Shown piece after piece: positions 1-64,000 of a stretch of DNA of 64,000 nt. How positions within the stretch are numbered: position 1 is the stretch's first letter; the number at the start of each line of letters is the position of its first letter. Position numbers and translations under genes: made by a program. Below the pieces are notes generated by a model. That model made no database searches. It worked only from the letters and a program-made list of their open reading frames with translations, and was not told the DNA's origin. Source of the DNA: Alysiella crassa DSM 2578 (lineage in GTDB: Bacteria > Pseudomonadota > Gammaproteobacteria > Burkholderiales > Neisseriaceae); the NCBI RefSeq assembly GCF_000745955.1, contig NZ_JQKH01000007.1, positions 1 to 64,000 on the forward strand, given 5' to 3'.

Positions 1-260
1 GGAAGCCACGCACATGACTGACCCTGTTAAAATGGAAAAGTTGTTTGCGATTCTGGCAGTTACATTGGCTTGGGCTTATGTTATCGGGCGTTGGCAACAT
101 GCGCTTAATCCAATTAAGCCTAAATCTCATGAACGTTTATCGCAAGGTATTTTTCGTGTTGGTTTAGAGCAGCTTGCCAAAGCTGCCATGTTGATGATGG
201 CAACTTTGGACTATTTTTCAAACCCAAAACAGGTCGTCCGATTTTTTGTCGTGTACTGAA
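1..260 (+). mobile_element. 3' end of an IS4-family insertion sequence
   Basis: Only the right end of the element is in the window. It holds the transposase C-terminus and ends in the putative terminal inverted repeat TTGTCGTGTACTG at 246-258, which overlaps the transposase stop codon. The next bases, 261-269, read AGGCTGCCT, the core of a DUS. The same terminal repeat bounds a non-coding 135-bp element at 44410-44544, where AGGCTGCCT occurs on both sides. The left end lies outside the window, so the element's length and target duplication cannot be confirmed here. Confidence 0.7.
2..259 (+). CDS. IS4-family transposase, C-terminal fragment (cut by window edge)
   Basis: The reading frame is open from the first bases and reads EATHMTDPVKMEKLFAILA, then WAY(V)IG, then a FRVGLEQL segment. 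This is the characteristic C-terminal part of IS4-type DDE transposases, following the catalytic glutamate region. The start lies upstream of the window. The protein ends in a short basic tail, NPKQVVRFFVVY, encoded by the terminal inverted repeat, as is common in compact insertion sequences. Whether the upstream part is intact cannot be seen. Confidence 0.75.
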   Translation, partial: EATHMTDPVKMEKLFAILAVTLAWAYVIGRWQHALNPIKPKSHERLSQGIFRVGLEQLAKAAMLMMATLDYFSNPKQVVRFFVVY

Positions 261-283
261 AGGCTGCCTGAAGATTGGGCAGA

Positions 284-1318
284 TTATTTTGCGTTTTTCA
301 TTGCTTCGGTAATTTGTTTGGCTGCCGTTACCAACTGACGCGCACCGCCAGCTGCCAAATAAGTGCCAGCGTCCAAATACACCACCTGTCCTTTTTTCCA
401 AGCCGTTGTTTCGGCAACCAATGGGTTGTTCAACACATCTTTGGCGGCTTGACCTTCTTCGCCAATCGCCGCGCTTCTGTCCAACACAAACAGCCAGTCG
501 GGATTTTTCTCTTTGATGTATTCAAATGAAATCGGCATACCATGCGAGCCTTCTTTCATTGCCGTGTCCACAGGCGCAATGCCAATGTCATTGTGCAGCC
601 AACCACCCAAACGTGAAGTGGGGCTTTGTGCCGACAATTTGCCACCGTTCACAATAAACACCAAGCCCGTGCCTTTGCCTTGTGCGGCGGTTTTGGCATC
701 GGTAAATGCTTGGTCAATTTCGGCTTTCAGCTTGTCGGCTTCGGCTTGTTTGTTGAAAATTTGAGCGAATGCATCAATGCGTTCTTTGGCACTTTCGCGT
801 AAATTTTTGGTGTCGGCGGTCATTTCAATGGTGGGGGCAACTTCATTCAATTGATGAATGGCTTTGTTGGCGCGGCTGCCTGTAATGATGAGTTGCGGTT
901 TGAATGCGTTCAGGGCTTCATAATTGGGCTCAAACAATGTGCCAACGTGGGCGGCTTTGTCCACCACAGGTTTCAGATAATCAAGGCGTACGGTATCAAT
1001 GGTTGCGCCCACATTCACGCCCAAGGCAGACAAGGTGTCCATCATGCCCAAATCGTACACGGCAATGCGTTCGGGATTTTTGGGAACAGGAAATTCGCCG
1101 CGTGTGGTTTTCACTTTAATCACTTCGCCTTGAATGTTGTCGTGGGGTTTCAAGGGTTTATCGTCTTTTTTATCGGCTTTGGGGGTGGCGGCGTTTGAAG
1201 CGGCAGATGCGCTTGCTGGGGCGTTTTCAGCAGGTTTTTGTTGGGCTTGTTGTTGTCCGCAAGCGGTTAAAGCGGCTAAAGCGGCTAATGTAAACAGGGT
1301 AATCAGGGATTTTTTCAT
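284..1318 (-). CDS. Siderophore ABC transporter substrate-binding lipoprotein (FetB/CeuE-like)
   Basis: The 344-residue protein starts with a lipoprotein signal peptide ending in LTAC, so Cys20 is the predicted lipid anchor. A short Ala/Pro/Lys linker follows, then a helical-backbone periplasmic binding fold with the motif PERIAVYDLGMMDTLSALG and a C-terminal GGARQLVTAAKQI segment typical of class III siderophore-binding proteins. It would deliver a ferric-siderophore to an inner-membrane permease/ATPase not present here. I chose the ATG at 1318 because AAGGA lies just upstream and the signal peptide begins there; an in-frame upstream start would add 21 residues before it. It lies just downstream of the TonB-dependent receptor on the same strand, giving a receptor-binding protein pair like fetA-fetB. 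Confidence 0.85.
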   Translation of the reverse strand: MKKSLITLFTLAALAALTACGQQQAQQKPAENAPASASAASNAATPKADKKDDKPLKPHDNIQGEVIKVKTTRGEFPVPKNPERIAVYDLGMMDTLSALGVNVGATIDTVRLDYLKPVVDKAAHVGTLFEPNYEALNAFKPQLIITGSRANKAIHQLNEVAPTIEMTADTKNLRESAKERIDAFAQIFNKQAEADKLKAEIDQAFTDAKTAAQGKGTGLVFIVNGGKLSAQSPTSRLGGWLHNDIGIAPVDTAMKEGSHGMPISFEYIKEKNPDWLFVLDRSAAIGEEGQAAKDVLNNPLVAETTAWKKGQVVYLDAGTYLAAGGARQLVTAAKQITEAMKNAK

Positions 1319-1341
1319 TTGATTTTTCCTTATTGAAAAAG

Positions 1342-1358
1342 TTTCAGGCTGCCTGAAA
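1342..1358. repeat. DNA uptake sequence (DUS), representative copy
   Basis: TTTCAGGCTGCCTGAAA. The 12-mer AGGCTGCCTGAA and its central-base variant AGGCAGCCTGAA occur dozens of times in the window, between genes and inside them. Because TTCAGGCWGCCTGAA is palindromic except at the middle base, one site presents one variant on each strand. DUS bind the ComP pilin during DNA uptake in Neisseriaceae; this variant belongs to the Simonsiella/Kingella dialects. When in frame, DUS encode SGSLK, SGCLK, RLPE or RQPE. Confidence 0.9.
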
Positions 1359-1425
1359 AGCCGAAAAATCATCAATTTCAATGATATTGGCGATTTTCAG
1401 GCTGCCTGAAACGTTTTTTGCTGGA

Positions 1426-3495
1426 TTAGAATGTGTAATTCATGCCCACACGGAATTGACGACCCTCACCAGGGAATTGACCGCGTTGCGCGTGTGGTTT
1501 GTAGTTTTTGTTTGCCACATTGTTCACAGCAAAATTCACATTCATTTTGTCGCTGTTCAAAGGTTTCCAGTTGGCAGAAACATCAACCACGCCATAGCCA
1601 GCTTTGGGCGTTGCGCCACCACGACCATATTGGGGGATACCATTGTCATTGCGAACAAAGAAATTGTCTTCCGCCTTAACTTTTTCCAAAGCACGCCATT
1701 GTACGCCCAATTCCAAATTCGGATTGGCAAAACGGTATGCCAAAGATGCCGTCCAAGTGCGACCAATGGCAGACGCATATTCAGGATTGCTGCTCATTTT
1801 GTCGCCATAAAAACGCGGTTTGCTGGCAGCCACACCCAAACGAGCCGTCAAATTATCCCAACGGTAAGAACCTGACAATTCATAACCTTTGTTTTTGATT
1901 TTGCCCGCATTGATAATGGCGGCATCTCGTTCACTAAATACACCTTCTAAATTGTGAACTTGGCGTGCATTGGTTGAACCCAAAGCATCTTTAATATTTT
2001 GCCAGAAGTAAGCACCTTCCAAACCAAATGTGCCATTGTTGTAGTTAAAGCCAATTTCGGTGTTGCGTGCTTGTTCTGCTTTGGTATTGGACGCAATCGT
2101 AACCAAAGGACGACCACCATGCGACAACAAAGCATCGTGCATACGCGGGCTGCGTGTTGCATAATTGTGCAAGGCATTCACGCTCAATTCAGGGGTAATT
2201 TGGTAAATTGCGCTGATACTGGGGTTAAATGCACCGTCTTTGCGTTTTCTGCCGTCCATGGCTTTAAAATCAAAGTGGTCGTAGCGCAAACCTGTGGTCA
2301 AAGTCAATTTATCGGTAACATCGGTAATGCCTTCCACATACACGCCCACATCGCGTTTTTCCTGATTATTCAAACCCTCTTTGAAAAAGGCATTGGGTTT
2401 CACTTCTTGATGGCGGAAATTCACACCGTATTTCAACAAAACTTTATCGTGAATGCGGCTGTCAAAATTCACATTTGCGCCAGTTGTAACGATTTTGTTT
2501 TCGGTTGAACTGGTATTGCGCTTGCCACCTGCGTAACCATTGCCACTGTCATCAGCCGACCAGCGACCGTGTGTCATGCGGTAAACATTGGCTTCGGCAG
2601 CCTGTGCAAAACCCAAGTTTTTGCCAGTCCAAGTCAAGTCGGTTTTGTCCACATACATTTTGCGTTCAGCAGGGAATTGGTTGGTATTGTCAAAATTGAA
2701 AAATTCTTCGCGTACCAAACGTTCGCCTTTCATTTGGTCGTGCATGTGGCTCAACACAAAGCGGTTATCGCCAAAGGTTGCGCCCAATTTTGCCAAATAG
2801 CTGATTTTGTCCAATTCGGTATTGGTGGTGCGGCTGGTATCGGTGGCATTTGCGGCAGTATTCACATAGCCTTTACCGCCTTTGTAATTGTTTTCTTCAA
2901 CGCGGTTGCCCAACAACAGGTAATCAAACATGCCTGCTTTGCCAAACACCGCCGCGCCATAATTATGACCGTCATTGCTGTTGTAACCTGCGTTTAAGCG
3001 TACGCCAAAATTGGGGTTGCTGCTGTTTTTCAACAAATCTTGTGCGTCCAAAGTTTTGGCGATAATCGCGCCATTGGTTTGACCAATGCCTGCGCTGGCT
3101 GAACCTGCACCTTTTTGTACTGCCACAATTTTCACCAAAGCAGGGTCAAGCATATGGCGACCTTGGTGGTAGTGGATTTGGCTGTCGTTGTAGGCATTGT
3201 CCACTTTCACGTCAATGGAGTTGTGTCCCATACCGCGCAAGTAAATGTATTGTGATGTACCTGCACCTGCACCCATGCTGATGGAGGGTTCATTTTTCAG
3301 CACTTCTTTTAATTGGGTGTTGGTGGTTTCTTCCATTTTTTTCACGGTAACGCGGCGAACAGATTGGACACGCTCGCTGGCTTTCACATGAACGGTGGGC
3401 AATTCCTGCGAAGCGGCACGAGTATCCGCTTGCGCAAAAGTGGAACATAATAAAGCAGCAATGGTGCTTAAATGAAAAATGGGCTGAATACGCAT
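1426..3495 (-). CDS. TonB-dependent outer-membrane ferric siderophore receptor (FetA/FrpB-like)
   Basis: The 689-residue protein has a signal peptide of about 23 residues ending FAQA, a plug domain (about 30-160) starting LPTVHVKASERV and containing EPSISMGAGAGTSQYIYLRG, and a 22-strand-type barrel ending in the aromatic residue F of VGMNYTF, the BAM recognition signature. The sequence, length and pairing with a FetB-like lipoprotein point to the FetA group of iron-regulated receptors, which use TonB energy (tonB-exbB-exbD lie at 60.5-62.9 kb). The substrate, probably a catecholate-type siderophore, is inferred. Expression is likely iron- and Fur-controlled, but I see no convincing Fur box. 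Confidence 0.88.
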   Translation of the reverse strand: MRIQPIFHLSTIAALLCSTFAQADTRAASQELPTVHVKASERVQSVRRVTVKKMEETTNTQLKEVLKNEPSISMGAGAGTSQYIYLRGMGHNSIDVKVDNAYNDSQIHYHQGRHMLDPALVKIVAVQKGAGSASAGIGQTNGAIIAKTLDAQDLLKNSSNPNFGVRLNAGYNSNDGHNYGAAVFGKAGMFDYLLLGNRVEENNYKGGKGYVNTAANATDTSRTTNTELDKISYLAKLGATFGDNRFVLSHMHDQMKGERLVREEFFNFDNTNQFPAERKMYVDKTDLTWTGKNLGFAQAAEANVYRMTHGRWSADDSGNGYAGGKRNTSSTENKIVTTGANVNFDSRIHDKVLLKYGVNFRHQEVKPNAFFKEGLNNQEKRDVGVYVEGITDVTDKLTLTTGLRYDHFDFKAMDGRKRKDGAFNPSISAIYQITPELSVNALHNYATRSPRMHDALLSHGGRPLVTIASNTKAEQARNTEIGFNYNNGTFGLEGAYFWQNIKDALGSTNARQVHNLEGVFSERDAAIINAGKIKNKGYELSGSYRWDNLTARLGVAASKPRFYGDKMSSNPEYASAIGRTWTASLAYRFANPNLELGVQWRALEKVKAEDNFFVRNDNGIPQYGRGGATPKAGYGVVDVSANWKPLNSDKMNVNFAVNNVANKNYKPHAQRGQFPGEGRQFRVGMNYTF

Positions 3496-3756
3496 ATTCT
3501 AATCCTGATTTGACCTTGGTTTGTTGGTTGTTTACAAATAGAAATTACTTACACTTGCAAAGATAACATAGTTTAACTCAATTTGTCTAGAATTAAATAT
3601 TCGGTAAACATGAATTTTCAGGCTGCCTTATTGGTATTTAAATGGGTTTTGTTTTATTATTATTTTGATTATTTTAAATTTTTCTATTGATTATTTTTGA
3701 AATAATTAGGTTGATTTAATTGACAGGCAGCCTGAAAACCCATATTCGCTGTTATA
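3496..3756. promoter_or_regulatory. Divergent intergenic region between the siderophore receptor and prmB
   Basis: This AT-rich spacer carries the leader of the minus-strand receptor gene, including AT-rich dyads near 3535-3600 that would suit a Fur-controlled promoter. On the prmB side TATAAT occurs at 3753-3758. DUS-like repeats lie at about 3618 and 3725. No gene is visible. Operator assignments are tentative. Confidence 0.4.
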
Positions 3757-3786
3757 ATGACACTTTTTCATTCTTTACAAAACCAA

Positions 3787-4782
3787 ATGTTTCCCAAGAA
3801 AAAAAACATCCCAACTCCTGAACCCCAAGTGCTTGAAGTTACCCCGCCACCGATTTTTGCCAATGCGCGTGGGCATTTGCATACGGTGCGCGATTTCCTG
3901 CGTTTTAGCGTGAGCCGTTTTAATGAAGCGGAACTGTATTTCGGGCACGGCAGCGACAATGCTTATGATGAAGCAGCGTATTTGATTTTGCACACGCTGC
4001 ATTTGCCTTTAGACACGCTGGAGCCGTATTTGGACGCGCATTTATTGCCCGAAGAACAAGACCATTTGCTTGATTTAATTGAACGTCGTGTGGTGGAACG
4101 CATTCCCGTTGCCTATTTAACGCAACACGCGATTCAGGGCGAATTTGAGTTTTATGTTGATGACCGTGTGATTGTGCCACGCTCGTTTATTTACGAATTA
4201 TTGGGTGAGCCGTTGCGCCCTTGGATTGAATATGATGAGCTGATTCACAGCGCGTTGGATTTGTGTACGGGTAGCGGCACATTGGCGATTCAAATGGCGT
4301 ACCATTATCCTGACGCGCAAATTGACGCAGTAGACATCAGTTTAGATGCACTGGAAGTGGCTTCCATCAATATTGATGACTATGATTTGCGTGAACGCAT
4401 TCATTTGGTGCATACGAATTTATTTGAAGGTTTGGAAAATAAATACGATTTGATTGTGTCCAATCCGCCGTATGTGGACGAAGAATCGGTCGCTGCACTG
4501 CCAGATGAGTATTGGCATGAGCCTGAACTCGCGCTCGGTAGCGGCAAAGATGGCTTGGATGCAACCCGCGAAATCATCAAACACGCCGCCGATTATTTGA
4601 ATGATGATGGTGTGTTGCTGGTGGAAATTGGGCATAATCGTGAAGTGCTGGAACGCGCCTACCCTACTTTGGATTTTGTTTGGTTGGAAACGAGCGGCGG
4701 CGATGGTTTTGTGTTCTTGCTGACCAAAGAGCAGTTGGTGGCTGGTTTGCAACAAATGAATGTGCTGGAAACGGAAAGTTAA
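3787..4782 (+). CDS. prmB: 50S ribosomal protein L3 glutamine N5-methyltransferase
   Basis: The protein is an S-adenosylmethionine-dependent methyltransferase with motif I DLCTGSGTLAIQMA (about residue 158 on) and the catalytic motif SNPPYVDEE (NPPY about 226-229) of the PrmA/PrmB/PrmC glutamine methylases. The N-terminal HTVRDFLRFSVSRFNEA and FGHGSDNA segments are specific for PrmB, which methylates a glutamine of ribosomal protein L3. An in-frame ATG at 3757 would give 341 residues, but that codon overlaps a TATAAT -10 box (3753-3758), so I prefer the ATG at 3787 (331 residues). Neither start has a strong ribosome-binding site. It converges with moeA. Confidence 0.9.
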   Translation: MFPKKKNIPTPEPQVLEVTPPPIFANARGHLHTVRDFLRFSVSRFNEAELYFGHGSDNAYDEAAYLILHTLHLPLDTLEPYLDAHLLPEEQDHLLDLIERRVVERIPVAYLTQHAIQGEFEFYVDDRVIVPRSFIYELLGEPLRPWIEYDELIHSALDLCTGSGTLAIQMAYHYPDAQIDAVDISLDALEVASINIDDYDLRERIHLVHTNLFEGLENKYDLIVSNPPYVDEESVAALPDEYWHEPELALGSGKDGLDATREIIKHAADYLNDDGVLLVEIGHNREVLERAYPTLDFVWLETSGGDGFVFLLTKEQLVAGLQQMNVLETES

Positions 4783-4793
4783 AGTGAAAAAGG

Positions 4794-4844
4794 TTTCAGG
4801 CTGCCTATCGTTAAATTTTAATTATAAAAATAGGCAGCCTGAAA
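4794..4844. terminator. Bidirectional DUS-pair terminator between prmB and moeA
   Basis: Two inverted DUS-containing arms, TTTCAGGCTGCCTAT at 4794-4808 and ATAGGCAGCCTGAAA at 4830-4844, can form a 15-bp stem with an AT-rich loop. It lies between two convergent genes. Inverted DUS pairs used as terminators are well known in Neisseriaceae. Confidence 0.8.
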
Positions 4845-4864
4845 AGTTAATTTCATTGATTTAA

Positions 4865-6088
4865 TTACAAAAATGCTTGCTCAAATGGCTGCACTTCCAC
4901 CACATCGCCTACCGCCAAAGAACCACTTTCCAATGGCAACAACATATACGCATTCGCCTGACTAATCCCCAAAATCCGATGGGAATCCTGCGAACCACAC
5001 GGTGCGACAGTCCACGAACCATCGCTTTGGCGCGTGATGGTAGCGCGTTGAATGTCCATGCGCCCCGCCGCTTTTTTCACAGGTGCAGTCAAGGCAGCCT
5101 GAAAACGCAAAGGTTGCGGCAAATCTCGCGCACCACACAATTGCCAAAGTGCTGATTTCACAAACATATCAAATCCCACAAAACCCGAAATCGGATTTCC
5201 TGGTAAACCAAAATACCACGCCAACAACATCCGCCCAAACACGAACGGTTTACCCGGTTTCATCGCCACCTTGTAATGATGAATCGCGCCCAAACGCAAC
5301 ACCGCTTCACGCATATAATCATAATCTCCCACCGACACGCCACCCGATGTAATCACCACATCAGAGGTTTTCGCCGCTTCGTCTAATACGCGCATAACGC
5401 TTTCCAAATCGTCTTCCACTTTTTTCAAATCAATGATTTCAATTGGAAATTCAGACAACCTTGCCATCAACATATGGCGATTGCTGTCATAAATTTGGCT
5501 GCTGCCCGAAAGCGCTTGCGATGGCTCAACCAATTCATCACCTGTGGACAATACCGATACTTTGATTTTTTTATACACACACACATCGCCAAAACCCAAT
5601 GCCGCCAACAATAAACTGTCCGCGTGCCGCAAAATCCGTCCTTGTGGCAAAACATGCGTGCCAATTTTAATTTCTTCGCCTGCATAACGGATATTTTGTG
5701 CGCCGCCCATGTCTTGCGTTAAAACAATGTTGCCATCTCTGTCCACTTGCGTGTTTTCTTGTAACACGACGGTAATGCAATCGGCAGGCACCACCGCGCC
5801 CGTCATAATCCGCACACATTCGCCCTGCCCCACGCTGCCTGAAAAAGCGTGTCCTGCCGCCGATTCGCCAATTAATTGAAACACATCGCCTGCTTTTGCT
5901 TCATGCGGCAAAGCATAACCGTCCATTGCCGACACATTTGCATTGGGCACATTCATGGGCGACACCACATCTTGCGCCAACACGCGCCCAGACACTTGCG
6001 CCACAGGCACGGTTTCCGTTTCAGGCAGCCTGCATTGTGCGGCGATTTGATTAAACATTAATTGTTGTAATTCTTCTACGGTCGTCAT
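4865..6088 (-). CDS. moeA: Molybdopterin molybdenumtransferase
   Basis: The 407-residue protein has the MoeA architecture: an N-terminal region with NVSAMDGYALP, a central MPT-binding domain with ITSGGVSVGDYDYM and KVAMKPGKPFVFG, LPGNPISGFVGFDMFV, and a C-terminal beta-barrel domain. MoeA inserts molybdate into adenylated molybdopterin to make molybdenum cofactor. The length is normal for the family. The ATG at 6088 is preceded by AAGGA at a good distance. No other moa/moe/mob genes are in the window. A DUS is embedded near residues 20-25 (RLPET). Confidence 0.93.
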   Translation of the reverse strand: MTTVEELQQLMFNQIAAQCRLPETETVPVAQVSGRVLAQDVVSPMNVPNANVSAMDGYALPHEAKAGDVFQLIGESAAGHAFSGSVGQGECVRIMTGAVVPADCITVVLQENTQVDRDGNIVLTQDMGGAQNIRYAGEEIKIGTHVLPQGRILRHADSLLLAALGFGDVCVYKKIKVSVLSTGDELVEPSQALSGSSQIYDSNRHMLMARLSEFPIEIIDLKKVEDDLESVMRVLDEAAKTSDVVITSGGVSVGDYDYMREAVLRLGAIHHYKVAMKPGKPFVFGRMLLAWYFGLPGNPISGFVGFDMFVKSALWQLCGARDLPQPLRFQAALTAPVKKAAGRMDIQRATITRQSDGSWTVAPCGSQDSHRILGISQANAYMLLPLESGSLAVGDVVEVQPFEQAFL

Positions 6089-6101
6089 GGGGTTTTCCTT
6101 G

Positions 6102-6407
6102 TCAAATAAAAGGGGGAGATTCGGGGCGGATTATGTGGTATTTTGGTAAAAGGTTCAATTAGCCGAAATGATGATGTGTTTTCAGGCAGCCTGAAAACAG
6201 AAAAATTGGCGATAATATCATTGCGTTGAACACGCGTTGCGCCGCGTACCACGCTGCCCACCCCACAATTAGCAGCTTCCCCAACATTTTCAGACTACCT
6301 ACGATTTTTGTCGTGTACTGTAAGACTGCCCTATTTCCGAAAAAATCTTGCCCAATTTATTTTTGAATTGTACAATCCAAAAATATAATTATTAAACCAA
6401 AACAATC
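6102..6407. other. Intergenic region with decayed repeat and IS-end fossil
   Basis: No gene is visible. It holds a DUS at about 6180-6194, a GC-rich fragment at about 6230-6260 resembling the MITE core, and at 6308-6320 a lone copy of TTGTCGTGTACTG, the IS4/MITE terminal repeat. Degenerate DUS cores flank this copy (AGACTACCT about 6293-6301 and AGACTGCCC about 6323-6331). I read it as the fossil of an excised or decayed element. Confidence 0.5.
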
Positions 6408-7334
6408 ATGTCGCCACAACCTTATCCCAAAATCGCCCCCACCACCCAAGTCCACCAAGCCCTACAATTCGCTTACGATTTTTTCAATCGCAGCCTATTT
6501 TTCGGCGAACTGCCGCCCTGTCTGATTTCCCTGCAACGCAAAGCGAAAACACAGGGCTATTTTTCCTTTCGCCGTTTTATTTCCGAAGATGGGCGTTATA
6601 CCGATGAAATCGCGCTGAATCCCGAATTTTTTGGTGTATTGCCCGTGTTGGACACTTTAAGTACGCTGGTTCACGAAATGTGCCATTTGTGGCAACAACA
6701 TTTCGGTAAACCCGGCAGACGTGGCTACCACAACAAAGAATGGGCGGACAAAATGGAAGCCATCGGCTTGATGCCGTCCGACACCCACAAACCTGGGGGC
6801 AAACGCACAGGCGAACACATGGGCGACTATATTTTGGAAGACGGTTTGTTTATGCAGGCTGCGCGTAACTTATTGAAAACAGAGTTTTCTATTCATTGGT
6901 ACGATGTGTATCCGCCCTATTCCGCTTCGTTTGGGCAAGCGGTTACGCACACTTATTTATTGAACATAGACCAATCGCTCAAACGTCCGCCCGCTTTGGC
7001 GGTGGAACGCGGTATGCGCCCCCTTTATCAAGTCAAACCGAATACACAACACATTGATATTACAGGAGAACCCACTTTCAGACAGCCTGAAACTGAATTG
7101 GATTTAATCCAAACCGAATTGCCGCATTTGCCGACTCATCATGAGTGGGTATCCACACTAGACCCAGCCGCGCCGCATCGTTTATTGGGCGAATACAACC
7201 CAGTTGCTGCACCGCCCGAAAATCGCAGTAATCGCCTGAAATATCAATGCCCTAGTTGCTTAAATGCGGTGTGGGGTAAACCGAATTTGAATATTATTTG
7301 TGGTGATTGTTCTGTGCATTTTCAGGCTGTCTAA
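6408..7334 (+). CDS. SprT-like zinc metalloprotease-domain protein
   Basis: The 308-residue protein carries HEMCH at 89-93, the HExxH zinc site, in the context LVHEMCHLWQQHFGKPGRRG, followed by YHNKEWADKMEAIGLMPS. This is the SprT-like domain found in bacterial SprT and eukaryotic Spartan. The C-terminus has a zinc ribbon, Cys281-x2-Cys284 and Cys298-x2-Cys301. Spartan proteins degrade DNA-protein crosslinks; the role of bacterial members is not settled. An unusual feature is the long segment (about residues 150-275) between the protease core and the zinc ribbon, which includes a DUS-encoded RQPE. Confidence 0.85.
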   Translation: MSPQPYPKIAPTTQVHQALQFAYDFFNRSLFFGELPPCLISLQRKAKTQGYFSFRRFISEDGRYTDEIALNPEFFGVLPVLDTLSTLVHEMCHLWQQHFGKPGRRGYHNKEWADKMEAIGLMPSDTHKPGGKRTGEHMGDYILEDGLFMQAARNLLKTEFSIHWYDVYPPYSASFGQAVTHTYLLNIDQSLKRPPALAVERGMRPLYQVKPNTQHIDITGEPTFRQPETELDLIQTELPHLPTHHEWVSTLDPAAPHRLLGEYNPVAAPPENRSNRLKYQCPSCLNAVWGKPNLNIICGDCSVHFQAV

Positions 7335-7395
7335 CAAATAACTTAAAAATTCGGTGCGTAATACGTAATTTATGCAATTAACGTGTTTTTTATTT

Positions 7396-7989
7396 TCAGG
7401 CTGCCTGAATTTTTGCCAATAATTCACGCAATGCCAAAGCGCGATGGCTTACCGAATTTTTCAGTTCGGGCGACATTTCAGCGGCGGTACAGCCTTGTTC
7501 TGGCAAATAAAAATGTGGGTCATAGCCGAAACCGTGTTCGCCAGCCGCTTCAGGCTGCCATGTGCCGCGCCAAATGCCTTCGGCGATAATCGGTTGTGGG
7601 TCATCGGCATGGCGCACCAAAACCAATACGCAAACATAATAGCATGATTTATCAGATTTATTGGCTAATTCTGCTGACACTTTGGCGTTGTTTGCCGCGT
7701 CCGATTTGGGATTGTCGCCCGCAAATCGTGCCGACAAAACCCCCGGTGCGCCGCCCAATGCGTTCACGCAAATGCCGCTATCGTCTGCCAAAGCGGGCAA
7801 ACCGCTTACGCGGCTGGCGTGGCGGGCTTTTGCCAACGCATTTTCCACAAATGTGATGTGTGGTTCGGGGCATTCGGGGACGTTGAATGCGGATTGTGGC
7901 AAAATTTCAATGTGTTGCGCGGCGAATAATGCGGAAAATTCGCGTAATTTGCCTGCGTTATTGCTGGCGAGTACGATTTTTTGCAACAT
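7396..7989 (-). CDS. rdgB: XTP/dITP diphosphatase (RdgB/HAM1)
   Basis: The 197-residue protein matches the family's usual length. It begins with IVLASNNAGKLREF, the nucleotide-binding SxNxxK motif, and has ADDSGICVNALGGAPGVLSARFAG in two adjoining conserved blocks and EHGFGYDPHFYLPE near the C-terminus. It hydrolyses non-canonical purine triphosphates (dITP, XTP) to the monophosphate and keeps them out of DNA. It is followed on the same strand by a small membrane-protein gene's upstream neighbour at 7998-8258, only 8 bp away. Confidence 0.95.
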   Translation of the reverse strand: MLQKIVLASNNAGKLREFSALFAAQHIEILPQSAFNVPECPEPHITFVENALAKARHASRVSGLPALADDSGICVNALGGAPGVLSARFAGDNPKSDAANNAKVSAELANKSDKSCYYVCVLVLVRHADDPQPIIAEGIWRGTWQPEAAGEHGFGYDPHFYLPEQGCTAAEMSPELKNSVSHRALALRELLAKIQAA

Positions 7990-7997
7990 GGTTTGTC

Positions 7998-8258
7998 CTA
8001 TTCTGATGGGTTTTCTGATGTTTGCTGGGCTTGTTTGATTTGCGCCAAATGTTTTTGTCGCGCCATTTCGCGTATATACATCGCCAAGCAGCCAATTTGC
8101 CCAAACGCCGCCGCAAAAGCAAATAAAAATGCGGCAATGCCAAATTGTTTTTCAGGCAGCGTTTTCAGCGACAGCCAATAACTCCCCAGCGTAATCAGCG
8201 CAACAAACAATAGGGAAAACAAAATCACCAAAATCAAATACGTTTTTCGTTTTGTCAT
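7998..8258 (-). CDS. Small two-helix membrane protein, unknown
   Basis: This 86-residue protein has two predicted membrane segments, about 8-28 (LILVILFSLLFVALITLGSY) and 40-62 (GIAAFLFAFAAAFGQIGCLA), and a charged C-terminal tail rich in Lys, Gln and Glu. I do not recognise the family. It precedes rdgB on the same strand by 8 bp and is likely co-transcribed with it. Confidence 0.7.
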   Translation of the reverse strand: MTKRKTYLILVILFSLLFVALITLGSYWLSLKTLPEKQFGIAAFLFAFAAAFGQIGCLAMYIREMARQKHLAQIKQAQQTSENPSE

Positions 8259-8293
8259 ATTTTTTATTTAAATAAAATAATCAGTTAAAAATT

Positions 8294-8599
8294 TCAGGCA
8301 GCCTGAAACAGCCAAGCCAATATCGCCGAACTGCTTACCGCAATCAACACCGTGGGCAACATGGGCAGTCGCCACGCCGCGAAAACGGTGATGGCTAAAG
8401 CGATTAATTCATGCGGTTTATCCGACACAAAATGCGGCGCAATCACGGAAAGCAACACGCAAGCAGGTGCAGCTTCCATAACTCGCGCCATTTTTGGGCT
8501 GAATTTGCGGTTTTTAAGCAAGAAAAAACCAGCCAAACGAGTGGAATAAGTCATGACCATCATGCCCAAAATGGTTATCAACGCTTGCCAAGAAATCAT
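8294..8599 (-). CDS. azlD: Branched-chain amino acid exporter small subunit (AzlD family)
   Basis: The 101-residue protein has four hydrophobic segments and the AzlD-type motifs MMVMTYSTRLAGFFLL and APACVLLSVIAP. With AzlC it forms a two-component exporter for branched-chain amino acids or related compounds. The ATG at 8599 overlaps the azlC stop in ATGA, indicating translational coupling; a longer in-frame ORF running into azlC lacks this support. Confidence 0.88.
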   Translation of the reverse strand: MISWQALITILGMMVMTYSTRLAGFFLLKNRKFSPKMARVMEAAPACVLLSVIAPHFVSDKPHELIALAITVFAAWRLPMLPTVLIAVSSSAILAWLFQAA

Positions 8600-9294
8600 G
8601 TTTCCGTGTCCCAAAAATAAGCGGCGGTTAAACCTGAAAATGCGCCAGCCATCACATACCACGCCCCCTGTGGCAATAGCCAGTACACCGCCGCCGCCAC
8701 GATTAAACTCACCAGCCAAGGGCGAGCAGCTTTTGCGCCGCGCCACATTCCGCGCACCAAAACCAAAAATACGGCAGGAAATGCCATATTAAAACCAAAT
8801 TTTTCAATATCATTGCCCAACAAATAACCAAATTGTGAACCGAGAAAACCGCAGCTCACCCATGTTATCCATAAATTCGCCGAAATGCCCCAATAATACG
8901 GCAAATTAAACGGCGGCAAACCTGCTTGTTCACGCTTTTTGATTTCTGCAATGCTCATCGCCCATGTTTCGTCTGTCATCAAAAATAAGGTAGGCAATAA
9001 TTGGCGTTTGGGCAAATGGCGTATATACGGGGTAAACGCCGCGCCCATCAAAATATGGCGGCTGTTAATCATCAAAGTCAGCGACCAAATCAGCAAAATG
9101 GGAATGGGGCTTGTCCACGCGCCCACCGCCGCAAATTCTGAACCGCCTGCAAAATTAATGCCCATCATCAAGGTGGTTTCCCATGCGGTCATGCCTTTTT
9201 GCGCGGCTTGTGCGCCCAAAATCAGGGCAAAGGGAATAATGCCTATGGTAATGGGCAAGGTTTCGCGTATGCCTCGTTTGAATTCTGTATTCAT
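8596..9294 (-). CDS. azlC: Branched-chain amino acid exporter large subunit (AzlC family)
   Basis: The 232-residue multi-span protein has the AzlC signature: RGIRETLPITIGIIPFALILG at the start (first 20 residues of the signature shown in part), then NFAGGSEFAAVG, INSRHILMGAAF and MTDETWAM. It is the permease subunit of the AzlCD exporter. It overlaps azlD by 4 bp. Confidence 0.9.
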   Translation of the reverse strand: MNTEFKRGIRETLPITIGIIPFALILGAQAAQKGMTAWETTLMMGINFAGGSEFAAVGAWTSPIPILLIWSLTLMINSRHILMGAAFTPYIRHLPKRQLLPTLFLMTDETWAMSIAEIKKREQAGLPPFNLPYYWGISANLWITWVSCGFLGSQFGYLLGNDIEKFGFNMAFPAVFLVLVRGMWRGAKAARPWLVSLIVAAAVYWLLPQGAWYVMAGAFSGLTAAYFWDTET

Positions 9295-9503
9295 ATTATT
9301 TTGATTTTATTTTGAAATTTGATTTTCAGGCTGCCTGAAATGTGGGACGCACCCTACATGTTTGTAAACGGCGAGAATTTTAACATAATTTTTCGTGAAC
9401 ACATTTCGCCAAAAAATCATCAAAATCCCCAAAAATACAAATTCAGGCTGCCTGAAAACGCGAAATCGCATAAAATCCAACTTTTACCCACAAATTACAC
9501 GCC

Positions 9504-10232
9504 ATGTCGCAACGCATTAACCATCAACCCATTTTCCTACTCACCAGTAAAGCATGGCGCGAAAACAGTCTTTGGATTGAAGCATTTAGCCGTGATTATG
9601 GGCGCGTGGCTTTGCTGGCGCGAAGTGCACGGACAAAGGGTTCGGAGTTGCGTGGGGTGTTGATTCCCTTTGTGCCGATTAGCGCGTCATGGTTTGGCAA
9701 GGAAGAATTGAAAACGCTGCACCGCGCCGAATGGCTCGGTGGTTGGGCGCAACCGCGTGGACGTGCGCTGTTTAGCGCGATGTATGTCAATGAATTGGTG
9801 TACAAACTCACGGCGCGTGAAGATGGGCAGCCTGAAATTTATCAGGCTTTGCATGATGTGATGAAACTGATTTGTTCTGAAAATCAACATATTGCGGCGT
9901 TGCGCCAATTTGAGTATCGGCTATTGAAAGCATTGGGCGTTGCGCCCGATTTTTCACGCGATGACAATGGACAAATCATTGAATTACAATATGATTATTG
10001 GATACGCCCTGAACACCCGATTCAACGCGTGGACACATTCAGGCAGCCTGAATCTGGTGTGGTGGCGCGTGGTGCGGTGTTGGCGGAAATTCAGTCGGGG
10101 CAATTCAGTCAGCCCGAACATGCGGTGGTGGCAGCGAAAATTATGCGTGAATTGATTGATTTCAGGCTGCCTGAAATGCACACGCGTTTGGTGTTGCAGC
10201 AACTCAATCAATTGAAACAGCGTATAAAATAA
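9504..10232 (+). CDS. recO: DNA repair protein RecO
   Basis: The 242-residue protein has the RecO OB-fold N-terminus (QPIFLLTSKAWRENSLWIEAFSRDYG, given here as family context, residues about 8-33), the helical FSAMYVNELVYKL block and a FEYRLLKALG block. RecO loads RecA onto SSB-coated single-stranded DNA in the RecFOR pathway, which in Neisseriaceae also serves recombination after transformation. The gene contains at least three DUS or near-DUS copies (about 9828, 10040, 10161), in line with DUS enrichment in genome-maintenance genes. The zinc-binding cysteines of some RecO proteins are absent. Confidence 0.92.
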   Translation: MSQRINHQPIFLLTSKAWRENSLWIEAFSRDYGRVALLARSARTKGSELRGVLIPFVPISASWFGKEELKTLHRAEWLGGWAQPRGRALFSAMYVNELVYKLTAREDGQPEIYQALHDVMKLICSENQHIAALRQFEYRLLKALGVAPDFSRDDNGQIIELQYDYWIRPEHPIQRVDTFRQPESGVVARGAVLAEIQSGQFSQPEHAVVAAKIMRELIDFRLPEMHTRLVLQQLNQLKQRIK

Positions 10233-10309
10233 GCAAATTCAATCATCATTTTTTATCTGCTTAACAAAAGCAATGGGCTAATTTATAATTTGATTTTAAT
10301 AACCCTTTT

Positions 10310-10445
10310 TTCAGGCTGCCTTACTCAAATATAGGGTGCGCCGTACGCACCAAATTCGCCATAATATTTTAATTATTCAAGCCATTTGGTGCGCACGGCG
10401 CACCCTACTGTGATTTTTATTGTGTACGGTAAGGCAGCCTGAAAA
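10310..10445. repeat. Degenerate MITE-like palindromic element, copy A
   Basis: A long inverted repeat, TAGGGTGCGCC(G)TACGCACCAAA at 10332-10354 against TTTGGTGCGCACGGCGCACC to about 10407, forms a strong hairpin between recO and zapE. The outer edges are DUS arms (about 10310 and 10430). The right edge, ATTGTGTACGGTA, is a decayed version of the terminal repeat TTGTCGTGTACTGTA of the better-preserved copy at 44410-44544. It has no coding capacity. Confidence 0.75.
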
Positions 10446-10466
10446 TCTACATTCGAGAAGAAAAAT

Positions 10467-11597
10467 ATGAGTACCGAAACCCGATTCACCCCACCCCCAT
10501 TTGCCAACCACAGCCCGCAAACGTGGTATCAAGCCGCCGCACAACACCCCGCATTCATCAAAGACAATGCGCAAGCCAAAGCCATTGAACACCTAGACCG
10601 CCTGTGGACGGAACTGATGATGTTCAAACGCAAACGCAATCGCTTTTTGGGGCGCAGCCTGCGTTCACCCGAAGTGCCGACTGGTTTGTATTTTTACGGT
10701 GGCGTGGGGCGCGGCAAAAGTTTTTTGATGGACGCGTTTTTTGGTTGCTTGCCGTATAAACGCAAACGCCGTGTGCATTTTCATGCGTTTATGGCGGAAA
10801 TTCATCAGCGTATGCGCGATAAACGCAGCGAACCCGACCCATTAAAAGCCGTTGCCCACAATATTGCCGAAGAAACCCGCGTGCTGTGTTTTGACGAATT
10901 TCACGTCAGCGACATTGCAGATGCGATGATTTTGGGGCGTTTGCTGGAAAACCTGTTTGCGGAAGGTGTGGTTTTGGTGGCGACTTCCAATTACGCGCCG
11001 TCTGAATTATATCCGCAGGGGCAAAATCGCAGCAGTTTTTTGCCAACCATCGCCTTGATTGAAAAGAAATTAACCGTGTTGAACGTGGACGGCGGCGAAG
11101 ATTATCGTATGCGCACGCTCACGCCAGCCGAAGTGTTCTACATTCCCAATAATGCGGAAAATGAAGCAAAACTCGCTGATTTGTTTAACCAATTGGCGGG
11201 CAAAGAAGAAAGGCAGCCTGAAAAAATCATCATTCACGAGCGCGAATTGACCTGCAAAGGGCGCACCGACCGTGTGATTTGGTTTGATTTCCGCACTTTG
11301 TGTTTTGGTACGCGTTCGCAAGCGGATTATTTGTGGCTGGCTGAACGCTACACCCACGTTTTGATTTCGGGTGTGGAAAAAATGACACCAAACGAAAAAA
11401 ACGAAGCGCGGCGTTTAACTTTGCTGGCGGACGTGTTTTACGATTACCGCGTGAAATTGTGTCTGACTTCGCAAGTGGCGATGGACGAGTTGTACACCGA
11501 AGGCGATTTTGCGCATGAATTTGTGCGCACGGTGAGCCGTTTGGTGGAAATGCAATCGGAAGATTATTTGGCGTTGCCGCATTTGAAATTGAAGTGA
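10467..11597 (+). CDS. zapE: Cell division protein ZapE, AFG1-like ATPase
   Basis: The 376-residue AAA+ protein has Walker A GGVGRGKSFLMD (about 78-89), Walker B RVLCFDEFHVSD (about 136-147) and a sensor-1 region VLVATSNYAPSELYPQG. These are the hallmarks of the AFG1/LACE1 family, called ZapE in Gram-negatives, where it associates with the Z-ring during constriction. A DUS adds ERQPEK in the middle. A DUS-pair terminator follows at 11609-11650. Confidence 0.92.
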   Translation: MSTETRFTPPPFANHSPQTWYQAAAQHPAFIKDNAQAKAIEHLDRLWTELMMFKRKRNRFLGRSLRSPEVPTGLYFYGGVGRGKSFLMDAFFGCLPYKRKRRVHFHAFMAEIHQRMRDKRSEPDPLKAVAHNIAEETRVLCFDEFHVSDIADAMILGRLLENLFAEGVVLVATSNYAPSELYPQGQNRSSFLPTIALIEKKLTVLNVDGGEDYRMRTLTPAEVFYIPNNAENEAKLADLFNQLAGKEERQPEKIIIHERELTCKGRTDRVIWFDFRTLCFGTRSQADYLWLAERYTHVLISGVEKMTPNEKNEARRLTLLADVFYDYRVKLCLTSQVAMDELYTEGDFAHEFVRTVSRLVEMQSEDYLALPHLKLK

Positions 11598-11608
11598 TTT
11601 GGCAGAAA

Positions 11609-11650
11609 TCAGGCAGCCTGAAAACGGATTTTGTTTTTCAGGCTGCCTGA
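11609..11650 (+). terminator. DUS-pair terminator after zapE
   Basis: Inverted DUS arms TCAGGCAGCCTGAAAA (11609-11624) and TTTTCAGGCTGCCTGA (11635-11650) make a 16-bp stem with a short loop. It separates zapE from the interrupted antitoxin-like gene. Confidence 0.75.
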
Positions 11651-11664
11651 AATAAGGACAAAAT

Positions 11665-11772
11665 ATGATTACGCAAAGCATTCATTTTGAAGTATCAGGA
11701 CAAGACGCGCAACGCCTATTAGCTGCTTGCCAAGCGCGAAATATTGCTCCAGTTCAAGCATTTGAATTATTT
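11665..11772 (+). pseudogene. Antitoxin-like gene, 5' part, interrupted by the prophage
   Basis: The ATG at 11665 has AAGGA just upstream. It encodes MITQSIHFEVSGQDAQRL, then LAACQARNIAPVQAFELF before the frame enters prophage DNA. Joining it across the prophage to 51816 onward continues as LNQWTADF; after one base of frameshift in a T5 run it continues PIFADEENRQRKLARAGGLA and ends at 51988, overlapping a PIN-toxin start. The family is not recognised with confidence; an antitoxin role is inferred from the downstream PIN-like start. Confidence 0.55.
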
Positions 11773-11773
11773 T
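11769..11773. repeat. Left prophage junction, target duplication ATTT(T)
   Basis: ATTTT at 11769-11773 matches ATTTT at 51816-51820 immediately after the terminal CA of the prophage. If the element starts TGTAAGG at 11773 the unambiguous duplication is 4 bp with one shared T; Mu-type transposition usually makes 5 bp. Deleting the prophage with one copy restores an open frame across the junction. Confidence 0.6.
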
Positions 11774-11787
11774 GTAAGGTCGCGGCG

Positions 11788-11853
11788 GCTTTTGCACTAA
11801 TTTGCGCCAGCTTTTGCACCGCTCATTGTAAAAATTTGCAGTAGCTTTTGCAC
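11788..11853. repeat. Prophage end: three GCTTTTGCAC repeats
   Basis: GCTTTTGCAC occurs at 11788-11797, 11810-11819 and 11844-11853. The middle copy sits in GCGCCAGCTTTTGCAC, which matches in inverted orientation GCACCAGCTTTTG near the opposite end (51701-51714 on the plus strand reads AAAAGCTGGTGCAA). I infer transposase end-binding sites, as in Mu attL/attR. Confidence 0.6.
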
Positions 11854-11899
11854 TTATTTAACCCCCATTTAAACACAATTTAAATGGGGGTTGAAACAT

Positions 11900-12736
11900 C
11901 TAAAACTTGTACACCATGTTGTCTTCATACCGAGCAGAATAATTCAAGCCAGCCATTAAGCTCACTTTATGATACCCTGCAAACCGTTCCCACCCATCTA
12001 GCTTATACCCAATTACCAAATCCAAGTAATCCAAAAACTCGCTGCGTGTTGAACTAAAGAAGACAAATGGCGGTCGCACCATACTCATCAACTTGAGAAA
12101 TTCTACCATTCCGAAGTACACATCATTATAATATGCCCCTTGAGCGGTGCAAACATAAGGCGGGTCAAGTAATAGTAACACCTTGTCTTGATTAATGAAT
12201 TGTGGCAATAAATCAACATACGATTGTGAAACAATCTCAAGTCCATCTAAATAACCATCAGCACTTGGATAACCGCTCAAACGCACACGATTGTAGAAGT
12301 TATGCTGCATCAAATCATCTAACGTCCGCGCTTGTTGACCACTAAACAAAATCCAACTTGCTACGCTCGCTACATCTACATAACCACCAAATGTCTGCAA
12401 AGTTGCCTGAACCACAGCCTTAAGTGCTGGTGTCAGCTTGGTTTTTCGCGGACAATCTTGCAATAAATTAAAGATAACTTGGCGTAAACGGTTGGTATCA
12501 TCAATATGCTGCAAGCGCGTGGCATAGCCATCAAAATCATTGTAAATCACACGTGCTGCGGGTTTACAGCGTTTCGCTGTGTGTGCCAACAAACCTGAAC
12601 CGCCGAACACATCAATAATTGTCCAACCGTCCCCATCGCCCGAAATCTGTTCATTTAAAACCTGTTTAAACGCTTTTAAAAAATTGCGTTTCTGCCCTGT
12701 GAAAGGCAATGGTGCTTGATGATAAGTCTTTGACAT
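11900..12736 (-). CDS. Phage D12-class N6-adenine DNA methyltransferase
   Basis: The 278-residue protein has the D12 (Dam/DpnM) signature: FTGQKR (12-17), SAM-binding motif DVFGGSGLL (42-50), NDFDG (66-70) and the catalytic DPPY (191-194) followed by YYNDVYF. It should methylate adenine at a specific site, not identifiable here. It is the last gene of the prophage, in the place of mom in phage Mu, and is preceded by a Com-like zinc-finger gene and a strong hairpin. A protective role for phage DNA against host restriction is inferred. AAGGA lies 8 bases before the ATG. Confidence 0.88.
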   Translation of the reverse strand: MSKTYHQAPLPFTGQKRNFLKAFKQVLNEQISGDGDGWTIIDVFGGSGLLAHTAKRCKPAARVIYNDFDGYATRLQHIDDTNRLRQVIFNLLQDCPRKTKLTPALKAVVQATLQTFGGYVDVASVASWILFSGQQARTLDDLMQHNFYNRVRLSGYPSADGYLDGLEIVSQSYVDLLPQFINQDKVLLLLDPPYVCTAQGAYYNDVYFGMVEFLKLMSMVRPPFVFFSSTRSEFLDYLDLVIGYKLDGWERFAGYHKVSLMAGLNYSARYEDNMVYKF

Positions 12737-12758
12737 TTTACGTCCTTTCGTACATGAA

Positions 12759-12798
12759 GACGGTTAGCGTGTGCCTGTTATCAGACACACGCGCCGTC
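12759..12798 (-). promoter_or_regulatory. Hairpin in the com-methylase spacer (candidate Com target)
   Basis: Read on the minus strand, GACGG-C-GCGTGTG pairs with CACACGC-TAA-CCGTC around a loop of about 12 bases. It lies 22 bases upstream of the methylase start codon. In Mu, Com binds the mom leader RNA and changes its structure to allow translation. The analogy is positional and structural, not demonstrated. Confidence 0.5.
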
Positions 12799-12829
12799 GG
12801 TACGCTAGGTACGCAAACTGTTCATTAAT

Positions 12830-12949
12830 TTAATTATTAAATATATTCAAATGCTTGCAACGTCTGCAATAGATTTTAACAACGCCATTGCCTGAAATTT
12901 CTAAAAGTTTACGATTACATTCATTACAAAACAAAGGTTTAAAAATCAT
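12830..12949 (-). CDS. com: Com-like zinc-finger translational regulator (39 aa)
   Basis: This small ORF reads MIFKPLFCNECNRKLLEI, then SGNGVVKIYCRRCKHLNIF. Cys8-x2-Cys11 and Cys28-x2-Cys31 form a four-cysteine knuckle with the C-N-x-C-N-R-K-L-L start and I-x-C-x-R-C-K core of Mu Com family proteins. Mu Com is an RNA-binding activator of mom translation. Here it lies 93 bases upstream of the adenine methylase on the same strand. At 39 residues it is shorter than Mu Com (about 62) because the tail after the second cysteine pair is missing. Confidence is high for a zinc knuckle, moderate for the Com function. Confidence 0.72.
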   Translation of the reverse strand: MIFKPLFCNECNRKLLEISGNGVVKIYCRRCKHLNIFNN

Positions 12950-12985
12950 TAATTGTACTGCCTTGTGCGTTAGTTTAAAATTCAC

Positions 12986-13117
12986 GCCGCCTAGCTAGGT
13001 GGCGGCTTTCCAACGCAGCTACATCTGCAATGGGGTGTGGGTTGCGTCCTAACCGCGCCCACATCGCCGTCTTTTCTTAAAACGCCGTCATTATACTGTG
13101 ACGGCGTTGATTTTTTT
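12986..13117 (-). terminator. Two hairpins downstream of the tail operon
   Basis: AACGCCGTCA (13081-13090) pairs with TGACGGCGTT (13099-13108), directly after the last tail gene on the minus strand, with T runs on both sides, so it probably ends the tail operon. A second stem, GCCGCC (12986-12991) with GGCGGC (13001-13006), lies between it and com. The remaining bases hold no gene I can support. Confidence 0.65.
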
Positions 13118-13146
13118 GTACGAAGCTCTTCAACATAATTTACAGA

Positions 13147-13380
13147 CTAAACCCGAATCTCCACCACTTTCACATCTGGCGCGGCTTCCAATATCCGCCC
13201 CGTTTTCGCATCGTAAAACACGCTCGCCCCCACCGCATAGCCCGACCCACGCAACACCACACTATGCCCACCAAACAAGGTTACCGCTTCCAACGCCCCA
13301 TCATCGCGGATTTTCGTGATTTTAGCAGCCTGACGATTCGGTTGCGGAAACACCGCTTGTAAGGTCTTTAAAATATTCAC
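13147..13380 (-). CDS. Small phage tail-operon protein, unknown
   Basis: The 77-residue protein has an SH3-like or small-barrel look: alternating hydrophobic strands around ITKIRDDGALEAVTLFGG and GSGYAVGASVFYDAKTGRIL. No family recognised. It is the last gene of the tail operon, 3 bp after the 591-residue tail protein. Confidence 0.65.
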   Translation of the reverse strand: MNILKTLQAVFPQPNRQAAKITKIRDDGALEAVTLFGGHSVVLRGSGYAVGASVFYDAKTGRILEAAPDVKVVEIRV

Positions 13381-13383
13381 TTT

Positions 13384-15159
13384 TTAATCTCCCAAATAAC
13401 GGTCTACCGTGAGTTTTTGCCACACCGCCACCGCGCCATCATTGTCCACGCCCACCTCCAATTCCACGCCCTGAATCACGCCAAACCACGCGCCATCGGC
13501 TTCGTCAAACCGCCAAATATCGCCGATTTTCGCACGCTCAATCGCGTATTTTTCGGACGGTGGCGCAAGCGTGATTTGTGCTTGCAAATGCGTTCCGCTT
13601 TCGCTTAACACTTTGATTCCTAAAGAACGACACACATTGTCCGCCGTGTACAGGCTGCCTGAAAGACTGGGCGCGGCTGGCATTTTATCCGTGCCATCGC
13701 GGTAAACGTGCGCCATGTTGGATAATGTGTGGGTCGGCGCAATCAACACGCTGTTATATTGCGTATTGACTTGTTTTTGCTCATCAATTTTCACAATCAC
13801 ATTCGGCGGACACACCACGTCCGCGCCATCGTCCAACAACCAAGCCGCTCGTTTCCAACGCGGTTTCACATTTAAAATCAACTCATTGGGGTGCGATTCA
13901 ATAAATGCGCCTGCGGTTTGTGCCAATTCCTGCATCATCGCAATCGGCGTTTTATCCGTTAAAACAAAGAGATGGGCTGGAATCCGCCAATTCGCCGCCG
14001 TCCAATCCTGCAATTTAAAATCGGTGTAACGCAATTGCGCGTCCACAATTTGCCGCGCCATCAAATCTTGATTAACCGTACCTGTTTGATTTTTCGCGTA
14101 ATCTTTGCCTAATTTCGCGGTCAAGCTACGACCCGACACGGTAAACGATTTGCGCCCAAATTCGCGGCTGGCTGAAATATTTTCCCCCATAAAAACAAAG
14201 GTTTCGCCATTGATTTTCAGCGTAATCGGCAAATCAGTTTGTCGGGTAAAATCAAATTTTTCAAAGTCTTGCGGTGGCATTTGCACCGAGCCTTGCCAAC
14301 AATAACTGTCCATGTCGGTTTTGATGCTCGCGCCGAATAATTCAAGCGGTTCGCCATTCACGCTGGCGGAAATGTCGTTTACAATCATATAAGTATCCAA
14401 TAAAGGAATCTGCGCCACCGCCCGACACGCAAACGGCAAGGGAATTTGTGTGCCATCGGTTTCGGTCTGATACACCTCAAATGTGAGCGGCAATTCGTCT
14501 GACGGCGGATTTTTGCCGCAGGGCGATTTGATTTCAGGATTTTTATTTGGTAAAACAATATCATACCAATGGCACGGCGGCTGCATACTGTCGCCTATTT
14601 GGGTTTTCAGGCAGCCTGAAACGTCCGCGCCCACAAATTGACCCGAAATCAGATTTGCTAAAAATTCGCCTGCAAATTCAGAGGATTGGCAGGATTTGCG
14701 AAATGCGCCCACCCAATTCGCCACGCCGTGATTTTTGTGTAACACACTGTCGCCAAAAGGATTATTTTGACAATGCTGTAAATTTTGGGTTTCGCTGATT
14801 TGCGCGGTGTGGCAGTTTTGCAGTAATGCGCTGTCATCATATTGATGTGTTTGACAAATTTGCACATCTGCCATGTCCAGCGTGCTGATTTCTAAACAAT
14901 TTTGCACATTCAGGCTGCCTGAAACATCCGCATCATGATTTTGCGCCAAATTTGCACCAACTGATTGATGAGATTGACATAAATCGGTTTTCAGGCTGCC
15001 TGAATAGTGGGCGCGAAAGTCAAACACCAATGGGCTGCGGCGCGGCGGCTTCGGTGGCGAAATCGGCGCAATATTGCCCACATCATCGCCAAACGCAATC
15101 GGCAAATCGTCATCAAAATCAGGTTGTAATTCGCTGAATTGAATGAGTAAATCGTCCAT
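13384..15159 (-). CDS. Large phage tail protein, possible tail-tip/hub-like component
   Basis: The 591-residue protein has two parts. Residues from about 225 on look like a tail hub: DTYMIVNDISASVNGEPLEL, FTVSGRSLTAKLGKDYA, then a helical MMQELAQTAGAFIESHPNEL region reminiscent of gpD/gp27-type proteins. The first 200 residues are unusual: Cys-, His-, Asn- and Gln-rich with irregular repeats such as VQICQTHQ, ALLQNCHTAQ and NLQHCQNN, interrupted by DUS-encoded SGSLK/SGCLK. Hub function is inferred from position after the tape measure and other tail genes. Confidence 0.6.
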   Translation of the reverse strand: MDDLLIQFSELQPDFDDDLPIAFGDDVGNIAPISPPKPPRRSPLVFDFRAHYSGSLKTDLCQSHQSVGANLAQNHDADVSGSLNVQNCLEISTLDMADVQICQTHQYDDSALLQNCHTAQISETQNLQHCQNNPFGDSVLHKNHGVANWVGAFRKSCQSSEFAGEFLANLISGQFVGADVSGCLKTQIGDSMQPPCHWYDIVLPNKNPEIKSPCGKNPPSDELPLTFEVYQTETDGTQIPLPFACRAVAQIPLLDTYMIVNDISASVNGEPLELFGASIKTDMDSYCWQGSVQMPPQDFEKFDFTRQTDLPITLKINGETFVFMGENISASREFGRKSFTVSGRSLTAKLGKDYAKNQTGTVNQDLMARQIVDAQLRYTDFKLQDWTAANWRIPAHLFVLTDKTPIAMMQELAQTAGAFIESHPNELILNVKPRWKRAAWLLDDGADVVCPPNVIVKIDEQKQVNTQYNSVLIAPTHTLSNMAHVYRDGTDKMPAAPSLSGSLYTADNVCRSLGIKVLSESGTHLQAQITLAPPSEKYAIERAKIGDIWRFDEADGAWFGVIQGVELEVGVDNDGAVAVWQKLTVDRYLGD

Positions 15160-15182
15160 TTTTCACTTTCAGGCTGCCTGAA

Positions 15183-15551
15183 TTAATCGCTCGGCACTTT
15201 GGGATAGCGTTTGTCCCACGCCACAGGGCGGTATGGGCTGTTGTAATTATCCAGCGCAAGAATGATAAATTGCCGTTTTTCATCAAGATGTTGCAGCAAA
15301 TAACTACCGTCTTCCGCGCTCCAAGTGCTGCGAACAAAACGCAAAGAGGCTTGGTCTACAGCAAACACGCGGCGGCGAGCAGGTTTGCCATTTACAGTAA
15401 CAATGCCCGCCGTGTTCTTTTTGCCCGAAATCACGCCGCGCCCCGTAAAAATGCTTTGAAATTGCACATTACGCCGCAACAAACTTCGCGCCCCACTTCT
15501 CGGTGGTGGCGTACTGAATAATAAACCACTTGAAATCAGATAATTAGCCAT
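15183..15551 (-). CDS. Phage tail-operon protein, unknown (122 aa)
   Basis: The protein starts MANYLISSGLLFSTPPPRSG and ends YRPVAWDKRYPKVPSD. It has an Arg-rich N-terminal third and a predicted beta-rich body (VFAVDQASLRFVRSTWSAED). It starts 8 bp inside the end of the preceding gene, which supports coupling in the tail operon. Family not recognised; likely a minor tail component. Confidence 0.65.
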   Translation of the reverse strand: MANYLISSGLLFSTPPPRSGARSLLRRNVQFQSIFTGRGVISGKKNTAGIVTVNGKPARRRVFAVDQASLRFVRSTWSAEDGSYLLQHLDEKRQFIILALDNYNSPYRPVAWDKRYPKVPSD

Positions 15552-16458
15552 TATTCACTTCCCATTGCGTGGCGTTGATTAAAAAATAATTGTCCGAGCC
15601 TGAATAGCCCAAACGGAATTTTAAAAACACATCGCTTGTGCCGTCTAATGGTACGCTGGTGCCGTTGGGTAAATCTTGCAAATTGTGTGCCGTGCGGTAA
15701 ACACCCGATAATAAGCCACGTAAATTCAAGCCGTTATTTCGTTCAAAAATATACACTTCGGACGCGCTCAAACCGCCTGTGATTTTGTCGGGATAAGTTG
15801 CGCCCAAGCCACTACCTGCCAGCAATGAATGCAGCTCACATTCCGCGCCCAATTCGGTGTTGTCCCAGCGTTTGCCCATGTAGGCGCGATTTGAACCGCC
15901 ACCTGTTACAAAATACAAAGAAGAGGTATTAAAATAATCATAACTACTTGATGATGAATGTAAGAACATGCAATTACCCGTGTCATTGGGTACAACAGTC
16001 GGCACATCACCAAAAAACAACATCGCCACTTCACTGCCACGATTGTCGCCAATCATCAGCAAAAATGCGCCATCATGCCCAATCAGCCACCAACTGTCTT
16101 GTTTCGCTCGCCCACTTTCCACCAAGCCGAATTTTTGATAATTGCCTGTGTAACCAAATTCGCCCGTACCTGCCGTCAAAGACGACATGGCGCGGAACGC
16201 TTGAAGCGTACAAACGCGCTGTTGTGGTTGATTGATTTTAAAGCAAAATCGGGTGCTTTCAGGCGATTGACTGCGAAACACGGCGGCGTTGGCTTCCTCA
16301 AAAGGCATTTCCCAGCCCAACGCGGTTTTATTGCCGTAGCCCGTAACCAAACAGGCTTTGAGCAAGGCTTTCAGGCTGCCTGCACTCGCGGATAAAACAG
16401 GTGCGCCTTCATCATTGGAGCTAAACAGGGTAACAGGTTTTAATTTGGTGTTTAACAT
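15544..16458 (-). CDS. Phage tail/virion protein, unknown (304 aa)
   Basis: I chose the ATG at 16458, which gives MLNTKLKPVTLFSSNDEGAP and has AAAGG upstream; an in-frame start 26 residues earlier adds a hydrophobic stretch that looks spurious. The body is Gly-, Ser- and aromatic-rich (CLVTGYGNKTALGWEMPFEE, GDNRGSEVAMLFFGD). It resembles the group of roughly 300-residue tail proteins in Mu-like siphophages, but I cannot name a function. A role at the tail tip is inferred from position. Confidence 0.65.
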   Translation of the reverse strand: MLNTKLKPVTLFSSNDEGAPVLSASAGSLKALLKACLVTGYGNKTALGWEMPFEEANAAVFRSQSPESTRFCFKINQPQQRVCTLQAFRAMSSLTAGTGEFGYTGNYQKFGLVESGRAKQDSWWLIGHDGAFLLMIGDNRGSEVAMLFFGDVPTVVPNDTGNCMFLHSSSSSYDYFNTSSLYFVTGGGSNRAYMGKRWDNTELGAECELHSLLAGSGLGATYPDKITGGLSASEVYIFERNNGLNLRGLLSGVYRTAHNLQDLPNGTSVPLDGTSDVFLKFRLGYSGSDNYFLINATQWEVNNG

Positions 16459-16483
16459 ATTGATTAACCTTTTGATTTTTAGT

Positions 16484-18262
16484 TTACAAAATTTCCGTAT
16501 TGCCGCGTAAGCAAGCACGGAAACCATCGCTATCATCTTGATTTCGCGCTGATTTGTGTGGCTGAATCACACGCAAAAACCACACAGGCATCATCGTGCC
16601 AAAGGTGTTAAAACGAATGCAATTGCCAGCCTCCCAACCACCCATGCCAAATGCTTGTTTGGGCAGCGTAAAATAGGGTTGGTCGGTGGCAGGATTGATG
16701 GGCGCAACGTCCGTGTTCACATCGTTGTCCCAAATCAAACCGAGATTTTCGCCGTACACTTCAATTTGCGTGGGGCTGCGAAACTCAATGCGCCAACGCT
16801 CCTCAATCGCACCATCACTTGTTAAAACAAGGGGATAGTCTTTCACATTCAATACGCCACGCGTGGGGTTACCGTTGCGAGCGTCTTCCCAAACACCGTG
16901 CCAGTTGATTTGCGTGAACGGCTCGGTAAACCGTGTTTGCAAATCGCCACCCACCACCGCGCTGGAAACATAAGTATTTTCAATTGGATAATCACGCGAA
17001 ATCGGGTCTTGCAATTTCAGGCTGCCTGAAATATCCGTCCCCACCACACGGTTGTCTTCCTCCCAAATCATCACGGCTTTGAGCGGCAGGGTGTAATCGC
17101 CCAAATCAAGCGGCGTATTCCATGTGATTGTAGAATTGTCTAAATTATCCAGATACTTGTCCGCCGAAACGTGTTTGCCGTCCGCGTCCAACACGCATAC
17201 ACGGTCGCAGTTTTCGCGTGGCAATTTGATGGTTTGACCAGCCGAATGCGTTGAACCCAAATCGTGAATTTTCGCATTAGAAATAATCACATAATCCCCA
17301 GCACGAAAAATCGGCACGCGCCCATCTGACGGCAGACGGGTCGGGTTAATCCCCAAACGCTCCGCCGAAAGCGGAATATGCGCTTGCGACACCGCGCTGT
17401 AGCGCACCGAAAGCGGCGAAATCGGCTTGTGCGTATCAAATTTGAAAAAGCCTGTTTCGTAATCTATTGTGCCGTCTAGTAATTTTTTACCATCGCTGCC
17501 CACTTCCGCGCTTTGGATTTTGCCGTCTGCGAGACTTTCGCCCACAATTTGCTTGCCGTCTATTTCCGCGTAAACGTAGAAACTGCGCGGTTTGATGGGC
17601 GCGGCGGCGGTGTGTCCCGTGAAGGTTTTGACACCGAAATCGCCTGTGGTGTAAATCCCTGCCAAAACCTTGATTTCAGGCAGCCTGTCGGGGGCGACTT
17701 CGTTTAAAATCACTTTACCTGACAAAGGGTTGAGTGTGCCAATGGCTTTGGCTTCGCCCGTGCGCACGTTCAAATCTTGATACAACACGCCATCGCGTTC
17801 AAACACTTCTTTGCCGCCCACTTCAAACAGCCATGAATTTAAAACCGCCGCTCGCGGATACGGCACATCTTGCAAAATATCAAAGATTTGTGAACCATTG
17901 TCCACATTGACCGACACACGGCGCGTGTCGGGCGAACTTATCCACGACACCTGTGCATTGGGCGGCGCAATCACGATGACATCGGTGGTGGTTTTCAGGC
18001 TGCCTGAAACCGATTCGTACACAGGCGCACCTTGTTGCAAGGCTTTTTGCGTGTATTCGGCGATGTTCAAACCATGTTTAAACGCTTGTTTAGGAATACG
18101 AATTTCGCCTGTTTCATAATTCACAGACGCACCTTCCACGCGAGAGCCGTTTTGCCACAAACCGCCGTTGCCATCATCGTGCAGTTTCACTTGCGCGGCG
18201 GAATAGGGATTGACCGCCACCGTTGTGCGGGCAGAAATGGCGGCTGATGCGATATTTGCCAT
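16484..18262 (-). CDS. Large phage tail protein with YETG repeats (592 aa)
   Basis: The protein begins MANIASAAISARTTVAVNPY and is beta-rich throughout. It contains ASVNYETGEIRI near the N-terminus and GTIDYETGFFKF in the middle, each following a short Gly/Asp/Asn-rich segment. The adjacent tail protein shares this motif (LSIDYATGVISG, GYVNYAAGVL), suggesting a repeated structural module. It lies between two other large tail proteins and is probably part of the tail tip. Family not named. Confidence 0.6.
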   Translation of the reverse strand: MANIASAAISARTTVAVNPYSAAQVKLHDDGNGGLWQNGSRVEGASVNYETGEIRIPKQAFKHGLNIAEYTQKALQQGAPVYESVSGSLKTTTDVIVIAPPNAQVSWISSPDTRRVSVNVDNGSQIFDILQDVPYPRAAVLNSWLFEVGGKEVFERDGVLYQDLNVRTGEAKAIGTLNPLSGKVILNEVAPDRLPEIKVLAGIYTTGDFGVKTFTGHTAAAPIKPRSFYVYAEIDGKQIVGESLADGKIQSAEVGSDGKKLLDGTIDYETGFFKFDTHKPISPLSVRYSAVSQAHIPLSAERLGINPTRLPSDGRVPIFRAGDYVIISNAKIHDLGSTHSAGQTIKLPRENCDRVCVLDADGKHVSADKYLDNLDNSTITWNTPLDLGDYTLPLKAVMIWEEDNRVVGTDISGSLKLQDPISRDYPIENTYVSSAVVGGDLQTRFTEPFTQINWHGVWEDARNGNPTRGVLNVKDYPLVLTSDGAIEERWRIEFRSPTQIEVYGENLGLIWDNDVNTDVAPINPATDQPYFTLPKQAFGMGGWEAGNCIRFNTFGTMMPVWFLRVIQPHKSARNQDDSDGFRACLRGNTEIL

Positions 18263-18284
18263 TGTTTTTCCTTATTTCAAACAA

Positions 18285-20099
18285 TTAGTTAGTCATCAAA
18301 GCGTGAACTTTTGGCGAAGATGGCGTGTTTTCAATCACTTGCGTACTGGTGCTGGTGCGCCGCGACAAGGGCAAAATCAGCGACAAACTGCCACGTTGAA
18401 TCGGTTTACCTGTGCGAATAATCATGGTGTCGCCGTCTTCCACCGCCAAAATCTGCGTGTTTGCCGCACTAATATATTGTTCCGCTTCCAATAAAATATC
18501 AGCAGCCTGAATATTTTTCGGGTATAGCACCCCAGCCGCGTAATTCACATAACCGCTTGCCGCGCCTGTTAATTCGCCGTTGCGGTCGTTGGCGGTTTGT
18601 TCACCATTTTGTTGCCATGTTAATTTAATGGTGTGCGGTTTCAGGTTTTGCAATGGCACTTTTGGCAGACTGAAAACCGTGTCCGCCACCTGCGGCGCAA
18701 CCGCCGAACCCACCGCCGAGCCATCAAAAGTGCGATAAAAATCAATCGGCGACCACGACACCACCAACTGACTGTCCTCATCAGGCAAAGCAGGCAGTGA
18801 AACAGTAACCGTCCCCGTCCGCGCCACCGCGCCGCGCACATTGCCCAAGCTGTCGCGCAATTTGCCATCGCCCACGTCATTTAAGTAATACCATGTTTTT
18901 TGAGACAAAAACGCCACCCGAACCGAACCGCTCGCAGGGCGCGGCGAAAGCGGCTGGGTAACAAATTCATTGCCCTGATTGGTCTGGTCAATCAAAATGC
19001 TGCCCGAGTAAACGTGATGTGAAAATTGGGCGGCGGGTATCGCGTAAATTTCGCCAACATATTGATTTTGCAGCCCTGAAATCACGCCAGTCGCGTAATC
19101 AATGCTCAAAACCGTGCCGTCTTTTTTCAGGCTGCCTGAACCATCGTCCACCCAGCCGTCCAGTTCAACCGAAGCTGGTAATACTGAACTATTTAAATAA
19201 ATTGAACCTGTTACGCTGCCATGCACACTTGCCACTTTGCGGCGTGGCGCGGTTTCAATCCAAATCGCTTTGCCGCCCGCAAAATCATCGGCGTGGATTT
19301 TTTCCACCACCGAAGTGGGGACAAGTTTTTCATATAACTTGCTGATTTTAATTTGCATATCGTCTTGATGGATGGGCGCAGTCAAGCCCGAAATGCCGTA
19401 ATATTTGCCGCTATCCGCCACCTGCGTTTCCAGCACAATCACATCAGCAGGCGTATTGGCGCGATTGGGGTACGCCACGCCCTCAAAATCCAGCTCCAGC
19501 GCGTCCTGAATTTCCAGTTTGACCCAGCGTTTTTGAAATTCGCCGCTTGTGTCGGTGTAGGTGCGAATTTCGCTGTCCACGTCCACCACGCGGAAATAGG
19601 CGAATGTTTTTTGTTTCTTTTCATCAAGATATTGCAAACAAAAACGTGAACCGACCACAGGCAGCGTGTCAGTCAAACCTTGAAAACAGGTAATAATGCG
19701 GCTGCCTTTCCATTGCGTATTCAATAAAATCAAGGTGCTACGACTGGCAGGCGTGGCGTAGGCTTCCACGCGAGCCATTGCCGATTTGCGTTCCTGACCG
19801 TAGTGGTCGGCGGCAAACATCAAAAAGCTGACAAATTCCGACTGTGGCGGCTCGGACACAATGACGTGTGCGCCCCACAATGCCGCCGCCATCGGCTTCA
19901 ACACGGCGCAGTAAACCAATCGGGCGTTCACTTGCCCGTTGCGTTTCGCCCAATCGGACACGGGCGGAAACAGCTCGTTGGGTTTGCCTGTGAGCGGTTG
20001 GCTGGTCATTTGACCGCCACCGTCTGTGGTGTCGGTGTTGCGCTGGGATTGGTAGAGGCGCAGGTCTTGTTGGGTTAAAGTGGTGTTGGGTCGGCTCAT
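18285..20099 (-). CDS. Large phage tail protein with YATG repeats (604 aa)
   Basis: The 604-residue protein starts MSRPNTTLTQQDLRLYQSQ. It has a conserved-looking N-terminal domain (WAKRNGQVNARLVYCAVLKP) and downstream repeats LSIDYATGVISG and GYVNYAAGVLYP like those of its neighbour. It follows the 133-residue gene 20162-20563 and precedes the 592-residue protein, 22 bp away. Function is inferred to be tail-tip structure from position and size. Confidence 0.6.
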   Translation of the reverse strand: MSRPNTTLTQQDLRLYQSQRNTDTTDGGGQMTSQPLTGKPNELFPPVSDWAKRNGQVNARLVYCAVLKPMAAALWGAHVIVSEPPQSEFVSFLMFAADHYGQERKSAMARVEAYATPASRSTLILLNTQWKGSRIITCFQGLTDTLPVVGSRFCLQYLDEKKQKTFAYFRVVDVDSEIRTYTDTSGEFQKRWVKLEIQDALELDFEGVAYPNRANTPADVIVLETQVADSGKYYGISGLTAPIHQDDMQIKISKLYEKLVPTSVVEKIHADDFAGGKAIWIETAPRRKVASVHGSVTGSIYLNSSVLPASVELDGWVDDGSGSLKKDGTVLSIDYATGVISGLQNQYVGEIYAIPAAQFSHHVYSGSILIDQTNQGNEFVTQPLSPRPASGSVRVAFLSQKTWYYLNDVGDGKLRDSLGNVRGAVARTGTVTVSLPALPDEDSQLVVSWSPIDFYRTFDGSAVGSAVAPQVADTVFSLPKVPLQNLKPHTIKLTWQQNGEQTANDRNGELTGAASGYVNYAAGVLYPKNIQAADILLEAEQYISAANTQILAVEDGDTMIIRTGKPIQRGSLSLILPLSRRTSTSTQVIENTPSSPKVHALMTN

Positions 20100-20161
20100 G
20101 TTTTAAACCTTGTTTAAATGCTGTTTAAATCGTGTTTAAAAAATTTCAGGCTGCCTGAAAT

Positions 20162-20563
20162 TTAAATCGTGATGAATTTAATGGTGGCGGTGTACCGTTC
20201 GTCCGCCAACTCGGGCGTGGAAAAACGCACGGGTTCGGCTTTGAGTGGCGTGTCGTGCAGCGCAAAAATCACGTTAAACTCGCGCCCATCGTAATGCGTA
20301 TAAAGCAGTTTTAATTCAGGCACATCTGTCCATTCGCGCAATGTTTGAATGGTGGCGAGCGGCAACCAAACATAATCATCGGCGGACAAGGTAATCGGGC
20401 GACCTGCTTGTTTCACACCCTGTTGGATAATTTGGCTGCCTGAAAGCGTGCGTTGCGGCGTGGTTTGCGCGACTGCGTGCCAATCGTGTTCATCTATCCA
20501 GCGTAAATCTTCAGGAAACTCAATCACTTCTTGTGTGTCTAATCGGGTTAATTTCAAATTCAT
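20162..20563 (-). CDS. Phage tail protein, unknown (133 aa)
   Basis: The protein starts MNLKLTRLDTQEVIEFPEDL and contains a compact beta-rich fold (ITLSADDYVWLPLATIQTLR). It sits immediately after the tape-measure gene, where distal-tail or tail-completion proteins are usually encoded. A DUS precedes the start. Function inferred from position only. Confidence 0.6.
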   Translation of the reverse strand: MNLKLTRLDTQEVIEFPEDLRWIDEHDWHAVAQTTPQRTLSGSQIIQQGVKQAGRPITLSADDYVWLPLATIQTLREWTDVPELKLLYTHYDGREFNVIFALHDTPLKAEPVRFSTPELADERYTATIKFITI

Positions 20564-20597
20564 AAAAACCTTTCAGGCTGCCTGAAATTCAAAAAAA

Positions 20598-23500
20598 TCA
20601 ATTTTGCATGGCAATGGCATCGCGCAATTGCTGCTCAAATTGCTTCACGGCTTGATGGGCAACTTGCTGATTTTGCGCGGAAATCAAGTCCGCCAAATGA
20701 TTGACATTGGTCTCAACACGCACATCGGGCGTGGGCAATGTGGTGGACGTTTCGCGTTGAGCAGCTTCCATGCGCTCGCGTTCGCGCTGTTCGGCTTCAC
20801 GGCGTTTGCGCTCTTCAAAAGCGCGTTGGCTGGCGGTAATCGCCGCTTCATAATCCGCGCTGGCTTCACGATTGCCTGTTTTTTGGGCAGCTTGCTGTTT
20901 TTTACGCAACTCATTGATTTTACGTTGCTGTTCTAAACGCGCCACTTCATCATCACGCCCTTGCGCCGAAAGCAATTCTTTTTCGGCTTCGGCACGGGCA
21001 TTTTTGGCTTCTTCGGCGAGTTGAGCCATTTTTTGCCGTGCTTTATCAATGGCTTGGTGTAAATTATTCAGCGTGGTTTTATCCAATGCTTTCACATTGC
21101 CCGAAGCCATCATCGTGGCTTTACTCAACCATTGTGCAATGTCGCCACCGCGTTCGGTTTCTTGATTTAAGCCATTGATTGTTTTATGGACATTGATATG
21201 AAAATCTTGCCAATGGCGTATGGTGTCCGACCACAATGCCGTGCCTAATCGCGCATATCCGCCCGTTTGTTTCAGCGAATAATGGACTTTTTGCCCCAAT
21301 TCGCTTAACGCCTTGCCTTGTGAAACAATGGCTTGGGTGTTTTTTTGGGTTTCGCTGCTCACTTGGCTTTGGGCTTGAGCGGATTGGGTCGCGGCGGTGG
21401 CGACTTGATTGTGCGCGGCAACTTGCGTTTGGGCAGCTTGAACGGTTTGCGCGGCAGCCTGTAAATTGGCTTTGCCTGTTTCGTCAATGACGATTTTGTA
21501 ATTGTAGGCAGCAGCTTGACTTTGCACCCATGCCATTGCGCTTTGGTCGCCACTTGTCAAGGCAGCCTGTGCTACGCTTTGAAATACACGATTTAATTCC
21601 GCTTCAGTGGTTAAACCGCTTTGTTTAATCTTTTCAAAATCTTGGATTTGCTGTGTAGCGGCTTGCGACAAGGCTTCACGGGTTTTAACGCCCAATCGGT
21701 CAAACGCAGCAGCAGTCGGGTCTAGCGCACTTTTTAATTCTTGTACTTTTGCCCGCGCCTGTTCCAATGCTTGTGCGCTGGCTTGACCACTGCGTTCAAT
21801 GGTTTGCAGGGCAACTTCGGCTTGGCGCAATTGCAATTCGGTTGTGGTTTGGCTTACCACCCCCAATTGTTTAAATGCGGCTGCTACTGGACTGGTGGAT
21901 TCGGTGATTTCTGCCATGCGAATATCTGCTGCTAATAGCGCATTTTCCCATTCCAAAACAGACAATTTGCCTGTTTCGCCCAATGATTTAATTTGATTTT
22001 TAAGCGCATCAATATCGGCTTGGGTTTGGGCGTTTTCGGTTAATTTGGCAAAACTTTGTTGCAAAATCACGCCAACATTCATGCCTTGCTCTGCCAAACC
22101 ATCCAATTGCGAGCGAATTGCCGAAAATTTCATCAAGGCAGCCTGAAATTCAGGACTTGAACCACTTAATGCAGTCGTTAAACTAATACCCAAAGAATCT
22201 GCTGCCATTTGTGCCTCGCCCAAAGGCTTGCTGATTGCCGATAAATTCAACCCTGCGCTGGTCGCTGATGCAGCAATAAAATGAATTTGATCTGCGGTCA
22301 AACCTGCCTGTGTGCCTGCTTCTGTCAAACTTTGTTTCAGTGCAGACATGGCTTGGGGCGTATCCATTTTGCTGACAGCAGCCTGAAACAGTGTCGCCAT
22401 GCTTTGGGCATCATGACCAAAGGCTTGTGCTGCCAATTTAAAATTGTCCAACGATGATTGGGCAGATTGGCTTATCCCTGTCGCCATTTGTTCTGCAGTC
22501 AAGCCTAAATCTTCAAGGGCTTGACGATTTTTAGCGAGTGGCGATACATCAGAAATTTGCGTGTTGAGTTTGCCCAATTCAGCGCGTGTTTTGCCAATTT
22601 GGGTTTCAAGCTGTTTTTTCTGCTCACTCATTCGCCGATACATTTCGGTATTGGCTTCGCCCGAATTTTCCAGTTGGCGTAAAGTAGCTTCGGTGGCATT
22701 GATTTGTTTTTGTTGTTGGCGATATTGGGCTGTGAGTTGCCCAATGTGTTGGGTTTGTTCTGCGGCAGCTTTTTTCTGTGCTTCGCTGCGTTCCGTTGTG
22801 GCACGCTTTGCGCTGGCTTCCAAGCGTTTTTGTTCTGCAAGCAATTCTCTTGTGGTCTGAAAATGCTTTTTGACATCCGACAATGAGCGTTCAGTAAACG
22901 GATTGATTGCATCCAGATAAGCGAGACCTTTGGCTGCATAATCCCCCAAATCGCGTAAACTGGTAAATTGTTCACGCAATACCGTCCCCACACCATAGCC
23001 TGCTTCTGCCGCCACCCACAACGCCCCAAAACCTTGTGCAGCTTGCCCCAATTTTGAACCCAAATCTTTGAGTGCATGGGTATTGGCTGTAATGTGTTTC
23101 ACACCATGCACATTGGCAATTTGAATGCTGCTGCCCAATGTTTGCGCGGCTGCAGCCGTTGACAAAATGGAAGTCTTTAATTGTTTGACCCCCACATCGG
23201 CTTTTAAAATGCTGGCTGCGCCCTGTACACCTGCCAAACGCATCGCACCACCCAAAGCAGATGCCCCCACTTTTGCCCCCAAAAACAGCACCGCAAATTG
23301 GCTTAACACAGGAAAAGATTCGGATACACTTTGCACTGCTTGTGCCACACCACCTAAAGCATTTGCCGATGCCTGAACCACTGGTAACAAAGCATTGCCC
23401 AATTCAATGGCGGTATTGGCAATTTGTGATTTGGCAATATCCATTTTGCCTTTGGTGGTTTCCAAAGCTGCGCCTGCTTCTTTTTGCATCGCGCCAAAGG

Positions 23501-25061
23501 TTTGGGTGCGGTCGGCGGCATTGGCTAATGCCTTTTCGTAGGTGTCCAATCCCCCCACCAACAAAGCCAAATCATCAGAATATTCTGCGCCAAACATTTT
23601 GGACAACACAATACTGCGTGATTTTTCATCTAATTTTTCAATACGCTGTAAAAAATCAGTTAAGGCAGCCTGTGGATTCGCCACAATATTGTCCGCCATT
23701 TCTTGAGCAGATAAACCGATGTCTTTTAAACTGTTTTTAAATTCGGCAGATTGTTCGGTGGCAGTTTGTAATTTACTTAAAAGCGCGTTGATGGCAGTAC
23801 CAGCTTCTTCGGGCGATTTGCCTAAACTCACAAAGGCTGCTGCCAACGCTGCGGCTTCTTCTTTGGCTAATTTGAATTGTTTGGCATTGCCGCCAATTCG
23901 CATCAATACATTGCCAATTTCACGTTCTTTGGCAGCCGTTGTGTTGCCCAAAGTATTGATGGCATCGCCCAATTCCGCAATTTCATTGATGCTCAAACCA
24001 AACACATTGGCAATTTTGGCAGACATATCGCCTGCTTCTTCTGCTGTTATGTCAAAGGCTTTTGCCATTTGCGCGGTGGTTTTGGTGTATTCAGGCAGCT
24101 TATCAAAGGCAATACCCATTTGCCCACCTGCTGCTGCAATACCTGCCAACTCATCAGGCAAAATACCCAACTCACCAGCCAAATTTTTAATTTCATTGGA
24201 CAAAGTTTGCAATTGTTCAGGCGTGGCATCGGTAACTTTTTTCACTTTTGCCATTGCGCTTTCAAATTCAATGGCTTCTTTTGCCAAATAAGTCAGACCT
24301 GCAGCACGGCTGACCACACCTTGAAATTCATCTGCCACATCACGCAAGGTAGGGCGCAAATCCGACAATGATTTTTCCAAACGGTAAATTTTGTCGCGTT
24401 GCAATTCAGCCGCACGCGCCAATTCGCTGTGGCTCAATGTGCCACTGTTTTTTAAATTGGCATAAGCCTTTCTGATGTCTTCAATTTCTTTATGAATGGC
24501 ATCATCAACATCCAAACCCAATACCGTCTTGGATTGAGCGATTTGTTTCAACTGATTGGCTTGTTGGTTTAATTCGCCCAATTTGGCTTTGGCTTGATTG
24601 GCTTGACTGGCAAAGGCTTTTTGCTGATTTGCCAAATCTTGCGTGGCAATGCCCGCTTGTTGTAAGGTTTGTTGGGTTTCAGTAACACGTTGGCGCAAAG
24701 TGGCTAAATTTTGTTCCAGCACTTTGACATCTTTGGCTTGGCGCACATAAACCATTCTGGCATCATCATTATTTTTATCTGCCAACCACATTTGTTTTAA
24801 TCTTGCAGCTTCTTCTCGGGCAGCCTGAATTTGCGCGGGCAATGCCCCAATGTGTTTATGCAAATCTTGATAATATTGAATGAGCTGTTGATTGGATTGG
24901 GCATTTTGCCATTCTTGTGCCAATCTTTGCGCTTCACGGCTCAATTGACTGGTTTCACCTGATGCCTGATTGATATTGTCAATGAGCTGTTCAATCTGCT
25001 CACCACCTGCCACTTGAGCCACAATCTGAATGCCTGTTTTAATGGTGTTATCCGACATCAA
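20598..25061 (-). CDS. Phage tail tape measure protein, TP901 family
   Basis: At 1487 residues this is the largest gene of the prophage. An N-terminal coiled-coil (about 1-250) is followed by the TP901 core with FESAMAKVKKVTDATPEQL, IAAAGGQMGIAFDKLPEYTK and EEAGTAINALLSKLQ (about 265-445). There are hydrophobic Ala/Gly segments near 560-620, and a long C-terminal coiled-coil rich in Gln, Ala and Glu. Tape measures set tail length and help DNA passage; by the usual 1.5 A per residue the tail would be about 0.2 micrometres long. The ATG at 25061 is also the second codon of an ATG-ATG pair. The two frameshifted tail-assembly chaperones normally just upstream are not seen. Confidence 0.9.
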   Translation of the reverse strand: MMSDNTIKTGIQIVAQVAGGEQIEQLIDNINQASGETSQLSREAQRLAQEWQNAQSNQQLIQYYQDLHKHIGALPAQIQAAREEAARLKQMWLADKNNDDARMVYVRQAKDVKVLEQNLATLRQRVTETQQTLQQAGIATQDLANQQKAFASQANQAKAKLGELNQQANQLKQIAQSKTVLGLDVDDAIHKEIEDIRKAYANLKNSGTLSHSELARAAELQRDKIYRLEKSLSDLRPTLRDVADEFQGVVSRAAGLTYLAKEAIEFESAMAKVKKVTDATPEQLQTLSNEIKNLAGELGILPDELAGIAAAGGQMGIAFDKLPEYTKTTAQMAKAFDITAEEAGDMSAKIANVFGLSINEIAELGDAINTLGNTTAAKEREIGNVLMRIGGNAKQFKLAKEEAAALAAAFVSLGKSPEEAGTAINALLSKLQTATEQSAEFKNSLKDIGLSAQEMADNIVANPQAALTDFLQRIEKLDEKSRSIVLSKMFGAEYSDDLALLVGGLDTYEKALANAADRTQTFGAMQKEAGAALETTKGKMDIAKSQIANTAIELGNALLPVVQASANALGGVAQAVQSVSESFPVLSQFAVLFLGAKVGASALGGAMRLAGVQGAASILKADVGVKQLKTSILSTAAAAQTLGSSIQIANVHGVKHITANTHALKDLGSKLGQAAQGFGALWVAAEAGYGVGTVLREQFTSLRDLGDYAAKGLAYLDAINPFTERSLSDVKKHFQTTRELLAEQKRLEASAKRATTERSEAQKKAAAEQTQHIGQLTAQYRQQQKQINATEATLRQLENSGEANTEMYRRMSEQKKQLETQIGKTRAELGKLNTQISDVSPLAKNRQALEDLGLTAEQMATGISQSAQSSLDNFKLAAQAFGHDAQSMATLFQAAVSKMDTPQAMSALKQSLTEAGTQAGLTADQIHFIAASATSAGLNLSAISKPLGEAQMAADSLGISLTTALSGSSPEFQAALMKFSAIRSQLDGLAEQGMNVGVILQQSFAKLTENAQTQADIDALKNQIKSLGETGKLSVLEWENALLAADIRMAEITESTSPVAAAFKQLGVVSQTTTELQLRQAEVALQTIERSGQASAQALEQARAKVQELKSALDPTAAAFDRLGVKTREALSQAATQQIQDFEKIKQSGLTTEAELNRVFQSVAQAALTSGDQSAMAWVQSQAAAYNYKIVIDETGKANLQAAAQTVQAAQTQVAAHNQVATAATQSAQAQSQVSSETQKNTQAIVSQGKALSELGQKVHYSLKQTGGYARLGTALWSDTIRHWQDFHINVHKTINGLNQETERGGDIAQWLSKATMMASGNVKALDKTTLNNLHQAIDKARQKMAQLAEEAKNARAEAEKELLSAQGRDDEVARLEQQRKINELRKKQQAAQKTGNREASADYEAAITASQRAFEERKRREAEQRERERMEAAQRETSTTLPTPDVRVETNVNHLADLISAQNQQVAHQAVKQFEQQLRDAIAMQN

Positions 25062-25122
25062 AACTTCCTTTTTATTGAAAACCGTTTTAAAATAGCCAAA
25101 GTATCACAAGGAGAAACAAATT

Positions 25123-25320
25123 ATGATGAGTATCATTGGCTTATTGTTTTTTGCGTGCTTGATTTACTGGGCGTGGACAACGCCACGTTCTCGTTTGTCT
25201 TTTGTCAATCAAGATGAAGAACAGCCCACACCATTTTGGCTCAAAGGGCTACAATATTTGGGCTTGATTGCATTAGGCTTTTTGCTTTGGGCGGTTTACA
25301 TCACGTTTAAATATGCTTAA
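25123..25320 (+). CDS. Small membrane protein, antisense to the tail operon (moron candidate)
   Basis: The 65-residue protein has two membrane segments (IIGLLFFACLIYWAW, about 4-18, and YLGLIALGFLLWAVYITFKY, about 45-64). AAGGAG lies 8-9 bases before the ATG pair, a better ribosome-binding site than most neighbours. It is the only plus-strand gene in the 13.1-30 kb block and sits between tail tube and tape measure. Small two-helix prophage proteins in such places often act in superinfection exclusion; that is a guess here. Confidence 0.65.
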   Translation: MMSIIGLLFFACLIYWAWTTPRSRLSFVNQDEEQPTPFWLKGLQYLGLIALGFLLWAVYITFKYA

Positions 25321-25400
25321 ATGCGATTGTCTGTTAAATCCCATTTAAAACTGCCTGAAAACGTTTTATTCACGCCTTCAGGCAGCCTGAACGCCCAAAA

Positions 25401-26165
25401 TTAAGCGTTAAACTCTTCATAAATGTAAGGCACTTTGTAGCCATCTGCCAAAACCAAAGTCCCACCAAATTCCGCTTTGGCAAAATCATCACCCAACCAG
25501 TCAATCTCGCTCGTTGGTGCAATAACCATGCTCGGAATGTGCAAGATAAAGTTTTTTTGGCTCGCTTGGTTGAAACCGTCTAACCAAATTTCCAAGTCAT
25601 AATCGCTTTCGGTGCTGGCTTCAATACGAATACCACCGCCCGCTTTGGTTTTGTAAGACACCTCAATCGCTGAACTGGCGTTTACGTTTTCGCAGCTTTC
25701 TTTAATGCGAATCCAGCCCAAAGTTTCATTGATTTCAAAGTCTTCTTTTTCAACAGGTTGAGATGTATCGTTTTTCACACTGACCGTGCTGGCATCAATA
25801 TTGCGATGTACCAAACTCAACCACACGCCTTTTTGATTCACTTCCACCACTTCATCGGTAATCGTTTCCGATTCTTTTTTCAGTTCAACCGATTTACCCA
25901 ACAAAGCCATGCCCAAAGTCAATTTATTGAACGTATCCGATGCAACTTTGACTTCGCTGGCTTGTTTAATTGTGATACTGTCCAGCGCATTGCCAGCGGT
26001 TTCTTTTTGACGTGAAGTGCGTGTTTTGGTTTCAGATTTAGCGGAAATTTGCAGTTGCACCATATTGCCTACATTTTCGCGCTGACTGCCTGAAACACGG
26101 CGGTTGCGTGCATACGCCGTGCCAACCAGCAGCAAACCATTGTCATTGTCTTGTTGAATAGCCAT
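25401..26165 (-). CDS. Major tail (tube) protein
   Basis: The 254-residue protein is beta-rich: DNGLLLVGTAYARNRRVSG, LGKSVELKKESETITDEVVE, and a C-terminal block IVAPTSEIDWLGDDFAKAEF-like sequence ending YKVPYIYEEF. Its place, after the tail-terminator gene and before the tape measure, is that of the tail tube in siphophages. No sheath gene accompanies it. Identity rests on position and composition more than on a recognised motif. Confidence 0.65.
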   Translation of the reverse strand: MAIQQDNDNGLLLVGTAYARNRRVSGSQRENVGNMVQLQISAKSETKTRTSRQKETAGNALDSITIKQASEVKVASDTFNKLTLGMALLGKSVELKKESETITDEVVEVNQKGVWLSLVHRNIDASTVSVKNDTSQPVEKEDFEINETLGWIRIKESCENVNASSAIEVSYKTKAGGGIRIEASTESDYDLEIWLDGFNQASQKNFILHIPSMVIAPTSEIDWLGDDFAKAEFGGTLVLADGYKVPYIYEEFNA

Positions 26166-26170
26166 AAATG

Positions 26171-26638
26171 CTAATCTCCTGAATAATTTGATAAAATTTC
26201 CGTTTCAAAACGAAGTGGATACAGCGCGAAATTGTCAAAATAAATCGGCTCTAATGCTTGCACTTCGTCAAACGGTTGTGTGGTTATGGGCAGCTTTTTG
26301 TCGTTTACAGGCTGCCAGCCCTGCAATTTCGCGCAAATCGCATACAGCAATTCGCCCACCGCTTCGTCTTCATGCGGCACATCTTCCGCGCCGTAAAATT
26401 GTTTTGCCAAAATCACGCTGAAACTCAAACGCTTTTTCTTTTGTTTCAATCGGCTATTTGAACTTGTAAGCGGTTGTGAACCGTCAAACACCACATAAAC
26501 CGTGCCGTCCAACGGCTGAATTTCACGCTCGCCCGTCAATTGCGCCAATTCTTGAACACCTTGAACGTGGGCAATTTCGGGCATTTCAGCCAGCCTGTTT
26601 TTCAAAATGGGCAAAATCATCAATAAATTGGGTTTCAT
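26171..26638 (-). CDS. Mu gp37-like tail terminator protein
   Basis: The 155-residue protein (MKPNLLMILPILKNRLAEMP) is similar in size and layout to the DUF1834/Mu gp37 family, with YVVFDGSQPLTSSNSR and YFDNFALYPLRFETEIL near the end. Its ATG (26638) overlaps the preceding gene's stop in ATGA; an in-frame start four codons upstream is less likely. The family is thought to cap the tail or serve in head-tail joining. Confidence 0.65.
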   Translation of the reverse strand: MKPNLLMILPILKNRLAEMPEIAHVQGVQELAQLTGEREIQPLDGTVYVVFDGSQPLTSSNSRLKQKKKRLSFSVILAKQFYGAEDVPHEDEAVGELLYAICAKLQGWQPVNDKKLPITTQPFDEVQALEPIYFDNFALYPLRFETEILSNYSGD

Positions 26639-27123
26639 GCTTGTCCCCATTGTTGTTGCACAAAGCGTTGTAATTCATCAAGAATGTCCACGCGGTCTTG
26701 GCTGGAAATGCCAAACATCGGACGAGCCACCATTTTGCGCGTACCCGTTTGATGATAGGGTGCATACTCCACATTTGTGCCGACTTGCGCCATTTGCGCG
26801 GTGGCGTGGCGCGTGATACTGCGTAGCAAACGCGAACTGTCGCGCATCAAGCGTTCTTTGGAACGTGGTTTCAGGTGCGACAAATAACGCTTTTTGTTTT
26901 TGCTGCGATATACTTTTTGGGCATAATGCGCTTTGGTGTTATCCGCCCAATCCGCCCATTTTTCGCCACTTGGCGCGATTTTGGTTTCAAAGCGTTGGCG
27001 CGTTGAATTTTCCAAAATCGTTGCCAAATTTCGCATAAGTGGTTGCGGATTATTCAGGCTGCCTGAAACGCGGTTAAGCAGTTTGCCGACTTCGCCCAAT
27101 TCGTCAGAATAGACCTTTAACAT
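26635..27123 (-). CDS. Phage virion morphogenesis protein (Mu gpG-like)
   Basis: The 162-residue protein has RFETKIAPSGEKWADWADNT and HQTGTRKMVARPMFGISSQD, motifs of the phage virion morphogenesis family (Mu gpG/P2 gpS type), which acts at the head-tail junction or tail completion. The ATG at 27123 follows the end of the DUF1320 gene with a 20-bp overlap. Upstream starts would overlap that gene more deeply. An embedded DUS encodes RVSGSLN. Confidence 0.82.
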   Translation of the reverse strand: MLKVYSDELGEVGKLLNRVSGSLNNPQPLMRNLATILENSTRQRFETKIAPSGEKWADWADNTKAHYAQKVYRSKNKKRYLSHLKPRSKERLMRDSSRLLRSITRHATAQMAQVGTNVEYAPYHQTGTRKMVARPMFGISSQDRVDILDELQRFVQQQWGQA

Positions 27124-27541
27124 CACGCCACTCCTCTGGTTCATTTGGGATAACGGCAATACCACCGCTTACCTTCGCCTCTTCCACGCCTTCCGCGTCA
27201 AAACCCAGCATAGACGGATTTTTCATCACGTCTTTCAGCCAGCCAATCGCGTTTTTGTAGCGCGTTTCCACGATGGTGTTCACGCCGTTTTCGTAGAGAT
27301 ACCAACGGGCGATGTCGCACACTTTCACTTTCAGCGTGGCTGGCACGACCGCAAATGGCTCAACAAAACCTGCCGCTCGCAGATAGCCGTTGGCTTCACT
27401 TTCCGCGTCTTCAATGGCTTTTTGCAAAACATCTGCTGGGGTAATGTCTTTGTCATGCGGTCGGGTGGTCAATTTCGCCAATTCATGCTTGCCAAAGCGT
27501 TTTTCCAAATCGGCTTGGGTAATCAGGCTGCCTGAAATCAT
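27104..27541 (-). CDS. DUF1320 family protein (Mu gp36-like)
   Basis: The 145-residue protein begins MISGSLITQADLEKRFGKHE (the SGSLI part is DUS-encoded) and contains DAESEANGYLRAAG and CDIARWYLYENGVNTIVETRY. These are DUF1320/Mu gp36 features, a head-tail connector found next to the capsid gene. It starts 4 bp after the capsid gene's stop. Confidence 0.82.
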   Translation of the reverse strand: MISGSLITQADLEKRFGKHELAKLTTRPHDKDITPADVLQKAIEDAESEANGYLRAAGFVEPFAVVPATLKVKVCDIARWYLYENGVNTIVETRYKNAIGWLKDVMKNPSMLGFDAEGVEEAKVSGGIAVIPNEPEEWRDVKGLF

Positions 27542-27545
27542 GCGC

Positions 27546-28541
27546 TTACTCCATTTTCAGCGTTGCCACCAAGTTCGGACGCAGCACCAAAGGCAATGGA
27601 TTAGATTGCACTTCCAAATGCCAACCTTTGTCTAACGGCAATTTTTCGCGTTGCGCGTAAATCATTTCTGCAAGGGTATTGGTGGCAGAATTGGTGTCTG
27701 CTGGCGCAAAATACTCGCGGAATGTATTGCGTGTGCCGCTTGGTAACAAAATTGCGCTGCCTGCTTCAATATGGGACGATTTACCACCACCAAAATCGCC
27801 ATCGTATTCAATGAAACGCACGCCGTTGTAAATAAACTCGCCACCACTGTCTTCGCGGTATTCTTTCGCGTTGTCTTTTTCTTTGACAAACTCTTTGACA
27901 TTATTGTGGTATTTCAATTTGTCAAAAAATTCAGGCGAACACAAAGCAATAAAACCGCTTACCACTTCGCCATGTGCGTGCTTGCGAAGTTTGCGTTTGG
28001 CATCGTCCATCAATGCCCCAACTTGGGTGGACGCTGTGGTCAATTTCCAGTTAAATATCTGACGTTTCAGTTTAAATTCGTCATAAATATTGTAGAAAAC
28101 TTCGCCAGAATCGCCGTCTTTAATATCGCCCAACAATGCGCCCAACATCATGTGTTCGCGTGTATAAACAATATCGGCTTTCATATCTTCCAAACGTTCC
28201 AGCACAACCGCATCAACAGCTTGCGCTTTATTCGGATTACCAAATTCATGCACATTTTGCACTTCATCGGGGCGAATAAAGTCTTCGCGTGGCAAATGCG
28301 GTACTTCAAAGCTGCGTTTTTGGCGACCACGTGGTTGCGATGCCGTACCCGAAGTACCGCGTGGCTTACTTTTAACAAGCGTTAAAACACCGTTTTGGTG
28401 TTCCACACGTACATAAGTCGTAGTCAAACGCTTTGGCGTAAACAAACCCAATTCACGAATTTGTGTTTTGGGAGATGGCAATTCATTGACGGCTTCAGTC
28501 ATGGCTTGCATGGAAAATTTGCTTTCGCTACTTAATGCCAT
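27546..28541 (-). CDS. Major capsid protein, lambda gpE-like
   Basis: The 331-residue protein has the lambda-E family pattern: ELGLFTPKRLTTTYVRVEHQ, FEVPHLPREDFIRPDEVQN, then EHMMLGALLGDIKDGD and a C-terminal DKGWHLEVQSNPLPLVLRPN segment. It should form the HK97-fold shell. It lies after the protease/scaffold and a putative decoration protein, the usual order. This capsid type is not that of Mu itself (gpT), which shows the mosaic origin of the head module. Confidence 0.88.
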   Translation of the reverse strand: MALSSESKFSMQAMTEAVNELPSPKTQIRELGLFTPKRLTTTYVRVEHQNGVLTLVKSKPRGTSGTASQPRGRQKRSFEVPHLPREDFIRPDEVQNVHEFGNPNKAQAVDAVVLERLEDMKADIVYTREHMMLGALLGDIKDGDSGEVFYNIYDEFKLKRQIFNWKLTTASTQVGALMDDAKRKLRKHAHGEVVSGFIALCSPEFFDKLKYHNNVKEFVKEKDNAKEYREDSGGEFIYNGVRFIEYDGDFGGGKSSHIEAGSAILLPSGTRNTFREYFAPADTNSATNTLAEMIYAQREKLPLDKGWHLEVQSNPLPLVLRPNLVATLKME

Positions 28542-28600
28542 TTGCGTATTTCCTTTTGATTAAATTGAATAAAAATAGATTTTCAGGCTGCCTAAAAAAA

Positions 28601-29017
28601 TTAGCGCATATCTGAACTATCCAAAGCCCCTAATGTTTCTACTGTGTTTTTCACTTGAATCGGCGATGGCAAACGAGAATCCGCTCCATCAACCGCCACA
28701 CCGTAGGGCAACCATGCTTTCATCAAAGCAACATAACCACCTGCTTTGTTAATTTCATCATCGCTGATTTGGCGCATATCCATCACACAATTAAGCGGCT
28801 GAATCATCACCAAACCGTCTTTCTCATCACTCAAAGCGACAAAATAGGTGCCATTCGCCAACGCATACGGCACAAGTGCGCCGATTTTTGTGCCTTTTTC
28901 GGCGGGGACTTGCACACGGGTCGCTGGCGTGGCTTCGTATTTCAAAAACACGCTGGCGGTTAAGGGCAAAGTTTCTGTGGTGGTTTTGGCTGGGGCGACT
29001 TGGGTTTCTTCACTCAT
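28601..29017 (-). CDS. Putative head decoration protein
   Basis: The 138-residue protein has a disordered Thr/Ala-rich N-terminus and a small beta-rich body (GTKIGALVPYALANGTYFVA). It is encoded between scaffold/protease and the lambda-E-like capsid, the place of lambda gpD. The assignment is by position and size; no diagnostic motif is certain. Confidence 0.55.
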   Translation of the reverse strand: MSEETQVAPAKTTTETLPLTASVFLKYEATPATRVQVPAEKGTKIGALVPYALANGTYFVALSDEKDGLVMIQPLNCVMDMRQISDDEINKAGGYVALMKAWLPYGVAVDGADSRLPSPIQVKNTVETLGALDSSDMR

Positions 29018-29026
29018 GGCAGTTCC

Positions 29027-29404
29027 TTAAAATTTGTTTTGTGTGGCTTGGGCGCGTTCACGAGCCAAATCCGCAAGGCTGCCTGAAAGTTTTACTTCAC
29101 TTACTGGCGACGGTGTGTCGCCAGTCAATGCGGCAGGCAATGGCGGTTTGGTTTGTGTCTGCCCTGATAATTTCATTGCGCCAATCATCGCGTCCGCTTG
29201 TGCGTCATCAAGCGACAACAACACAGCATAAACCTGCTCGCTGACTTGATTTGCACCCGTCAAACCTGCATCGGACAATTTTTTATCCACTTTAGTTTTC
29301 TTTTCGGCATCGGCTTGGGCTTTTTCCAACTGGGCTTTTTCGGCTTCCAGTTCAGCAACTTTGGCTTTGAGTGCATCCAATTCGGCTTGTTCTTCTTGGG
29401 TCAT
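29027..29404 (-). CDS. Internal in-frame start: scaffold protein alone
   Basis: Within the protease gene, AAGGA followed by AACCACC and an ATG at 29404 would start a 125-residue protein MTQEEQAELDALKAKVAELE. It contains only the coiled coil and C-terminal part. Phage Mu makes its scaffold Z from the end of gene I in this way. Confidence 0.6.
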   Translation of the reverse strand: MTQEEQAELDALKAKVAELEAEKAQLEKAQADAEKKTKVDKKLSDAGLTGANQVSEQVYAVLLSLDDAQADAMIGAMKLSGQTQTKPPLPAALTGDTPSPVSEVKLSGSLADLARERAQATQNKF

Positions 29405-29962
29405 GGTGGTTTCCTTATGATTTTCATTAGACAGAGAGAAATCGGGTTTAAAGTCCGTCCCATCGGACAACACAACTGCATTTGTGTGCGCGTCTGCGCC
29501 CACCGCAACAAAGCTCACTTCACGCACAGCACAATCACGCAAAATCACAATCGGTGCGGCAACGGTTACGCCATTGACCACCATTTCGCCCTCACGCAGT
29601 TGCTCTTGTCGGGCGGACTGAATGTAGGCAGACAACTCCCACGGATAGCCTTCGTCCGCAGTCGCTGCAACGTGCTTGCCCTGTTCTGTGGACAGCAAAG
29701 TGCCGTCAATTTGCAAACCCTGCGGCGACACGCTCAACGCGCCCACGCCTACTTTTTGATTGGGGTCGTGTTCCAGCAAAACGCCTGTTTTGGCGCGATA
29801 TTGGATATTGGACAAATCCACAATGTAGCGGTCGCCCCACTTTGTGAACACCTGACCCGAATGGGCAATGCCCGTGAATTGGCGGACAAAGCCGTTATCA
29901 GACGCTTGGTCGCCAAATTTCAAGCCAGCATCTTGGGCAAGTTTGATGTGCAATACAGTCAT
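29027..29962 (-). CDS. Phage capsid maturation protease/scaffold (Mu I-like)
   Basis: The 311-residue protein has an N-terminal protease domain (about 1-180) with LLEHDPNQKVGVGALS, GYPWELSAYIQSA and a likely catalytic Ser in REVSFVAVG, as in Mu gpI-type proteases. A coiled-coil scaffold follows (about 188-230, ELDALKAKVAELEAEKAQLE). It is the first gene after a late-promoter-like motif. An internal start at 29404 can make the scaffold alone. A DUS encodes KLSGSLAD near the C-terminus. Confidence 0.85.
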   Translation of the reverse strand: MTVLHIKLAQDAGLKFGDQASDNGFVRQFTGIAHSGQVFTKWGDRYIVDLSNIQYRAKTGVLLEHDPNQKVGVGALSVSPQGLQIDGTLLSTEQGKHVAATADEGYPWELSAYIQSARQEQLREGEMVVNGVTVAAPIVILRDCAVREVSFVAVGADAHTNAVVLSDGTDFKPDFSLSNENHKETTMTQEEQAELDALKAKVAELEAEKAQLEKAQADAEKKTKVDKKLSDAGLTGANQVSEQVYAVLLSLDDAQADAMIGAMKLSGQTQTKPPLPAALTGDTPSPVSEVKLSGSLADLARERAQATQNKF

Positions 29963-29989
29963 GTTTAAAAAACAGTTTTGGGAAAAAGA

Positions 29990-30040
29990 TAGCGCATTGT
30001 TTCATACGAAAAACCCATTAACTAACTGATACATTTCAAC
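29990..30040 (-). promoter_or_regulatory. Late-promoter-like motif, copy 1 (capsid/tail operon)
   Basis: On the minus strand, GTTGAAATGTATCAG (30040-30026) is followed by a GTTA-TG block and, about 25 bases on, ACAAT. The same arrangement occurs at 40237-40189 upstream of the endolysin gene. I infer an activator (Mor)-dependent late promoter. No strong -35 box is present, as expected for an activated promoter. Confidence 0.55.
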
Positions 30041-30061
30041 AAATTGAAATTTTACAAATAG

Positions 30062-30097
30062 AAAAACCATTTTGTTGTCATCAACAAAATGGTTTTT
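30062..30097. terminator. Bidirectional hairpin upstream of the plus-strand cassette
   Basis: AAAAACCATTTTGTTG pairs perfectly with CAACAAAATGGTTTTT around a 4-base loop, with A and T runs on either side. It insulates the plus-strand cassette from the minus-strand capsid operon. The remaining bases to 30210 hold no gene. Confidence 0.8.
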
Positions 30098-30210
30098 AGG
30101 CGTAATTGAATTGCAGTTTGTCCACAAAATTTAATGGCATTGGTATGTATTACACAACATATTGATGAAATAAGGGATTTAATTTATTAAAATAATTCCT
30201 TGCTTTATGA

Positions 30211-30238
30211 TTGTATATTATTTAATATACGATAAAAT
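30211..30238 (+). promoter_or_regulatory. Promoter/operator O1 of the plus-strand cassette
   Basis: GTATATTA-TT-TAATATAC at 30213-30230 is an 18-bp dyad. It overlaps a possible -35 (TTGTAT, 30211-30216) and precedes TAAAAT at 30233-30238 with 16-bp spacing. An identical-arm copy lies at 30728-30745. A GGGAG ribosome-binding site follows before the ATG at 30262. Confidence 0.65.
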
Positions 30239-30261
30239 CAACTCATTTTTCGGGAGATTTT

Positions 30262-30504
30262 ATGTATCGGGTTTATGTTTTAAAGCAACGAAAAGGCGGT
30301 AGTGAAGTGCTTGCCGAAACCAAAACGCAGACCAATAGCTTCGCCACCGCGTCTGCTGCGTTTTGGGAATTACACCAGCAAGACTTTGACGCTAAACATT
30401 TGCTTTTGATGAGTAAAGACAATAAACAAATTAACGCTTACCGCTATCAAAGCAAAGCTGGCGAGCGTGATTTTTTAGAATTGGGGGCAAATTTAAATGA
30501 CTGA
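30262..30504 (+). CDS. Accessory protein A of the plus-strand cassette (80 aa), unknown
   Basis: The protein starts MYRVYVLKQRKGGSEVLAET and continues with NSFATASAAFWELHQQDFD and LLLMSKDNKQINAYRYQ. It looks like a small alpha/beta domain. A strong GGGAG ribosome-binding site precedes it. It overlaps gene B by 8 bp. I do not recognise a characterised family. Its location, between the protease and MuF-side head genes, is where Pseudomonas Mu-like phages carry anti-CRISPR genes, so an anti-defence or host-modifying role is a hypothesis. Confidence 0.7.
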   Translation: MYRVYVLKQRKGGSEVLAETKTQTNSFATASAAFWELHQQDFDAKHLLLMSKDNKQINAYRYQSKAGERDFLELGANLND

Positions 30505-30718
30505 ATACAATAAATTATCAGATAAACGAAAACAAGCTATTGCGAAAAATTCGCAAGACTGGTTGAAAAAGAATCGGGTGGGCTTGGTGTCCAACGTCAA
30601 ACCCGAAACACGGGCTTTGTTTGATTCTATTCACGAGAAATTATTGAGTGAAAACAAGGTTTCTAGCAGAGAAGATACGGTCAATTATTTGTGCAATTTT
30701 TTTCTGCAAAATACTTGA
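30497..30718 (+). CDS. Accessory protein B (73 aa), candidate ribbon-helix-helix autoregulator
   Basis: The protein is basic at the N-terminus (MTEYNKLSDKRKQAIAKNSQ). It then has a strand-helix-helix pattern: VGLVSNVKPETRALFDSIHE, then SREDTVNYLCNFFLQ. This is compatible with a ribbon-helix-helix fold but is not diagnostic. It is coupled to gene A by overlap and its stop abuts the second palindromic operator. By analogy with Aca proteins in anti-CRISPR operons it could bind the two palindromes. Confidence 0.6.
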   Translation: MTEYNKLSDKRKQAIAKNSQDWLKKNRVGLVSNVKPETRALFDSIHEKLLSENKVSSREDTVNYLCNFFLQNT

Positions 30719-30745
30719 CAAGGTCAAGTATATTATATAATATAC
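30715..30745 (+). promoter_or_regulatory. Second promoter/operator O2 of the cassette
   Basis: TTGACA (30715-30720) and TATAAT (30736-30741) form a strong sigma70-type promoter with 15-bp spacing. The perfect palindrome GTATATTATATAATATAC (30728-30745) covers the -10 box. CTTGAC-AAG-GTCAAG over the -35 is a second dyad. The -35 overlaps the stop codon of gene B. It would drive genes C and D. Confidence 0.72.
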
Positions 30746-30809
30746 ACACATCAACAAAAGTTGATAACCGACCAAGCGGGTTCTTGGATTTTCTGAACAA
30801 GGAAAAAAT

Positions 30810-31049
30810 ATGGATACAAAAGAAAGCCTTGAAATTCAAAAGGCAAAACAGGAAAATGCGATGGCGTGGGAAAAGCATCGTTTAGAAATGAAAATTTCTT
30901 ATGACAATCATCAAGTTGATTTGGAAAAGAAAAAAATCGCAAACGATGTCGCAAGGTCAAAAGCAAAATGGGTGTTTTGGTTTGCGCTACTCACATTTCT
31001 GAATGCAGGTTTTGCAATTTTCAACTTAATCAGCAACATCTTTAAATAA
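30810..31049 (+). CDS. Accessory protein C: coiled coil with C-terminal membrane anchor (79 aa)
   Basis: Residues 1-50 are a highly charged helix (MDTKESLEIQKAKQENAMAW) and residues about 54-77 form one membrane span (VFWFALLTFLNAGFAIFNLI). This is a tail-anchored topology with the coiled coil in the cytoplasm. AAGGA lies upstream. It is transcribed from O2. Function unknown; small anchored proteins in prophage cassettes can act in exclusion. Confidence 0.65.
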   Translation: MDTKESLEIQKAKQENAMAWEKHRLEMKISYDNHQVDLEKKKIANDVARSKAKWVFWFALLTFLNAGFAIFNLISNIFK

Positions 31050-31097
31050 ACCAACCGCCCAACTGCTTATTAAGCGGTTGGGCATAAAGGAAAAATG

Positions 31098-31199
31098 ATG
31101 AATACAGAAAAATTTTATCTGATGGGCGCAAAGATTTTGACTGCATTGTCAATTATTGCATTTATTGTTTGCGCTTACCTTGTTTTTAAACTCTTGTAA
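31098..31199 (+). CDS. Accessory protein D: single-span micropeptide (33 aa)
   Basis: MNTEKFYLMGAKILTALSII followed by AFIVCAYLVFKLL is a single membrane helix. AAGGA stands 6 bases before the ATG at 31098 (an alternative ATG is at 31095). A GCCCAAC/GTTGGGC hairpin precedes it at about 31063-31085 and a strong terminator follows at 31214. Too small to assign. Confidence 0.55.
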   Translation: MNTEKFYLMGAKILTALSIIAFIVCAYLVFKLL

Positions 31200-31213
31200 A
31201 CCAGCCAAATCAG

Positions 31214-31256
31214 AAAACCGCCAAATTTGCGTTTTTAGCGCATTTGGCGGTTTTTT
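31214..31256 (+). terminator. Rho-independent terminator of the plus-strand cassette
   Basis: AAACCGCCAAAT pairs with ATTTGGCGGTTT, with an inner TGCG/CGCA stem, followed by a T run on the plus strand. It lies 15 bp after gene D. Confidence 0.85.
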
Positions 31257-31350
31257 GATTTCGGGTATGGAAAATAATTTTGTCGCAATCCTAGCCCCTT
31301 TAACACCCCTTTAAAATTGATTTAAAAATGGCTAGGACAAATGCAGAAAC

Positions 31351-31388
31351 AAAAATCCCACCCGATAACAAAATTGGGTGGGATTTTT
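31351..31388. terminator. Bidirectional terminator ending the upstream head operon
   Basis: AAAAATCCCACCC (31351-31363) pairs with GGGTGGGATTTTT (31376-31388). On the minus strand it ends the lysis/terminase/portal operon just after 31412. Between 31257 and 31350 there is only a CCTAGCC...GGCTAGG inverted repeat and no gene. Confidence 0.85.
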
Positions 31389-31411
31389 CGGGTTTTCAGG
31401 CTGCCTGAAAT

Positions 31412-31765
31412 TTAGTAACACACACCAGCCACACCATGAGCCGAGCCAGTCATGCGTTGGATAATGTCATCAAATTCAGGTGGCACATCAAAACCTGCAT
31501 AATCAAACACCGACACCATTTCACTATCGTACACCAAAGGGGCTTCAATCGGATTGCCACCAGCAGGCTGCGGCGAAACATCAACAATTTGCGCGGACAC
31601 AGCTTGGTCTATTGCACTTTGCAAGGTGTGAACCGCCACATCATCGCCACTTAATCTGCCTGACACAGGCAAATCAAAGCCACGTTTATGAACGGTTTCG
31701 CGCTCCCAAGTGATTTGACCGATGTCTTTACCCTGTTTACGCAACATAAATTGAATAGAAATCAT
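31412..31765 (-). CDS. Phage head-operon protein, unknown (117 aa)
   Basis: The protein begins MISIQFMLRKQGKDIGQITW (an alternative start is at MLRKQ) and ends in MTGSAHGVAGVCY. It starts inside the end of the MuF-like gene (4-bp overlap). No motif recognised. It is the last gene of the first late operon. Confidence 0.65.
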   Translation of the reverse strand: MISIQFMLRKQGKDIGQITWERETVHKRGFDLPVSGRLSGDDVAVHTLQSAIDQAVSAQIVDVSPQPAGGNPIEAPLVYDSEMVSVFDYAGFDVPPEFDDIIQRMTGSAHGVAGVCY

Positions 31766-33480
31766 GGTTGATACCTTACCAGCAAAGCCAGTCCAAAATA
31801 CAAAAAATCAGGTTTTCTTGCCAATTCCTGATAACGCTTGATGTCGCCACCCAATAAAGCTTCAAAAATCATGGTCATCATTTCCAAAGGCAAAGGGTCG
31901 TCTTCATCGCCATACATTTTACCATAATAGGGATTGGGGAAGTCATCGCGTTTACCGATTTCATTGGCACGATAGCGTTGATTACCCGTCATTTTTCTTA
32001 ATGTTTGAACTTTATCGTTGGCGGTTTTTTCGTGCCACAAGCGCACAAAATAATCGTTTAGTTCAGGCAGTACCTTTTGTAAACGGTGGGTAAATTCGTG
32101 GATTTGCGTTGAAATCATGCGAGTGGCATTGTGATTTAAATTGTTCAACATCATGCTATCGCCTTGTTGAAACGCCATTTTACGCCCCATAAATGCCCAT
32201 TGAAAGGCTTCTGCACCATTGGCAAAATCTTGTGGCTTATTTTTCATCATGTTAATGAAACGCTTATTGGATAAATCAGGAAAATAATGCCACGCTCGCC
32301 CCATTGAATCTGCAACCAAAACCCGACCCATTTCGTTGGATTTTTGCAACCATACTGTTGGAAAAACTTGCAAATTATCTGTTAATTCTTGCGCGGCTTC
32401 GGCATTACTGCTGTATGTGTACACTTCGCCTCCCAGCTCAATACCTTCTCGCCGCATGATTTCCATAATGCCTTCATGTGGTTTGCCTTGTTTAATGGCT
32501 TCATTCATCACAGTAATATGGGTTTCGTAAAGCAATCTGCCCTCGTTAATCAAATTGGCACTACTGGCAAATACGCCACCTTCTGTTAATTCAAGGTGCT
32601 GTTTTTTCTTTTTTAAATAAGCCATTAAATTATCCGCCAATTCACGAATAAAACCCTTGCCATGTCGCTGCTCTGCGAGCATTTGCACATCAACCAAACG
32701 CGCTGCGTGATTGTGTGCAAAAGTCGGCATCACATCAAAGGGAATTTTCACGGTCTGCCCAGTACGCGGATTGGTAAAATCCACCCATTGAATGTCATTC
32801 GTGCCATCATCAATAATGCCTTTGGCGTGATTGGCTTTTTGCCGCTCGGTAAATTTTTCAGGCTGCCTGTCTATGTCTTCGCCACGCTCGCGCAGGGCTT
32901 GTTTTTCGTTCAACTGGCGCACGGTGCATTGGCAACCGTAGCCGTTGGGCGGAAAAATGCTCTGCCAAATTGGGTCGTCCACGCGCCAAATTTTGCCGTA
33001 GTAAGTCATGTGCGATTGGCGTTTCTGCTCGGCGGTGCTGGCGATGTATTTCAAATACGGAAAATCTGCCTTGTCTTCTTGCACACGCGCCCATTGCCCT
33101 GCGGCGTAGGCGGTTGCAAGATTGGTTTGAAAAATCACGCGCAAACGGCGTGTTGAGCCAAGTTGCACGGTTTTTGCCACGCCATCAATGGGGTCGGTCA
33201 TCACGCTTTCGCCCCACCAGCCCTGCGCCATGAGATACGGTTTCAGCTTTTTGACGAATTTGTCGTAGCTTTCGCCACTTTGCATGGCGTGTTCAAGGGC
33301 TGATTTAGTGGTTTGCAACAAATCCGCATTCATCATTTTTGCGACTGTAAAGCCAACCGCGTGTTCGTACAGCCAAACATCATAGTGGGAAAATGACGGC
33401 AATACGGTTTTGGATTTCAAATGTTCCAGCGCAGCGCGGTCAAGCAAACTGGAAAAATGGATAACAGGTTCGCGTGTCAT
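31762..33480 (-). CDS. Mu F-like head morphogenesis protein fused to a zincin-like domain
   Basis: The first 260 residues form a MuF/minor-head domain: RRLRVIFQTNLATAYAAGQW (111-130) and FPPNGYGCQCTVRQL (176-190). The C-terminal half (about 290-572) has HEFTH at 461-465, an HExxH zinc-protease motif, in ISTQIHEFTHRLQKVLPELN. It is followed by FPNPYYGKMYGDE and EMMTMIFEALL, which may supply a third ligand. MuF proteins carry variable C-terminal toxin or enzyme domains. I chose the ATG at 33480 because it overlaps the portal stop in ATGA. Confidence 0.82.
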   Translation of the reverse strand: MTREPVIHFSSLLDRAALEHLKSKTVLPSFSHYDVWLYEHAVGFTVAKMMNADLLQTTKSALEHAMQSGESYDKFVKKLKPYLMAQGWWGESVMTDPIDGVAKTVQLGSTRRLRVIFQTNLATAYAAGQWARVQEDKADFPYLKYIASTAEQKRQSHMTYYGKIWRVDDPIWQSIFPPNGYGCQCTVRQLNEKQALRERGEDIDRQPEKFTERQKANHAKGIIDDGTNDIQWVDFTNPRTGQTVKIPFDVMPTFAHNHAARLVDVQMLAEQRHGKGFIRELADNLMAYLKKKKQHLELTEGGVFASSANLINEGRLLYETHITVMNEAIKQGKPHEGIMEIMRREGIELGGEVYTYSSNAEAAQELTDNLQVFPTVWLQKSNEMGRVLVADSMGRAWHYFPDLSNKRFINMMKNKPQDFANGAEAFQWAFMGRKMAFQQGDSMMLNNLNHNATRMISTQIHEFTHRLQKVLPELNDYFVRLWHEKTANDKVQTLRKMTGNQRYRANEIGKRDDFPNPYYGKMYGDEDDPLPLEMMTMIFEALLGGDIKRYQELARKPDFLYFGLALLVRYQP

Positions 33481-34910
33481 TTTGTTGCACCCTTGACCCA
33501 TTCTTGTGAATTTTGCCAGACCAGTTTATCAATCAAAACTTGGTCGCCCTCGCTCAAATCCAAATCATTCAACAAGTTATTAAACTCTTCATGGCTGTCC
33601 ACGCTGGCAGCCGCGCTTAAAATCGCGTGAATTTTTGATTGCAAAATCTGTTGGTCGGCTTTTAACTGGCTTTCAGGCTGCCTGAAAGTCGTTTTTTCAT
33701 CATCAGATAATTTCAACGACAAACTTGTATCAGCTTTTGCACTCTCTTGATTTTGCTTGATTTTAAAATGCTCGGGTTCAAAGCCTAAAACATCTGTAAA
33801 GTATTGTTCCGTCAGTTCAATTTGACCTGCTGACAAATATTTGGCATCACGCTCGGCGCGGTTGGTATCGGGCTTGATTTCGGTTTCGTATTCAAACCAA
33901 ATCATGCCTTTCACTTTGATTTCTTGATGAAAATGGCGGTTTAAATCCAACAAAGCCGTCAAAATGTGATTGACTGCTTCCGCCAACAACAGCAAATACG
34001 CGCCAATGCGGTTTTTCTCGCTTTCTGATTCAACTTGTTGCGCGGAACGGCTGCCATTCATCAATTCGCTGGTTTTCACACGCCCCAAAATGGATTTCTG
34101 AATACGCGCATTCGCCATCTGCTCCAATTGACGGAAAAACGCACCGTCTGCCGTGTTTTGCAGCAATTTAATGTCTTCTTCCAACCCCACAGCCGCCGCG
34201 CCACCCCGTTTGACGGCATGGGCTTTTTGCGCGGCTTCGGCTTTGTCGCTGTCGGTTTTGGCTACCAAAAGCGGTTGGGCGTAGCGTTGCGCGAATTGGT
34301 AAGCGTAACGCCAACCTTCTTTACGCAACATCACGGCTGGATAAATCCGCACAATCGCCATTTCGCCAGCAGGGTTTTTGCTGGTCGCTTTGTTACTTAA
34401 AAACAAATGCGTGTAGGTCGTGTCGGTTTCTTCTTCGCCATTTTGACCGTTGTAAATCAGTTTGCCGAATTTGGGGGTGTATTTGTCCAATTCGTCATGA
34501 CGGCTAATCACTTGTTTTAGCGAAACAAAACCGTCTTCATCTTGCGAATAAATCAAACGCGCCACCGCATAACCGCACAATTTTGCCACCACCACCTGCT
34601 CGGCAATGGAGGGCAAATTGCGCCGCACGGATTGATAGAGTTTGTCCATTTGCGTGTCATCGGTTTGGTCGCCAAATAACCGCCAGTTGCTTGAAAGCAA
34701 AGCGGAAACAATGTCTTCACGGCAAGAATCCACCTCATCGTCTGACATCACGGCTGAATACACTTGCTGACGGCTCAATCCCAGTAAATTCAATAATTCA
34801 TCCGTACCTCCGCTTGAAAACGCATTGAGCGCGTAGGCTGTGTCTTGCACAAGCTGTTCTATGGGCGAAACGGCTGGGGCGGATTTGATTTTTTTGTCTT
34901 TTTTAGCCAT
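33477..34910 (-). CDS. Phage portal protein (DUF935, Mu gp29-like)
   Basis: The 477-residue protein shows the DUF935 portal pattern: SAVMSDDEVDSCREDIVSAL, an acidic wing and LGRVKTSELMNGSRSAQQVE, then EAVNHILTALLDLN. It lies between the large terminase and the MuF-like gene. The portal forms the DNA gate of the capsid. A DUS encodes FRQPESQ near the C-terminus. Confidence 0.88.
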   Translation of the reverse strand: MAKKDKKIKSAPAVSPIEQLVQDTAYALNAFSSGGTDELLNLLGLSRQQVYSAVMSDDEVDSCREDIVSALLSSNWRLFGDQTDDTQMDKLYQSVRRNLPSIAEQVVVAKLCGYAVARLIYSQDEDGFVSLKQVISRHDELDKYTPKFGKLIYNGQNGEEETDTTYTHLFLSNKATSKNPAGEMAIVRIYPAVMLRKEGWRYAYQFAQRYAQPLLVAKTDSDKAEAAQKAHAVKRGGAAAVGLEEDIKLLQNTADGAFFRQLEQMANARIQKSILGRVKTSELMNGSRSAQQVESESEKNRIGAYLLLLAEAVNHILTALLDLNRHFHQEIKVKGMIWFEYETEIKPDTNRAERDAKYLSAGQIELTEQYFTDVLGFEPEHFKIKQNQESAKADTSLSLKLSDDEKTTFRQPESQLKADQQILQSKIHAILSAAASVDSHEEFNNLLNDLDLSEGDQVLIDKLVWQNSQEWVKGATK

Positions 34911-34971
34911 TTTTAAACTCGTTTTAAAACCGTTTTAAAAAGGGTTTCAGGCTGCCTGAAACCGCTTAAAA

Positions 34972-36618
34972 TCAATAGGGACAATCGTCATACATGGGGA
35001 TTGGCTCAATGCTGCTGCTTGCGCTGTTGCTGGTCGCCAATTTCCACAGCATTTCCAGCGCGTCCGCGCCGTCATCGTGGTCGTGATTGGGAAAATGGCG
35101 CAACTGGGCAATCAATTCGCTCTGTTCAGGCAGCAATTTAATGAAACCGTTTTCAAAATGCGGTTGCAGACTTTCAATTCGCAATTCTTTTTCCGTATTC
35201 GGTTTCACGCCTTTGGCTGGGATGTGTGCGCTTTGTTTCGCAGATTCTTTAACCAATTCATCTTTGAAAAACTCTTGAAATTGCACGGTTTCCACCGCCC
35301 AAAGCTGGCAGTTGTATTCCTTTTGCAACTTAATCACATCTTGAATAATCAAACTGGGTACGCGCTTTTTAATTTTCGCCTCAACCACATACAAAATCCC
35401 CGTGCTTTTTTGATAGCCCCCGACCAAGATTGCGCTTGGGTCTTTGCCCTTACCTTTTTTGCCTAATGATGGGTCTACCGCGCCATAAAACACCACATCA
35501 TGCGGTAAAGTGCGGTAGTAGCTCTGGTCAATGCAGCCTGAAAAAATTTCGCTTTCAGGGTCGCTCGGTTCGTTTTGGTATTCGCATTGGAATGTCGCCA
35601 AGCCATCACGCGCACGAATTTTCATCAAAGTCAGTAATGGGCGTTTGACCCAACTCACTTTGCTGCCGCGCAACATTTCTGATTCATTTTTCAGATAAAA
35701 TGCTTGTGCTGCTTTCTCGTTTTGCTGGTTGTGCTTGGGCGTGTTGCGGTAGATGTTTTCCCACTCTTCCCATAAGTCCATACGCTCGGGGTATTTCACA
35801 ATCGCGCTAAACAGCACGCTGCGCCAAAACGGATTGTTCATAATCCGCGCTAACACGCTGTCTTTGCACAAAATCGTACCAACGTAAATGATGTCAATCT
35901 TACTTCCAGCTTCGCCAAGTGGCTGAATCACACGCGCAATCCATTTTTCCAATTTGTCGCGCAAACGCGGATTTTCCGCGTGGTCTTCATTTTCTAAATC
36001 GTCCAAATAAACCGCATCAGGGCGTTTATTTTTCTTTTTCGCACCCCGAATTTTCTGACCCGAACCATAGGCTTTGAATTTATTGCCTTGTCGGGTCAAA
36101 ATTTCGCCAATGCGCCAACGCGCACCTTGTCCGCATATTTCGGGAAAATCCAAGCGCAACATCGGGTTATCGGTCAATTCGGTTTTAATCGTTTCAATGA
36201 TTTCATCGGCTTGCTCTTCCGTATCCGACACAATCACGGTATTGTGTTTCACATTGCGGACTTCGTTAAACAAGCAGTTCGCTTGAGCAAACGAGGTTTT
36301 CGCTTCGCCACGCGGTGCGCCAGCCGATTGTGAAACCGATTCAGGCTCTGCGGTAATTTCAGGCAGCGTTTTGTACGCCCAAGAATGAAACACCGATTCC
36401 GTGTCATCGGGAAAATGGTGTGGCAAATAGGTTTTGCAGAAAAAACGAAACGCCGTTTCATCGCCTTTCAAGACAATGGCACGGCGTTTGGCGATTTCGG
36501 CAGGGTCGTTGGACAGCTCAATCTCGTGCAATTCAATGCGTTGAAGTGCCTCTTCACGCACCTGCGCCATGCGTTTTTTCAGTTCGGTTAGACTGATTTT
36601 TTCGCTGAATTTAGCCAC
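34972..36618 (-). CDS. Terminase large subunit (Mu gp28-like)
   Basis: The 548-residue protein has a deviant P-loop GAPRGEAKTS (about 98-107), a Walker B-like VYLDDLENED and a C-terminal nuclease domain starting YGAVDPSLGKKGKGKDPSAI. It packages DNA headful from integrated copies in Mu-like phages. The start is uncertain: a TTG at 36633 gives five more residues, but GTG at 36618 has AAGGA at the right distance and overlaps the small-subunit stop by 8 bp, so I prefer it. Confidence 0.9.
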   Translation of the reverse strand: MAKFSEKISLTELKKRMAQVREEALQRIELHEIELSNDPAEIAKRRAIVLKGDETAFRFFCKTYLPHHFPDDTESVFHSWAYKTLPEITAEPESVSQSAGAPRGEAKTSFAQANCLFNEVRNVKHNTVIVSDTEEQADEIIETIKTELTDNPMLRLDFPEICGQGARWRIGEILTRQGNKFKAYGSGQKIRGAKKKNKRPDAVYLDDLENEDHAENPRLRDKLEKWIARVIQPLGEAGSKIDIIYVGTILCKDSVLARIMNNPFWRSVLFSAIVKYPERMDLWEEWENIYRNTPKHNQQNEKAAQAFYLKNESEMLRGSKVSWVKRPLLTLMKIRARDGLATFQCEYQNEPSDPESEIFSGCIDQSYYRTLPHDVVFYGAVDPSLGKKGKGKDPSAILVGGYQKSTGILYVVEAKIKKRVPSLIIQDVIKLQKEYNCQLWAVETVQFQEFFKDELVKESAKQSAHIPAKGVKPNTEKELRIESLQPHFENGFIKLLPEQSELIAQLRHFPNHDHDDGADALEMLWKLATSNSASSSIEPIPMYDDCPY

Positions 36619-37114
36619 CGAATTTCCTTTCAATCACGGTCTCAAAAGTTTGTAAAATCAAGGCAAAGTCTTGTAATTGATTGGGATAATTTTCGCTAAT
36701 GTGGTTCAATAATTCTTCCACAACTTGCAAAGCCACCGCAGCAGCCTGTGTTTCAGGCAACAATTTTTTATTAGCATTGACAACTTTAAGATAAGAATCA
36801 GTCAAACTGGCTAACACTTTGGCTTTTTCCAATGGGTTCACGTCTTCGGCTTTTTCCAAGTCGTCAAAAGCCGATTGATATTGCACCAAAAAACCAGCCA
36901 ACAGCGTTTGACCCATCGTTTCAATACCACCGCTTGCAAATAAGTTTGCTGAACGTGCTTTATCCCAATCATCACCTTGCTCACGCGCCTGATATTTCCA
37001 GCTTCGGGCTGTGGCAAACGGTACTTGGCAAAACATCGCTGCCACTTCAAGCGATTGGTTTTCAAAAATATATTTACGCCGCACCAAATCGCGTTTTTCT
37101 TGTGGATGCGCCAT
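36611..37114 (-). CDS. DUF1804 family protein, small terminase-like
   Basis: The 167-residue protein has an N-terminal HTH (KRDLVRRKYIFENQSLEVAA, then ATARSWKYQA) and a helical body. This DUF1804 type is seen in B3-like transposable phages before the large terminase. DNA recognition for packaging is inferred. Confidence 0.8.
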   Translation of the reverse strand: MAHPQEKRDLVRRKYIFENQSLEVAAMFCQVPFATARSWKYQAREQGDDWDKARSANLFASGGIETMGQTLLAGFLVQYQSAFDDLEKAEDVNPLEKAKVLASLTDSYLKVVNANKKLLPETQAAAVALQVVEELLNHISENYPNQLQDFALILQTFETVIERKFGG

Positions 37115-37123
37115 TTTGCCCCC

Positions 37124-37342
37124 TTACAAACCAAATTTTGCTTTAATCAAAGCAATGCCTGTTGCCACCAAACCACCTGACACCGCACCTGCCACCGCGC
37201 CATTGGTTCGGGCGGTTTTTTTGCAATCATTGTGGATTTGCTTGATGTGCTTTTCCAAATCGTCTTGTTTGGCGATGGTTACATCTTGTTTTGCTTGAAT
37301 TTCTTTCAAGGCTTGTAAAATGGGGTCTTGGTTTACGGACAT
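37124..37342 (-). CDS. Small phage membrane protein (72 aa)
   Basis: A charged, helical N-terminus (ALKEIQAKQDVTIAKQDDLE) precedes a Gly/Ala-rich membrane segment (GAVAGAVSGGLVATGIALI, about 48-66). It overlaps the DUF2730 gene. Possibly an accessory lysis or head protein; function unknown. Confidence 0.65.
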   Translation of the reverse strand: MSVNQDPILQALKEIQAKQDVTIAKQDDLEKHIKQIHNDCKKTARTNGAVAGAVSGGLVATGIALIKAKFGL

Positions 37343-37623
37343 GATTTGTCTGCCTTTTGATTGATTTTATTGCTGACTTCTTTCACATCATCTTTGATTT
37401 CTTTCAGCAATCTTTTGATTTCTTCGTTTTCGTGTCGGGCATCGTCTTTGCTTTGGTAGCCTTTTTCCACTTCGTGCAATTTGGCGGTTAAGTGCTTAAT
37501 ATCACGCGCCAATTCTTTATCCATTTCTGCTTGCGAATTGACATAACGCCACAAAGCCGTAATCGCAATACTGACCACCAAGCCAAATGCCCATTCAATC
37601 GTTAAAAATTGTTGTGGATTCAT
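37333..37623 (-). CDS. DUF2730 family phage protein
   Basis: The 96-residue protein has an N-terminal membrane helix (IEWAFGLVVSIAITALWRYV) and a coiled coil (LTAKLHEVEKGYQSKDDARH). This is the DUF2730 layout found between lysis and terminase genes of Mu-like phages. Function not established. Confidence 0.75.
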   Translation of the reverse strand: MNPQQFLTIEWAFGLVVSIAITALWRYVNSQAEMDKELARDIKHLTAKLHEVEKGYQSKDDARHENEEIKRLLKEIKDDVKEVSNKINQKADKSCP

Positions 37624-37940
37624 CAGTTTGTCTCCAAAATAAAGCGCACTTCCACGCCATCAAGCAAATTGGACGACAATACCCAAGAATGCGTGTCATC
37701 GGCTTGAAATTGGCGAGCGTCAAAGATTTGGCGCAAATGCGCTAAATCGCCCAAATTCACGCGAAATTCCGCGTCAAAATCGGCATTCAAACGCCATGTA
37801 AACGCAATGTGATTGCGTGTCAAAACGCGCCCCACATACAACACAAAATCTTCTTGTTCACGCGATTTGGCTAAACCCAATTCGCTGTTGGCGTGGTGCA
37901 TGGCAAGTACGCGCTGGACTTGTTCACGGTAATTCATCAT
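37623..37940 (-). CDS. Phage protein, unknown (105 aa)
   Basis: The protein starts MMNYREQVQRVLAMHHANSE and has VGRVLTRNHIAFTWRLNADF. No family recognised. It is coupled to both neighbours by ATGA-type or 1-bp overlaps in the lysis/packaging operon. Confidence 0.65.
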   Translation of the reverse strand: MMNYREQVQRVLAMHHANSELGLAKSREQEDFVLYVGRVLTRNHIAFTWRLNADFDAEFRVNLGDLAHLRQIFDARQFQADDTHSWVLSSNLLDGVEVRFILETN

Positions 37941-38194
37941 TCACGCTCCGTTGCCCAGCCAATCCAGCCACGCAGTTGATTTTCCAAATTTTTCACATAA
38001 CGCCCAAACTCAACAGCATGGGTCAAAATCGCTTCTTGCGAGCCATCGTTGGGCGGTTCAGGGCGTTGTGGCATCACGAGCAGGGCTTGTGGCACAGGTT
38101 TACTCGTAACCGAGTGATTTTTTGTAGTGCTGCAAGCTGTACTCGCCAAAAGTGCAATCGCCAACACCATTGGCGAGGTCTTTTTCAATAACAT
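37937..38194 (-). CDS. Outer-membrane spanin subunit, Rz1-like lipoprotein
   Basis: The 85-residue protein has a lipobox, LLASTAC (Cys21), and a Pro-containing region (PQRPEPPNDGS). It overlaps the end of the i-spanin gene in another frame by 95 bp, the classical Rz/Rz1 arrangement. It would join the inner-membrane spanin to disrupt the outer membrane at lysis. Longer than typical Rz1. Confidence 0.75.
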   Translation of the reverse strand: MLLKKTSPMVLAIALLASTACSTTKNHSVTSKPVPQALLVMPQRPEPPNDGSQEAILTHAVEFGRYVKNLENQLRGWIGWATERE

Positions 38195-38471
38195 TTTGAA
38201 TTTCCTTTTTCAATTCATTGGCTTGGATTTCAGTTTGCTTTTGAAAGGCAAGCTGTTGTTGGCTGATTTGTTCGGCTTGTTTAAGCCAAAGGGCTTGTTT
38301 TGCTTGATGTTCTTGCGCTTGTTGCAACAAGATTTGTTGATAATGGGCTTGCGTTTTCAGGCTGCCTGAACGGTAGCCTGCAACATATAAAAACCCTACA
38401 CAAACCAAAAAACAAAATAAATTCAAAAATATTTTGATTGGGAGACGATATTTATTCCAAAGTAACATCAT
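38100..38471 (-). CDS. Inner-membrane spanin subunit, Rz-like
   Basis: The 123-residue protein has an N-terminal membrane anchor (IFLNLFCFLVCVGFLYVAGY, about 13-32) and a long periplasmic coiled coil rich in Gln (AHYQQILLQQAQEHQAKQAL). The gene overlaps the Rz1-like ORF. DUS-encoded SGSLK follows the anchor. Confidence 0.8.
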   Translation of the reverse strand: MMLLWNKYRLPIKIFLNLFCFLVCVGFLYVAGYRSGSLKTQAHYQQILLQQAQEHQAKQALWLKQAEQISQQQLAFQKQTEIQANELKKEIQNVIEKDLANGVGDCTFGEYSLQHYKKSLGYE

Positions 38472-38815
38472 GATTTATCTTTACTTTCCGAAATTTGTTG
38501 TGCGGCTGCAATCGCCCGTCTTGCCAAACCGTATCCGCCCACCATGCCCCCGTATGCCCACCACGTCCATTCGGCTGGCGTGGCTGTGGCAAATTGGTAA
38601 GTCATCACGCCAGCCGCCACATTTGCCCAAACCTTGTCGTGCGACAACGCGCCTGTAGTCGGATTGTTTACCAAACCGCCCAGCCAATGTTTCAGGCTGC
38701 CTGAAAGGGTTTTTGGTGGCGTTTCGGTACGCGGTGGCGGTAAAACCGTGTGGTTTGAGCGATATTGGGTGGTAGGTGGTGGTAAATCTCCCCCACTTTG
38801 TTTAAAATTTTCCAT
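38468..38815 (-). CDS. Putative holin
   Basis: The 115-residue protein has a Pro-rich cytoplasmic-looking N-terminus and two hydrophobic segments (VWANVAAGVMTYQFATA and WTWWAYGGMVGGYGLARRAI). It lies directly before the spanins and downstream of the endolysin. Topology and place fit a two-helix holin; no diagnostic motif is certain. Its start overlaps nothing and has a fair ribosome-binding site. Confidence 0.65.
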   Translation of the reverse strand: MENFKQSGGDLPPPTTQYRSNHTVLPPPRTETPPKTLSGSLKHWLGGLVNNPTTGALSHDKVWANVAAGVMTYQFATATPAEWTWWAYGGMVGGYGLARRAIAAAQQISESKDKS

Positions 38816-38819
38816 AGCT

Positions 38820-39254
38820 TCACGAATCCCACCCCAAATAGCCCGCCAATTTTTTGCGAGCGTTCAAATAGCGTTCACGCAAAATGTGGAAATGGTCGTT
38901 TTCAATGTCTTTGAAATCGCTGTAACCAAAGAACGCATAATCAAAGCCTTCTTTTTCCAACGTGCCGTGCATATAATCCAAATCATCAGGCGATAAATGC
39001 CACACAAATGGCACATCTTCCGATTTCAAGCGATAGGCTTCCAATTCCCATAATTTGCGGAATGCGTCTTTGTGGGCGTATTTTTTGCCCAATTCTTCAT
39101 CAAACATGGCGGCATCAATGCACGCACTTTGACCGTTTACCACAAAGCCTGTTTTCAAAATCAGGCTGCATAATGTGGTCGTGGTATTAGGAACGCGGTG
39201 GTATTCAGCGCGTTCAATCAAGTTTTCCAAATGTTCAGTTGTGATTTTTTGCAT
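38820..39254 (-). CDS. Phage Gp49-like family protein
   Basis: The 144-residue protein shows the Gp49/66 pattern: TTTLCSLILKTGFVVNGQSA, CIDAAMFDEELGKKYAHKDA and RKLWELEAYRL. The family is widespread in phages and of unknown function. I start it at the ATG 39254 with AAGGA upstream rather than at an upstream in-frame ATG. Confidence 0.8.
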   Translation of the reverse strand: MQKITTEHLENLIERAEYHRVPNTTTTLCSLILKTGFVVNGQSACIDAAMFDEELGKKYAHKDAFRKLWELEAYRLKSEDVPFVWHLSPDDLDYMHGTLEKEGFDYAFFGYSDFKDIENDHFHILRERYLNARKKLAGYLGWDS

Positions 39255-39264
39255 GATGATTTCC

Positions 39265-39465
39265 TTATTTTTTGCGGTTGCGGCGTTTGCGAGCAGCACG
39301 TTTGGCGGCTGCCACGCCCGATTTGCCTACACGTGGAACAGGAACGCAATGAATAACACGCTGTCCCCAAGCAAAATTCGGTTGGTATTCATAATTTGGC
39401 AAAAATAAATCAAACAAAAATTTAGCCGAAAAAATTTGCCATTTACCTGTAAAAGTCAATTTCAT
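39265..39465 (-). CDS. Small basic phage protein (66 aa)
   Basis: The protein starts MKLTFTGKWQIFSAKFLFDL and ends in a strongly basic tail, AAAKRAARKRRNRKK. AAAGGG precedes the ATG at a good distance and it fits the gap between endolysin and Gp49 genes. Nucleic-acid binding is possible from the basic tail; no family recognised. Confidence 0.55.
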   Translation of the reverse strand: MKLTFTGKWQIFSAKFLFDLFLPNYEYQPNFAWGQRVIHCVPVPRVGKSGVAAAKRAARKRRNRKK

Positions 39466-39477
39466 TACAATTTCCCT

Positions 39478-40161
39478 TTAAATCAAATTCAAAGCCATTT
39501 CAAATACACGCGCATAACGTGCGATTTGCTCGGCTTTGTCCATGCCATTCACAATGCGGCGAGCGTTCACATAATCATCACGGTGGTCGTTGATGTAGTC
39601 GGACAATTTTTTGCCTGTGAACCAGCCTTCTTTCATGCCCAGTACAATGATTTTGGCGGAAATATTGGTTTGCAAAGCCAAATCGGGATTGTTCAACAAA
39701 TCCACGCCCAGCTTGTCCCCAGCACGGCGATAATTGTCGTACCAAGTTAATTGCACGAAACCGCGCCCATAGAATAAATGCGGACATTCATTCTCGGTAT
39801 AGACCACATCACGCGAGCCATTTTTGTAACAGTATTTCACACCGTGAGAATTGGTTTGCCAGCGACCGTAGGCGTAGTTTTGACCGCGACCGTATTCACG
39901 AATCGGCTGCATGGTGTAAGCGGTTTCGTGTAATGCGGTTGCTAGCACATAGGCGTGTTGTTGCAAAGTCAAACCATGTTCCACGCCAGCCAACACCAGC
40001 GCGTTAATGCCGTCCACTTGGCTTTGATTCAGGCTGCCTGAAAATAATTTTGGGCGCACAATATTAAAAAATGCAGCATTGGCAAGGGTTTGTGCTACGC
40101 TATTTTGCGCGTGTTCTTCAATGCTTACTGCATTATCGGGAATTGGAATAATCTCACTCAT
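39478..40161 (-). CDS. Endolysin, glycoside hydrolase family 19-like
   Basis: The 227-residue protein has the GH19/chitinase-like muramidase core: YVLATALHETAYTMQPIREY with the likely catalytic Glu, LFYGRGFVQLTWYDNYRRAG, and LLNNPDLALQTNISAKII. It would cut peptidoglycan at host lysis. I start at the ATG 40161 (MSEIIPIPDN); the ORF extends 26 residues upstream without support and into the late-promoter region. No signal peptide, so export depends on a holin. Confidence 0.88.
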   Translation of the reverse strand: MSEIIPIPDNAVSIEEHAQNSVAQTLANAAFFNIVRPKLFSGSLNQSQVDGINALVLAGVEHGLTLQQHAYVLATALHETAYTMQPIREYGRGQNYAYGRWQTNSHGVKYCYKNGSRDVVYTENECPHLFYGRGFVQLTWYDNYRRAGDKLGVDLLNNPDLALQTNISAKIIVLGMKEGWFTGKKLSDYINDHRDDYVNARRIVNGMDKAEQIARYARVFEMALNLI

Positions 40162-40188
40162 GTTTTCAAACCTAGTCAGTTGATAATA

Positions 40189-40237
40189 CAGAAATTGTGC
40201 CACATGATTTTTCAATAACCATCTGATACATTTCAAC
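40189..40237 (-). promoter_or_regulatory. Late-promoter-like motif, copy 2 (lysis/head operon)
   Basis: On the minus strand GTTGAAATGTATCAG (40237-40223) is followed by GGTTATTG and, about 24 bases on, CACAAT. It lies 28-76 bp before the endolysin start and after the terminator of the mor operon. It matches the motif at 30040-29990. Confidence 0.6.
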
Positions 40238-40260
40238 ATTTCAGGCGGTCTGAAAACAAA

Positions 40261-40294
40261 AAACGCCCGAAAGTCGCTAAACTTCCGAGCGTTT
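40261..40294 (-). terminator. Terminator after mor
   Basis: AAACGCCCGAAAGT pairs with ACTTCCGAGCGTTT with one mismatch; on the minus strand a T-rich tail follows. It separates the middle operon from the late lysis operon. Confidence 0.8.
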
Positions 40295-40317
40295 AAACCC
40301 CATTTAAAACATATTTA

Positions 40318-40755
40318 TCACACAAATAAACACCCATTTTCAGGCTGCCTGAACCCTGCTTCATTCACAATATTTGCGATTTGACGGCTACTGAGTTGAT
40401 AATGCCGCGCCAAATTATTTGCTGCCAGCCGCACACTCATCGGTGGATTTTGTGTAATCAGCTCATCATATTCACGGCGAATTTGCCGATTGCGTAATTC
40501 ACGCAACACTTTATCGCAACGCGGTACATAAAACTCACTTTTGCCGCGCAACGCGGTCTTCAATTTATCCACACATTCATCGCCCAAAGTCTCGCCCATG
40601 CAAAACCACAGGGCTTTACCAATGGGAAATGTCGTGCCGCCGCACTTTTCTACCAGTACAAACGCTTTTTCCAAACCAATTAACGCCACCACGCCCGCAA
40701 AAGTTTCAGGCAATAATGCGCGTAATTCGGTTAAATCTTGTTGATTAATTTGCAT
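40318..40755 (-). CDS. mor: Mor-family middle/late transcription activator
   Basis: The 145-residue protein has a Mor/C dimerisation domain (VVALIGLEKAFVLVEKCGGT) and a C-terminal HTH (YQLSSRQIANIVNEAGF). Mu Mor activates the middle promoter and C the late promoters. Only one such protein is visible here, so it may drive the two late motifs directly. The start at 40755 overlaps gemA by 11 bp. The C-terminus runs through a DUS (RQPENG). Confidence 0.9.
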   Translation of the reverse strand: MQINQQDLTELRALLPETFAGVVALIGLEKAFVLVEKCGGTTFPIGKALWFCMGETLGDECVDKLKTALRGKSEFYVPRCDKVLRELRNRQIRREYDELITQNPPMSVRLAANNLARHYQLSSRQIANIVNEAGFRQPENGCLFV

Positions 40756-41185
40756 TTTTATTCCCTTTCTTTTTTTCGTGGCGGTTCGCATGAATTTGTA
40801 ATGCTTTGAGCAAATTGTGTAATTCATCTCCGCTTAATAAAATCATTTTGTCTTTTTGAAACATTTTTTGTGCTATGCCAATGGCATAATCCCATGTTTT
40901 TTCAGTTTGTTTCAGTAAAACGGCAATTTTATTCATCATCGGGCGATATTCTACCAAGTGCATCGGCATACGACCAATACCACCTACAAAATCATCTCTA
41001 AATCCCTTTATTTTCAATTCAGTAATGACATTTTCCAACTGAACTTTGGTCATTTTGCTGCATGAGCGCAAACCTGTTGTGTGTTCCAGCAAATCACGGT
41101 ACACATCATCGTCCAAATCCAGTTGAGATTTGGCGATGTGGATTTTGGCAATCATTTTTTGGCGTGTATTAGCTTGATTTTCCAT
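40745..41185 (-). CDS. gemA: GemA-like protein (Mu gp16 family)
   Basis: The 146-residue protein has KMIAKIHIAKSQLDLDDDVY, RDLLEHTTGLRSCSKMTKVQ and a C-terminal helical block, the GemA/gp16 signature. In Mu, GemA modulates host gene expression and DNA topology. It precedes mor, as in Mu. Confidence 0.85.
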   Translation of the reverse strand: MENQANTRQKMIAKIHIAKSQLDLDDDVYRDLLEHTTGLRSCSKMTKVQLENVITELKIKGFRDDFVGGIGRMPMHLVEYRPMMNKIAVLLKQTEKTWDYAIGIAQKMFQKDKMILLSGDELHNLLKALQIHANRHEKKKGNKNAN

Positions 41186-41254
41186 AATAAAATACCCAAA
41201 ATATAAAAATCAAAATATACACAAATTGAAAACTTGTGCAACATTTTTTTGCAT

Positions 41255-41290
41255 AAAAAAGCAGCCTGAAAATTATCTTTCAGGCTGCTT
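41255..41290 (-). terminator. DUS-like terminator between the defence cassette and gemA
   Basis: GCAGCCTGAAA (41261-41271) pairs with TTTCAGGCTGC (41278-41288); on the minus strand six T follow. It ends the two-gene cassette 41315-43272. Confidence 0.8.
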
Positions 41291-41314
41291 GTAAAAGTTG
41301 CAACAGCTTTTTCA

Positions 41315-41842
41315 TTAGTCAAATAAAATAAAACTGTTATCGCCAATAAAATACGGTGGCAATTGTTGTTGATTAGGTTTCGGATACTGACCAATCAAAA
41401 TTTTTGCTAAATCTTTATCTTCATCAGAATGGGATAAACGCAGTTTCCTTTTTCTACTAGAAAATTGATTTAGTTCATCAAAACCAATTACAAAACGCAA
41501 TGATGATGCACGACTGTCTATTGCCTGAATAATCAAAGCACATTTATCTTTCAAATCAACCTCATTTAAATCATCGCCTTCATCATCAACACATTCTTCA
41601 AGAAAAGGATAGGCTTCGGGATACACTTCATTTTTCAGACATTTTTGGCTATTTTCGTTCAACATCGCCCATTCAAAATCCTGATGATTTAAGGCTGCCT
41701 GTAACGCTTTCACGGCTTTACGATAATCGCTAAATGTTGTCAAAACTTGATACGGCTCGCCAACCAAAAATAAACTCGGCAAACCAAATTCTACCACAAT
41801 TTGTTGAACGGCTAGTGGATAAAAATCTTGATTTTGTAACAT
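41315..41842 (-). CDS. Unknown acidic protein coupled to the SNIPE-like gene (175 aa)
   Basis: The protein starts MLQNQDFYPLAVQQIVVEFG and has a very acidic centre (FLEECVDDEGDDLNEVDLKD). Its ATG lies 2 bases after the stop of the nuclease gene and both lie between one promoter and one terminator. No family recognised. It may be a partner, immunity or accessory protein of the nuclease; that is inferred from gene coupling alone. Confidence 0.65.
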   Translation of the reverse strand: MLQNQDFYPLAVQQIVVEFGLPSLFLVGEPYQVLTTFSDYRKAVKALQAALNHQDFEWAMLNENSQKCLKNEVYPEAYPFLEECVDDEGDDLNEVDLKDKCALIIQAIDSRASSLRFVIGFDELNQFSSRKRKLRLSHSDEDKDLAKILIGQYPKPNQQQLPPYFIGDNSFILFD

Positions 41843-41844
41843 GA

Positions 41845-43272
41845 TTATTCCTCATCAATTTCATGCGCCAATAAAGTATCCAATAATTTATCTTGCTCGC
41901 CCTTGTCCATGCTTTCAATGCGTAGGGTTTCGCGGTATTCAGCAGCTTCGGCGGCAAGCGTGAATTGCGCTTGAATGCCCAATTCTGCCAATTTTTCTTT
42001 TAATTGCAATGGGGTAACGCGGAAAAACTCTTTTCTGTGGTTCACTTTATTCACACGCGCATGGTTAAACTCACGATGCAATAATTTTTCCAATGCTGGC
42101 GCGTCTTCCGAATAAATCAGCGCGTGAACATCAAATAAAAACGGCACGGATGCATCGCCCAACTCACGCACACGGTCTAACGGTTCAAGGCGGCGTGTCA
42201 TACCGATTTTCATCATATTGTCGCCAAACGAACCGATGTTGGAAATCAGATACACATGACCCGCTCGCGTTTGTTGTGCCATAGACAGGGCGCGTTGGTT
42301 TTTCTCTTCGGCTTCTTTTAATTTGATATTCAATTCAGCCAATTGTGCTTCATATTGTGCTTTCTGTTCTTCGCTGGCTTTTGCCATTGCCGCACGCGCT
42401 TTTTCCATTGCAGCCTGCAACATGGCTTCTTCTTTGGCTGCGTCTTTGATGGCTTTTTCGTATTCTTTGCGAGCGCGTTCTTCTTCTTTGGCTTGCTCAC
42501 GCAGGGCGCGTTGCTGTTCGCGTTCTTCGGTTCGTAGGGTTTGCAATACGCTTGCCCATTTCAATTCGTCTTGGCGGATTTTGTAATATTCTTGGGTAAT
42601 ATTGGCGGCAAAATAGGCTTGTTTGGCGTGGTATTCAGTCAATGCGTAAACATCGGCAAGTTCTTGTTTTAATTTGCCATAGTTTTCATGTTTGACTTTG
42701 CCAATCAATTCTTCGGCATGGACATTGAAAAAATCCAGCAAAATCTTGGACGTACCATTTTGCTGGTCGGTGGCTGTGCCTTGTTTTATCATTTGGCGCA
42801 TGGTAGCACGACAGGCTTTGAGTTTTTCGCCTGCTTTGTGAATCTGATATTCATCGGCTAACTCGTCCATCAATTGAATACTGGGAATCAAATATTCATC
42901 GCCATAGCCGTTGATTTTGCGCTGGATAACGGCTTCGGCTTCACGGACGGCGTTCAGCTCGCGTGTGGCAAGGGCAACTTTTTGGCGTTCTTCTAAAACG
43001 GTTTGTTTGGCAGCCTGAACACGCTGATTGATATCTTGAATGTGTTTGTTTTTAGTGGCAGCCAATTTGTCATAAGCATTTTTGACTTCCTGCTCGTGGG
43101 CTTTGATTTTTTGATGTAGTTGATGGCGTTCCCGAAGCAGTTCGCGGTCTTTTTCTGCTAATTCGGCGCGTTCCTCATCAAGCAAGCCTTTGTTTTTGTC
43201 TTTTTGCAAATACATGCCAGCCCAAAACCCCAAACCACCCACAATAGACAAACACAATAATATCCAAAACAT
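41845..43272 (-). CDS. Membrane-anchored DUF4041/GIY-YIG nuclease (SNIPE-like)
   Basis: From the ATG at 43272 the protein has 475 residues. It has an N-terminal membrane span (MFWILLCLSIVGGLGFWAGM, 1-20), a long coiled coil with DUF4041 (about 90-240) around GDEYLIPSIQLMDELADEY and FFNVHAEELIGKVKHENYGK, a second Ala/Glu/Lys-rich coiled coil, and a C-terminal GIY-YIG/Mug113 domain (about 337-425) with GHVYLISNIG, MMKIGMTRR and LHREFNHARVNK. To my knowledge this is the layout of SNIPE, a membrane nuclease that cuts phage DNA during injection. An upstream TTG start would remove the ribosome-binding site GGGAG from its place. Confidence 0.85.
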   Translation of the reverse strand: MFWILLCLSIVGGLGFWAGMYLQKDKNKGLLDEERAELAEKDRELLRERHQLHQKIKAHEQEVKNAYDKLAATKNKHIQDINQRVQAAKQTVLEERQKVALATRELNAVREAEAVIQRKINGYGDEYLIPSIQLMDELADEYQIHKAGEKLKACRATMRQMIKQGTATDQQNGTSKILLDFFNVHAEELIGKVKHENYGKLKQELADVYALTEYHAKQAYFAANITQEYYKIRQDELKWASVLQTLRTEEREQQRALREQAKEEERARKEYEKAIKDAAKEEAMLQAAMEKARAAMAKASEEQKAQYEAQLAELNIKLKEAEEKNQRALSMAQQTRAGHVYLISNIGSFGDNMMKIGMTRRLEPLDRVRELGDASVPFLFDVHALIYSEDAPALEKLLHREFNHARVNKVNHRKEFFRVTPLQLKEKLAELGIQAQFTLAAEAAEYRETLRIESMDKGEQDKLLDTLLAHEIDEE

Positions 43273-43289
43273 ACACGCTCTCCCAATAA

Positions 43290-43302
43290 AGCCGAAATTA
43301 TA
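43290..43302 (-). promoter_or_regulatory. -10 box of the SNIPE-like gene's own promoter
   Basis: TATAAT in TTGTATAATTT lies at 43302-43297 on the minus strand, 25 bases before the ATG at 43272 and just after the terminator of the HU gene. A poor -35 (TTTCAA) sits 15 bp upstream. GGGAG precedes the start codon. This suggests expression independent of the lytic operon. Confidence 0.6.
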
Positions 43303-43310
43303 CAATAGAA

Positions 43311-43352
43311 AATCCCCTTGAAAGCATTGAATAATATACTTTCAAGGGGATT
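43311..43352 (-). terminator. Terminator after the HU gene
   Basis: AATCCCCTTGAAAG pairs perfectly with CTTTCAAGGGGATT around a 14-base loop, followed by TTCT on the minus strand. It closes the early operon upstream of the defence-like cassette. Confidence 0.8.
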
Positions 43353-43367
43353 GACTTGTGATAAAAA

Positions 43368-43640
43368 TTAAGCAACACCGTCTTTCAGCGATTTACCTGC
43401 TTTGAATTTGGGTGCGCGACTGGCGAGAATAACCACAGGTTCGCCCGTTTTCGGATTGCGTCCTACACGTTCAGCACGTTGGGTCGTGCTGAAACTGCCA
43501 AAGCCTTTGATTTCTACCGTGCCACCATGTGCCAATTCTGATTGCACAATCGTGCAAAAAGCATCAAGTGCATCATCGGCTTGGGTTTTAGTCAAACCTG
43601 CAATGCTGGCAATATGTTGAATTAAAGTGGATTTATTCAT
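43368..43640 (-). CDS. HU/IHF-family DNA-binding protein (phage)
   Basis: The 90-residue protein is a typical HU: MNKSTLIQHIASIAGLTKTQ, GFGSFSTTQRAERVGRNPKT (beta arm) and APKFKAGKSLKD. It bends DNA and could assist transpososome assembly, as host HU does for Mu. It is close to host HU in pattern and may be host-derived. Confidence 0.92.
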   Translation of the reverse strand: MNKSTLIQHIASIAGLTKTQADDALDAFCTIVQSELAHGGTVEIKGFGSFSTTQRAERVGRNPKTGEPVVILASRAPKFKAGKSLKDGVA

Positions 43641-43738
43641 GGTTTAAACTCCAATTAAAAGATTTAAAAAAATCGGCGGATTTTTAAAAACCGCTCCGCC
43701 GTGTACGGTTGATTTGTTTTCAGGCTGTCTGAACCCAG

Positions 43739-44095
43739 TTAATCAACTTCACCACTCAAGATTTCATCAATCACGGACGGGACAGGTGCGAATAAGGTTT
43801 CCACTTCACGCAATTCAAATTTTTCTTGAAATTCGCGCATGGGACGCACCCAAACTTGATTTTCTTCATCAATGTAAACAGCCATTTCTGTTTGGTCGCT
43901 TTCCAATTTTGCTGTATACAACAGCGTGTAAGCGGTCTGCTTTACCTTGTGAATATGGCTAGGGTGGTTAATATCTGTAATACCGTGAATTAACCGCCAT
44001 TGCTGTGGCGAAATCACAGAATGTGATTCATATTTTGATGTCGGTGCATCTAACAGCATGGTTAAATGGGCGACACGTTTGGTATTTTCAGCCAT
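43739..44095 (-). CDS. Early-region phage protein, unknown (118 aa)
   Basis: The protein starts MAENTKRVAHLTMLLDAPTS and contains QTAYTLLYTAKLESDQTEMA. No family recognised. It lies between two other small unknown genes of the early operon. Good ribosome-binding site (AAAGGA region) before the ATG. Confidence 0.65.
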   Translation of the reverse strand: MAENTKRVAHLTMLLDAPTSKYESHSVISPQQWRLIHGITDINHPSHIHKVKQTAYTLLYTAKLESDQTEMAVYIDEENQVWVRPMREFQEKFELREVETLFAPVPSVIDEILSGEVD

Positions 44096-44116
44096 GATTA
44101 TTTTTCCTTTTACTTT

Positions 44117-44335
44117 TTAGGCTGCCTGATTGCGGAAATCTTTGATAATGACATCGCCTAAAAAGTAAGCAATATCGCTAGTTGGGTGTACGCAACCCTT
44201 TGTCTTATCATCAAATTTGACTTTAAGATAAGCGTTGTGCGCACCAATCACCTCACCTGTTTGCCCATTACCTAAAATAATGCGAATCCCTTTGATTAAA
44301 AAGGGTAAATCGTAGGTTTCTTTAATGTAGTCCAT
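44117..44335 (-). CDS. Early-region phage protein, unknown (72 aa)
   Basis: The protein starts MDYIKETYDLPFLIKGIRII and has an SH3-like beta pattern (GQTGEVIGAHNAYLKVKFDD). It lies just downstream of the MITE insertion 44410-44544, which separates it from the rest of the early operon. Confidence 0.65.
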   Translation of the reverse strand: MDYIKETYDLPFLIKGIRIILGNGQTGEVIGAHNAYLKVKFDDKTKGCVHPTSDIAYFLGDVIIKDFRNQAA

Positions 44336-44409
44336 CGTGTTTTTCCTTAAAAATAATGGCGGATTTTTAAAAACCGCTCCGCCGTTGCGGTTTATTTTTC
44401 AGGCTGCCT

Positions 44410-44544
44410 TTCAGTACACGACAAAAATAACTGTAGGGTGTGCCGTGCGCACCAAAACCCACCACAATATTTAAATTATTCAGTAATTTGGTGCGCATGG
44501 CGCACCCTACATTTTTGTGATTGGAAAAATTGTCGTGTACTGTA
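44410..44544. mobile_element. 135-bp MITE, copy B, inserted in a DUS within the prophage
   Basis: The element has terminal inverted repeats CAGTACACGACAA (44412-44424) and TTGTCGTGTACTG (44530-44542) and an inner GC-rich inverted repeat, GTAGGGTGTGCCGTGCGCACC against GGTGCGCATGGCGCACCCTAC (about 44433-44511; each arm 21 bases, quoted in part by position). AGGCTGCCT flanks it on both sides (44401-44409, 44545-44553), so a single DUS was duplicated. The terminal repeats equal the right end of the IS4-type element at 246-258, its likely source of transposase. No coding capacity. Confidence 0.8.
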
Positions 44545-44558
44545 AGGCTGCCTGAAAA

Positions 44559-44909
44559 TCAATGCACAGTACTTTTGGGCGAAACATCATGTTCAGCCGA
44601 CAAAATCATCTGCATCTTGGGGTTGCTCAACATCATGTCCACAAACTTCAATTGTTGGGCAAAGTAGGCAAATTCACGACTAAATTGCGCTTTCAATGCA
44701 GCGTGTGCCGAAACCGCTTGATAAATCCCCTCGTAAAACGGCTTGGCAACCAACAAGTTGTTGTAATTAAACAACCATGAATCTTGCTCATCTTTGGATA
44801 ATTCATTGATTTTTCCCGAGATAACAACTTTTGTGCAATCTTCCAATGCCGCAGCAAAGACCATCAAAACCGCCATTAAGGTTGTGGTATCGGTTTCCAT
44901 CTTATTCAT
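44559..44909 (-). CDS. Early-region phage protein, unknown (116 aa)
   Basis: The protein starts MNKMETDTTTLMAVLMVFAA and has a helical body (FSREFAYFAQQLKFVDMMLS). Its start overlaps the gam stop by 4 bp. The MITE lies just 15 bp after its stop codon. Family not recognised. Confidence 0.65.
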   Translation of the reverse strand: MNKMETDTTTLMAVLMVFAAALEDCTKVVISGKINELSKDEQDSWLFNYNNLLVAKPFYEGIYQAVSAHAALKAQFSREFAYFAQQLKFVDMMLSNPKMQMILSAEHDVSPKSTVH

Positions 44910-45439
44910 GCTTGCGCTCCCACTTTTTCAAAAATTGGCTCAATCACAAACGACTCTTTACCCGATGAAATGCGGATACCGTCAATTTGTCCATTGTTAA
45001 ACATCTCTGGGTATTGCAAAATCAACTCGCGGTTGATTTCCAATTTTTCGCGTACAAAACGCTTGTAACGCGAATCTGACAACAGGCGGTCAATCACTTC
45101 CGCACTATGTTTCTGCGAAATGCTCACGCTGGGCGAATTGAAACGCCATTTCACAACACCTGTTGAAAAATCAGCATATTTCACGCGATTGTTATCGGTT
45201 AATTGGGCGCGGTTCGCTTCGCACCATGTTTGGCAACTGGACGATAAAATATTAATTTGTGTTTGTAATTCAGACACTTTCTTATCGCAGGCTGCCTTGA
45301 TTTCACTAATTTGGTCGTTCATGGACGCTTTCAAGCGCAAAATTTCACGCTCTAATACACCAATTTCGCCAATTTTCTGTACGACTTCTTCACGCGATTG
45401 CGCGGAAGAGACTGATTGGGTTTTGATTTTTTTACTCAT
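44906..45439 (-). CDS. gam: Host-nuclease inhibitor Gam (Mu Gam family)
   Basis: The 177-residue protein has an N-terminal coiled coil (LEREILRLKASMNDQISEIK) and the Gam body RVKYADFSTGVVKWRFNSPS with the C-terminal VREKLEINRELILQYPEMF. Mu Gam is a Ku-like dimer that binds double-strand ends and protects them from RecBCD. It sits in the early region as in Mu. Confidence 0.88.
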   Translation of the reverse strand: MSKKIKTQSVSSAQSREEVVQKIGEIGVLEREILRLKASMNDQISEIKAACDKKVSELQTQINILSSSCQTWCEANRAQLTDNNRVKYADFSTGVVKWRFNSPSVSISQKHSAEVIDRLLSDSRYKRFVREKLEINRELILQYPEMFNNGQIDGIRISSGKESFVIEPIFEKVGAQA

Positions 45440-45954
45440 GGTTTAGCTTTCAAATAGTTAGGTGATTTATTTAAGGTCGCCCTCATATTTTTAATATGTT
45501 TGGCTGCTTGGGCTTTTTGCTGCTCTGTGCGCGGCGGTGGGTCGGGGGACTTTGGTGGCGCAATCGGTGGTGGTGGCGGCGCGGTATTGATGGGCAAATC
45601 TTCTGAATTTGGGTCAATCGCATTGACAATGGAAGTCCAGTTATCATCGCTATTTTCAAAATTCACAATAAGTTCCATCATATCAATCAACAAAGCATGG
45701 TTTTCAAGCGGTGGATTCAGGCTTTCTCGCTGTTCAAGCAAGTGTTGAACTGCGATTTGCCACGCGTCCGCAGGGTAAATTTTCCAGAACTCGTCCACTT
45801 CCATCAAAATCCCGTATGTTTGTTCCAGCGTGAGCGGTGCTTCTTTACAAGAAAATAATTTAATATATTCAAGTAATAATCGCGTATGCTCGCCACCCAT
45901 TTGGGCAATTTGGGCAATGGCACGTTTGGCGAATTTCAGTTCGGTTTCGCTCAT
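45436..45954 (-). CDS. Early-region phage protein with Pro-rich linker (172 aa)
   Basis: The N-terminal 120 residues are helical (TELKFAKRAIAQIAQMGGEH). A linker APPPPPIAPPKSPDPPPRT (about 139-157) and a short basic tail follow. Start and stop overlap neighbours by 4 bp. Family not recognised. Confidence 0.65.
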   Translation of the reverse strand: MSETELKFAKRAIAQIAQMGGEHTRLLLEYIKLFSCKEAPLTLEQTYGILMEVDEFWKIYPADAWQIAVQHLLEQRESLNPPLENHALLIDMMELIVNFENSDDNWTSIVNAIDPNSEDLPINTAPPPPPIAPPKSPDPPPRTEQQKAQAAKHIKNMRATLNKSPNYLKAKP

Positions 45955-46334
45955 AGCAACTCCATAACCGTTCGACCTGTGGCAACATAAAAATGCGGAC
46001 TATCGGTAACATTTTGAATTAAAAAATGTTCCAATTCAGATGCCGTGTATTTTTTCATGATGTTTTGGTATTTGCGCGGCGGCTCTTTCCACTTGATTGG
46101 CTTGCCCGACAACAAAGCAGCCGCCAAATTGTGATGTCCATCAACCACCAGCCAATAACGTTTGCCACGCAATTCCACATCATGCACACGCACCACAAAC
46201 ACTTGAAAATGTGCCATTTTGTTGCGAACCACATTCATGTCTAAATGTTTTTGGCAACTAATCAATGGCGGTGATTCAGGGTTGAGTGTTGCGCCCACCG
46301 ACTGAAAGATTTGGGTAATCATGGGTTTAATCAT
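45951..46334 (-). CDS. ParB/Srx-like nuclease-domain protein (127 aa)
   Basis: The protein contains YWLVVDGHHNLAAALLSGKP, the GHHR-like motif of the ParB N-terminal (ParB/Srx) fold, preceded by MAHFQVFVVRVHDVELRGKR. A ParB-like domain without the HTH part. Role in a Mu-like early region is unknown; CTP or nucleotide binding is possible but not shown. Confidence 0.65.
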   Translation of the reverse strand: MIKPMITQIFQSVGATLNPESPPLISCQKHLDMNVVRNKMAHFQVFVVRVHDVELRGKRYWLVVDGHHNLAAALLSGKPIKWKEPPRKYQNIMKKYTASELEHFLIQNVTDSPHFYVATGRTVMELL

Positions 46335-46394
46335 TTTTCATTCAACCTTTCTGCAAATTGCACTGCTTTTTGAATACCAAACAAACTTACTCTT

Positions 46395-46574
46395 CTAACA
46401 AAAATGGCTCTGTTCCACATCTGCATGATTCAAAGCATCAATAATCATATTGGCAGCCTGAACAATCACGTTCAACTGATATTGTGAACATTGCCCTTGT
46501 GGATTTTGTCGGGCAATTTCATCTAAAATCGCCACAACAAATGGTGGCTGTTCATAGATAAATGTCTCACTCAT
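46395..46574 (-). CDS. Small early-region phage protein (59 aa)
   Basis: The ORF reads MSETFIYEQPPFVVAILDEI, then ARQNPQGQCSQYQLNVIVQA and ANMIIDALNHADVEQSHFC. The ATG has AAGAAAT upstream and the gene fills the gap between the ParB-like and membrane genes. No family recognised. Confidence 0.5.
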   Translation of the reverse strand: MSETFIYEQPPFVVAILDEIARQNPQGQCSQYQLNVIVQAANMIIDALNHADVEQSHFC

Positions 46575-46626
46575 TTCTTAAAATCCTATAAAATCAAATA
46601 TTTAATAAAATTAACAGGCAAAAAAA

Positions 46627-46842
46627 TTATTGTGCTGCCTGTTTTTCAACAGGCTGCTTGCCACGTTTGGGCTGAATATTAGCGGCGAGTTTCGGCAATT
46701 TCAGGCTGCCTGAAAACAGTTTCACCGAAAATCCTACCAGTCCGCAAACCGTCAGCATAAACAACACAGGCAGCAGCAATTTCAGCCAAACCAGCACAGC
46801 CTGCCAAAAGGTCAAATTTAAATACCAATCTAAAAAATTCAT
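46627..46842 (-). CDS. Small phage membrane protein (71 aa)
   Basis: Residues about 10-45 form one or two membrane spans (LTFWQAVLVWLKLLLPVLFM, LTVCGLVGFSVKLF). A basic tail follows, including DUS-encoded SGSLK. The ATG overlaps the stop of the zinc-finger gene in ATGA. Confidence 0.65.
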   Translation of the reverse strand: MNFLDWYLNLTFWQAVLVWLKLLLPVLFMLTVCGLVGFSVKLFSGSLKLPKLAANIQPKRGKQPVEKQAAQ

Positions 46843-46991
46843 GATTTAATCCTTTGTTTAATTTCACAAAATTTACATACATTAAACCAGTTTTTCAGGG
46901 CTTTACCCCGACCAGTTCGTCTAAAGTGCCGTAAAAATCGGGTTTCGCCACAATATTCACAGCATTTCATGCGTGGAAATTTCCGTCCCAT
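46839..46991 (-). CDS. Zinc-finger micropeptide in the early operon (50 aa)
   Basis: The ORF reads MGRKFPRMKCCEYCGETRFL, RHFRRTGRGKALKNWFNVCK, FCEIKQRIKS. Cys11-x2-Cys14 and Cys39-x2-Cys42 make a four-Cys finger with a basic centre, suited to nucleic-acid binding. AGAGGG precedes the ATG, and the stop overlaps the next gene in ATGA. It lies between MuB and the small membrane gene. Confidence 0.65.
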   Translation of the reverse strand: MGRKFPRMKCCEYCGETRFLRHFRRTGRGKALKNWFNVCKFCEIKQRIKS

Positions 46992-47000
46992 GTCCACCCT

Positions 47001-47894
47001 CTAATTTTTCAACAACATATCATCAATGGCTTGCACCATATCCGCGTTAATTGGCTCGCTATGCTGTTTACTCCAACGGTCGCAGTGATACATGATTTTC
47101 CACAGGCGGCGTGGGCTGCCATTTGCGCGTTTAACCATATTTTTCAATAAAGTATCGCTCACTTGTGGCAAAGTAACACGCCCAATTTCTGCCAATTCTT
47201 CATCTGCTACGCGGTCAGGCAAGTCCAGCGTTTGCCCAATGCGGCTATGCAGTTGTGCCAATTCGCCGTGTCGCCCCATCAGATTGCTCAACAAACGTGG
47301 CATACCTGCCAACACCAAGCCCACACCAGCAATGTCGTGTAGCCTACGCAGAATTTCTAATGATTTAGTGGACAAATTCTCCGCTTCATCAACAATAATC
47401 ATGCGCCCCGAATCGTTTAATTTCGCTAAAATCGCTTCATTCATATCGTTCAGGCTGCCTGAAACGCTCACGCCAATCTTTTTCGCAATCGTTTTCAACA
47501 CCACCGCAGGGGTGTATGTGGGCATGGCTTCAATCAAAACCACATCGGGGTGCTGGGCAGCGTAATAGCGCAGCGCGGTGGTTTTGCCCATGCCTGCATT
47601 GCCATATAACAAGCCATCTTCGCAAGCCAAATGCACAGATGAGAGCAAATTCAAAATGCGTTTGGTGGTAGCGGTGTTGGCTAATACACGTTCCAGCGCA
47701 TCAATGGTTTGCTTGCCCAATTCACGCTCCAAATAGGCAACGATTTTGTGTTCAAGATTATCCACATTGCCCACATACTTGTTTTGCAACCATTGCGAAA
47801 TCGCGGTATGGCTCACATCTGCGCCTTTGGACACTTGCCCTTGCGACACTTGATTGTTTTGCATAAATTGACGTAAACGGTCTTGTAAAGTCAT
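47001..47894 (-). CDS. MuB-like AAA ATPase, DNA transposition protein
   Basis: The 297-residue protein has an N-terminal HTH (NNQVSQGQVSKGADVSHTAI, about 14-33), Walker A GNAGMGKT (98-105) and Walker B MIIVDEAE (165-172), then LAGMPRLLSNLMGRHGELAQ. It selects target DNA and activates the transposase. It is encoded 62 bp after the transposase gene. A DUS sits at residues about 144-148 (SGSLN). Confidence 0.9.
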   Translation of the reverse strand: MTLQDRLRQFMQNNQVSQGQVSKGADVSHTAISQWLQNKYVGNVDNLEHKIVAYLERELGKQTIDALERVLANTATTKRILNLLSSVHLACEDGLLYGNAGMGKTTALRYYAAQHPDVVLIEAMPTYTPAVVLKTIAKKIGVSVSGSLNDMNEAILAKLNDSGRMIIVDEAENLSTKSLEILRRLHDIAGVGLVLAGMPRLLSNLMGRHGELAQLHSRIGQTLDLPDRVADEELAEIGRVTLPQVSDTLLKNMVKRANGSPRRLWKIMYHCDRWSKQHSEPINADMVQAIDDMLLKN

Positions 47895-47956
47895 TTTAAA
47901 AATCCTTTAAAGTGTGTTTAAATTGGGTTTAAAACATTTTCAGGCAGCCTGAAAAG

Positions 47957-50077
47957 TTAAAAGCGATACTTATTGATTCGTGGGGTAGCTTCCAGCACTT
48001 CCACGTCCAGCACTTCCACAGTTTGCGGAATCGTCAGCTCATTGGCGGCAACCATTGGCGCGGATAATTTTTCAAAATCAGGCGTGTTTTCAATGAGATT
48101 GCCGCCCTTAATGTCCATTTCAATGCGCTTGATTTGGTTTTGTTTGAGCTTAATTTGTTTTTCAGCACGTTTGCGGCGTTGCGTTTCCGCTTTGCTTTCC
48201 ACATCAGGGAATGCGTCTCGCGTATTGCCGTTCAGCTTCGCCATGCACACAAAACGCCCATCTTTCAAATACACGCCCACGTCTTGCGGTCTATCCCAAT
48301 CGTAAGCAATTAACACTTTTTCGCCGTTGTATGGGGCAAGCTCGGTACTGAAATAGGCTTTATTATCAAAGCGCAACCAACCACGTGATACTGTCCGCTC
48401 TTCCATGCTGCGCTCCAACAATTGCAGCTCGTCTTCGCTTAAGATTTCGGGGCGTTTTTCAGGCTCTATCTGCGCCATGCGAAATGCCCAGTATTCCATC
48501 GGGCTGTAATGCTTGCCCGTGTCGGGATTTTTGGGGTGTTCGCTGTGTGGGGTGCGGTTGTATTCATCAATCATTGCCGTAAAATCAGCCATAAATTCAT
48601 GAAAAGTTGGCATTTTTTCTTTGTAACGTTTCTGCTCGTCAGTCAAAGTTTTGCCGTCTTGTTCCGCTTTCGCCCAACTGTTTGTTTTGCGATACATCAA
48701 ATTACCCACCGATTTATCCATATCACTACCATGATAAGTAGCGTATTCTTTGGCAAGTTTGATGGTGGTAACGTCCCACAAGCCTTCAATTAAACCACGC
48801 CCTTGCGGTCGCCCTCCCATGCCCGTGTGGTGTTCAATATCCAAACGTGGACAAATCCCCGTCAATTCGCCTGTAATATCGCGCCCCGTCTCGCCCTTGC
48901 CATTATCCGAATAAATCAACACAGGCAAACCCACCAAGCGCAATGCCATCCGAATCGCGTCCGCCACCGCTTTACAGCTTTCCGACACCGTGATACTGAA
49001 ACCTACAATCCGCCGCGTACAACCATCTACAATCATCGTGATTTCAGGCACATACGGCTGACCATGTTCAAAATGCCGAATCCGCGCTTTCAAACTATGC
49101 CCGTCAATAATCCAAACTTGATTCGGTTCAAGAACGTGCCAATTTCGCTTCACATAAGGCAGCAGCGATAAATATTGTTGCCCCACGCGCCGACCCTTTT
49201 CACGCACCATCTGTGGCATTTTGCCCCACACGCGCCGCACCACATGAATGCTGGGCAACTCATTTTCAGGCAGCCCATCGCTGTGCCATTGCCGTGCAAA
49301 TTTTTCATAACTGTGTTTCAGTTTCGGTTTGGCAGGGATTTGGTGGATTTTCAGAAAACGTGGCAACCATGTTTCATCTAAAAACGACCGCCCCAAATTA
49401 GTGGTTTTCGGAGCAAGTGCCAGCAATCGTGCATTTACGTTACTGTCAGCAGCTTTAAAAGCTGCCAGCCAATTCAAAATAGTTCGTGCCGAAACATCGC
49501 GTTTACCATTTATTCGTGCATTGGCGATGGGGACAAGCTGGCTAATTCGTTCAGGCAGCACCCCCATGCGCATCTGCTCTAAAAAATAGGCAACCGATTG
49601 TTTTTTAGAATACTTTAGCGTTTCGCCAATGCTCAACACATCTAAAACAATCGCCAATCGCGCATCAGCGCATTGCCTGTCTTTCAGTGTCAGCCGTTTT
49701 ACTGCTTCATTCGGATTATCCAAATCCAAAGCAAGCTGATTGTCTTCAGCGCGGTGGACAGTTGGCAAACCTTTGGGGTTGGCACGGGATTTACGCGTGG
49801 TTTTTGGGGTTTCGCTGATTTGCAGGCTGCCTGAAAGCTCAAATTCGGCAATTTCTTCGGTTTGGTTAGCTAATTTCTGTTGAACTAATTTGCTGTAAAC
49901 CGCTTCCCGAATGGGAACTGGCAAGGCAGAAATCAAATATTCCACACCACCACCGCGACCTTTTCGTGGGCGAGATTGCCAGTTTTCGCGTTCTGCTTTT
50001 TTCTTTAAACCACGAACCGTTTTTGGCAAATCTTGAATATTCAGTTTTACAAGCTCATTCATATTAATGAATTGCAT
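47957..50077 (-). CDS. MuA-like DDE transposase
   Basis: The 706-residue protein has N-terminal DNA-binding domains, including the Mu-type winged helix (VRGLKKKAERENWQSRPRKG, about 22-41), and an RNase H-fold core with Asp325 (VWIIDGHS), Asp391 (IYSDNGKG) and Glu431 (RGLIEGLWD). A beta-barrel domain and a basic C-terminal region for MuB contact follow. It integrates and replicates the phage by transposition. The ATG at 50077 or one five codons later may be used. All catalytic residues appear present. Confidence 0.93.
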   Translation of the reverse strand: MQFINMNELVKLNIQDLPKTVRGLKKKAERENWQSRPRKGRGGGVEYLISALPVPIREAVYSKLVQQKLANQTEEIAEFELSGSLQISETPKTTRKSRANPKGLPTVHRAEDNQLALDLDNPNEAVKRLTLKDRQCADARLAIVLDVLSIGETLKYSKKQSVAYFLEQMRMGVLPERISQLVPIANARINGKRDVSARTILNWLAAFKAADSNVNARLLALAPKTTNLGRSFLDETWLPRFLKIHQIPAKPKLKHSYEKFARQWHSDGLPENELPSIHVVRRVWGKMPQMVREKGRRVGQQYLSLLPYVKRNWHVLEPNQVWIIDGHSLKARIRHFEHGQPYVPEITMIVDGCTRRIVGFSITVSESCKAVADAIRMALRLVGLPVLIYSDNGKGETGRDITGELTGICPRLDIEHHTGMGGRPQGRGLIEGLWDVTTIKLAKEYATYHGSDMDKSVGNLMYRKTNSWAKAEQDGKTLTDEQKRYKEKMPTFHEFMADFTAMIDEYNRTPHSEHPKNPDTGKHYSPMEYWAFRMAQIEPEKRPEILSEDELQLLERSMEERTVSRGWLRFDNKAYFSTELAPYNGEKVLIAYDWDRPQDVGVYLKDGRFVCMAKLNGNTRDAFPDVESKAETQRRKRAEKQIKLKQNQIKRIEMDIKGGNLIENTPDFEKLSAPMVAANELTIPQTVEVLDVEVLEATPRINKYRF

Positions 50078-50088
50078 GATAAAACTCC

Positions 50089-50346
50089 TTAATTACTCAA
50101 ACCCAATAATTGATTTCGTAAAACCGAGAGTTTTTCTTGGTGAGATGGTTTCGGCGCGTAATGCGGAAACACCATATCAAGCGGTTTTTCCAAGACTGTT
50201 GCAATCGCTTCTGCAATACGTTTGCTGCCACGTCCATTGCGAATGACATCTGAAACAGATTGATTGGTAACGCCTAAAACTTGGGCAATCATGCGAGCAG
50301 AAACCTGCTTTTCCCTTAATTTTTCATAGATTTCATGTGCTTCCAT
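50089..50346 (-). CDS. Ner/Cro-like HTH regulator
   Basis: The 85-residue protein has one HTH (VSARMIAQVLGVTNQSVSDV, about 15-34) followed by IRNGRGSKRIAEAIATVLEK. Divergent from the repressor and first in the early operon, like ner of Mu, which limits repressor and early transcription. The start at 50346 (MEAHEIYEK) is preferred to an upstream in-frame codon. Confidence 0.82.
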   Translation of the reverse strand: MEAHEIYEKLREKQVSARMIAQVLGVTNQSVSDVIRNGRGSKRIAEAIATVLEKPLDMVFPHYAPKPSHQEKLSVLRNQLLGLSN

Positions 50347-50427
50347 GTTCAATCCTATGCTAAAATACAAAATTCACTTGCTTTAGTAGGCTGTCTGAAT
50401 TGACTGCCTAACCTATGAATTGAATCA

Positions 50428-50449
50428 TATACCAAAAATATTTGGTATA
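50428..50449. promoter_or_regulatory. Dyad operator in the repressor/ner control region
   Basis: TATACCAAA-AATA-TTTGGTATA, a perfect 9-bp inverted repeat, lies 22 bp before the repressor start and about 80 bp before ner. It is the only long dyad in the divergent promoter region 50347-50471. Binding by the repressor, Ner or both is inferred. Confidence 0.7.
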
Positions 50450-50471
50450 GCAATTATTTTTGGAGACTTAA

Positions 50472-51329
50472 ATGCAACTAATTGATATAGCGCATAATTT
50501 AATTGATGAACGTGAGCGTTTAGGATACAGTCGTAAGAATTTTGCAGCCCAAGTTAATAAAACAGACGAAAGTTTGCGTTTATATGAAACAGGTAAAGCA
50601 AATATGTCGGCTGAATTTTTGGCTGCTGCTGCTCAATTGGGAGTAGATGTTCAATTTGTTTTAACGGGAGTGAAATCTGAAAATTTACACATGGTGGCGC
50701 AAAAATTTGAAAATGAACTTAATCAAGTATTGAATGAAAATCATGGTGGCGTTCAATTTAATGCCGAAGTTTCAGGCAGTCCGATTGTTGGCAATCACAA
50801 TACAGTCAATCAAGTAACAGGTACACAAAATAACATTACGACCCAAAAACATATTACAAAAACCGTTGTTGAGATTTCTCCTGACGACAATCGTATTGAT
50901 GAGGAAGAAAAAGCCATTTTACTGGATTTAGTTAATAAAATTGTAGCTAAAGAACAGGAAGTTAAAAGAAAACCCAAAACACATCGTGCAGTTTGGTCAA
51001 GTCTAAATGCACATTGTCAAGTTTCAACATACAAACTTATTGCCAAAGATGATTTTGAAAAAGCAAAAATGTTTTTGAGAAAATGGCTGGGCAATTTAAA
51101 TAATACAGCAACATCAAAACGCAATAATCCGACTGCTTATCGTAATAATCAATATTCTACAATCCATGTAAAAATCAAAGAGCTTGGGTTGGAAGAATGG
51201 TATCGTGATACATTAAAAAGCAAATTTGGTGTTGATAGTTCAACTGAACTTGATGAAGTGGAAATGAAAAAACTCGTAACAATGGTTAATGGAAAATACA
51301 GCAGAGAAAAGAAAAAGTTGAGTGAATAA
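50472..51329 (+). CDS. Phage repressor-like regulator (XRE HTH plus ORF6C-like domain)
   Basis: The 285-residue protein has an N-terminal XRE-type HTH (RLGYSRKNFAAQVNKTDESL), an Asn/Thr-rich linker with SPIVGNHNTVNQVTGTQNN (about 103-121) and a C-terminal domain with HRAVWSSLNAHCQVSTYKLI resembling ORF6C. It is the only plus-strand gene at the regulatory end, so it is the best candidate for the lysogeny repressor. GGAG precedes the ATG. It lacks a LexA-type self-cleavage domain. Confidence 0.8.
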   Translation: MQLIDIAHNLIDERERLGYSRKNFAAQVNKTDESLRLYETGKANMSAEFLAAAAQLGVDVQFVLTGVKSENLHMVAQKFENELNQVLNENHGGVQFNAEVSGSPIVGNHNTVNQVTGTQNNITTQKHITKTVVEISPDDNRIDEEEKAILLDLVNKIVAKEQEVKRKPKTHRAVWSSLNAHCQVSTYKLIAKDDFEKAKMFLRKWLGNLNNTATSKRNNPTAYRNNQYSTIHVKIKELGLEEWYRDTLKSKFGVDSSTELDEVEMKKLVTMVNGKYSREKKKLSE

Positions 51330-51365
51330 CTTGGAACATAAAATTAAAGAATTGAGTTCCAAGTT
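51328..51365 (+). terminator. Hairpin after the repressor gene
   Basis: AACTTGGAAC (51328-51337) pairs with GTTCCAAGTT (51356-51365), overlapping the stop codon. A stronger related hairpin follows at 51421-51461. Confidence 0.55.
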
Positions 51366-51420
51366 AGCATTTGGCTTGAAATCAAATAAGTTTACTTAAT
51401 TGATTGGTTTTAATATAAAA

Positions 51421-51461
51421 AACTGAACTTGGAACTATCTTTCAAAGTTCCAAGTTCAGTT
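51421..51461. terminator. Second hairpin after the repressor
   Basis: AACTGAACTTGGAACT pairs perfectly with AGTTCCAAGTTCAGTT around a 9-base loop. The arms share ACTTGGAAC with the hairpin at 51328-51365, so alternative pairings are possible. No T run follows; it may be a processing or protective hairpin. Confidence 0.55.
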
Positions 51462-51815
51462 CCGAGTTGCGCCTAATAAAAAACATCTTTCAATGGAAGG
51501 GTGGGGTGCGTTGGTTTGCGTGGAGCGCAGCAATGAAAGCGTTGCCATTATTGGGCAAGTGGTTTGGCTAGGGCGTAGCATTTAAACAAAAATTAAGCGT
51601 GCTTTAAAGGGCATTTAAAAACCGTTTAAAACACGCTTAAAATTGTTTAAAAGCTGATAGTTTTTTTGTCAAAATCTGCTCATTTTTTCGCATTTTTGAC
51701 AAAAGCTGGTGCAACTGGTTTAGTGGGGGCGATTGGGCGTGAGCTTTGTATTCATCAGGGTTCACGCAAATAACATCGCGCTCTGCACCTGTGTAAAAAC
51801 TATCACTACCCCACA
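51462..51815. other. Prophage regulatory end, non-coding
   Basis: No supported gene. It contains AAGCGTG/CACGCTT inverted repeats around several TTTAAA blocks (about 51594-51642), TTTTTGTCAAAA and TTTTTGACAAAA (51663-51704), and AAAAGCTGGTGCAA (51701-51714), the inverted match of the repeats near the other end. The element ends CCCCACA at 51815. A stretch at about 51491-51585 looks like decayed coding sequence. Confidence 0.5.
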
Positions 51816-51820
51816 ATTTT
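51816..51820. repeat. Right prophage junction, target duplication ATTT(T)
   Basis: ATTTT follows the terminal CA and matches 11769-11773 at the other end. Confidence 0.6.
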
Positions 51821-51988
51821 TAAATCAATGGACTGCTGATTTTTCCAATCTTTGCAGATGAAGAAAATCGCCAACGTAAATTGGCGCGGGCTGGTGGTTT
51901 GGCTCGTTTTGCTAATCCTGATTTAATGCACAATGCACTTGGAAGAACAAGCGGTAGAAATGGCAATAAAGGCGAAATATGCTGCTGA
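51821..51988 (+). pseudogene. Antitoxin-like gene, 3' part
   Basis: This continues the gene begun at 11665. After a one-base frameshift in the T5 run near 51838-51845 it reads ADEENRQRKLARAGGLARFA, then NPDLMHNALGRTSGRNGNKG, ending TGA at 51988. Both the prophage insertion and the frameshift would inactivate it. The stop overlaps the ATG of a PIN-like toxin fragment by 10 bp. Confidence 0.5.
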
Positions 51989-52029
51989 TTGACACTAATA
52001 TTTTGCTGCTTTCAGGCTGCCTGAAGTAA
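51979..52029 (+). pseudogene. PIN-domain toxin remnant (16 codons)
   Basis: MLLIDTNILLLSGCLK then stop. MLLIDTNIL is the typical VapC/PIN start with the first metal-binding Asp. The frame runs into a DUS and stops, and no other PIN motif follows, so the toxin is a stub. The start overlaps the antitoxin-like gene, as in vapBC-type operons. Confidence 0.5.
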
Positions 52030-52132
52030 ACAGGCAGCCTGAAAAATATTAAAACATTTTGATTTTTGAATAAAATCCAATGTTTACTAAATTAAATAAC
52101 TCTTTTATTTTAAATTAAAAGTTATTATCCCC

Positions 52133-52279
52133 CTACCCACACCCTCCACATTTCCCACACCCACCAGACGAACACGATTTTCCACCCTGTTTGTTTTTTG
52201 GTTTAAACACATATTTGCGCAACACAAATCCCACCGACACCGCCACCATGCCCAAAACAATCCATTCTTGAATACCCAT
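52133..52279 (-). CDS. FeoB-associated Cys-rich membrane protein
   Basis: The 48-residue protein has one membrane span (WIVLGMVAVSVGFVLRKYVF) and a C-terminal Cys/Gly cluster (CSSGGCGKCGGCG, ending the protein). Its ATG overlaps the feoB stop by 1 bp. Such proteins are typical FeoB neighbours, thought to help Fe(II) transport or metal handling. Confidence 0.85.
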   Translation of the reverse strand: MGIQEWIVLGMVAVSVGFVLRKYVFKPKNKQGGKSCSSGGCGKCGGCG

Positions 52280-54144
52280 CACATCAGCCCTTTCGTTACC
52301 TGATAAGTTAAAAATGCAAATACATACGCTAAAACAAATAAATAACCTGTAATCAACCAAGTGTGTAAAGTGGATTTGGTTTCACGGCGTATGGTTGCCA
52401 AAGTTGCCAAACACATTGGCGCGTAAATATACCACGCCAAAAACGCAAACGCGGTCGGCAAACCCCAATCACTCGCCACAATCGGCGACAATGCGCTACT
52501 AATCGCTTCTTCACTTTCCGCACCCACTGCATACACCGTCCCCAAAGCCGCCACCACCACTTCTCGCGCCGCCATTCCTGGAATCATCGCAATGCACATT
52601 TGCCAAGTGAAACCCAATGGCTCAAAAATCGGCTGAATTGCCTTGCCCAACATGCCCGCCAAACTGTAATCAATCGCCGCGCCAGTTGCGCCTTCGGGGG
52701 CGGCTGGAAAAGTTGTCATCGCCCATAAAATCACGCTTAAGGCAAAAATAATCGTCCCCGCGCGTTTCAAAAACGCCGCCACGCGCTCCCACAAACTCCG
52801 CGCAATATGGCGGAAATTCGGTATGCGAAACGTGGGCAATTCCATTAACAAAGGAAACTGTTGCACATTGCCTTCGCGTTTTGCCCACCATTTCAGCACC
52901 AAAGCCACCGCCGCCGCCGACACAATCCCCGCCAAATACAAGCCAAACAAAGTCAGCCCCTGCAAATTAAATACCCCCCACACCGTTTTTTCGGGAATAA
53001 TTGCGCCAATAATCAGCGCGTACACAGGCAGCCGCGCCGAACAGGTCAGCACAGGCGCAATGGCAATGGTAACCAAGCGTTCACGCGGATTATTAATTGT
53101 CCGCGCCGCCATCACCGCAGGCACAGCGCAAGCAAAACTGGACAATAAGGGAATAAACGACCGCCCCGACAAACCCGTTTTCGCCAACACATTGTCCAGC
53201 ATAAACGCGGCGCGTGGCAGATAACCCGAATCTTCCAACAATAAAATAAACGCAAACAAAATCGTGATTTGCGGCAAAAACACCAACACGCCGCCCACAC
53301 CCGCAATCACGCCATTGACCAATAAATCTGCCAAAATCCCTTCAGGCAGCGTACTGCTCACCCACGCGCCCAGCCACGCGAAACCTTCTTCAATCCACGT
53401 CATCACAGGCTCTGCCCACGCATAAACCGCTTGAAAAATCAGCAATAAAATTGTCAGTAGAATCGGAATGCCCAAAGCAGGGTGCAGCAAAAATGCGTCC
53501 AATTTTTTGTGCCAATTCGGTAAAGCCATATTTTGTAACACGGCAGCCTGCAAAATGTCATCGGCTTGCGCGTATAAAGTTTGCGTGTCTAATTGACCTA
53601 ATTTTTTTTCTAAAAAAATGACATCTGGTTGAATTTGATTGTCCTGATGACGTGGCATTTGGGCAACGGCTTCGCGTACCGCTTTCACATCGTCCGCACG
53701 CACCGCCGCCGTGAGCAAAACGGGGACACCCAATTTTTCGGATAAAGTCTTGATGTCAATTTGCAAACCGCGAGATTGCGCCACGTCCGCCATATTCAGC
53801 GACACCACCATTGGCAAACCCAGCGTTTTCAATTCCAAAATCATCCGCAAAGACATGCGTAAATTGGTCGCATCGGCAACGGCAATAATCCCATCGGGGC
53901 GACGTTCAATTTTGCCCAGCACCGCATCACGGGTAACTTGCTCGTCTAAACTGGTGCTGTGCAGGCTGTATGTTCCGGGTAAGTCTATGATTTCAATATC
54001 ATCATGGGCAATCAGTTTGCCAGCACGTCTGTCCACCGTAACGCCTGCATAATTGGCGATTTTGGCATTGGAACCTGTCAAGCCATTGAATAAAACCGTT
54101 TTGCCGCAATTGGGAATGCCCACCAAAGCATATTGAGTTGGCAT
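52279..54144 (-). CDS. feoB: Ferrous iron transporter FeoB
   Basis: The 621-residue protein has an N-terminal G domain with GIPNCGKT (9-16), DLPGTYSL and a NMAD motif (SLNMADVAQS), then the polytopic membrane domain with gate motifs (LEDSGYLPRAAFMLDNV, LSSFACAVPAVMAARTI). It takes up Fe(II). It lies downstream of feoA on the same strand with about 60 bp between them. Confidence 0.95.
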   Translation of the reverse strand: MPTQYALVGIPNCGKTVLFNGLTGSNAKIANYAGVTVDRRAGKLIAHDDIEIIDLPGTYSLHSTSLDEQVTRDAVLGKIERRPDGIIAVADATNLRMSLRMILELKTLGLPMVVSLNMADVAQSRGLQIDIKTLSEKLGVPVLLTAAVRADDVKAVREAVAQMPRHQDNQIQPDVIFLEKKLGQLDTQTLYAQADDILQAAVLQNMALPNWHKKLDAFLLHPALGIPILLTILLLIFQAVYAWAEPVMTWIEEGFAWLGAWVSSTLPEGILADLLVNGVIAGVGGVLVFLPQITILFAFILLLEDSGYLPRAAFMLDNVLAKTGLSGRSFIPLLSSFACAVPAVMAARTINNPRERLVTIAIAPVLTCSARLPVYALIIGAIIPEKTVWGVFNLQGLTLFGLYLAGIVSAAAVALVLKWWAKREGNVQQFPLLMELPTFRIPNFRHIARSLWERVAAFLKRAGTIIFALSVILWAMTTFPAAPEGATGAAIDYSLAGMLGKAIQPIFEPLGFTWQMCIAMIPGMAAREVVVAALGTVYAVGAESEEAISSALSPIVASDWGLPTAFAFLAWYIYAPMCLATLATIRRETKSTLHTWLITGYLFVLAYVFAFLTYQVTKGLM

Positions 54145-54204
54145 GATTTTTTTCCTTATTTTTTGATTTGACTTGATTTTTTATTTTCAGGCTGCCTGAA
54201 AATT

Positions 54205-54465
54205 TTATAATGGCATACAAATAATCTTCTTCGCTTCCGCGCGGCGCAAAGTAAACTGCGATTGATTGCCCAAACGCACCGCATAAGGTCCAATGCCAAA
54301 CACGCCATGCCCAATCACTTCCACCGTCTGCCCTTCATTAAAACCCAAATCTTTCAAACGGCGCATAACCATTTCATCTAATTGACCAAATTCCTGATTT
54401 GCCACAATCGCGTGAATTTGGAAAATTTGATTTTTTTTCAATTGATTCAATGTACACTGTACCAT
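54205..54465 (-). CDS. feoA: Ferrous iron transport accessory protein FeoA
   Basis: The 86-residue SH3-like protein has MRRLKDLGFNEGQTVEVIGH and LRRAEAKKIICMPL. FeoA assists FeoB. I start it at the ATG 54465 (MVQCTLNQL); the ORF extends 23 residues upstream into the promoter region. Confidence 0.9.
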   Translation of the reverse strand: MVQCTLNQLKKNQIFQIHAIVANQEFGQLDEMVMRRLKDLGFNEGQTVEVIGHGVFGIGPYAVRLGNQSQFTLRRAEAKKIICMPL

Positions 54466-54716
54466 GATAACACCTGTTGTTAAATGTAGTTGAAAACTGT
54501 TATTAATTATAATTTTGGCGAATGAAGAAATCAAGATAGATTCAAGGTTTCAGGCTGCCTGAAGACATTATTTTTGTTTTGTGTCAAATATCATGAAATT
54601 TAAACCATCAATCATCTAAACTTGACCACACCCCAAATTTCACGGCAGAATGATTGGTTTTATTTTTCAGGCAGCCTGAAATCTCTTTAAATTGCCATTT
54701 ATTGAATCCAATCATT
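54466..54716. promoter_or_regulatory. Divergent region between feoA and the ABC-F gene
   Basis: The region contains two DUS (about 54548 and 54668) and AT-rich sequence suited to Fur/Fnr-type control of feoAB. No specific operator can be named with confidence and no gene is seen. Confidence 0.35.
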
Positions 54717-56636
54717 ATGATAGAACTCAAAAACTTAACCCTACAACGCGGCACCAAAGTCTTGCTGAATCAAGCCAACGCCACCATCAACCCACGCCAA
54801 CGCGTTGGTTTAATTGGCAAAAACGGAACAGGCAAATCCAGCCTATTCGCCCTGATTAAAGGCGAAATCAGCCAAGACAGCGGCGATTGTCAAATCCCCA
54901 AAACATGGAAACTGGCAGCCGTTGCCCAAGAAACCCCCGCTTTGGACATCTCCGCGCTGGATTATGTGTTGCAGGGCGACCCAGAATTGCAACAGTTTCA
55001 GGCTGCCTTACTCGTGGCGGAAGCGGCAAATCATGGCAACCAAATCGCCGAAATTCACGCCAAATTGGACGAAATTGACGCTTATTCCGCGCCCGCTCGC
55101 GCTGCCAAATTGTTGAGCGGTCTCGGTTTTTCGCAAGATGAACACGTCAAACCTGTCAAAGCCTTTTCGGGTGGCTGGCGCATGCGGCTGAATTTGGCGC
55201 AGGCATTGATGTGTCGCGCCGATTTATTGTTGCTGGACGAACCAACCAACCATTTGGATTTGGAAACCGTGTTGTGGCTGGAAAACCATCTCGCCACACT
55301 GCCGTGTACGCAAATCATTATTTCGCACGACCGCGATTTTTTGAATGCGACCACCACCCACACCCTTGAATTATCAGCACAAAAATTGCATAGCTACGGC
55401 GGTAATTATGATTTTTACCTGAAAGAACGCGCCCAACGATTAGCCAATCAGCAAGCTGCCTACACCAAACAACAGGCACACATCAAACATTTACAATCTT
55501 TTATTGACCGATTTAAGGCAAAAGCCACCAAAGCCACGCAAGCCCAAAGCCGCGTTAAAGCATTAGAAAAATTAGAATTAATCTCCCCCGCGCATTTGGA
55601 CAGCGAATTCAGTTTTGAATTTGAGCAGCCCACGCATTTGCCCAATCCCTTATTGAAATTGGATACAGCAAATTTGGGCTACGGCGATGAAATTATTTTA
55701 AAAAATATTACTTTATCGCTGGAAAATGGGGCGCGATTTGGTTTACTGGGCGTGAATGGTTCGGGAAAATCCACATTTATCAAAGCCCTTGCAGGCAGCC
55801 TGAAACCCGTAAGCGGACAAATCATCAAATCCGACAAATTAAACATCGGTTATTTCGCGCAACATCAATTGGATACGCTGCGCGATGACCAAAGCCCCAT
55901 TTGGCATATTCAACAATTATCGCCCGATGTGCGAGAGCAAGAAATTCGTAACTATTTGGGCGGATTTAATTTTATTGGCGATATGGCAACGCAGCCGATT
56001 GAGCCATTTTCGGGCGGCGAAAAAGCGCGTTTGGCGTTGGCGATGTTGGTGTGGCAAAAACCAAATTTGCTGCTGCTGGACGAACCGACCAACCATTTGG
56101 ATTTGGATATGCGCCACGCGCTGACGGTGGCATTGCAGAGTTTTCAGGGCGCGATGATTTTGGTGTCGCACGACCGCAGTTTGATTGAAGCGACCACCGA
56201 CCAATTTCTGTTAATCCATTCAGGCAGCCTGCAAGCATTTGACGGCGATTTGAACGATTACCGCGCATGGCGTTTGGCGCAAGAAAACGCCGCCAACGCC
56301 CCCGCCCAGTCCAGCCAATCGCAAAACCGCAAAGATGTGAAACGTTTGGAAGCGCAAATTCGGCAGGAACGCTCGCGCCGCAGCAAACCGATTCAACAAA
56401 AAATTGACAAAGCCGAAAAAGAGATGTCCATTTTACAAGTCAAATTGACCGATTTAGAGCGGATTTTGGCAGATGAGGTTACTTATCTACCCGAAAATAA
56501 GACAAATTTACAACAATTTTTAACCCAAACCGCCGAAATTAAAGTAAAATTAAGTGAATTGGAAGAAAACTGGTTGCAATGGCAAGAAGAGTTAGAATGT
56601 GTCAATGCAGAAATTGATGCGGAATTTGCCGAGTAA
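54717..56636 (+). CDS. ABC-F family ATPase (YheS/Uup-like)
   Basis: The 639-residue protein has two ABC domains without membrane parts: Walker A GKNGTGKS (34-41) and GVNGSGKS, signature motifs FSGGWRMRL and FSGGEKARL, and Walker B LLLLDEPTNHLDL in both. A linker (about 230-300) and a C-terminal coiled coil (EAQIRQERSRRSKPIQQKID) follow. ABC-F proteins act on the ribosome. The subgroup is closest to YheS. The start at 54717 (MIELKNLTL) avoids an upstream DUS-containing extension. Confidence 0.9.
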   Translation: MIELKNLTLQRGTKVLLNQANATINPRQRVGLIGKNGTGKSSLFALIKGEISQDSGDCQIPKTWKLAAVAQETPALDISALDYVLQGDPELQQFQAALLVAEAANHGNQIAEIHAKLDEIDAYSAPARAAKLLSGLGFSQDEHVKPVKAFSGGWRMRLNLAQALMCRADLLLLDEPTNHLDLETVLWLENHLATLPCTQIIISHDRDFLNATTTHTLELSAQKLHSYGGNYDFYLKERAQRLANQQAAYTKQQAHIKHLQSFIDRFKAKATKATQAQSRVKALEKLELISPAHLDSEFSFEFEQPTHLPNPLLKLDTANLGYGDEIILKNITLSLENGARFGLLGVNGSGKSTFIKALAGSLKPVSGQIIKSDKLNIGYFAQHQLDTLRDDQSPIWHIQQLSPDVREQEIRNYLGGFNFIGDMATQPIEPFSGGEKARLALAMLVWQKPNLLLLDEPTNHLDLDMRHALTVALQSFQGAMILVSHDRSLIEATTDQFLLIHSGSLQAFDGDLNDYRAWRLAQENAANAPAQSSQSQNRKDVKRLEAQIRQERSRRSKPIQQKIDKAEKEMSILQVKLTDLERILADEVTYLPENKTNLQQFLTQTAEIKVKLSELEENWLQWQEELECVNAEIDAEFAE

Positions 56637-56726
56637 TTCGTGAAAATGCAACAGTTTTCAGGCTGCCTGAAGTTATTTTTCATCTATACTTTGGGCGGTG
56701 ATTCTGTTGTTAAAACAAGGAACCTG

Positions 56727-57278
56727 ATGATGAAAAAACCTTTAATTGTCTTAGCATTTGCCGTAGCTGCCAGCCCAGCGTTGGACGCGAAAGTATATAG
56801 CTGTGGCAATGGCTGCTACACGTCTAATCCCAAAGCTGCAAAAGGTCGCGCCAATTTGGGGCGGCAAATCGGCAGCTATACCAGCACCTTACCTAAAGAA
56901 GAAGTGGTTACGGCAGACAAAATCGCTGCCCCACGCACAGTGGAAGTAGCGCAACGTCGCGTTGCCGTACCTCGTCCACGCACAGTTGCCGCAACCACAT
57001 TACGCGCCCCTACGACTGTGCCCGTTGCTTTGCAACGCCAAGTGGACACTGCACCACGCCGCTCCACCAATAGCGGTCGTCGCACCATTTTGGAACAAGA
57101 GCTGAACAATGAACGCACCGCTTTGGCGCAAGCGCAAAAAGCCTTGACCGATGGTCGCGCAGTCAATACGCAAACGGCTGACGCAGGTCATCAAACGCGA
57201 ATTCGCCAATTGGAAAGCGCGGTATTAGACCGTCAGCAAAATATTCAGGCTTTGCAACGCGAATTGAGCCGTATGTAA
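56727..57278 (+). CDS. Exported coiled-coil protein, unknown
   Basis: The 183-residue protein has a short signal peptide (LIVLAFAVAASPALDAKVYS), a CGNGCY pair of Cys, an Arg/Val/Pro/Thr-rich middle and a C-terminal coiled coil (RQLESAVLDRQQNIQALQRE). AAGGA precedes the ATG pair at 56727/56730. Periplasmic localisation is likely. Similar hypothetical proteins occur in Neisseriaceae, but I cannot name a function. Confidence 0.7.
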   Translation: MMKKPLIVLAFAVAASPALDAKVYSCGNGCYTSNPKAAKGRANLGRQIGSYTSTLPKEEVVTADKIAAPRTVEVAQRRVAVPRPRTVAATTLRAPTTVPVALQRQVDTAPRRSTNSGRRTILEQELNNERTALAQAQKALTDGRAVNTQTADAGHQTRIRQLESAVLDRQQNIQALQRELSRM

Positions 57279-57314
57279 ATCAATCATCAAAAAAGGATTT
57301 GGATTGGTAAACAA

Positions 57315-57346
57315 AATCTCCCATTGAATAAATGGGAGATTTTTTG
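57315..57346 (+). terminator. Rho-independent terminator
   Basis: AATCTCCCATT pairs with AATGGGAGATT followed by six T. Confidence 0.85.
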
Positions 57347-57376
57347 ATTTTGCCAATTCAGTTATCATAAAAATTT

Positions 57377-57410
57377 TAGGCAGCCTGAAAATGAATTTTC
57401 AGGCTGCCTA
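57377..57410 (-). terminator. DUS-pair terminator after tRNA-Arg
   Basis: TAGGCAGCCTGAAAAT (57377-57392) pairs with ATTTTCAGGCTGCCTA (57395-57410), lying 11 bp beyond the tRNA 3' end, with a T-rich tail on the minus strand. Confidence 0.8.
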
Positions 57411-57420
57411 TAGGTGTATA

Positions 57421-57496
57421 TGGCGCACCCGACTGGGTTCGAACCAGCGACCTTCAGCTTCGGAAACTGACACTCTTCCAACTGAGCTACGGGTAC
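57421..57496 (-). tRNA. tRNA-Arg (anticodon CCG)
   Basis: The minus strand folds as a cloverleaf of 76 nt: acceptor GTACCCG/CGGGTGC, D-stem GCTC/GAGT, anticodon stem TCAGT/GCTGA with loop TTCCGAA (anticodon CCG, reading CGG), T-arm with GGTTCGAACC, discriminator G and encoded CCA. It has a U-G pair at position 2-71. Confidence 0.95.
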
Positions 57497-57607
57497 GGAA
57501 AGGCTGTAGAATACCTGAAATTGCGCTATTTGGCAAAAAAATTCTTCAGGCTGCCTGAAAATTCGGTACAATACGCCGTTTTTATTATTTTAGTCAAAGC
57601 AGTAAGC

Positions 57608-57901
57608 ATGAATGAACAATCTTTAAGTAAACAAGAGCGATTGGCACTCAAATCGCAAGCCCATCATTTGAATCCCGTAGTCATGGTTGGACAAAAGGGT
57701 TTAACCGAAGCGGTGGTACAGGAAACGGAAACGGCTTTACGCGCCCACGAATTGATTAAAGTACGCGTATTGGGCGATGACCGTGATGAACGCTTGGCAA
57801 TTTGCCATGAATTGTGCGCGGCAACAGGGGCGCAATTGGTGCAACACATTGGTAAATTATTGGTTTTGTATCGCAAAAATGTGGACGAAACGGAAAAATA
57901 A
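57608..57901 (+). CDS. yhbY: CRM-domain RNA-binding protein YhbY
   Basis: The 97-residue protein is a single CRM domain: ALKSQAHHLNPVVMVGQKGL with the GxxG-like loop, AHELIKVRVLG and GAQLVQHIGKLLVLYRKN. It binds ribosomal RNA during large-subunit assembly. The ATG at 57608 matches the family start; TACAAT about 40 bp upstream is a likely -10 box. Confidence 0.93.
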   Translation: MNEQSLSKQERLALKSQAHHLNPVVMVGQKGLTEAVVQETETALRAHELIKVRVLGDDRDERLAICHELCAATGAQLVQHIGKLLVLYRKNVDETEK

Positions 57902-58033
57902 TTTTCAGGCAGCCTGAAATATAGTACACGGCACAATGGGGTGGATAGGCATATCCGCCCTTTTTACTTGATGATATGGCGATTAAAAATGTTAAAATAA
58001 TCGCTTCTTTATTTTGAAATGTGAAATGGCTGA

Positions 58034-58843
58034 ATGATGAAATATTGTGTTTTGCCTTTGGTTTTGATATTGGCGGCGTGTGCGAAAACGCCACCGTCTG
58101 TGGTCGCTACGTCTGCGCCAACGCAAGCAATACAATCTGAAATTAAAATCGCGGAATTAGCCAATATTTACGAGCAGGATTCCATAGGTGCGGTGGTGTC
58201 TTTATTGCAAACACCGCCCGCTCAGGCTGCCAGCGAAGCGGTGGCGGAACAGGTGGCGGAATCGCCCAAAGAACTTAAAACCCCACAAGCCGTTCGTAAA
58301 CCCAAAGAGCGGGCGAAACCCAATCCACCCAAACCCCCTGTGCCAAAACCGAAAACCAAACCCAACCACACCAGCCCTAAAACCACCACCCCCGTTTCTG
58401 AAACAACGCAGCCTGCAAGCCTACCCGAAAAAGCGCAAGAAGTGCCAACTTTGGCGGAAATCGCGCCGATTGCTTCTAATAACGATGTGTATGTGTCGGC
58501 GCAAAAAGCGTATCAGCAACGCGAGTATCGCAAAGTGGTGAATTTATTACGCAGCGCGGATTCGGGCGACGATGGCAGCGTGTCAGCGCGTAAGCAGATG
58601 TATTTATTATTATTGGCTCATCAAAAATTGCAAAATTGCCAATCGGTCATCAGTATTGGGCAACGCTTGGCAGGGCATTTTTCAGGCAGCAATGAATCGG
58701 CAGAAGCGCAATTTATGGTCGGACAATGCCAATGGAGCATACAACAACGCGATATTGCCAAAGAAACTTGGCGCAGACTGATTGCCAGCCAACCACAATC
58801 CGCCGCCGCCAAACGAGCCAAAACTTCATTAGAGCAAAAATAA
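58034..58843 (+). CDS. Lipoprotein with Pro-rich linker and TPR-like domain
   Basis: The 269-residue protein has a lipobox LILAACAK (Cys16), a Pro/Lys/Thr-rich linker (about 80-140) and a C-terminal tetratricopeptide-like domain (YVSAQKAYQQREYRKVVNLL; QFMVGQCQWSIQQRDIAKET). The layout recalls CpoB/YbgF-type proteins, but no Tol-Pal genes are near. It abuts the next lipoprotein gene without spacer. Confidence 0.75.
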   Translation: MMKYCVLPLVLILAACAKTPPSVVATSAPTQAIQSEIKIAELANIYEQDSIGAVVSLLQTPPAQAASEAVAEQVAESPKELKTPQAVRKPKERAKPNPPKPPVPKPKTKPNHTSPKTTTPVSETTQPASLPEKAQEVPTLAEIAPIASNNDVYVSAQKAYQQREYRKVVNLLRSADSGDDGSVSARKQMYLLLLAHQKLQNCQSVISIGQRLAGHFSGSNESAEAQFMVGQCQWSIQQRDIAKETWRRLIASQPQSAAAKRAKTSLEQK

Positions 58844-59470
58844 ATGTTAAAAAAAATTTGTTTAATCAGTAGTGTATTAATTTGTTTGAACGCGTGTGAT
58901 AAATTCCACGCCAATGCAGACACTTATGCAGCAAGCAATGCCGTAGCTGCATCAGCAACTGTTATACCGAAGCCAAAACAAAATTTGTTGGAAGACCGTG
59001 AAGCCTTATCGTTGGCAAAAACGCGTTTGCAAGCCATGCCGCAATTTGGCGGCAAACCTGTGCAGGTGTTTGGCAATATTGATTTTTTTGATGGTGTGCG
59101 TCCGCGTATTGAATTATCGGTGCAAAGTCCTGATAAAGCCGATGATATTTGGATTTTACGTTATGAACACGAGCAATGGTCTTCACCCATTTTAGACGAA
59201 GATGAAGAGATTAACCGCAACAAAATCACCCCTCATCTCACGCCTTTGAGCGAGATTCATTTTGAAGACGTGGTTTACGCTGCGCAATTATGGCGCACCA
59301 AAGCCAAAGAAGTGAATGCCGTTTGGACAGAGCCATATCATGTGGCATTTATTTGGATGCCAAAATTAAAGCGACGTTTTTGGCATACAGCAGAAATTGA
59401 AACTGTGGGCGCACAGTATTATTTGAGCGTGAATACCGATGGCACGATTTGGGAATGGAAAAAGCTGTAA
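58844..59470 (+). CDS. Lipoprotein, unknown (208 aa)
   Basis: The protein has a lipobox LICLNAC (Cys18), then a soluble domain with LAKTRLQAMPQFGGKPVQVF, IELSVQSPDKADDIWILRYE and WHTAEIETVGAQYYLSVNTD. The start immediately follows the upstream stop, so the two lipoproteins are co-transcribed. Function unknown. Confidence 0.75.
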   Translation: MLKKICLISSVLICLNACDKFHANADTYAASNAVAASATVIPKPKQNLLEDREALSLAKTRLQAMPQFGGKPVQVFGNIDFFDGVRPRIELSVQSPDKADDIWILRYEHEQWSSPILDEDEEINRNKITPHLTPLSEIHFEDVVYAAQLWRTKAKEVNAVWTEPYHVAFIWMPKLKRRFWHTAEIETVGAQYYLSVNTDGTIWEWKKL

Positions 59471-59495
59471 ACCATTTTCAGGCAGCCTAAAAAGA

Positions 59496-59530
59496 AAAAA
59501 CACCAGTTAAATCAAATAACTGGTGTTTTT
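59496..59530. terminator. Bidirectional terminator between lipoprotein operon and suhB
   Basis: AAAAACACCAGTTA pairs with TAACTGGTGTTTTT between convergent genes. Confidence 0.9.
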
Positions 59531-59539
59531 AATTAAAAA

Positions 59540-60334
59540 CTAAATATGTTTACCGATGATTTTCAACATTTGCACCAACATTTTCGGATTAGCCGCCACC
59601 ACATTGCCGCTTTCCAGCCAATCTTGTTCGCCCTGAAAATCGGTAACAATGCCGCCAGCTTCTTGCACAATCAATGCGCCCGCCGCGATGTCCCAAGGCT
59701 TCAAATTAAATTCAAAAAAGCCATCAAATCGTCCGCACGCCAACGAACACAAATCCAATGAAGCTGCGCCTTCACGTCTAGCCCCTGCCGTTTTGGTGAT
59801 AAATTCTTGCAAAATCGCCAAATAAGTGGGCAACATAGATTGATCCACCACAGGAAAACCCGTGCCAATCAAGCAATGCGGCAATTCAAAACGATTGGAT
59901 ACGCGAATGCGGCGGTCATTTAACAACGCCCCTTGTCCGCGTGAAGCGGTGTACAAATCATTGCGTTCGGGCGCGTAAACCAGTGCTTCCTTCAATACCC
60001 CTTTTTCCAGTAAAGCCATGCTGATGGCGTATTGTGGGTGCCCGTGCAAATAATTGGTCGTACCGTCCAATGGGTCAATAATCCATTCAAAATCCGCTTT
60101 TTCATTGCCAAACACGCCACTCTCTTCGCACACAATGCGGTGGTGTGGGTAGGCTTCTTGCAGCGCATTGACTAAAATCGCTTCAGCCTGTCTGTCCACA
60201 TCGGAAACAAAATCGTTAAACGCTTTATTGTCAATGCGAATGGCGGGCAAATTTTTGGTGGCGCGAATCATCAAATCGCCAGCTTTGCGAGCGGCTTTGA
60301 ATGCGGTGTTCAGGGCGGGATTGAGTGTACTCAT
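59540..60334 (-). CDS. suhB: Inositol-1-monophosphatase family protein (SuhB)
   Basis: The 264-residue protein has metal-binding motifs CEESGVFG, IDPLDGTTNYLHG and KPWDIAAGALIVQEAGG. It hydrolyses inositol phosphates in vitro; in E. coli it is part of the rRNA antitermination complex. Length and motifs are intact. Confidence 0.93.
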   Translation of the reverse strand: MSTLNPALNTAFKAARKAGDLMIRATKNLPAIRIDNKAFNDFVSDVDRQAEAILVNALQEAYPHHRIVCEESGVFGNEKADFEWIIDPLDGTTNYLHGHPQYAISMALLEKGVLKEALVYAPERNDLYTASRGQGALLNDRRIRVSNRFELPHCLIGTGFPVVDQSMLPTYLAILQEFITKTAGARREGAASLDLCSLACGRFDGFFEFNLKPWDIAAGALIVQEAGGIVTDFQGEQDWLESGNVVAANPKMLVQMLKIIGKHI

Positions 60335-60457
60335 GGGGAAACTTTCATCAAAAATTTTTCAGGCTGCCTGAAAATAAGGGGCAGCCTGTTAGGAAACTTG
60401 TTAAAGAACATCAAAAAATGTAAACTGAATTATACGATTTTTCGCCTTTTAAATAAA

Positions 60458-60489
60458 CAGGCAGCCTGAAAAATCTTTCAGGCTGCCTT
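60458..60489. terminator. DUS-pair hairpin after exbD
   Basis: AGGCAGCCTGAAA and TTTCAGGCTGCCT in inverted order form a stem with a very short loop downstream of exbD. Confidence 0.75.
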
Positions 60490-60496
60490 AATAAAC

Positions 60497-60940
60497 TTAC
60501 TTTTTCGCTTCCATATTAAACGCCACTTTGGACAATTTCGCATCACGCGCCGCTTGCAGCACTTGCAATACAAAATCATACGGTGCGTCTTTATCTGCGC
60601 TAATCGCAATGATTTGGTCAGGATTTTCCGCCGCGATTTGCGTAAACCGCGCTTTCAAATCGTCCAACGCCACCACTTTATCCGATTCCGCGCCCAAAGC
60701 GTATTTACCGTCTTTGTTTACCGCAATGGTTAAAATGTCTTTTTTGCTTTTATCATCTTGTTTTTTATCCTGTTCTTTTTGCGATGAAACAGGCAAGTTG
60801 ATTTGCAAAGAATGCGTCAGCACAGGCATGGTAATCATAAACACGATTAACAACACCAACATCACGTCCACCAAAGGCGTTACGTTAATGTCTGACATTG
60901 GCGAATCTTCATCGCCATCGCCCATAGAACCAAATGCCAT
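60497..60940 (-). CDS. exbD: TonB-system proton channel subunit ExbD
   Basis: The 147-residue protein has one N-terminal span with the essential Asp: DINVTPLVDVMLVLLIVFMI. The periplasmic domain contains IAVNKDGKYALG and ALDDLKARF. With ExbB it uses the proton gradient to energise TonB. It follows exbB by 4 bp. Confidence 0.94.
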   Translation of the reverse strand: MAFGSMGDGDEDSPMSDINVTPLVDVMLVLLIVFMITMPVLTHSLQINLPVSSQKEQDKKQDDKSKKDILTIAVNKDGKYALGAESDKVVALDDLKARFTQIAAENPDQIIAISADKDAPYDFVLQVLQAARDAKLSKVAFNMEAKK

Positions 60941-60944
60941 AATA

Positions 60945-61604
60945 TCAATCCTTTACATTAATCAAATAAACATGCAAATCGTGGGCAAATTCATTCATGC
61001 GGCGCGACAACACTTTATTTTTACGCGCAAAATAGTTATACGCCAATACCGCAGGAATCGCCACAAACAAACCCACCGCAGTCGCCACCAATGCTTCACC
61101 GATGGGGCCTGCCACCGCCGCAATGCTCATTTGACCCGCTTTGCTAATGCCTTCCAGCGCGTGATAAATCCCCCACACCGTCCCCAGCAAACCAATAAAC
61201 GGCGCAGTAGAACCCACCGAAGCCAATACGCTCAAACCAGTGTCATAACGATTCAAAATGCGTGTCATGCCATAACGGATTTCGCGTTCCAAAAAATCGC
61301 TTTTGGGCAAACTGGCAGACAGCATTTTTTGCTGCATATCCGCAAATTGACGATTCGCCGTAATCGCGTGCAATGCCAATTCCGACACGGGCGCGTCAAT
61401 CACTTTCATGCTCATTTCCGCCGTGTTCAGATTTTCTGCTTTCCAAAACGCATGATAGGCTTCATGGTTACGCTTTTTCGCTTTGAACAACTGCATGCTA
61501 CGCCATACAATCAAGCACCAAGTAACAATGCTCATGCCCACCAAACTCAAAAACACGCCAATTAAGACGGGGGCACCACTCTCAAAAACTAACTTAAAAT
61601 TCAT
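60945..61604 (-). CDS. exbB: TonB-system proton channel subunit ExbB
   Basis: The 219-residue protein has three spans and the TolQ/ExbB core LASVGSTAPFIGLLGTVWGI and EALVATAVGLFVAIPAVLAY. It forms the pentameric channel with ExbD. It lies 55 bp downstream of tonB. Confidence 0.95.
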   Translation of the reverse strand: MNFKLVFESGAPVLIGVFLSLVGMSIVTWCLIVWRSMQLFKAKKRNHEAYHAFWKAENLNTAEMSMKVIDAPVSELALHAITANRQFADMQQKMLSASLPKSDFLEREIRYGMTRILNRYDTGLSVLASVGSTAPFIGLLGTVWGIYHALEGISKAGQMSIAAVAGPIGEALVATAVGLFVAIPAVLAYNYFARKNKVLSRRMNEFAHDLHVYLINVKD

Positions 61605-61659
61605 TTATTGACTTTCAAAAAATTAAACAATTGGTTTTTCAGGCAGCCTGAAAAACACA

Positions 61660-62931
61660 TCATAAACTAAACACCGTTTTCACCGTAAAACGGGTACGCA
61701 TGGGCGCACCATCTTCCGATTTCGGTTTATATTTACCCGCTTTAAATGCGCGTAATGCTGCATTATCCAAACGCGGATAACCACTTGATTTGGCAACTCG
61801 GGCGGATGACACACTGCCATTTGGTTCAACCATGATTTCAATCATCACCGTGCCTTCTTCGCCATTTTCTTCCGAAGCAGGCGGATATTCAGGTGCAGGA
61901 CGGGAAATCACGCCACCATCTACAATGCCACCACCGCCGCGTTTGAGCTTATTGCTGTCGCCACCATCGTCATCGCCTTTGGTTTTGCTCTTGCCCTTGT
62001 CATTGTCACCATCGCCCACGCCTTGACCGCGTTTGTTCGCCAAATTGCCTGTGCGACCTTCGCCGCCTTCCACACCGTCTCTGCCGCCATTGCGGCTACC
62101 TGAACGGTTGCTGCTGCCTTCATCGCTGCCATTGCCTGACACGCCACTACGGTTTTTGCCACCTTCTGCGCTATCGGCGGCGGCTTTGGCTGCTGCCAAT
62201 TTCGCAGCACGTTCTGCTGCTTCTTTAGCGGCAGCGGCGCGTTCTGCGGCAGCTTTTTCAGCACGTTCACGGGCTTCGGCGGCTTTGGCTTCGCGTTCTG
62301 CTTTTTCGGCGGCGGCTTTTTCGGCACGCTCACGCGCACGTTCTTCTGCTTCACGCCGTTCTTGCGCCAATTTTTCCATATCCACTTTAGGTGGTTCGGG
62401 TTTCGGCTCGGGTTTTTCTACCTGTTTGGGTTTTTCCACTTTGGGCGGCTCAACGGGTTTTTCAATTGGTTTCGGTTTGGGCTTCGGTTTCGGTTCAGGT
62501 TTTTCTTTGGGTTGAACCACGTCAGCAGGTTTATCATCACGCTCCACCGCGTTTACCTGTGCTTTGGGCTTCACCACAGGTTCGGGTTCGGGTTCGGGTT
62601 TGGGCTGTGGTTTGGGCTTGGGTTCAGATTTTGGCTGCGGTTTGGGCGGCTCGGACTTGGGTTTGGGTGGTTCGGGCTGAACTTTGGGCGGTACAGGCGC
62701 AATCGGTGGGGGTGGTGCAGGCGGCGCGGCGGCTTTGCCCTGCGCTCCTGCTGCTGCGCCATCACCGCCAGACGCCCCTTCTTCCAAAGCATTTAAATCA
62801 ATGAAAGTTAAGTTATCTATATTAATTGGTTCAGGCTCTTTGGACGTTTTCCACGCCCATGCAATCACACCCACATGCAGCGCGGTAACCACCGCCACCA
62901 CTATGGCTTTTTTGGGAGTATCGTTTTTCAT
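61660..62931 (-). CDS. tonB: Energy transducer TonB
   Basis: The 423-residue protein is longer than usual. One N-terminal span (VVAVVTALHVGVIAWAW, about 11-27), a very long Pro/Glu/Lys spacer (about 65-195), an Ala/Glu/Arg-rich helical stretch (about 195-255), a Gly/Asn/Asp-rich stretch (about 255-330) and a C-terminal TonB domain (GGVISRPAPEYPPASEENGE; YPRLDNAALRAFKAGKYKP). It powers receptors such as the one at 1426-3495. Hexanucleotide repeats encoding Pro-Glu occur near 62580. Confidence 0.93.
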   Translation of the reverse strand: MKNDTPKKAIVVAVVTALHVGVIAWAWKTSKEPEPINIDNLTFIDLNALEEGASGGDGAAAGAQGKAAAPPAPPPPIAPVPPKVQPEPPKPKSEPPKPQPKSEPKPKPQPKPEPEPEPVVKPKAQVNAVERDDKPADVVQPKEKPEPKPKPKPKPIEKPVEPPKVEKPKQVEKPEPKPEPPKVDMEKLAQERREAEERARERAEKAAAEKAEREAKAAEARERAEKAAAERAAAAKEAAERAAKLAAAKAAADSAEGGKNRSGVSGNGSDEGSSNRSGSRNGGRDGVEGGEGRTGNLANKRGQGVGDGDNDKGKSKTKGDDDGGDSNKLKRGGGGIVDGGVISRPAPEYPPASEENGEEGTVMIEIMVEPNGSVSSARVAKSSGYPRLDNAALRAFKAGKYKPKSEDGAPMRTRFTVKTVFSL

Positions 62932-63179
62932 AGCCCATCATATTAATGCAAACAATTTTTATTGGCAAATTTAAATAATTTTTAAATACATTTATTTACC
63001 CAAATTTACAAATCCCCCTTTTCAGGCTGCCTGAAAAGAGACAACAAACCTATTTTATTAAAATAAATTCAACTATTTGCCCCAATAAAATACCCAATTA
63101 ACCATCATTTAAAACACCGCAAGCAGCCTGAAATTTGCGCTACAATCGCCATTTTTCCACAAAATACCTTACCAAAATC

Positions 63180-63659
63180 ATGAATAAAACAGAACGCTAC
63201 ACCCAATTACTCCCCCAACTCCGCGCCCTACTCGCTGACGATGGCGATTTGCCCATCGCCGCACTCGCTAACACCAGCGCATTATTAAAAGAAACCTTTG
63301 GCTGGTTTTGGGTGGGATTTTATCTGGTTAATCAATCTGAAAAAGAATTGCAATTGTCTGCGTTTCAAGGCACGGTGGCTTGCACACGAATCGCCAAAGG
63401 GCGTGGCGTGTGCGGACAAAGTTGGGCGAAAAATCAAACCATCGTTGTCCCCAATGTCCACGAACACCCCGACCACATCGCCTGTTCCAGCTTATCGCAA
63501 TCGGAAATTGTCGTGCCACTGTATCGGCGTAATGGCAGCATTCACGGCGTTTTAGACGTAGATGACACTGAATTAAGCACATTTGACGACACAGACGCGC
63601 ATTATTTGCGTCAAGTGTGTGATTTATTAACCGAATTGGTGGATTTTCAGGCAGCCTGA
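63180..63659 (+). CDS. msrC: Free methionine-(R)-sulfoxide reductase (GAF domain)
   Basis: The 159-residue GAF protein has Cys68, Cys78 and Cys102 (VACTRIAKGRGVCGQSWA; HIACSSLSQSEIVVP). Their spacing, 10 and 24, equals that of the catalytic cysteines of E. coli MsrC. It reduces free Met-R-sulfoxide with thioredoxin. I start at 63180 (MNKTERYTQ) rather than at an upstream in-frame codon. It ends within a DUS. Confidence 0.92.
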   Translation: MNKTERYTQLLPQLRALLADDGDLPIAALANTSALLKETFGWFWVGFYLVNQSEKELQLSAFQGTVACTRIAKGRGVCGQSWAKNQTIVVPNVHEHPDHIACSSLSQSEIVVPLYRRNGSIHGVLDVDDTELSTFDDTDAHYLRQVCDLLTELVDFQAA

Positions 63660-63719
63660 AGATTCTTGTCGTGTACAAAAAACAATTTTTCCATAAAACA
63701 AATTTATCAAATAAAAAAT

Positions 63720-64000
63720 ATGAAAACCAAAGACTTACACTCATTAATCCAGCATCACATTCCCCAAATCCAATATTTAGAATTGGAAACCAGCGAAAGT
63801 GTGGAAGCAGAATGTGCGATTTGGCAACAAGATGATTGCACTTTAATTATTGATTTTGAAAACAAAAATCTGGATTCCACCCAAGTCATTGCTGCGCTGC
63901 AAAATGTGTCGCGCAAATTGGCATGGCTGGACACGCACCGTGCGGACGTGTTGCAAACCATCAGCACAGAAAGTAAATTAAACGATACATCAAATACTTA
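63720..64000 (+). CDS. Protein of unknown function, cut by window end
   Basis: The ORF starts MKTKDLHSLIQHHIPQIQYL and runs to the last base (93 codons). It contains ECAIWQQDDCTLIIDFENKN and VIAALQNVSRKLAWLDTHR. Family not recognised. Between msrC and this gene, TTGTCGTGTAC at about 63665-63675 is a fragment of the IS4/MITE terminal repeat, again next to a DUS. Confidence 0.6.
   Translation, partial: MKTKDLHSLIQHHIPQIQYLELETSESVEAECAIWQQDDCTLIIDFENKNLDSTQVIAALQNVSRKLAWLDTHRADVLQTISTESKLNDTSNT

Follow-up and report, generated by a model that had tools for sequence, protein, structure and literature searches.

Phages of the JBD30 type use the site between the protease and the MuF side of the head gene cluster for acr-aca operons. 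A block of four small genes at this very place in a Mu-type prophage therefore raises the question of whether it too serves against host defences, and of how its expression is controlled. In the window (the whole 64-kb stretch of DNA analysed) the block consists of gene A (30262-30504, 80 aa), gene B (30497-30718, 73 aa; the two overlap by 8 bases in the list of open reading frames), gene C (30810-31049, 79 aa) and ORF D (31095-31199, 34 aa), all on the plus strand. The original prediction had described four tiny genes of 80, 73, 79 and 33 residues; the positions and the sizes of A to C agree with this, and D has 34 residues, not 33. Minus-strand genes occupy both flanks, so that A to D run opposite to the head genes of the prophage, as had been claimed for the surrounding late operons. 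On one side lies a member of a head maturation protease family (29027-29962, minus strand; phrog_3244 in PHROGs, 4e-24), and on the other a gene for a 117-aa protein, then the MuF gene (31762-33501, minus strand; Phage_Mu_F in Pfam, 5e-18) and the Mu portal gene (33477-34910, minus strand), which places the cassette between the protease and the MuF-side head genes as predicted. The same phage has a Mu transposase gene (47957-50077) with an AAA ATPase gene adjoining it. Separately, a plus-strand gene at 50472-51329 carries an ORF6C domain (PF10552), which we take to be an antirepressor-type domain.

Relatives of the protease were found in 8 of the 83 genomes of the family, the window's own genome counted. 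In one prophage (G004, L165) the protease, the 117-aa protein, MuF and the portal are 88%, 97%, 94% and 93% identical to those of the window, and the cassette is missing, the gap between the 117-aa gene and the protease gene being about 380 bases versus about 1450 in the window. In G020 (L170), a further prophage of the family, the same protease/MuF site is occupied by an antirepressor-like gene, of AntA type by eye (4460-5065), and the Psychrobacter phage Y8A has two small ORFs at the corresponding site. The site thus takes accessory genes, and the expectation that its content would vary among related Neisseriaceae prophages was borne out by G004 and G020, and beyond them by Y8A. Absence of the block from the closest relative of the prophage, together with homologues of A at 55-67% identity, indicates that the cassette is more than a chance set of reading frames.

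We were able to find a repeated palindrome in the cassette. One copy of the predicted operator, GTATATTATTTAATATAC (30213-30230, plus strand), lies upstream of A, and a second, the perfect palindrome GTATATTATATAATATAC (30728-30745, plus strand), overlaps the promoter of C; within three mismatches, the 18-bp GTATATTATATAATATAC has 2 sites in the 64 kb, versus 0.00 expected from 100 shuffles. A promoter-like site, TTGACA-17-TAATAT, was placed before C (30715-30743, plus strand) by the promoter scan, which gave none just before A; the claim that A and B have a promoter of their own is thereby reduced to the operator copy at 30213-30230. A different palindrome stands at both leader-bearing promoters of another locus, L010 (by eye), which fits a regulator that differs between phages. 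Terminator-like inverted repeats flank the cassette upstream of A (30062-30097) and behind D (31219-31240), with a third in the gap between C and D (31051-31081), and the interval 29960-31450 holds 6 terminator-like sites versus 1.4 in shuffles, one of them a hairpin of the leader (HP2, below) on the plus strand. The terminators that had been said to close off the cassette are therefore represented by terminator-like repeats at its two ends, although the scan lists both on the minus strand, as it does the one between C and D.

C is preceded by a predicted two-hairpin RNA leader (30748-30812, plus strand), in which HP1 (30750-30765, plus strand; stem ATCAAC/GTTGAT) and HP2 (30772-30787, plus strand; stem CCAAG/CTTGG, loop CGGGTT) are followed by a ribosome site and the start codon of C. 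HP2 also scores as terminator-like. We define the leader by an HP2 of at least 5 pairs around an invariant CGGGT(T) loop with a start codon close downstream, all of which the window shows. Among the window, both L010 copies and the locus L057, the HP2 stems (5-6 pairs) vary in sequence around a constant loop; shuffled flanks yield an HP2-like stem in 0.8-1.7% of trials. A sequence-only model built from these four leaders found that of L012/L014 (3.6e-4 in 251 kb), after which the leader of L004 was spotted by eye. We then derived a stricter pattern from L004 and L012 that did not constrain one of the stem pairs; it matched 45 sites in 43 stretches. At 44 of the 45 sites this unconstrained pair is Watson-Crick, as it is at 37 of the 38 that remain after removal of near-copies (16 CG, 15 GC, 3 AT, 3 TA and 1 GG), a covariation for which the binomial p is about 1e-18 at 0.30, an optimistic value since related phages are still among the 38 sites. 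HP1 of at least 5 pairs adjoins HP2 in 22 of 37 cases versus 6.8 expected, and an ATG-initiated ORF of at least 40 codons begins 10-35 bases behind the leader in 36 of 38 cases versus 56 of 284 control places.

Other measures of the leader were less telling. Its folding energy was not better than that of shuffles at a convincing level (z of -1.46 in the window, -1.51 for L010 gene 2, whose stretch ended short of the start codon, -0.62 for L010 gene 1 and 0.10 for L057). No family of Rfam 15 covers the leader in window positions 29900-31500, in L010 or in 7 further loci (E up to 1-2), only a tRNA is found at the gathering cut-off in the whole window, and the leader DNA gave chance-level rows in the phage collection. 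In three plasmid loci (L231-L233) no leader of this kind was seen over 5 kb; L233 does contain a CGGGTT stem, but no ACCG precedes it. Several candidates were rejected: the L138 type, which is one unrelated locus in 7 stretches; L141; positions 7060-7130 of L145, a 231-kb viral contig where CGGGTT stands before a small ORF in a leader-like sequence that folds otherwise; and L234, the sole match of the leader pattern in 369 class genomes, apparently due to chance, with no A found and then an ssb-like gene (by eye). Neither the leader nor the A family is described in the portions of the literature looked at, those of PMC11065993 and PMC13131331 included, which is no proof that they are unpublished.

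As the original prediction had noted, A, B and C match no family that can be named: nothing stood above the curated cut-offs in Pfam or NCBIfam, where A had no match, and PHROGs gave only weak rows (a single one for A, at 0.008). A protein-guided scan of the viral collection recovered A as a separate gene on 6 viral contigs, the window's own included (L008, the window contig; L043, which is the L010 contig; L214, L229, L228 and L209). These amount to about four lineages, since leader, integrase and A do not differ between L012 and L013. We left out L005 and L011, on one contig, which match only through a GIY-YIG-like start, and L016, at an E value of 0.035. In the 83 genomes of the family the search returned only the window's own A, and in 369 class genomes 3 rows, two of them weak; contig scans of the genomes with A gave no confirmed relative, and no low-E match in the phage collection came up when A or its fusions were used as tblastn queries. 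The weak tblastn matches of A and B to phages were put down to chance, judged on Enterococcus phage EF1, the only one inspected. As far as sequence comparison goes, A is a domain conserved across Mu-type phages, P2-type phages and plasmids.

The nature of this domain is best illustrated by its fusions. L057, fetched by the leader DNA pattern and not through A, encodes a 124-aa protein whose first half is A-like and whose second half resembles a ribbon-helix-helix (RHH) domain by eye. In a search of the 26,997 ORFs of the fetched loci, an HMM made only from separate A proteins (A3, with six rows of which two are identical) detects this fusion at 1.2e-5, and an HMM of five fusion heads finds the window's A at 3.2e-7. 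Further fusions, their build judged by eye, occur in L199, in L221 and in plasmid proteins of Cupriavidus and Salmonella, and a third plasmid ORF with A, from E. coli, stops early. L199 and L221 themselves contributed to the head HMM, but the A6 profile, which includes neither, also detects them, at 7e-18 and 3.5e-8. The fusions have a GGARPGAGRP-like linker and an RHH look (both by eye) and no RHH match in Pfam. Being fused to RHH-like tails elsewhere, A is likelier to be part of a regulator than an inhibitor. For gene B we were not able to gain anything useful from family, fold or tail comparison: it has no HTH or RHH family match (a UGSC row at 0.001 was below threshold), hhalign could not align it to the tails of the fusions (probability 0.1%), and the model predicted from its sequence alone consists of helices only and gave no RHH match. 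With no Pfam RHH in the fusions and no alignment of B to their tails, it is from gene order that we infer B to be the split-off tail, and hence a putative RHH-type DNA-binding partner of A.

Leader and A were found together well beyond the window. The leader is present on 6 of 6 viral contigs with a separate A. Conversely, 10 of the 43 stretches fetched by the leader pattern hold A at E<1e-3 with the head HMM (L190, L193, L199, L207, L214, L218, L220, L221, L228 and L229). Setting aside the known A contigs L214, L228 and L229, and L209 (also known, its stretch too short for A), the leader alone led to new A loci in 7 of 39 stretches, which represent about five lineages, L193 and L218 being copies. 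A looser and mostly chance pattern returned A in 2 of 120 stretches, one being L057 and the other the window's own sequence, and L043 narrowly missed the cut-off in that set (0.0017). In the loci fetched through the leader, A lies on the leader's strand and starts 64-1228 bases behind it, except in L220, where one long open frame spans the leader. The other 33 of the 43 leader stretches have no detected A domain, which is no proof of its absence because the stretches are partial. Many leader-bearing small genes were seen in the stretches without a detected A among L188-L230, some gene families recurring behind the leader, and L198 and L206 have two leaders each. As A is constant beside the leader and the neighbouring gene of DNA-binding type and the palindrome vary, we propose that A may be the part that meets the RNA.

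The candidate payload genes offer little of their own by way of similarity. C has a charged N-terminal part and a hydrophobic C-terminal stretch, and D a hydrophobic stretch (all by eye). The sole matches of C are to its own genome among the 83 family genomes and to the same contig in the viral collection; for D we found no homologues and no independent support, and no meaningful match in Pfam or PHROGs. A link to counter-defence comes from L057, where the order is leader, gene X, the A-RHH-like fusion and a relative of the anti-CRISPR protein AcrVA2. The contig ends within the latter, leaving a fragment of 178 residues (4e-8 to PDB 7ci1); 18 records of the phage collection contain proteins related to it, one of them annotated as AcrVA2, and gene X resembles the first gene of L199 (by eye). 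The earlier claim of an anti-CRISPR locus thus gains from the A family adjoining an AcrVA2 relative, although L057 is the only A locus with a recognised Acr relative. Elsewhere, in Pasteurella phage CFP3 (L152, 2124-3735), an AcrVA2 relative stands near an integrase behind a gene of HTH type (by eye) and a small gene, and Moraxella and Shewanella phages encode 64-66 aa proteins directly behind AcrVA2 relatives (L153, 977-1177; L154, 3752-3952; L156, 3879-4073), which are possibly DNA-binding partners.

The host genome has a type I-F CRISPR-Cas system, with Csy2, Csy3, Csy4 and Cas3f above their cut-offs, Csy1 at 9e-43 yet below its cut-off, Cas1f, and one CRISPR array of nine repeats that has the look of type I-F. 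Of the types that had been named as possible targets in the host (II-C, I-C and I-F), I-F is thus present, and Cas9 gave no match in the genome. None of the 8 host spacers matches the window, the best agreement being 13 bases. At the end of contig G000:C15 (L175, about 13541-14364) the I-F Cas1 lies in two pieces in different frames, one with an internal stop; this may reflect a disrupted cas1 gene in the host or an assembly error at the contig end. C and D need not act on CRISPR.

Taken together, we read the block as an accessory, most likely anti-defence cassette in which A and B control the leader-bearing C-D unit, a reading that we consider about evenly balanced between right and wrong. 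A and B would be a split version of a regulator of mobile elements made of an A domain and an RHH-like domain. B, or A and B together, would bind the 18-bp palindrome before A and before C, whereby A-B would repress both itself and the payload promoter; the leader before C, perhaps for D too, might add a second control or protection at the RNA level, perhaps through A. A bolder form of this model takes A as a hairpin-binding translational regulator and B as its DNA-binding partner, so that a dual DNA and RNA control like that exerted by the single protein Aca2 would be split between two proteins or domains, the CGGGT(T) leader would tag counter-defence genes across phage groups, and C and D would represent new families of counter-defence proteins acting at the membrane; we think this bolder form unlikely as a whole. 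Several observations run against the model in either form: B has no RHH family and no alignment to the tails, a single A locus is linked to an Acr, most leaders stand without a detected A, HP2 is terminator-like, a terminator-like repeat separates C from D, the plasmid loci lack the leader, an integrase precedes A in several loci, the folding energy is weak, no spacer matches, and homologues of C and D were not found.

The confident fold model of A (pLDDT 91.8; three strands, a helix, two strands) invites a different assignment of roles, in which A itself would be the inhibitor and act against type I-F CRISPR with an AcrIF9-like fold, B would be an Aca-type repressor and C-D a separate pair. 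Five AcrIF9 entries are among the best structural neighbours of the model (Z 4.8, 4.7, 4.4, 4.2 and 4.1 over 57-62 residues, rmsd 3.1-4.2; the top one 58 residues, rmsd 3.1), the host has a type I-F system, and the A-B arrangement is acr-aca-like. However, unrelated chains score equally (1tlj at Z 4.7, Dmd at 4.4, IL-17RC at 4.1), and a Z below 8 may reflect only a common arrangement. With Foldseek nothing matched at E<=0.001, and AcrIF9 was absent from the best 50 matches listed; hhalign of the A profile against one AcrIF9 sequence gave a probability of 0.4%, and searching PDB sequences with the A4 profile yielded two rows, at 0.047 and 0.85, neither of them AcrIF9 or any other Acr. The profile comparison thus speaks against the AcrIF9 kinship hinted at by the fold neighbours, which we rejected, and the conservation of A in Mu-type and P2-type phages and plasmids, fused to RHH-like tails, makes the inhibitor role unlikely to us. 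Two small overlapping genes with a palindromic operator would also suit an autoregulated toxin-antitoxin pair, A the toxin and B the antitoxin, and a distant relative of A (L015) does lie beside HTH genes, an mqsRA-type pair by eye; yet A matches no toxin family in Pfam or NCBIfam, and is fused in frame to DNA-binding-like tails, and C is preceded by the same operator; we consider this pair improbable. Least probable of all is a role of A as accessory factor of site-specific recombination travelling with tyrosine integrases. It draws on the integrase gene found directly before A in L004, L010, L012-L014 and L193 (in L004 by PHROGs, in the rest by eye), whereas the phage of the window encodes a Mu transposase and no integrase adjoins its A gene, nor is one among the listed neighbours of the fusions in L057, L199, L221 and the plasmid loci.

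The leader, too, can be read otherwise, as an element that serves translation or mRNA stability in small phage genes generally and shares accessory regions with A by location only. That it precedes numerous unrelated small genes, with two copies each in L198 and L206, and that many leader stretches have no detected A, is what such an element would give. Against it stand its presence on every one of the six A contigs, the fixed strand and limited distance of A behind it, L220 apart, and the constant loop on a changing stem, which suggests recognition; on balance we judge a general-purpose leader unlikely.

If the proposed regulation is correct, the CGGGT(T) leader would provide a search handle for new counter-defence genes. 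A covarying leader tied to one domain, and once to an Acr relative, would allow such genes to be found without protein similarity, and it turns the question of whether RNA-level control of counter-defence genes is common among phages into a testable one.

As regards known systems, the solved folds closest to the A model include AcrIF9 (Z 4.8) and T4 Dmd (Z 4.4); both resemblances are too weak for kinship, and that to AcrIF9 has no sequence support. A relative of AcrVA2 follows the A-RHH-like fusion and the leader-bearing gene in L057, and none is recognised in the window cassette. The A-RHH-like fusions of plasmids and phages have the A domain in common with the window, where the putative second half, B, forms a gene of its own whose sequence shows no relationship to their tails. 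The acr-aca operons of Aca1 and Aca2 type differ from the cassette in that the latter gave no meaningful match to known Acr or Aca proteins in PHROGs, Pfam or NCBIfam, its putative regulator is split over two genes, and its hairpin motif has no match in Rfam 15. They are alike in their small genes at a variable phage site, in a regulator-like gene and in an inverted repeat at the promoters. Aca2 controls both its promoter and mRNA hairpins, and the window cassette too has hairpins before its candidate payload gene.
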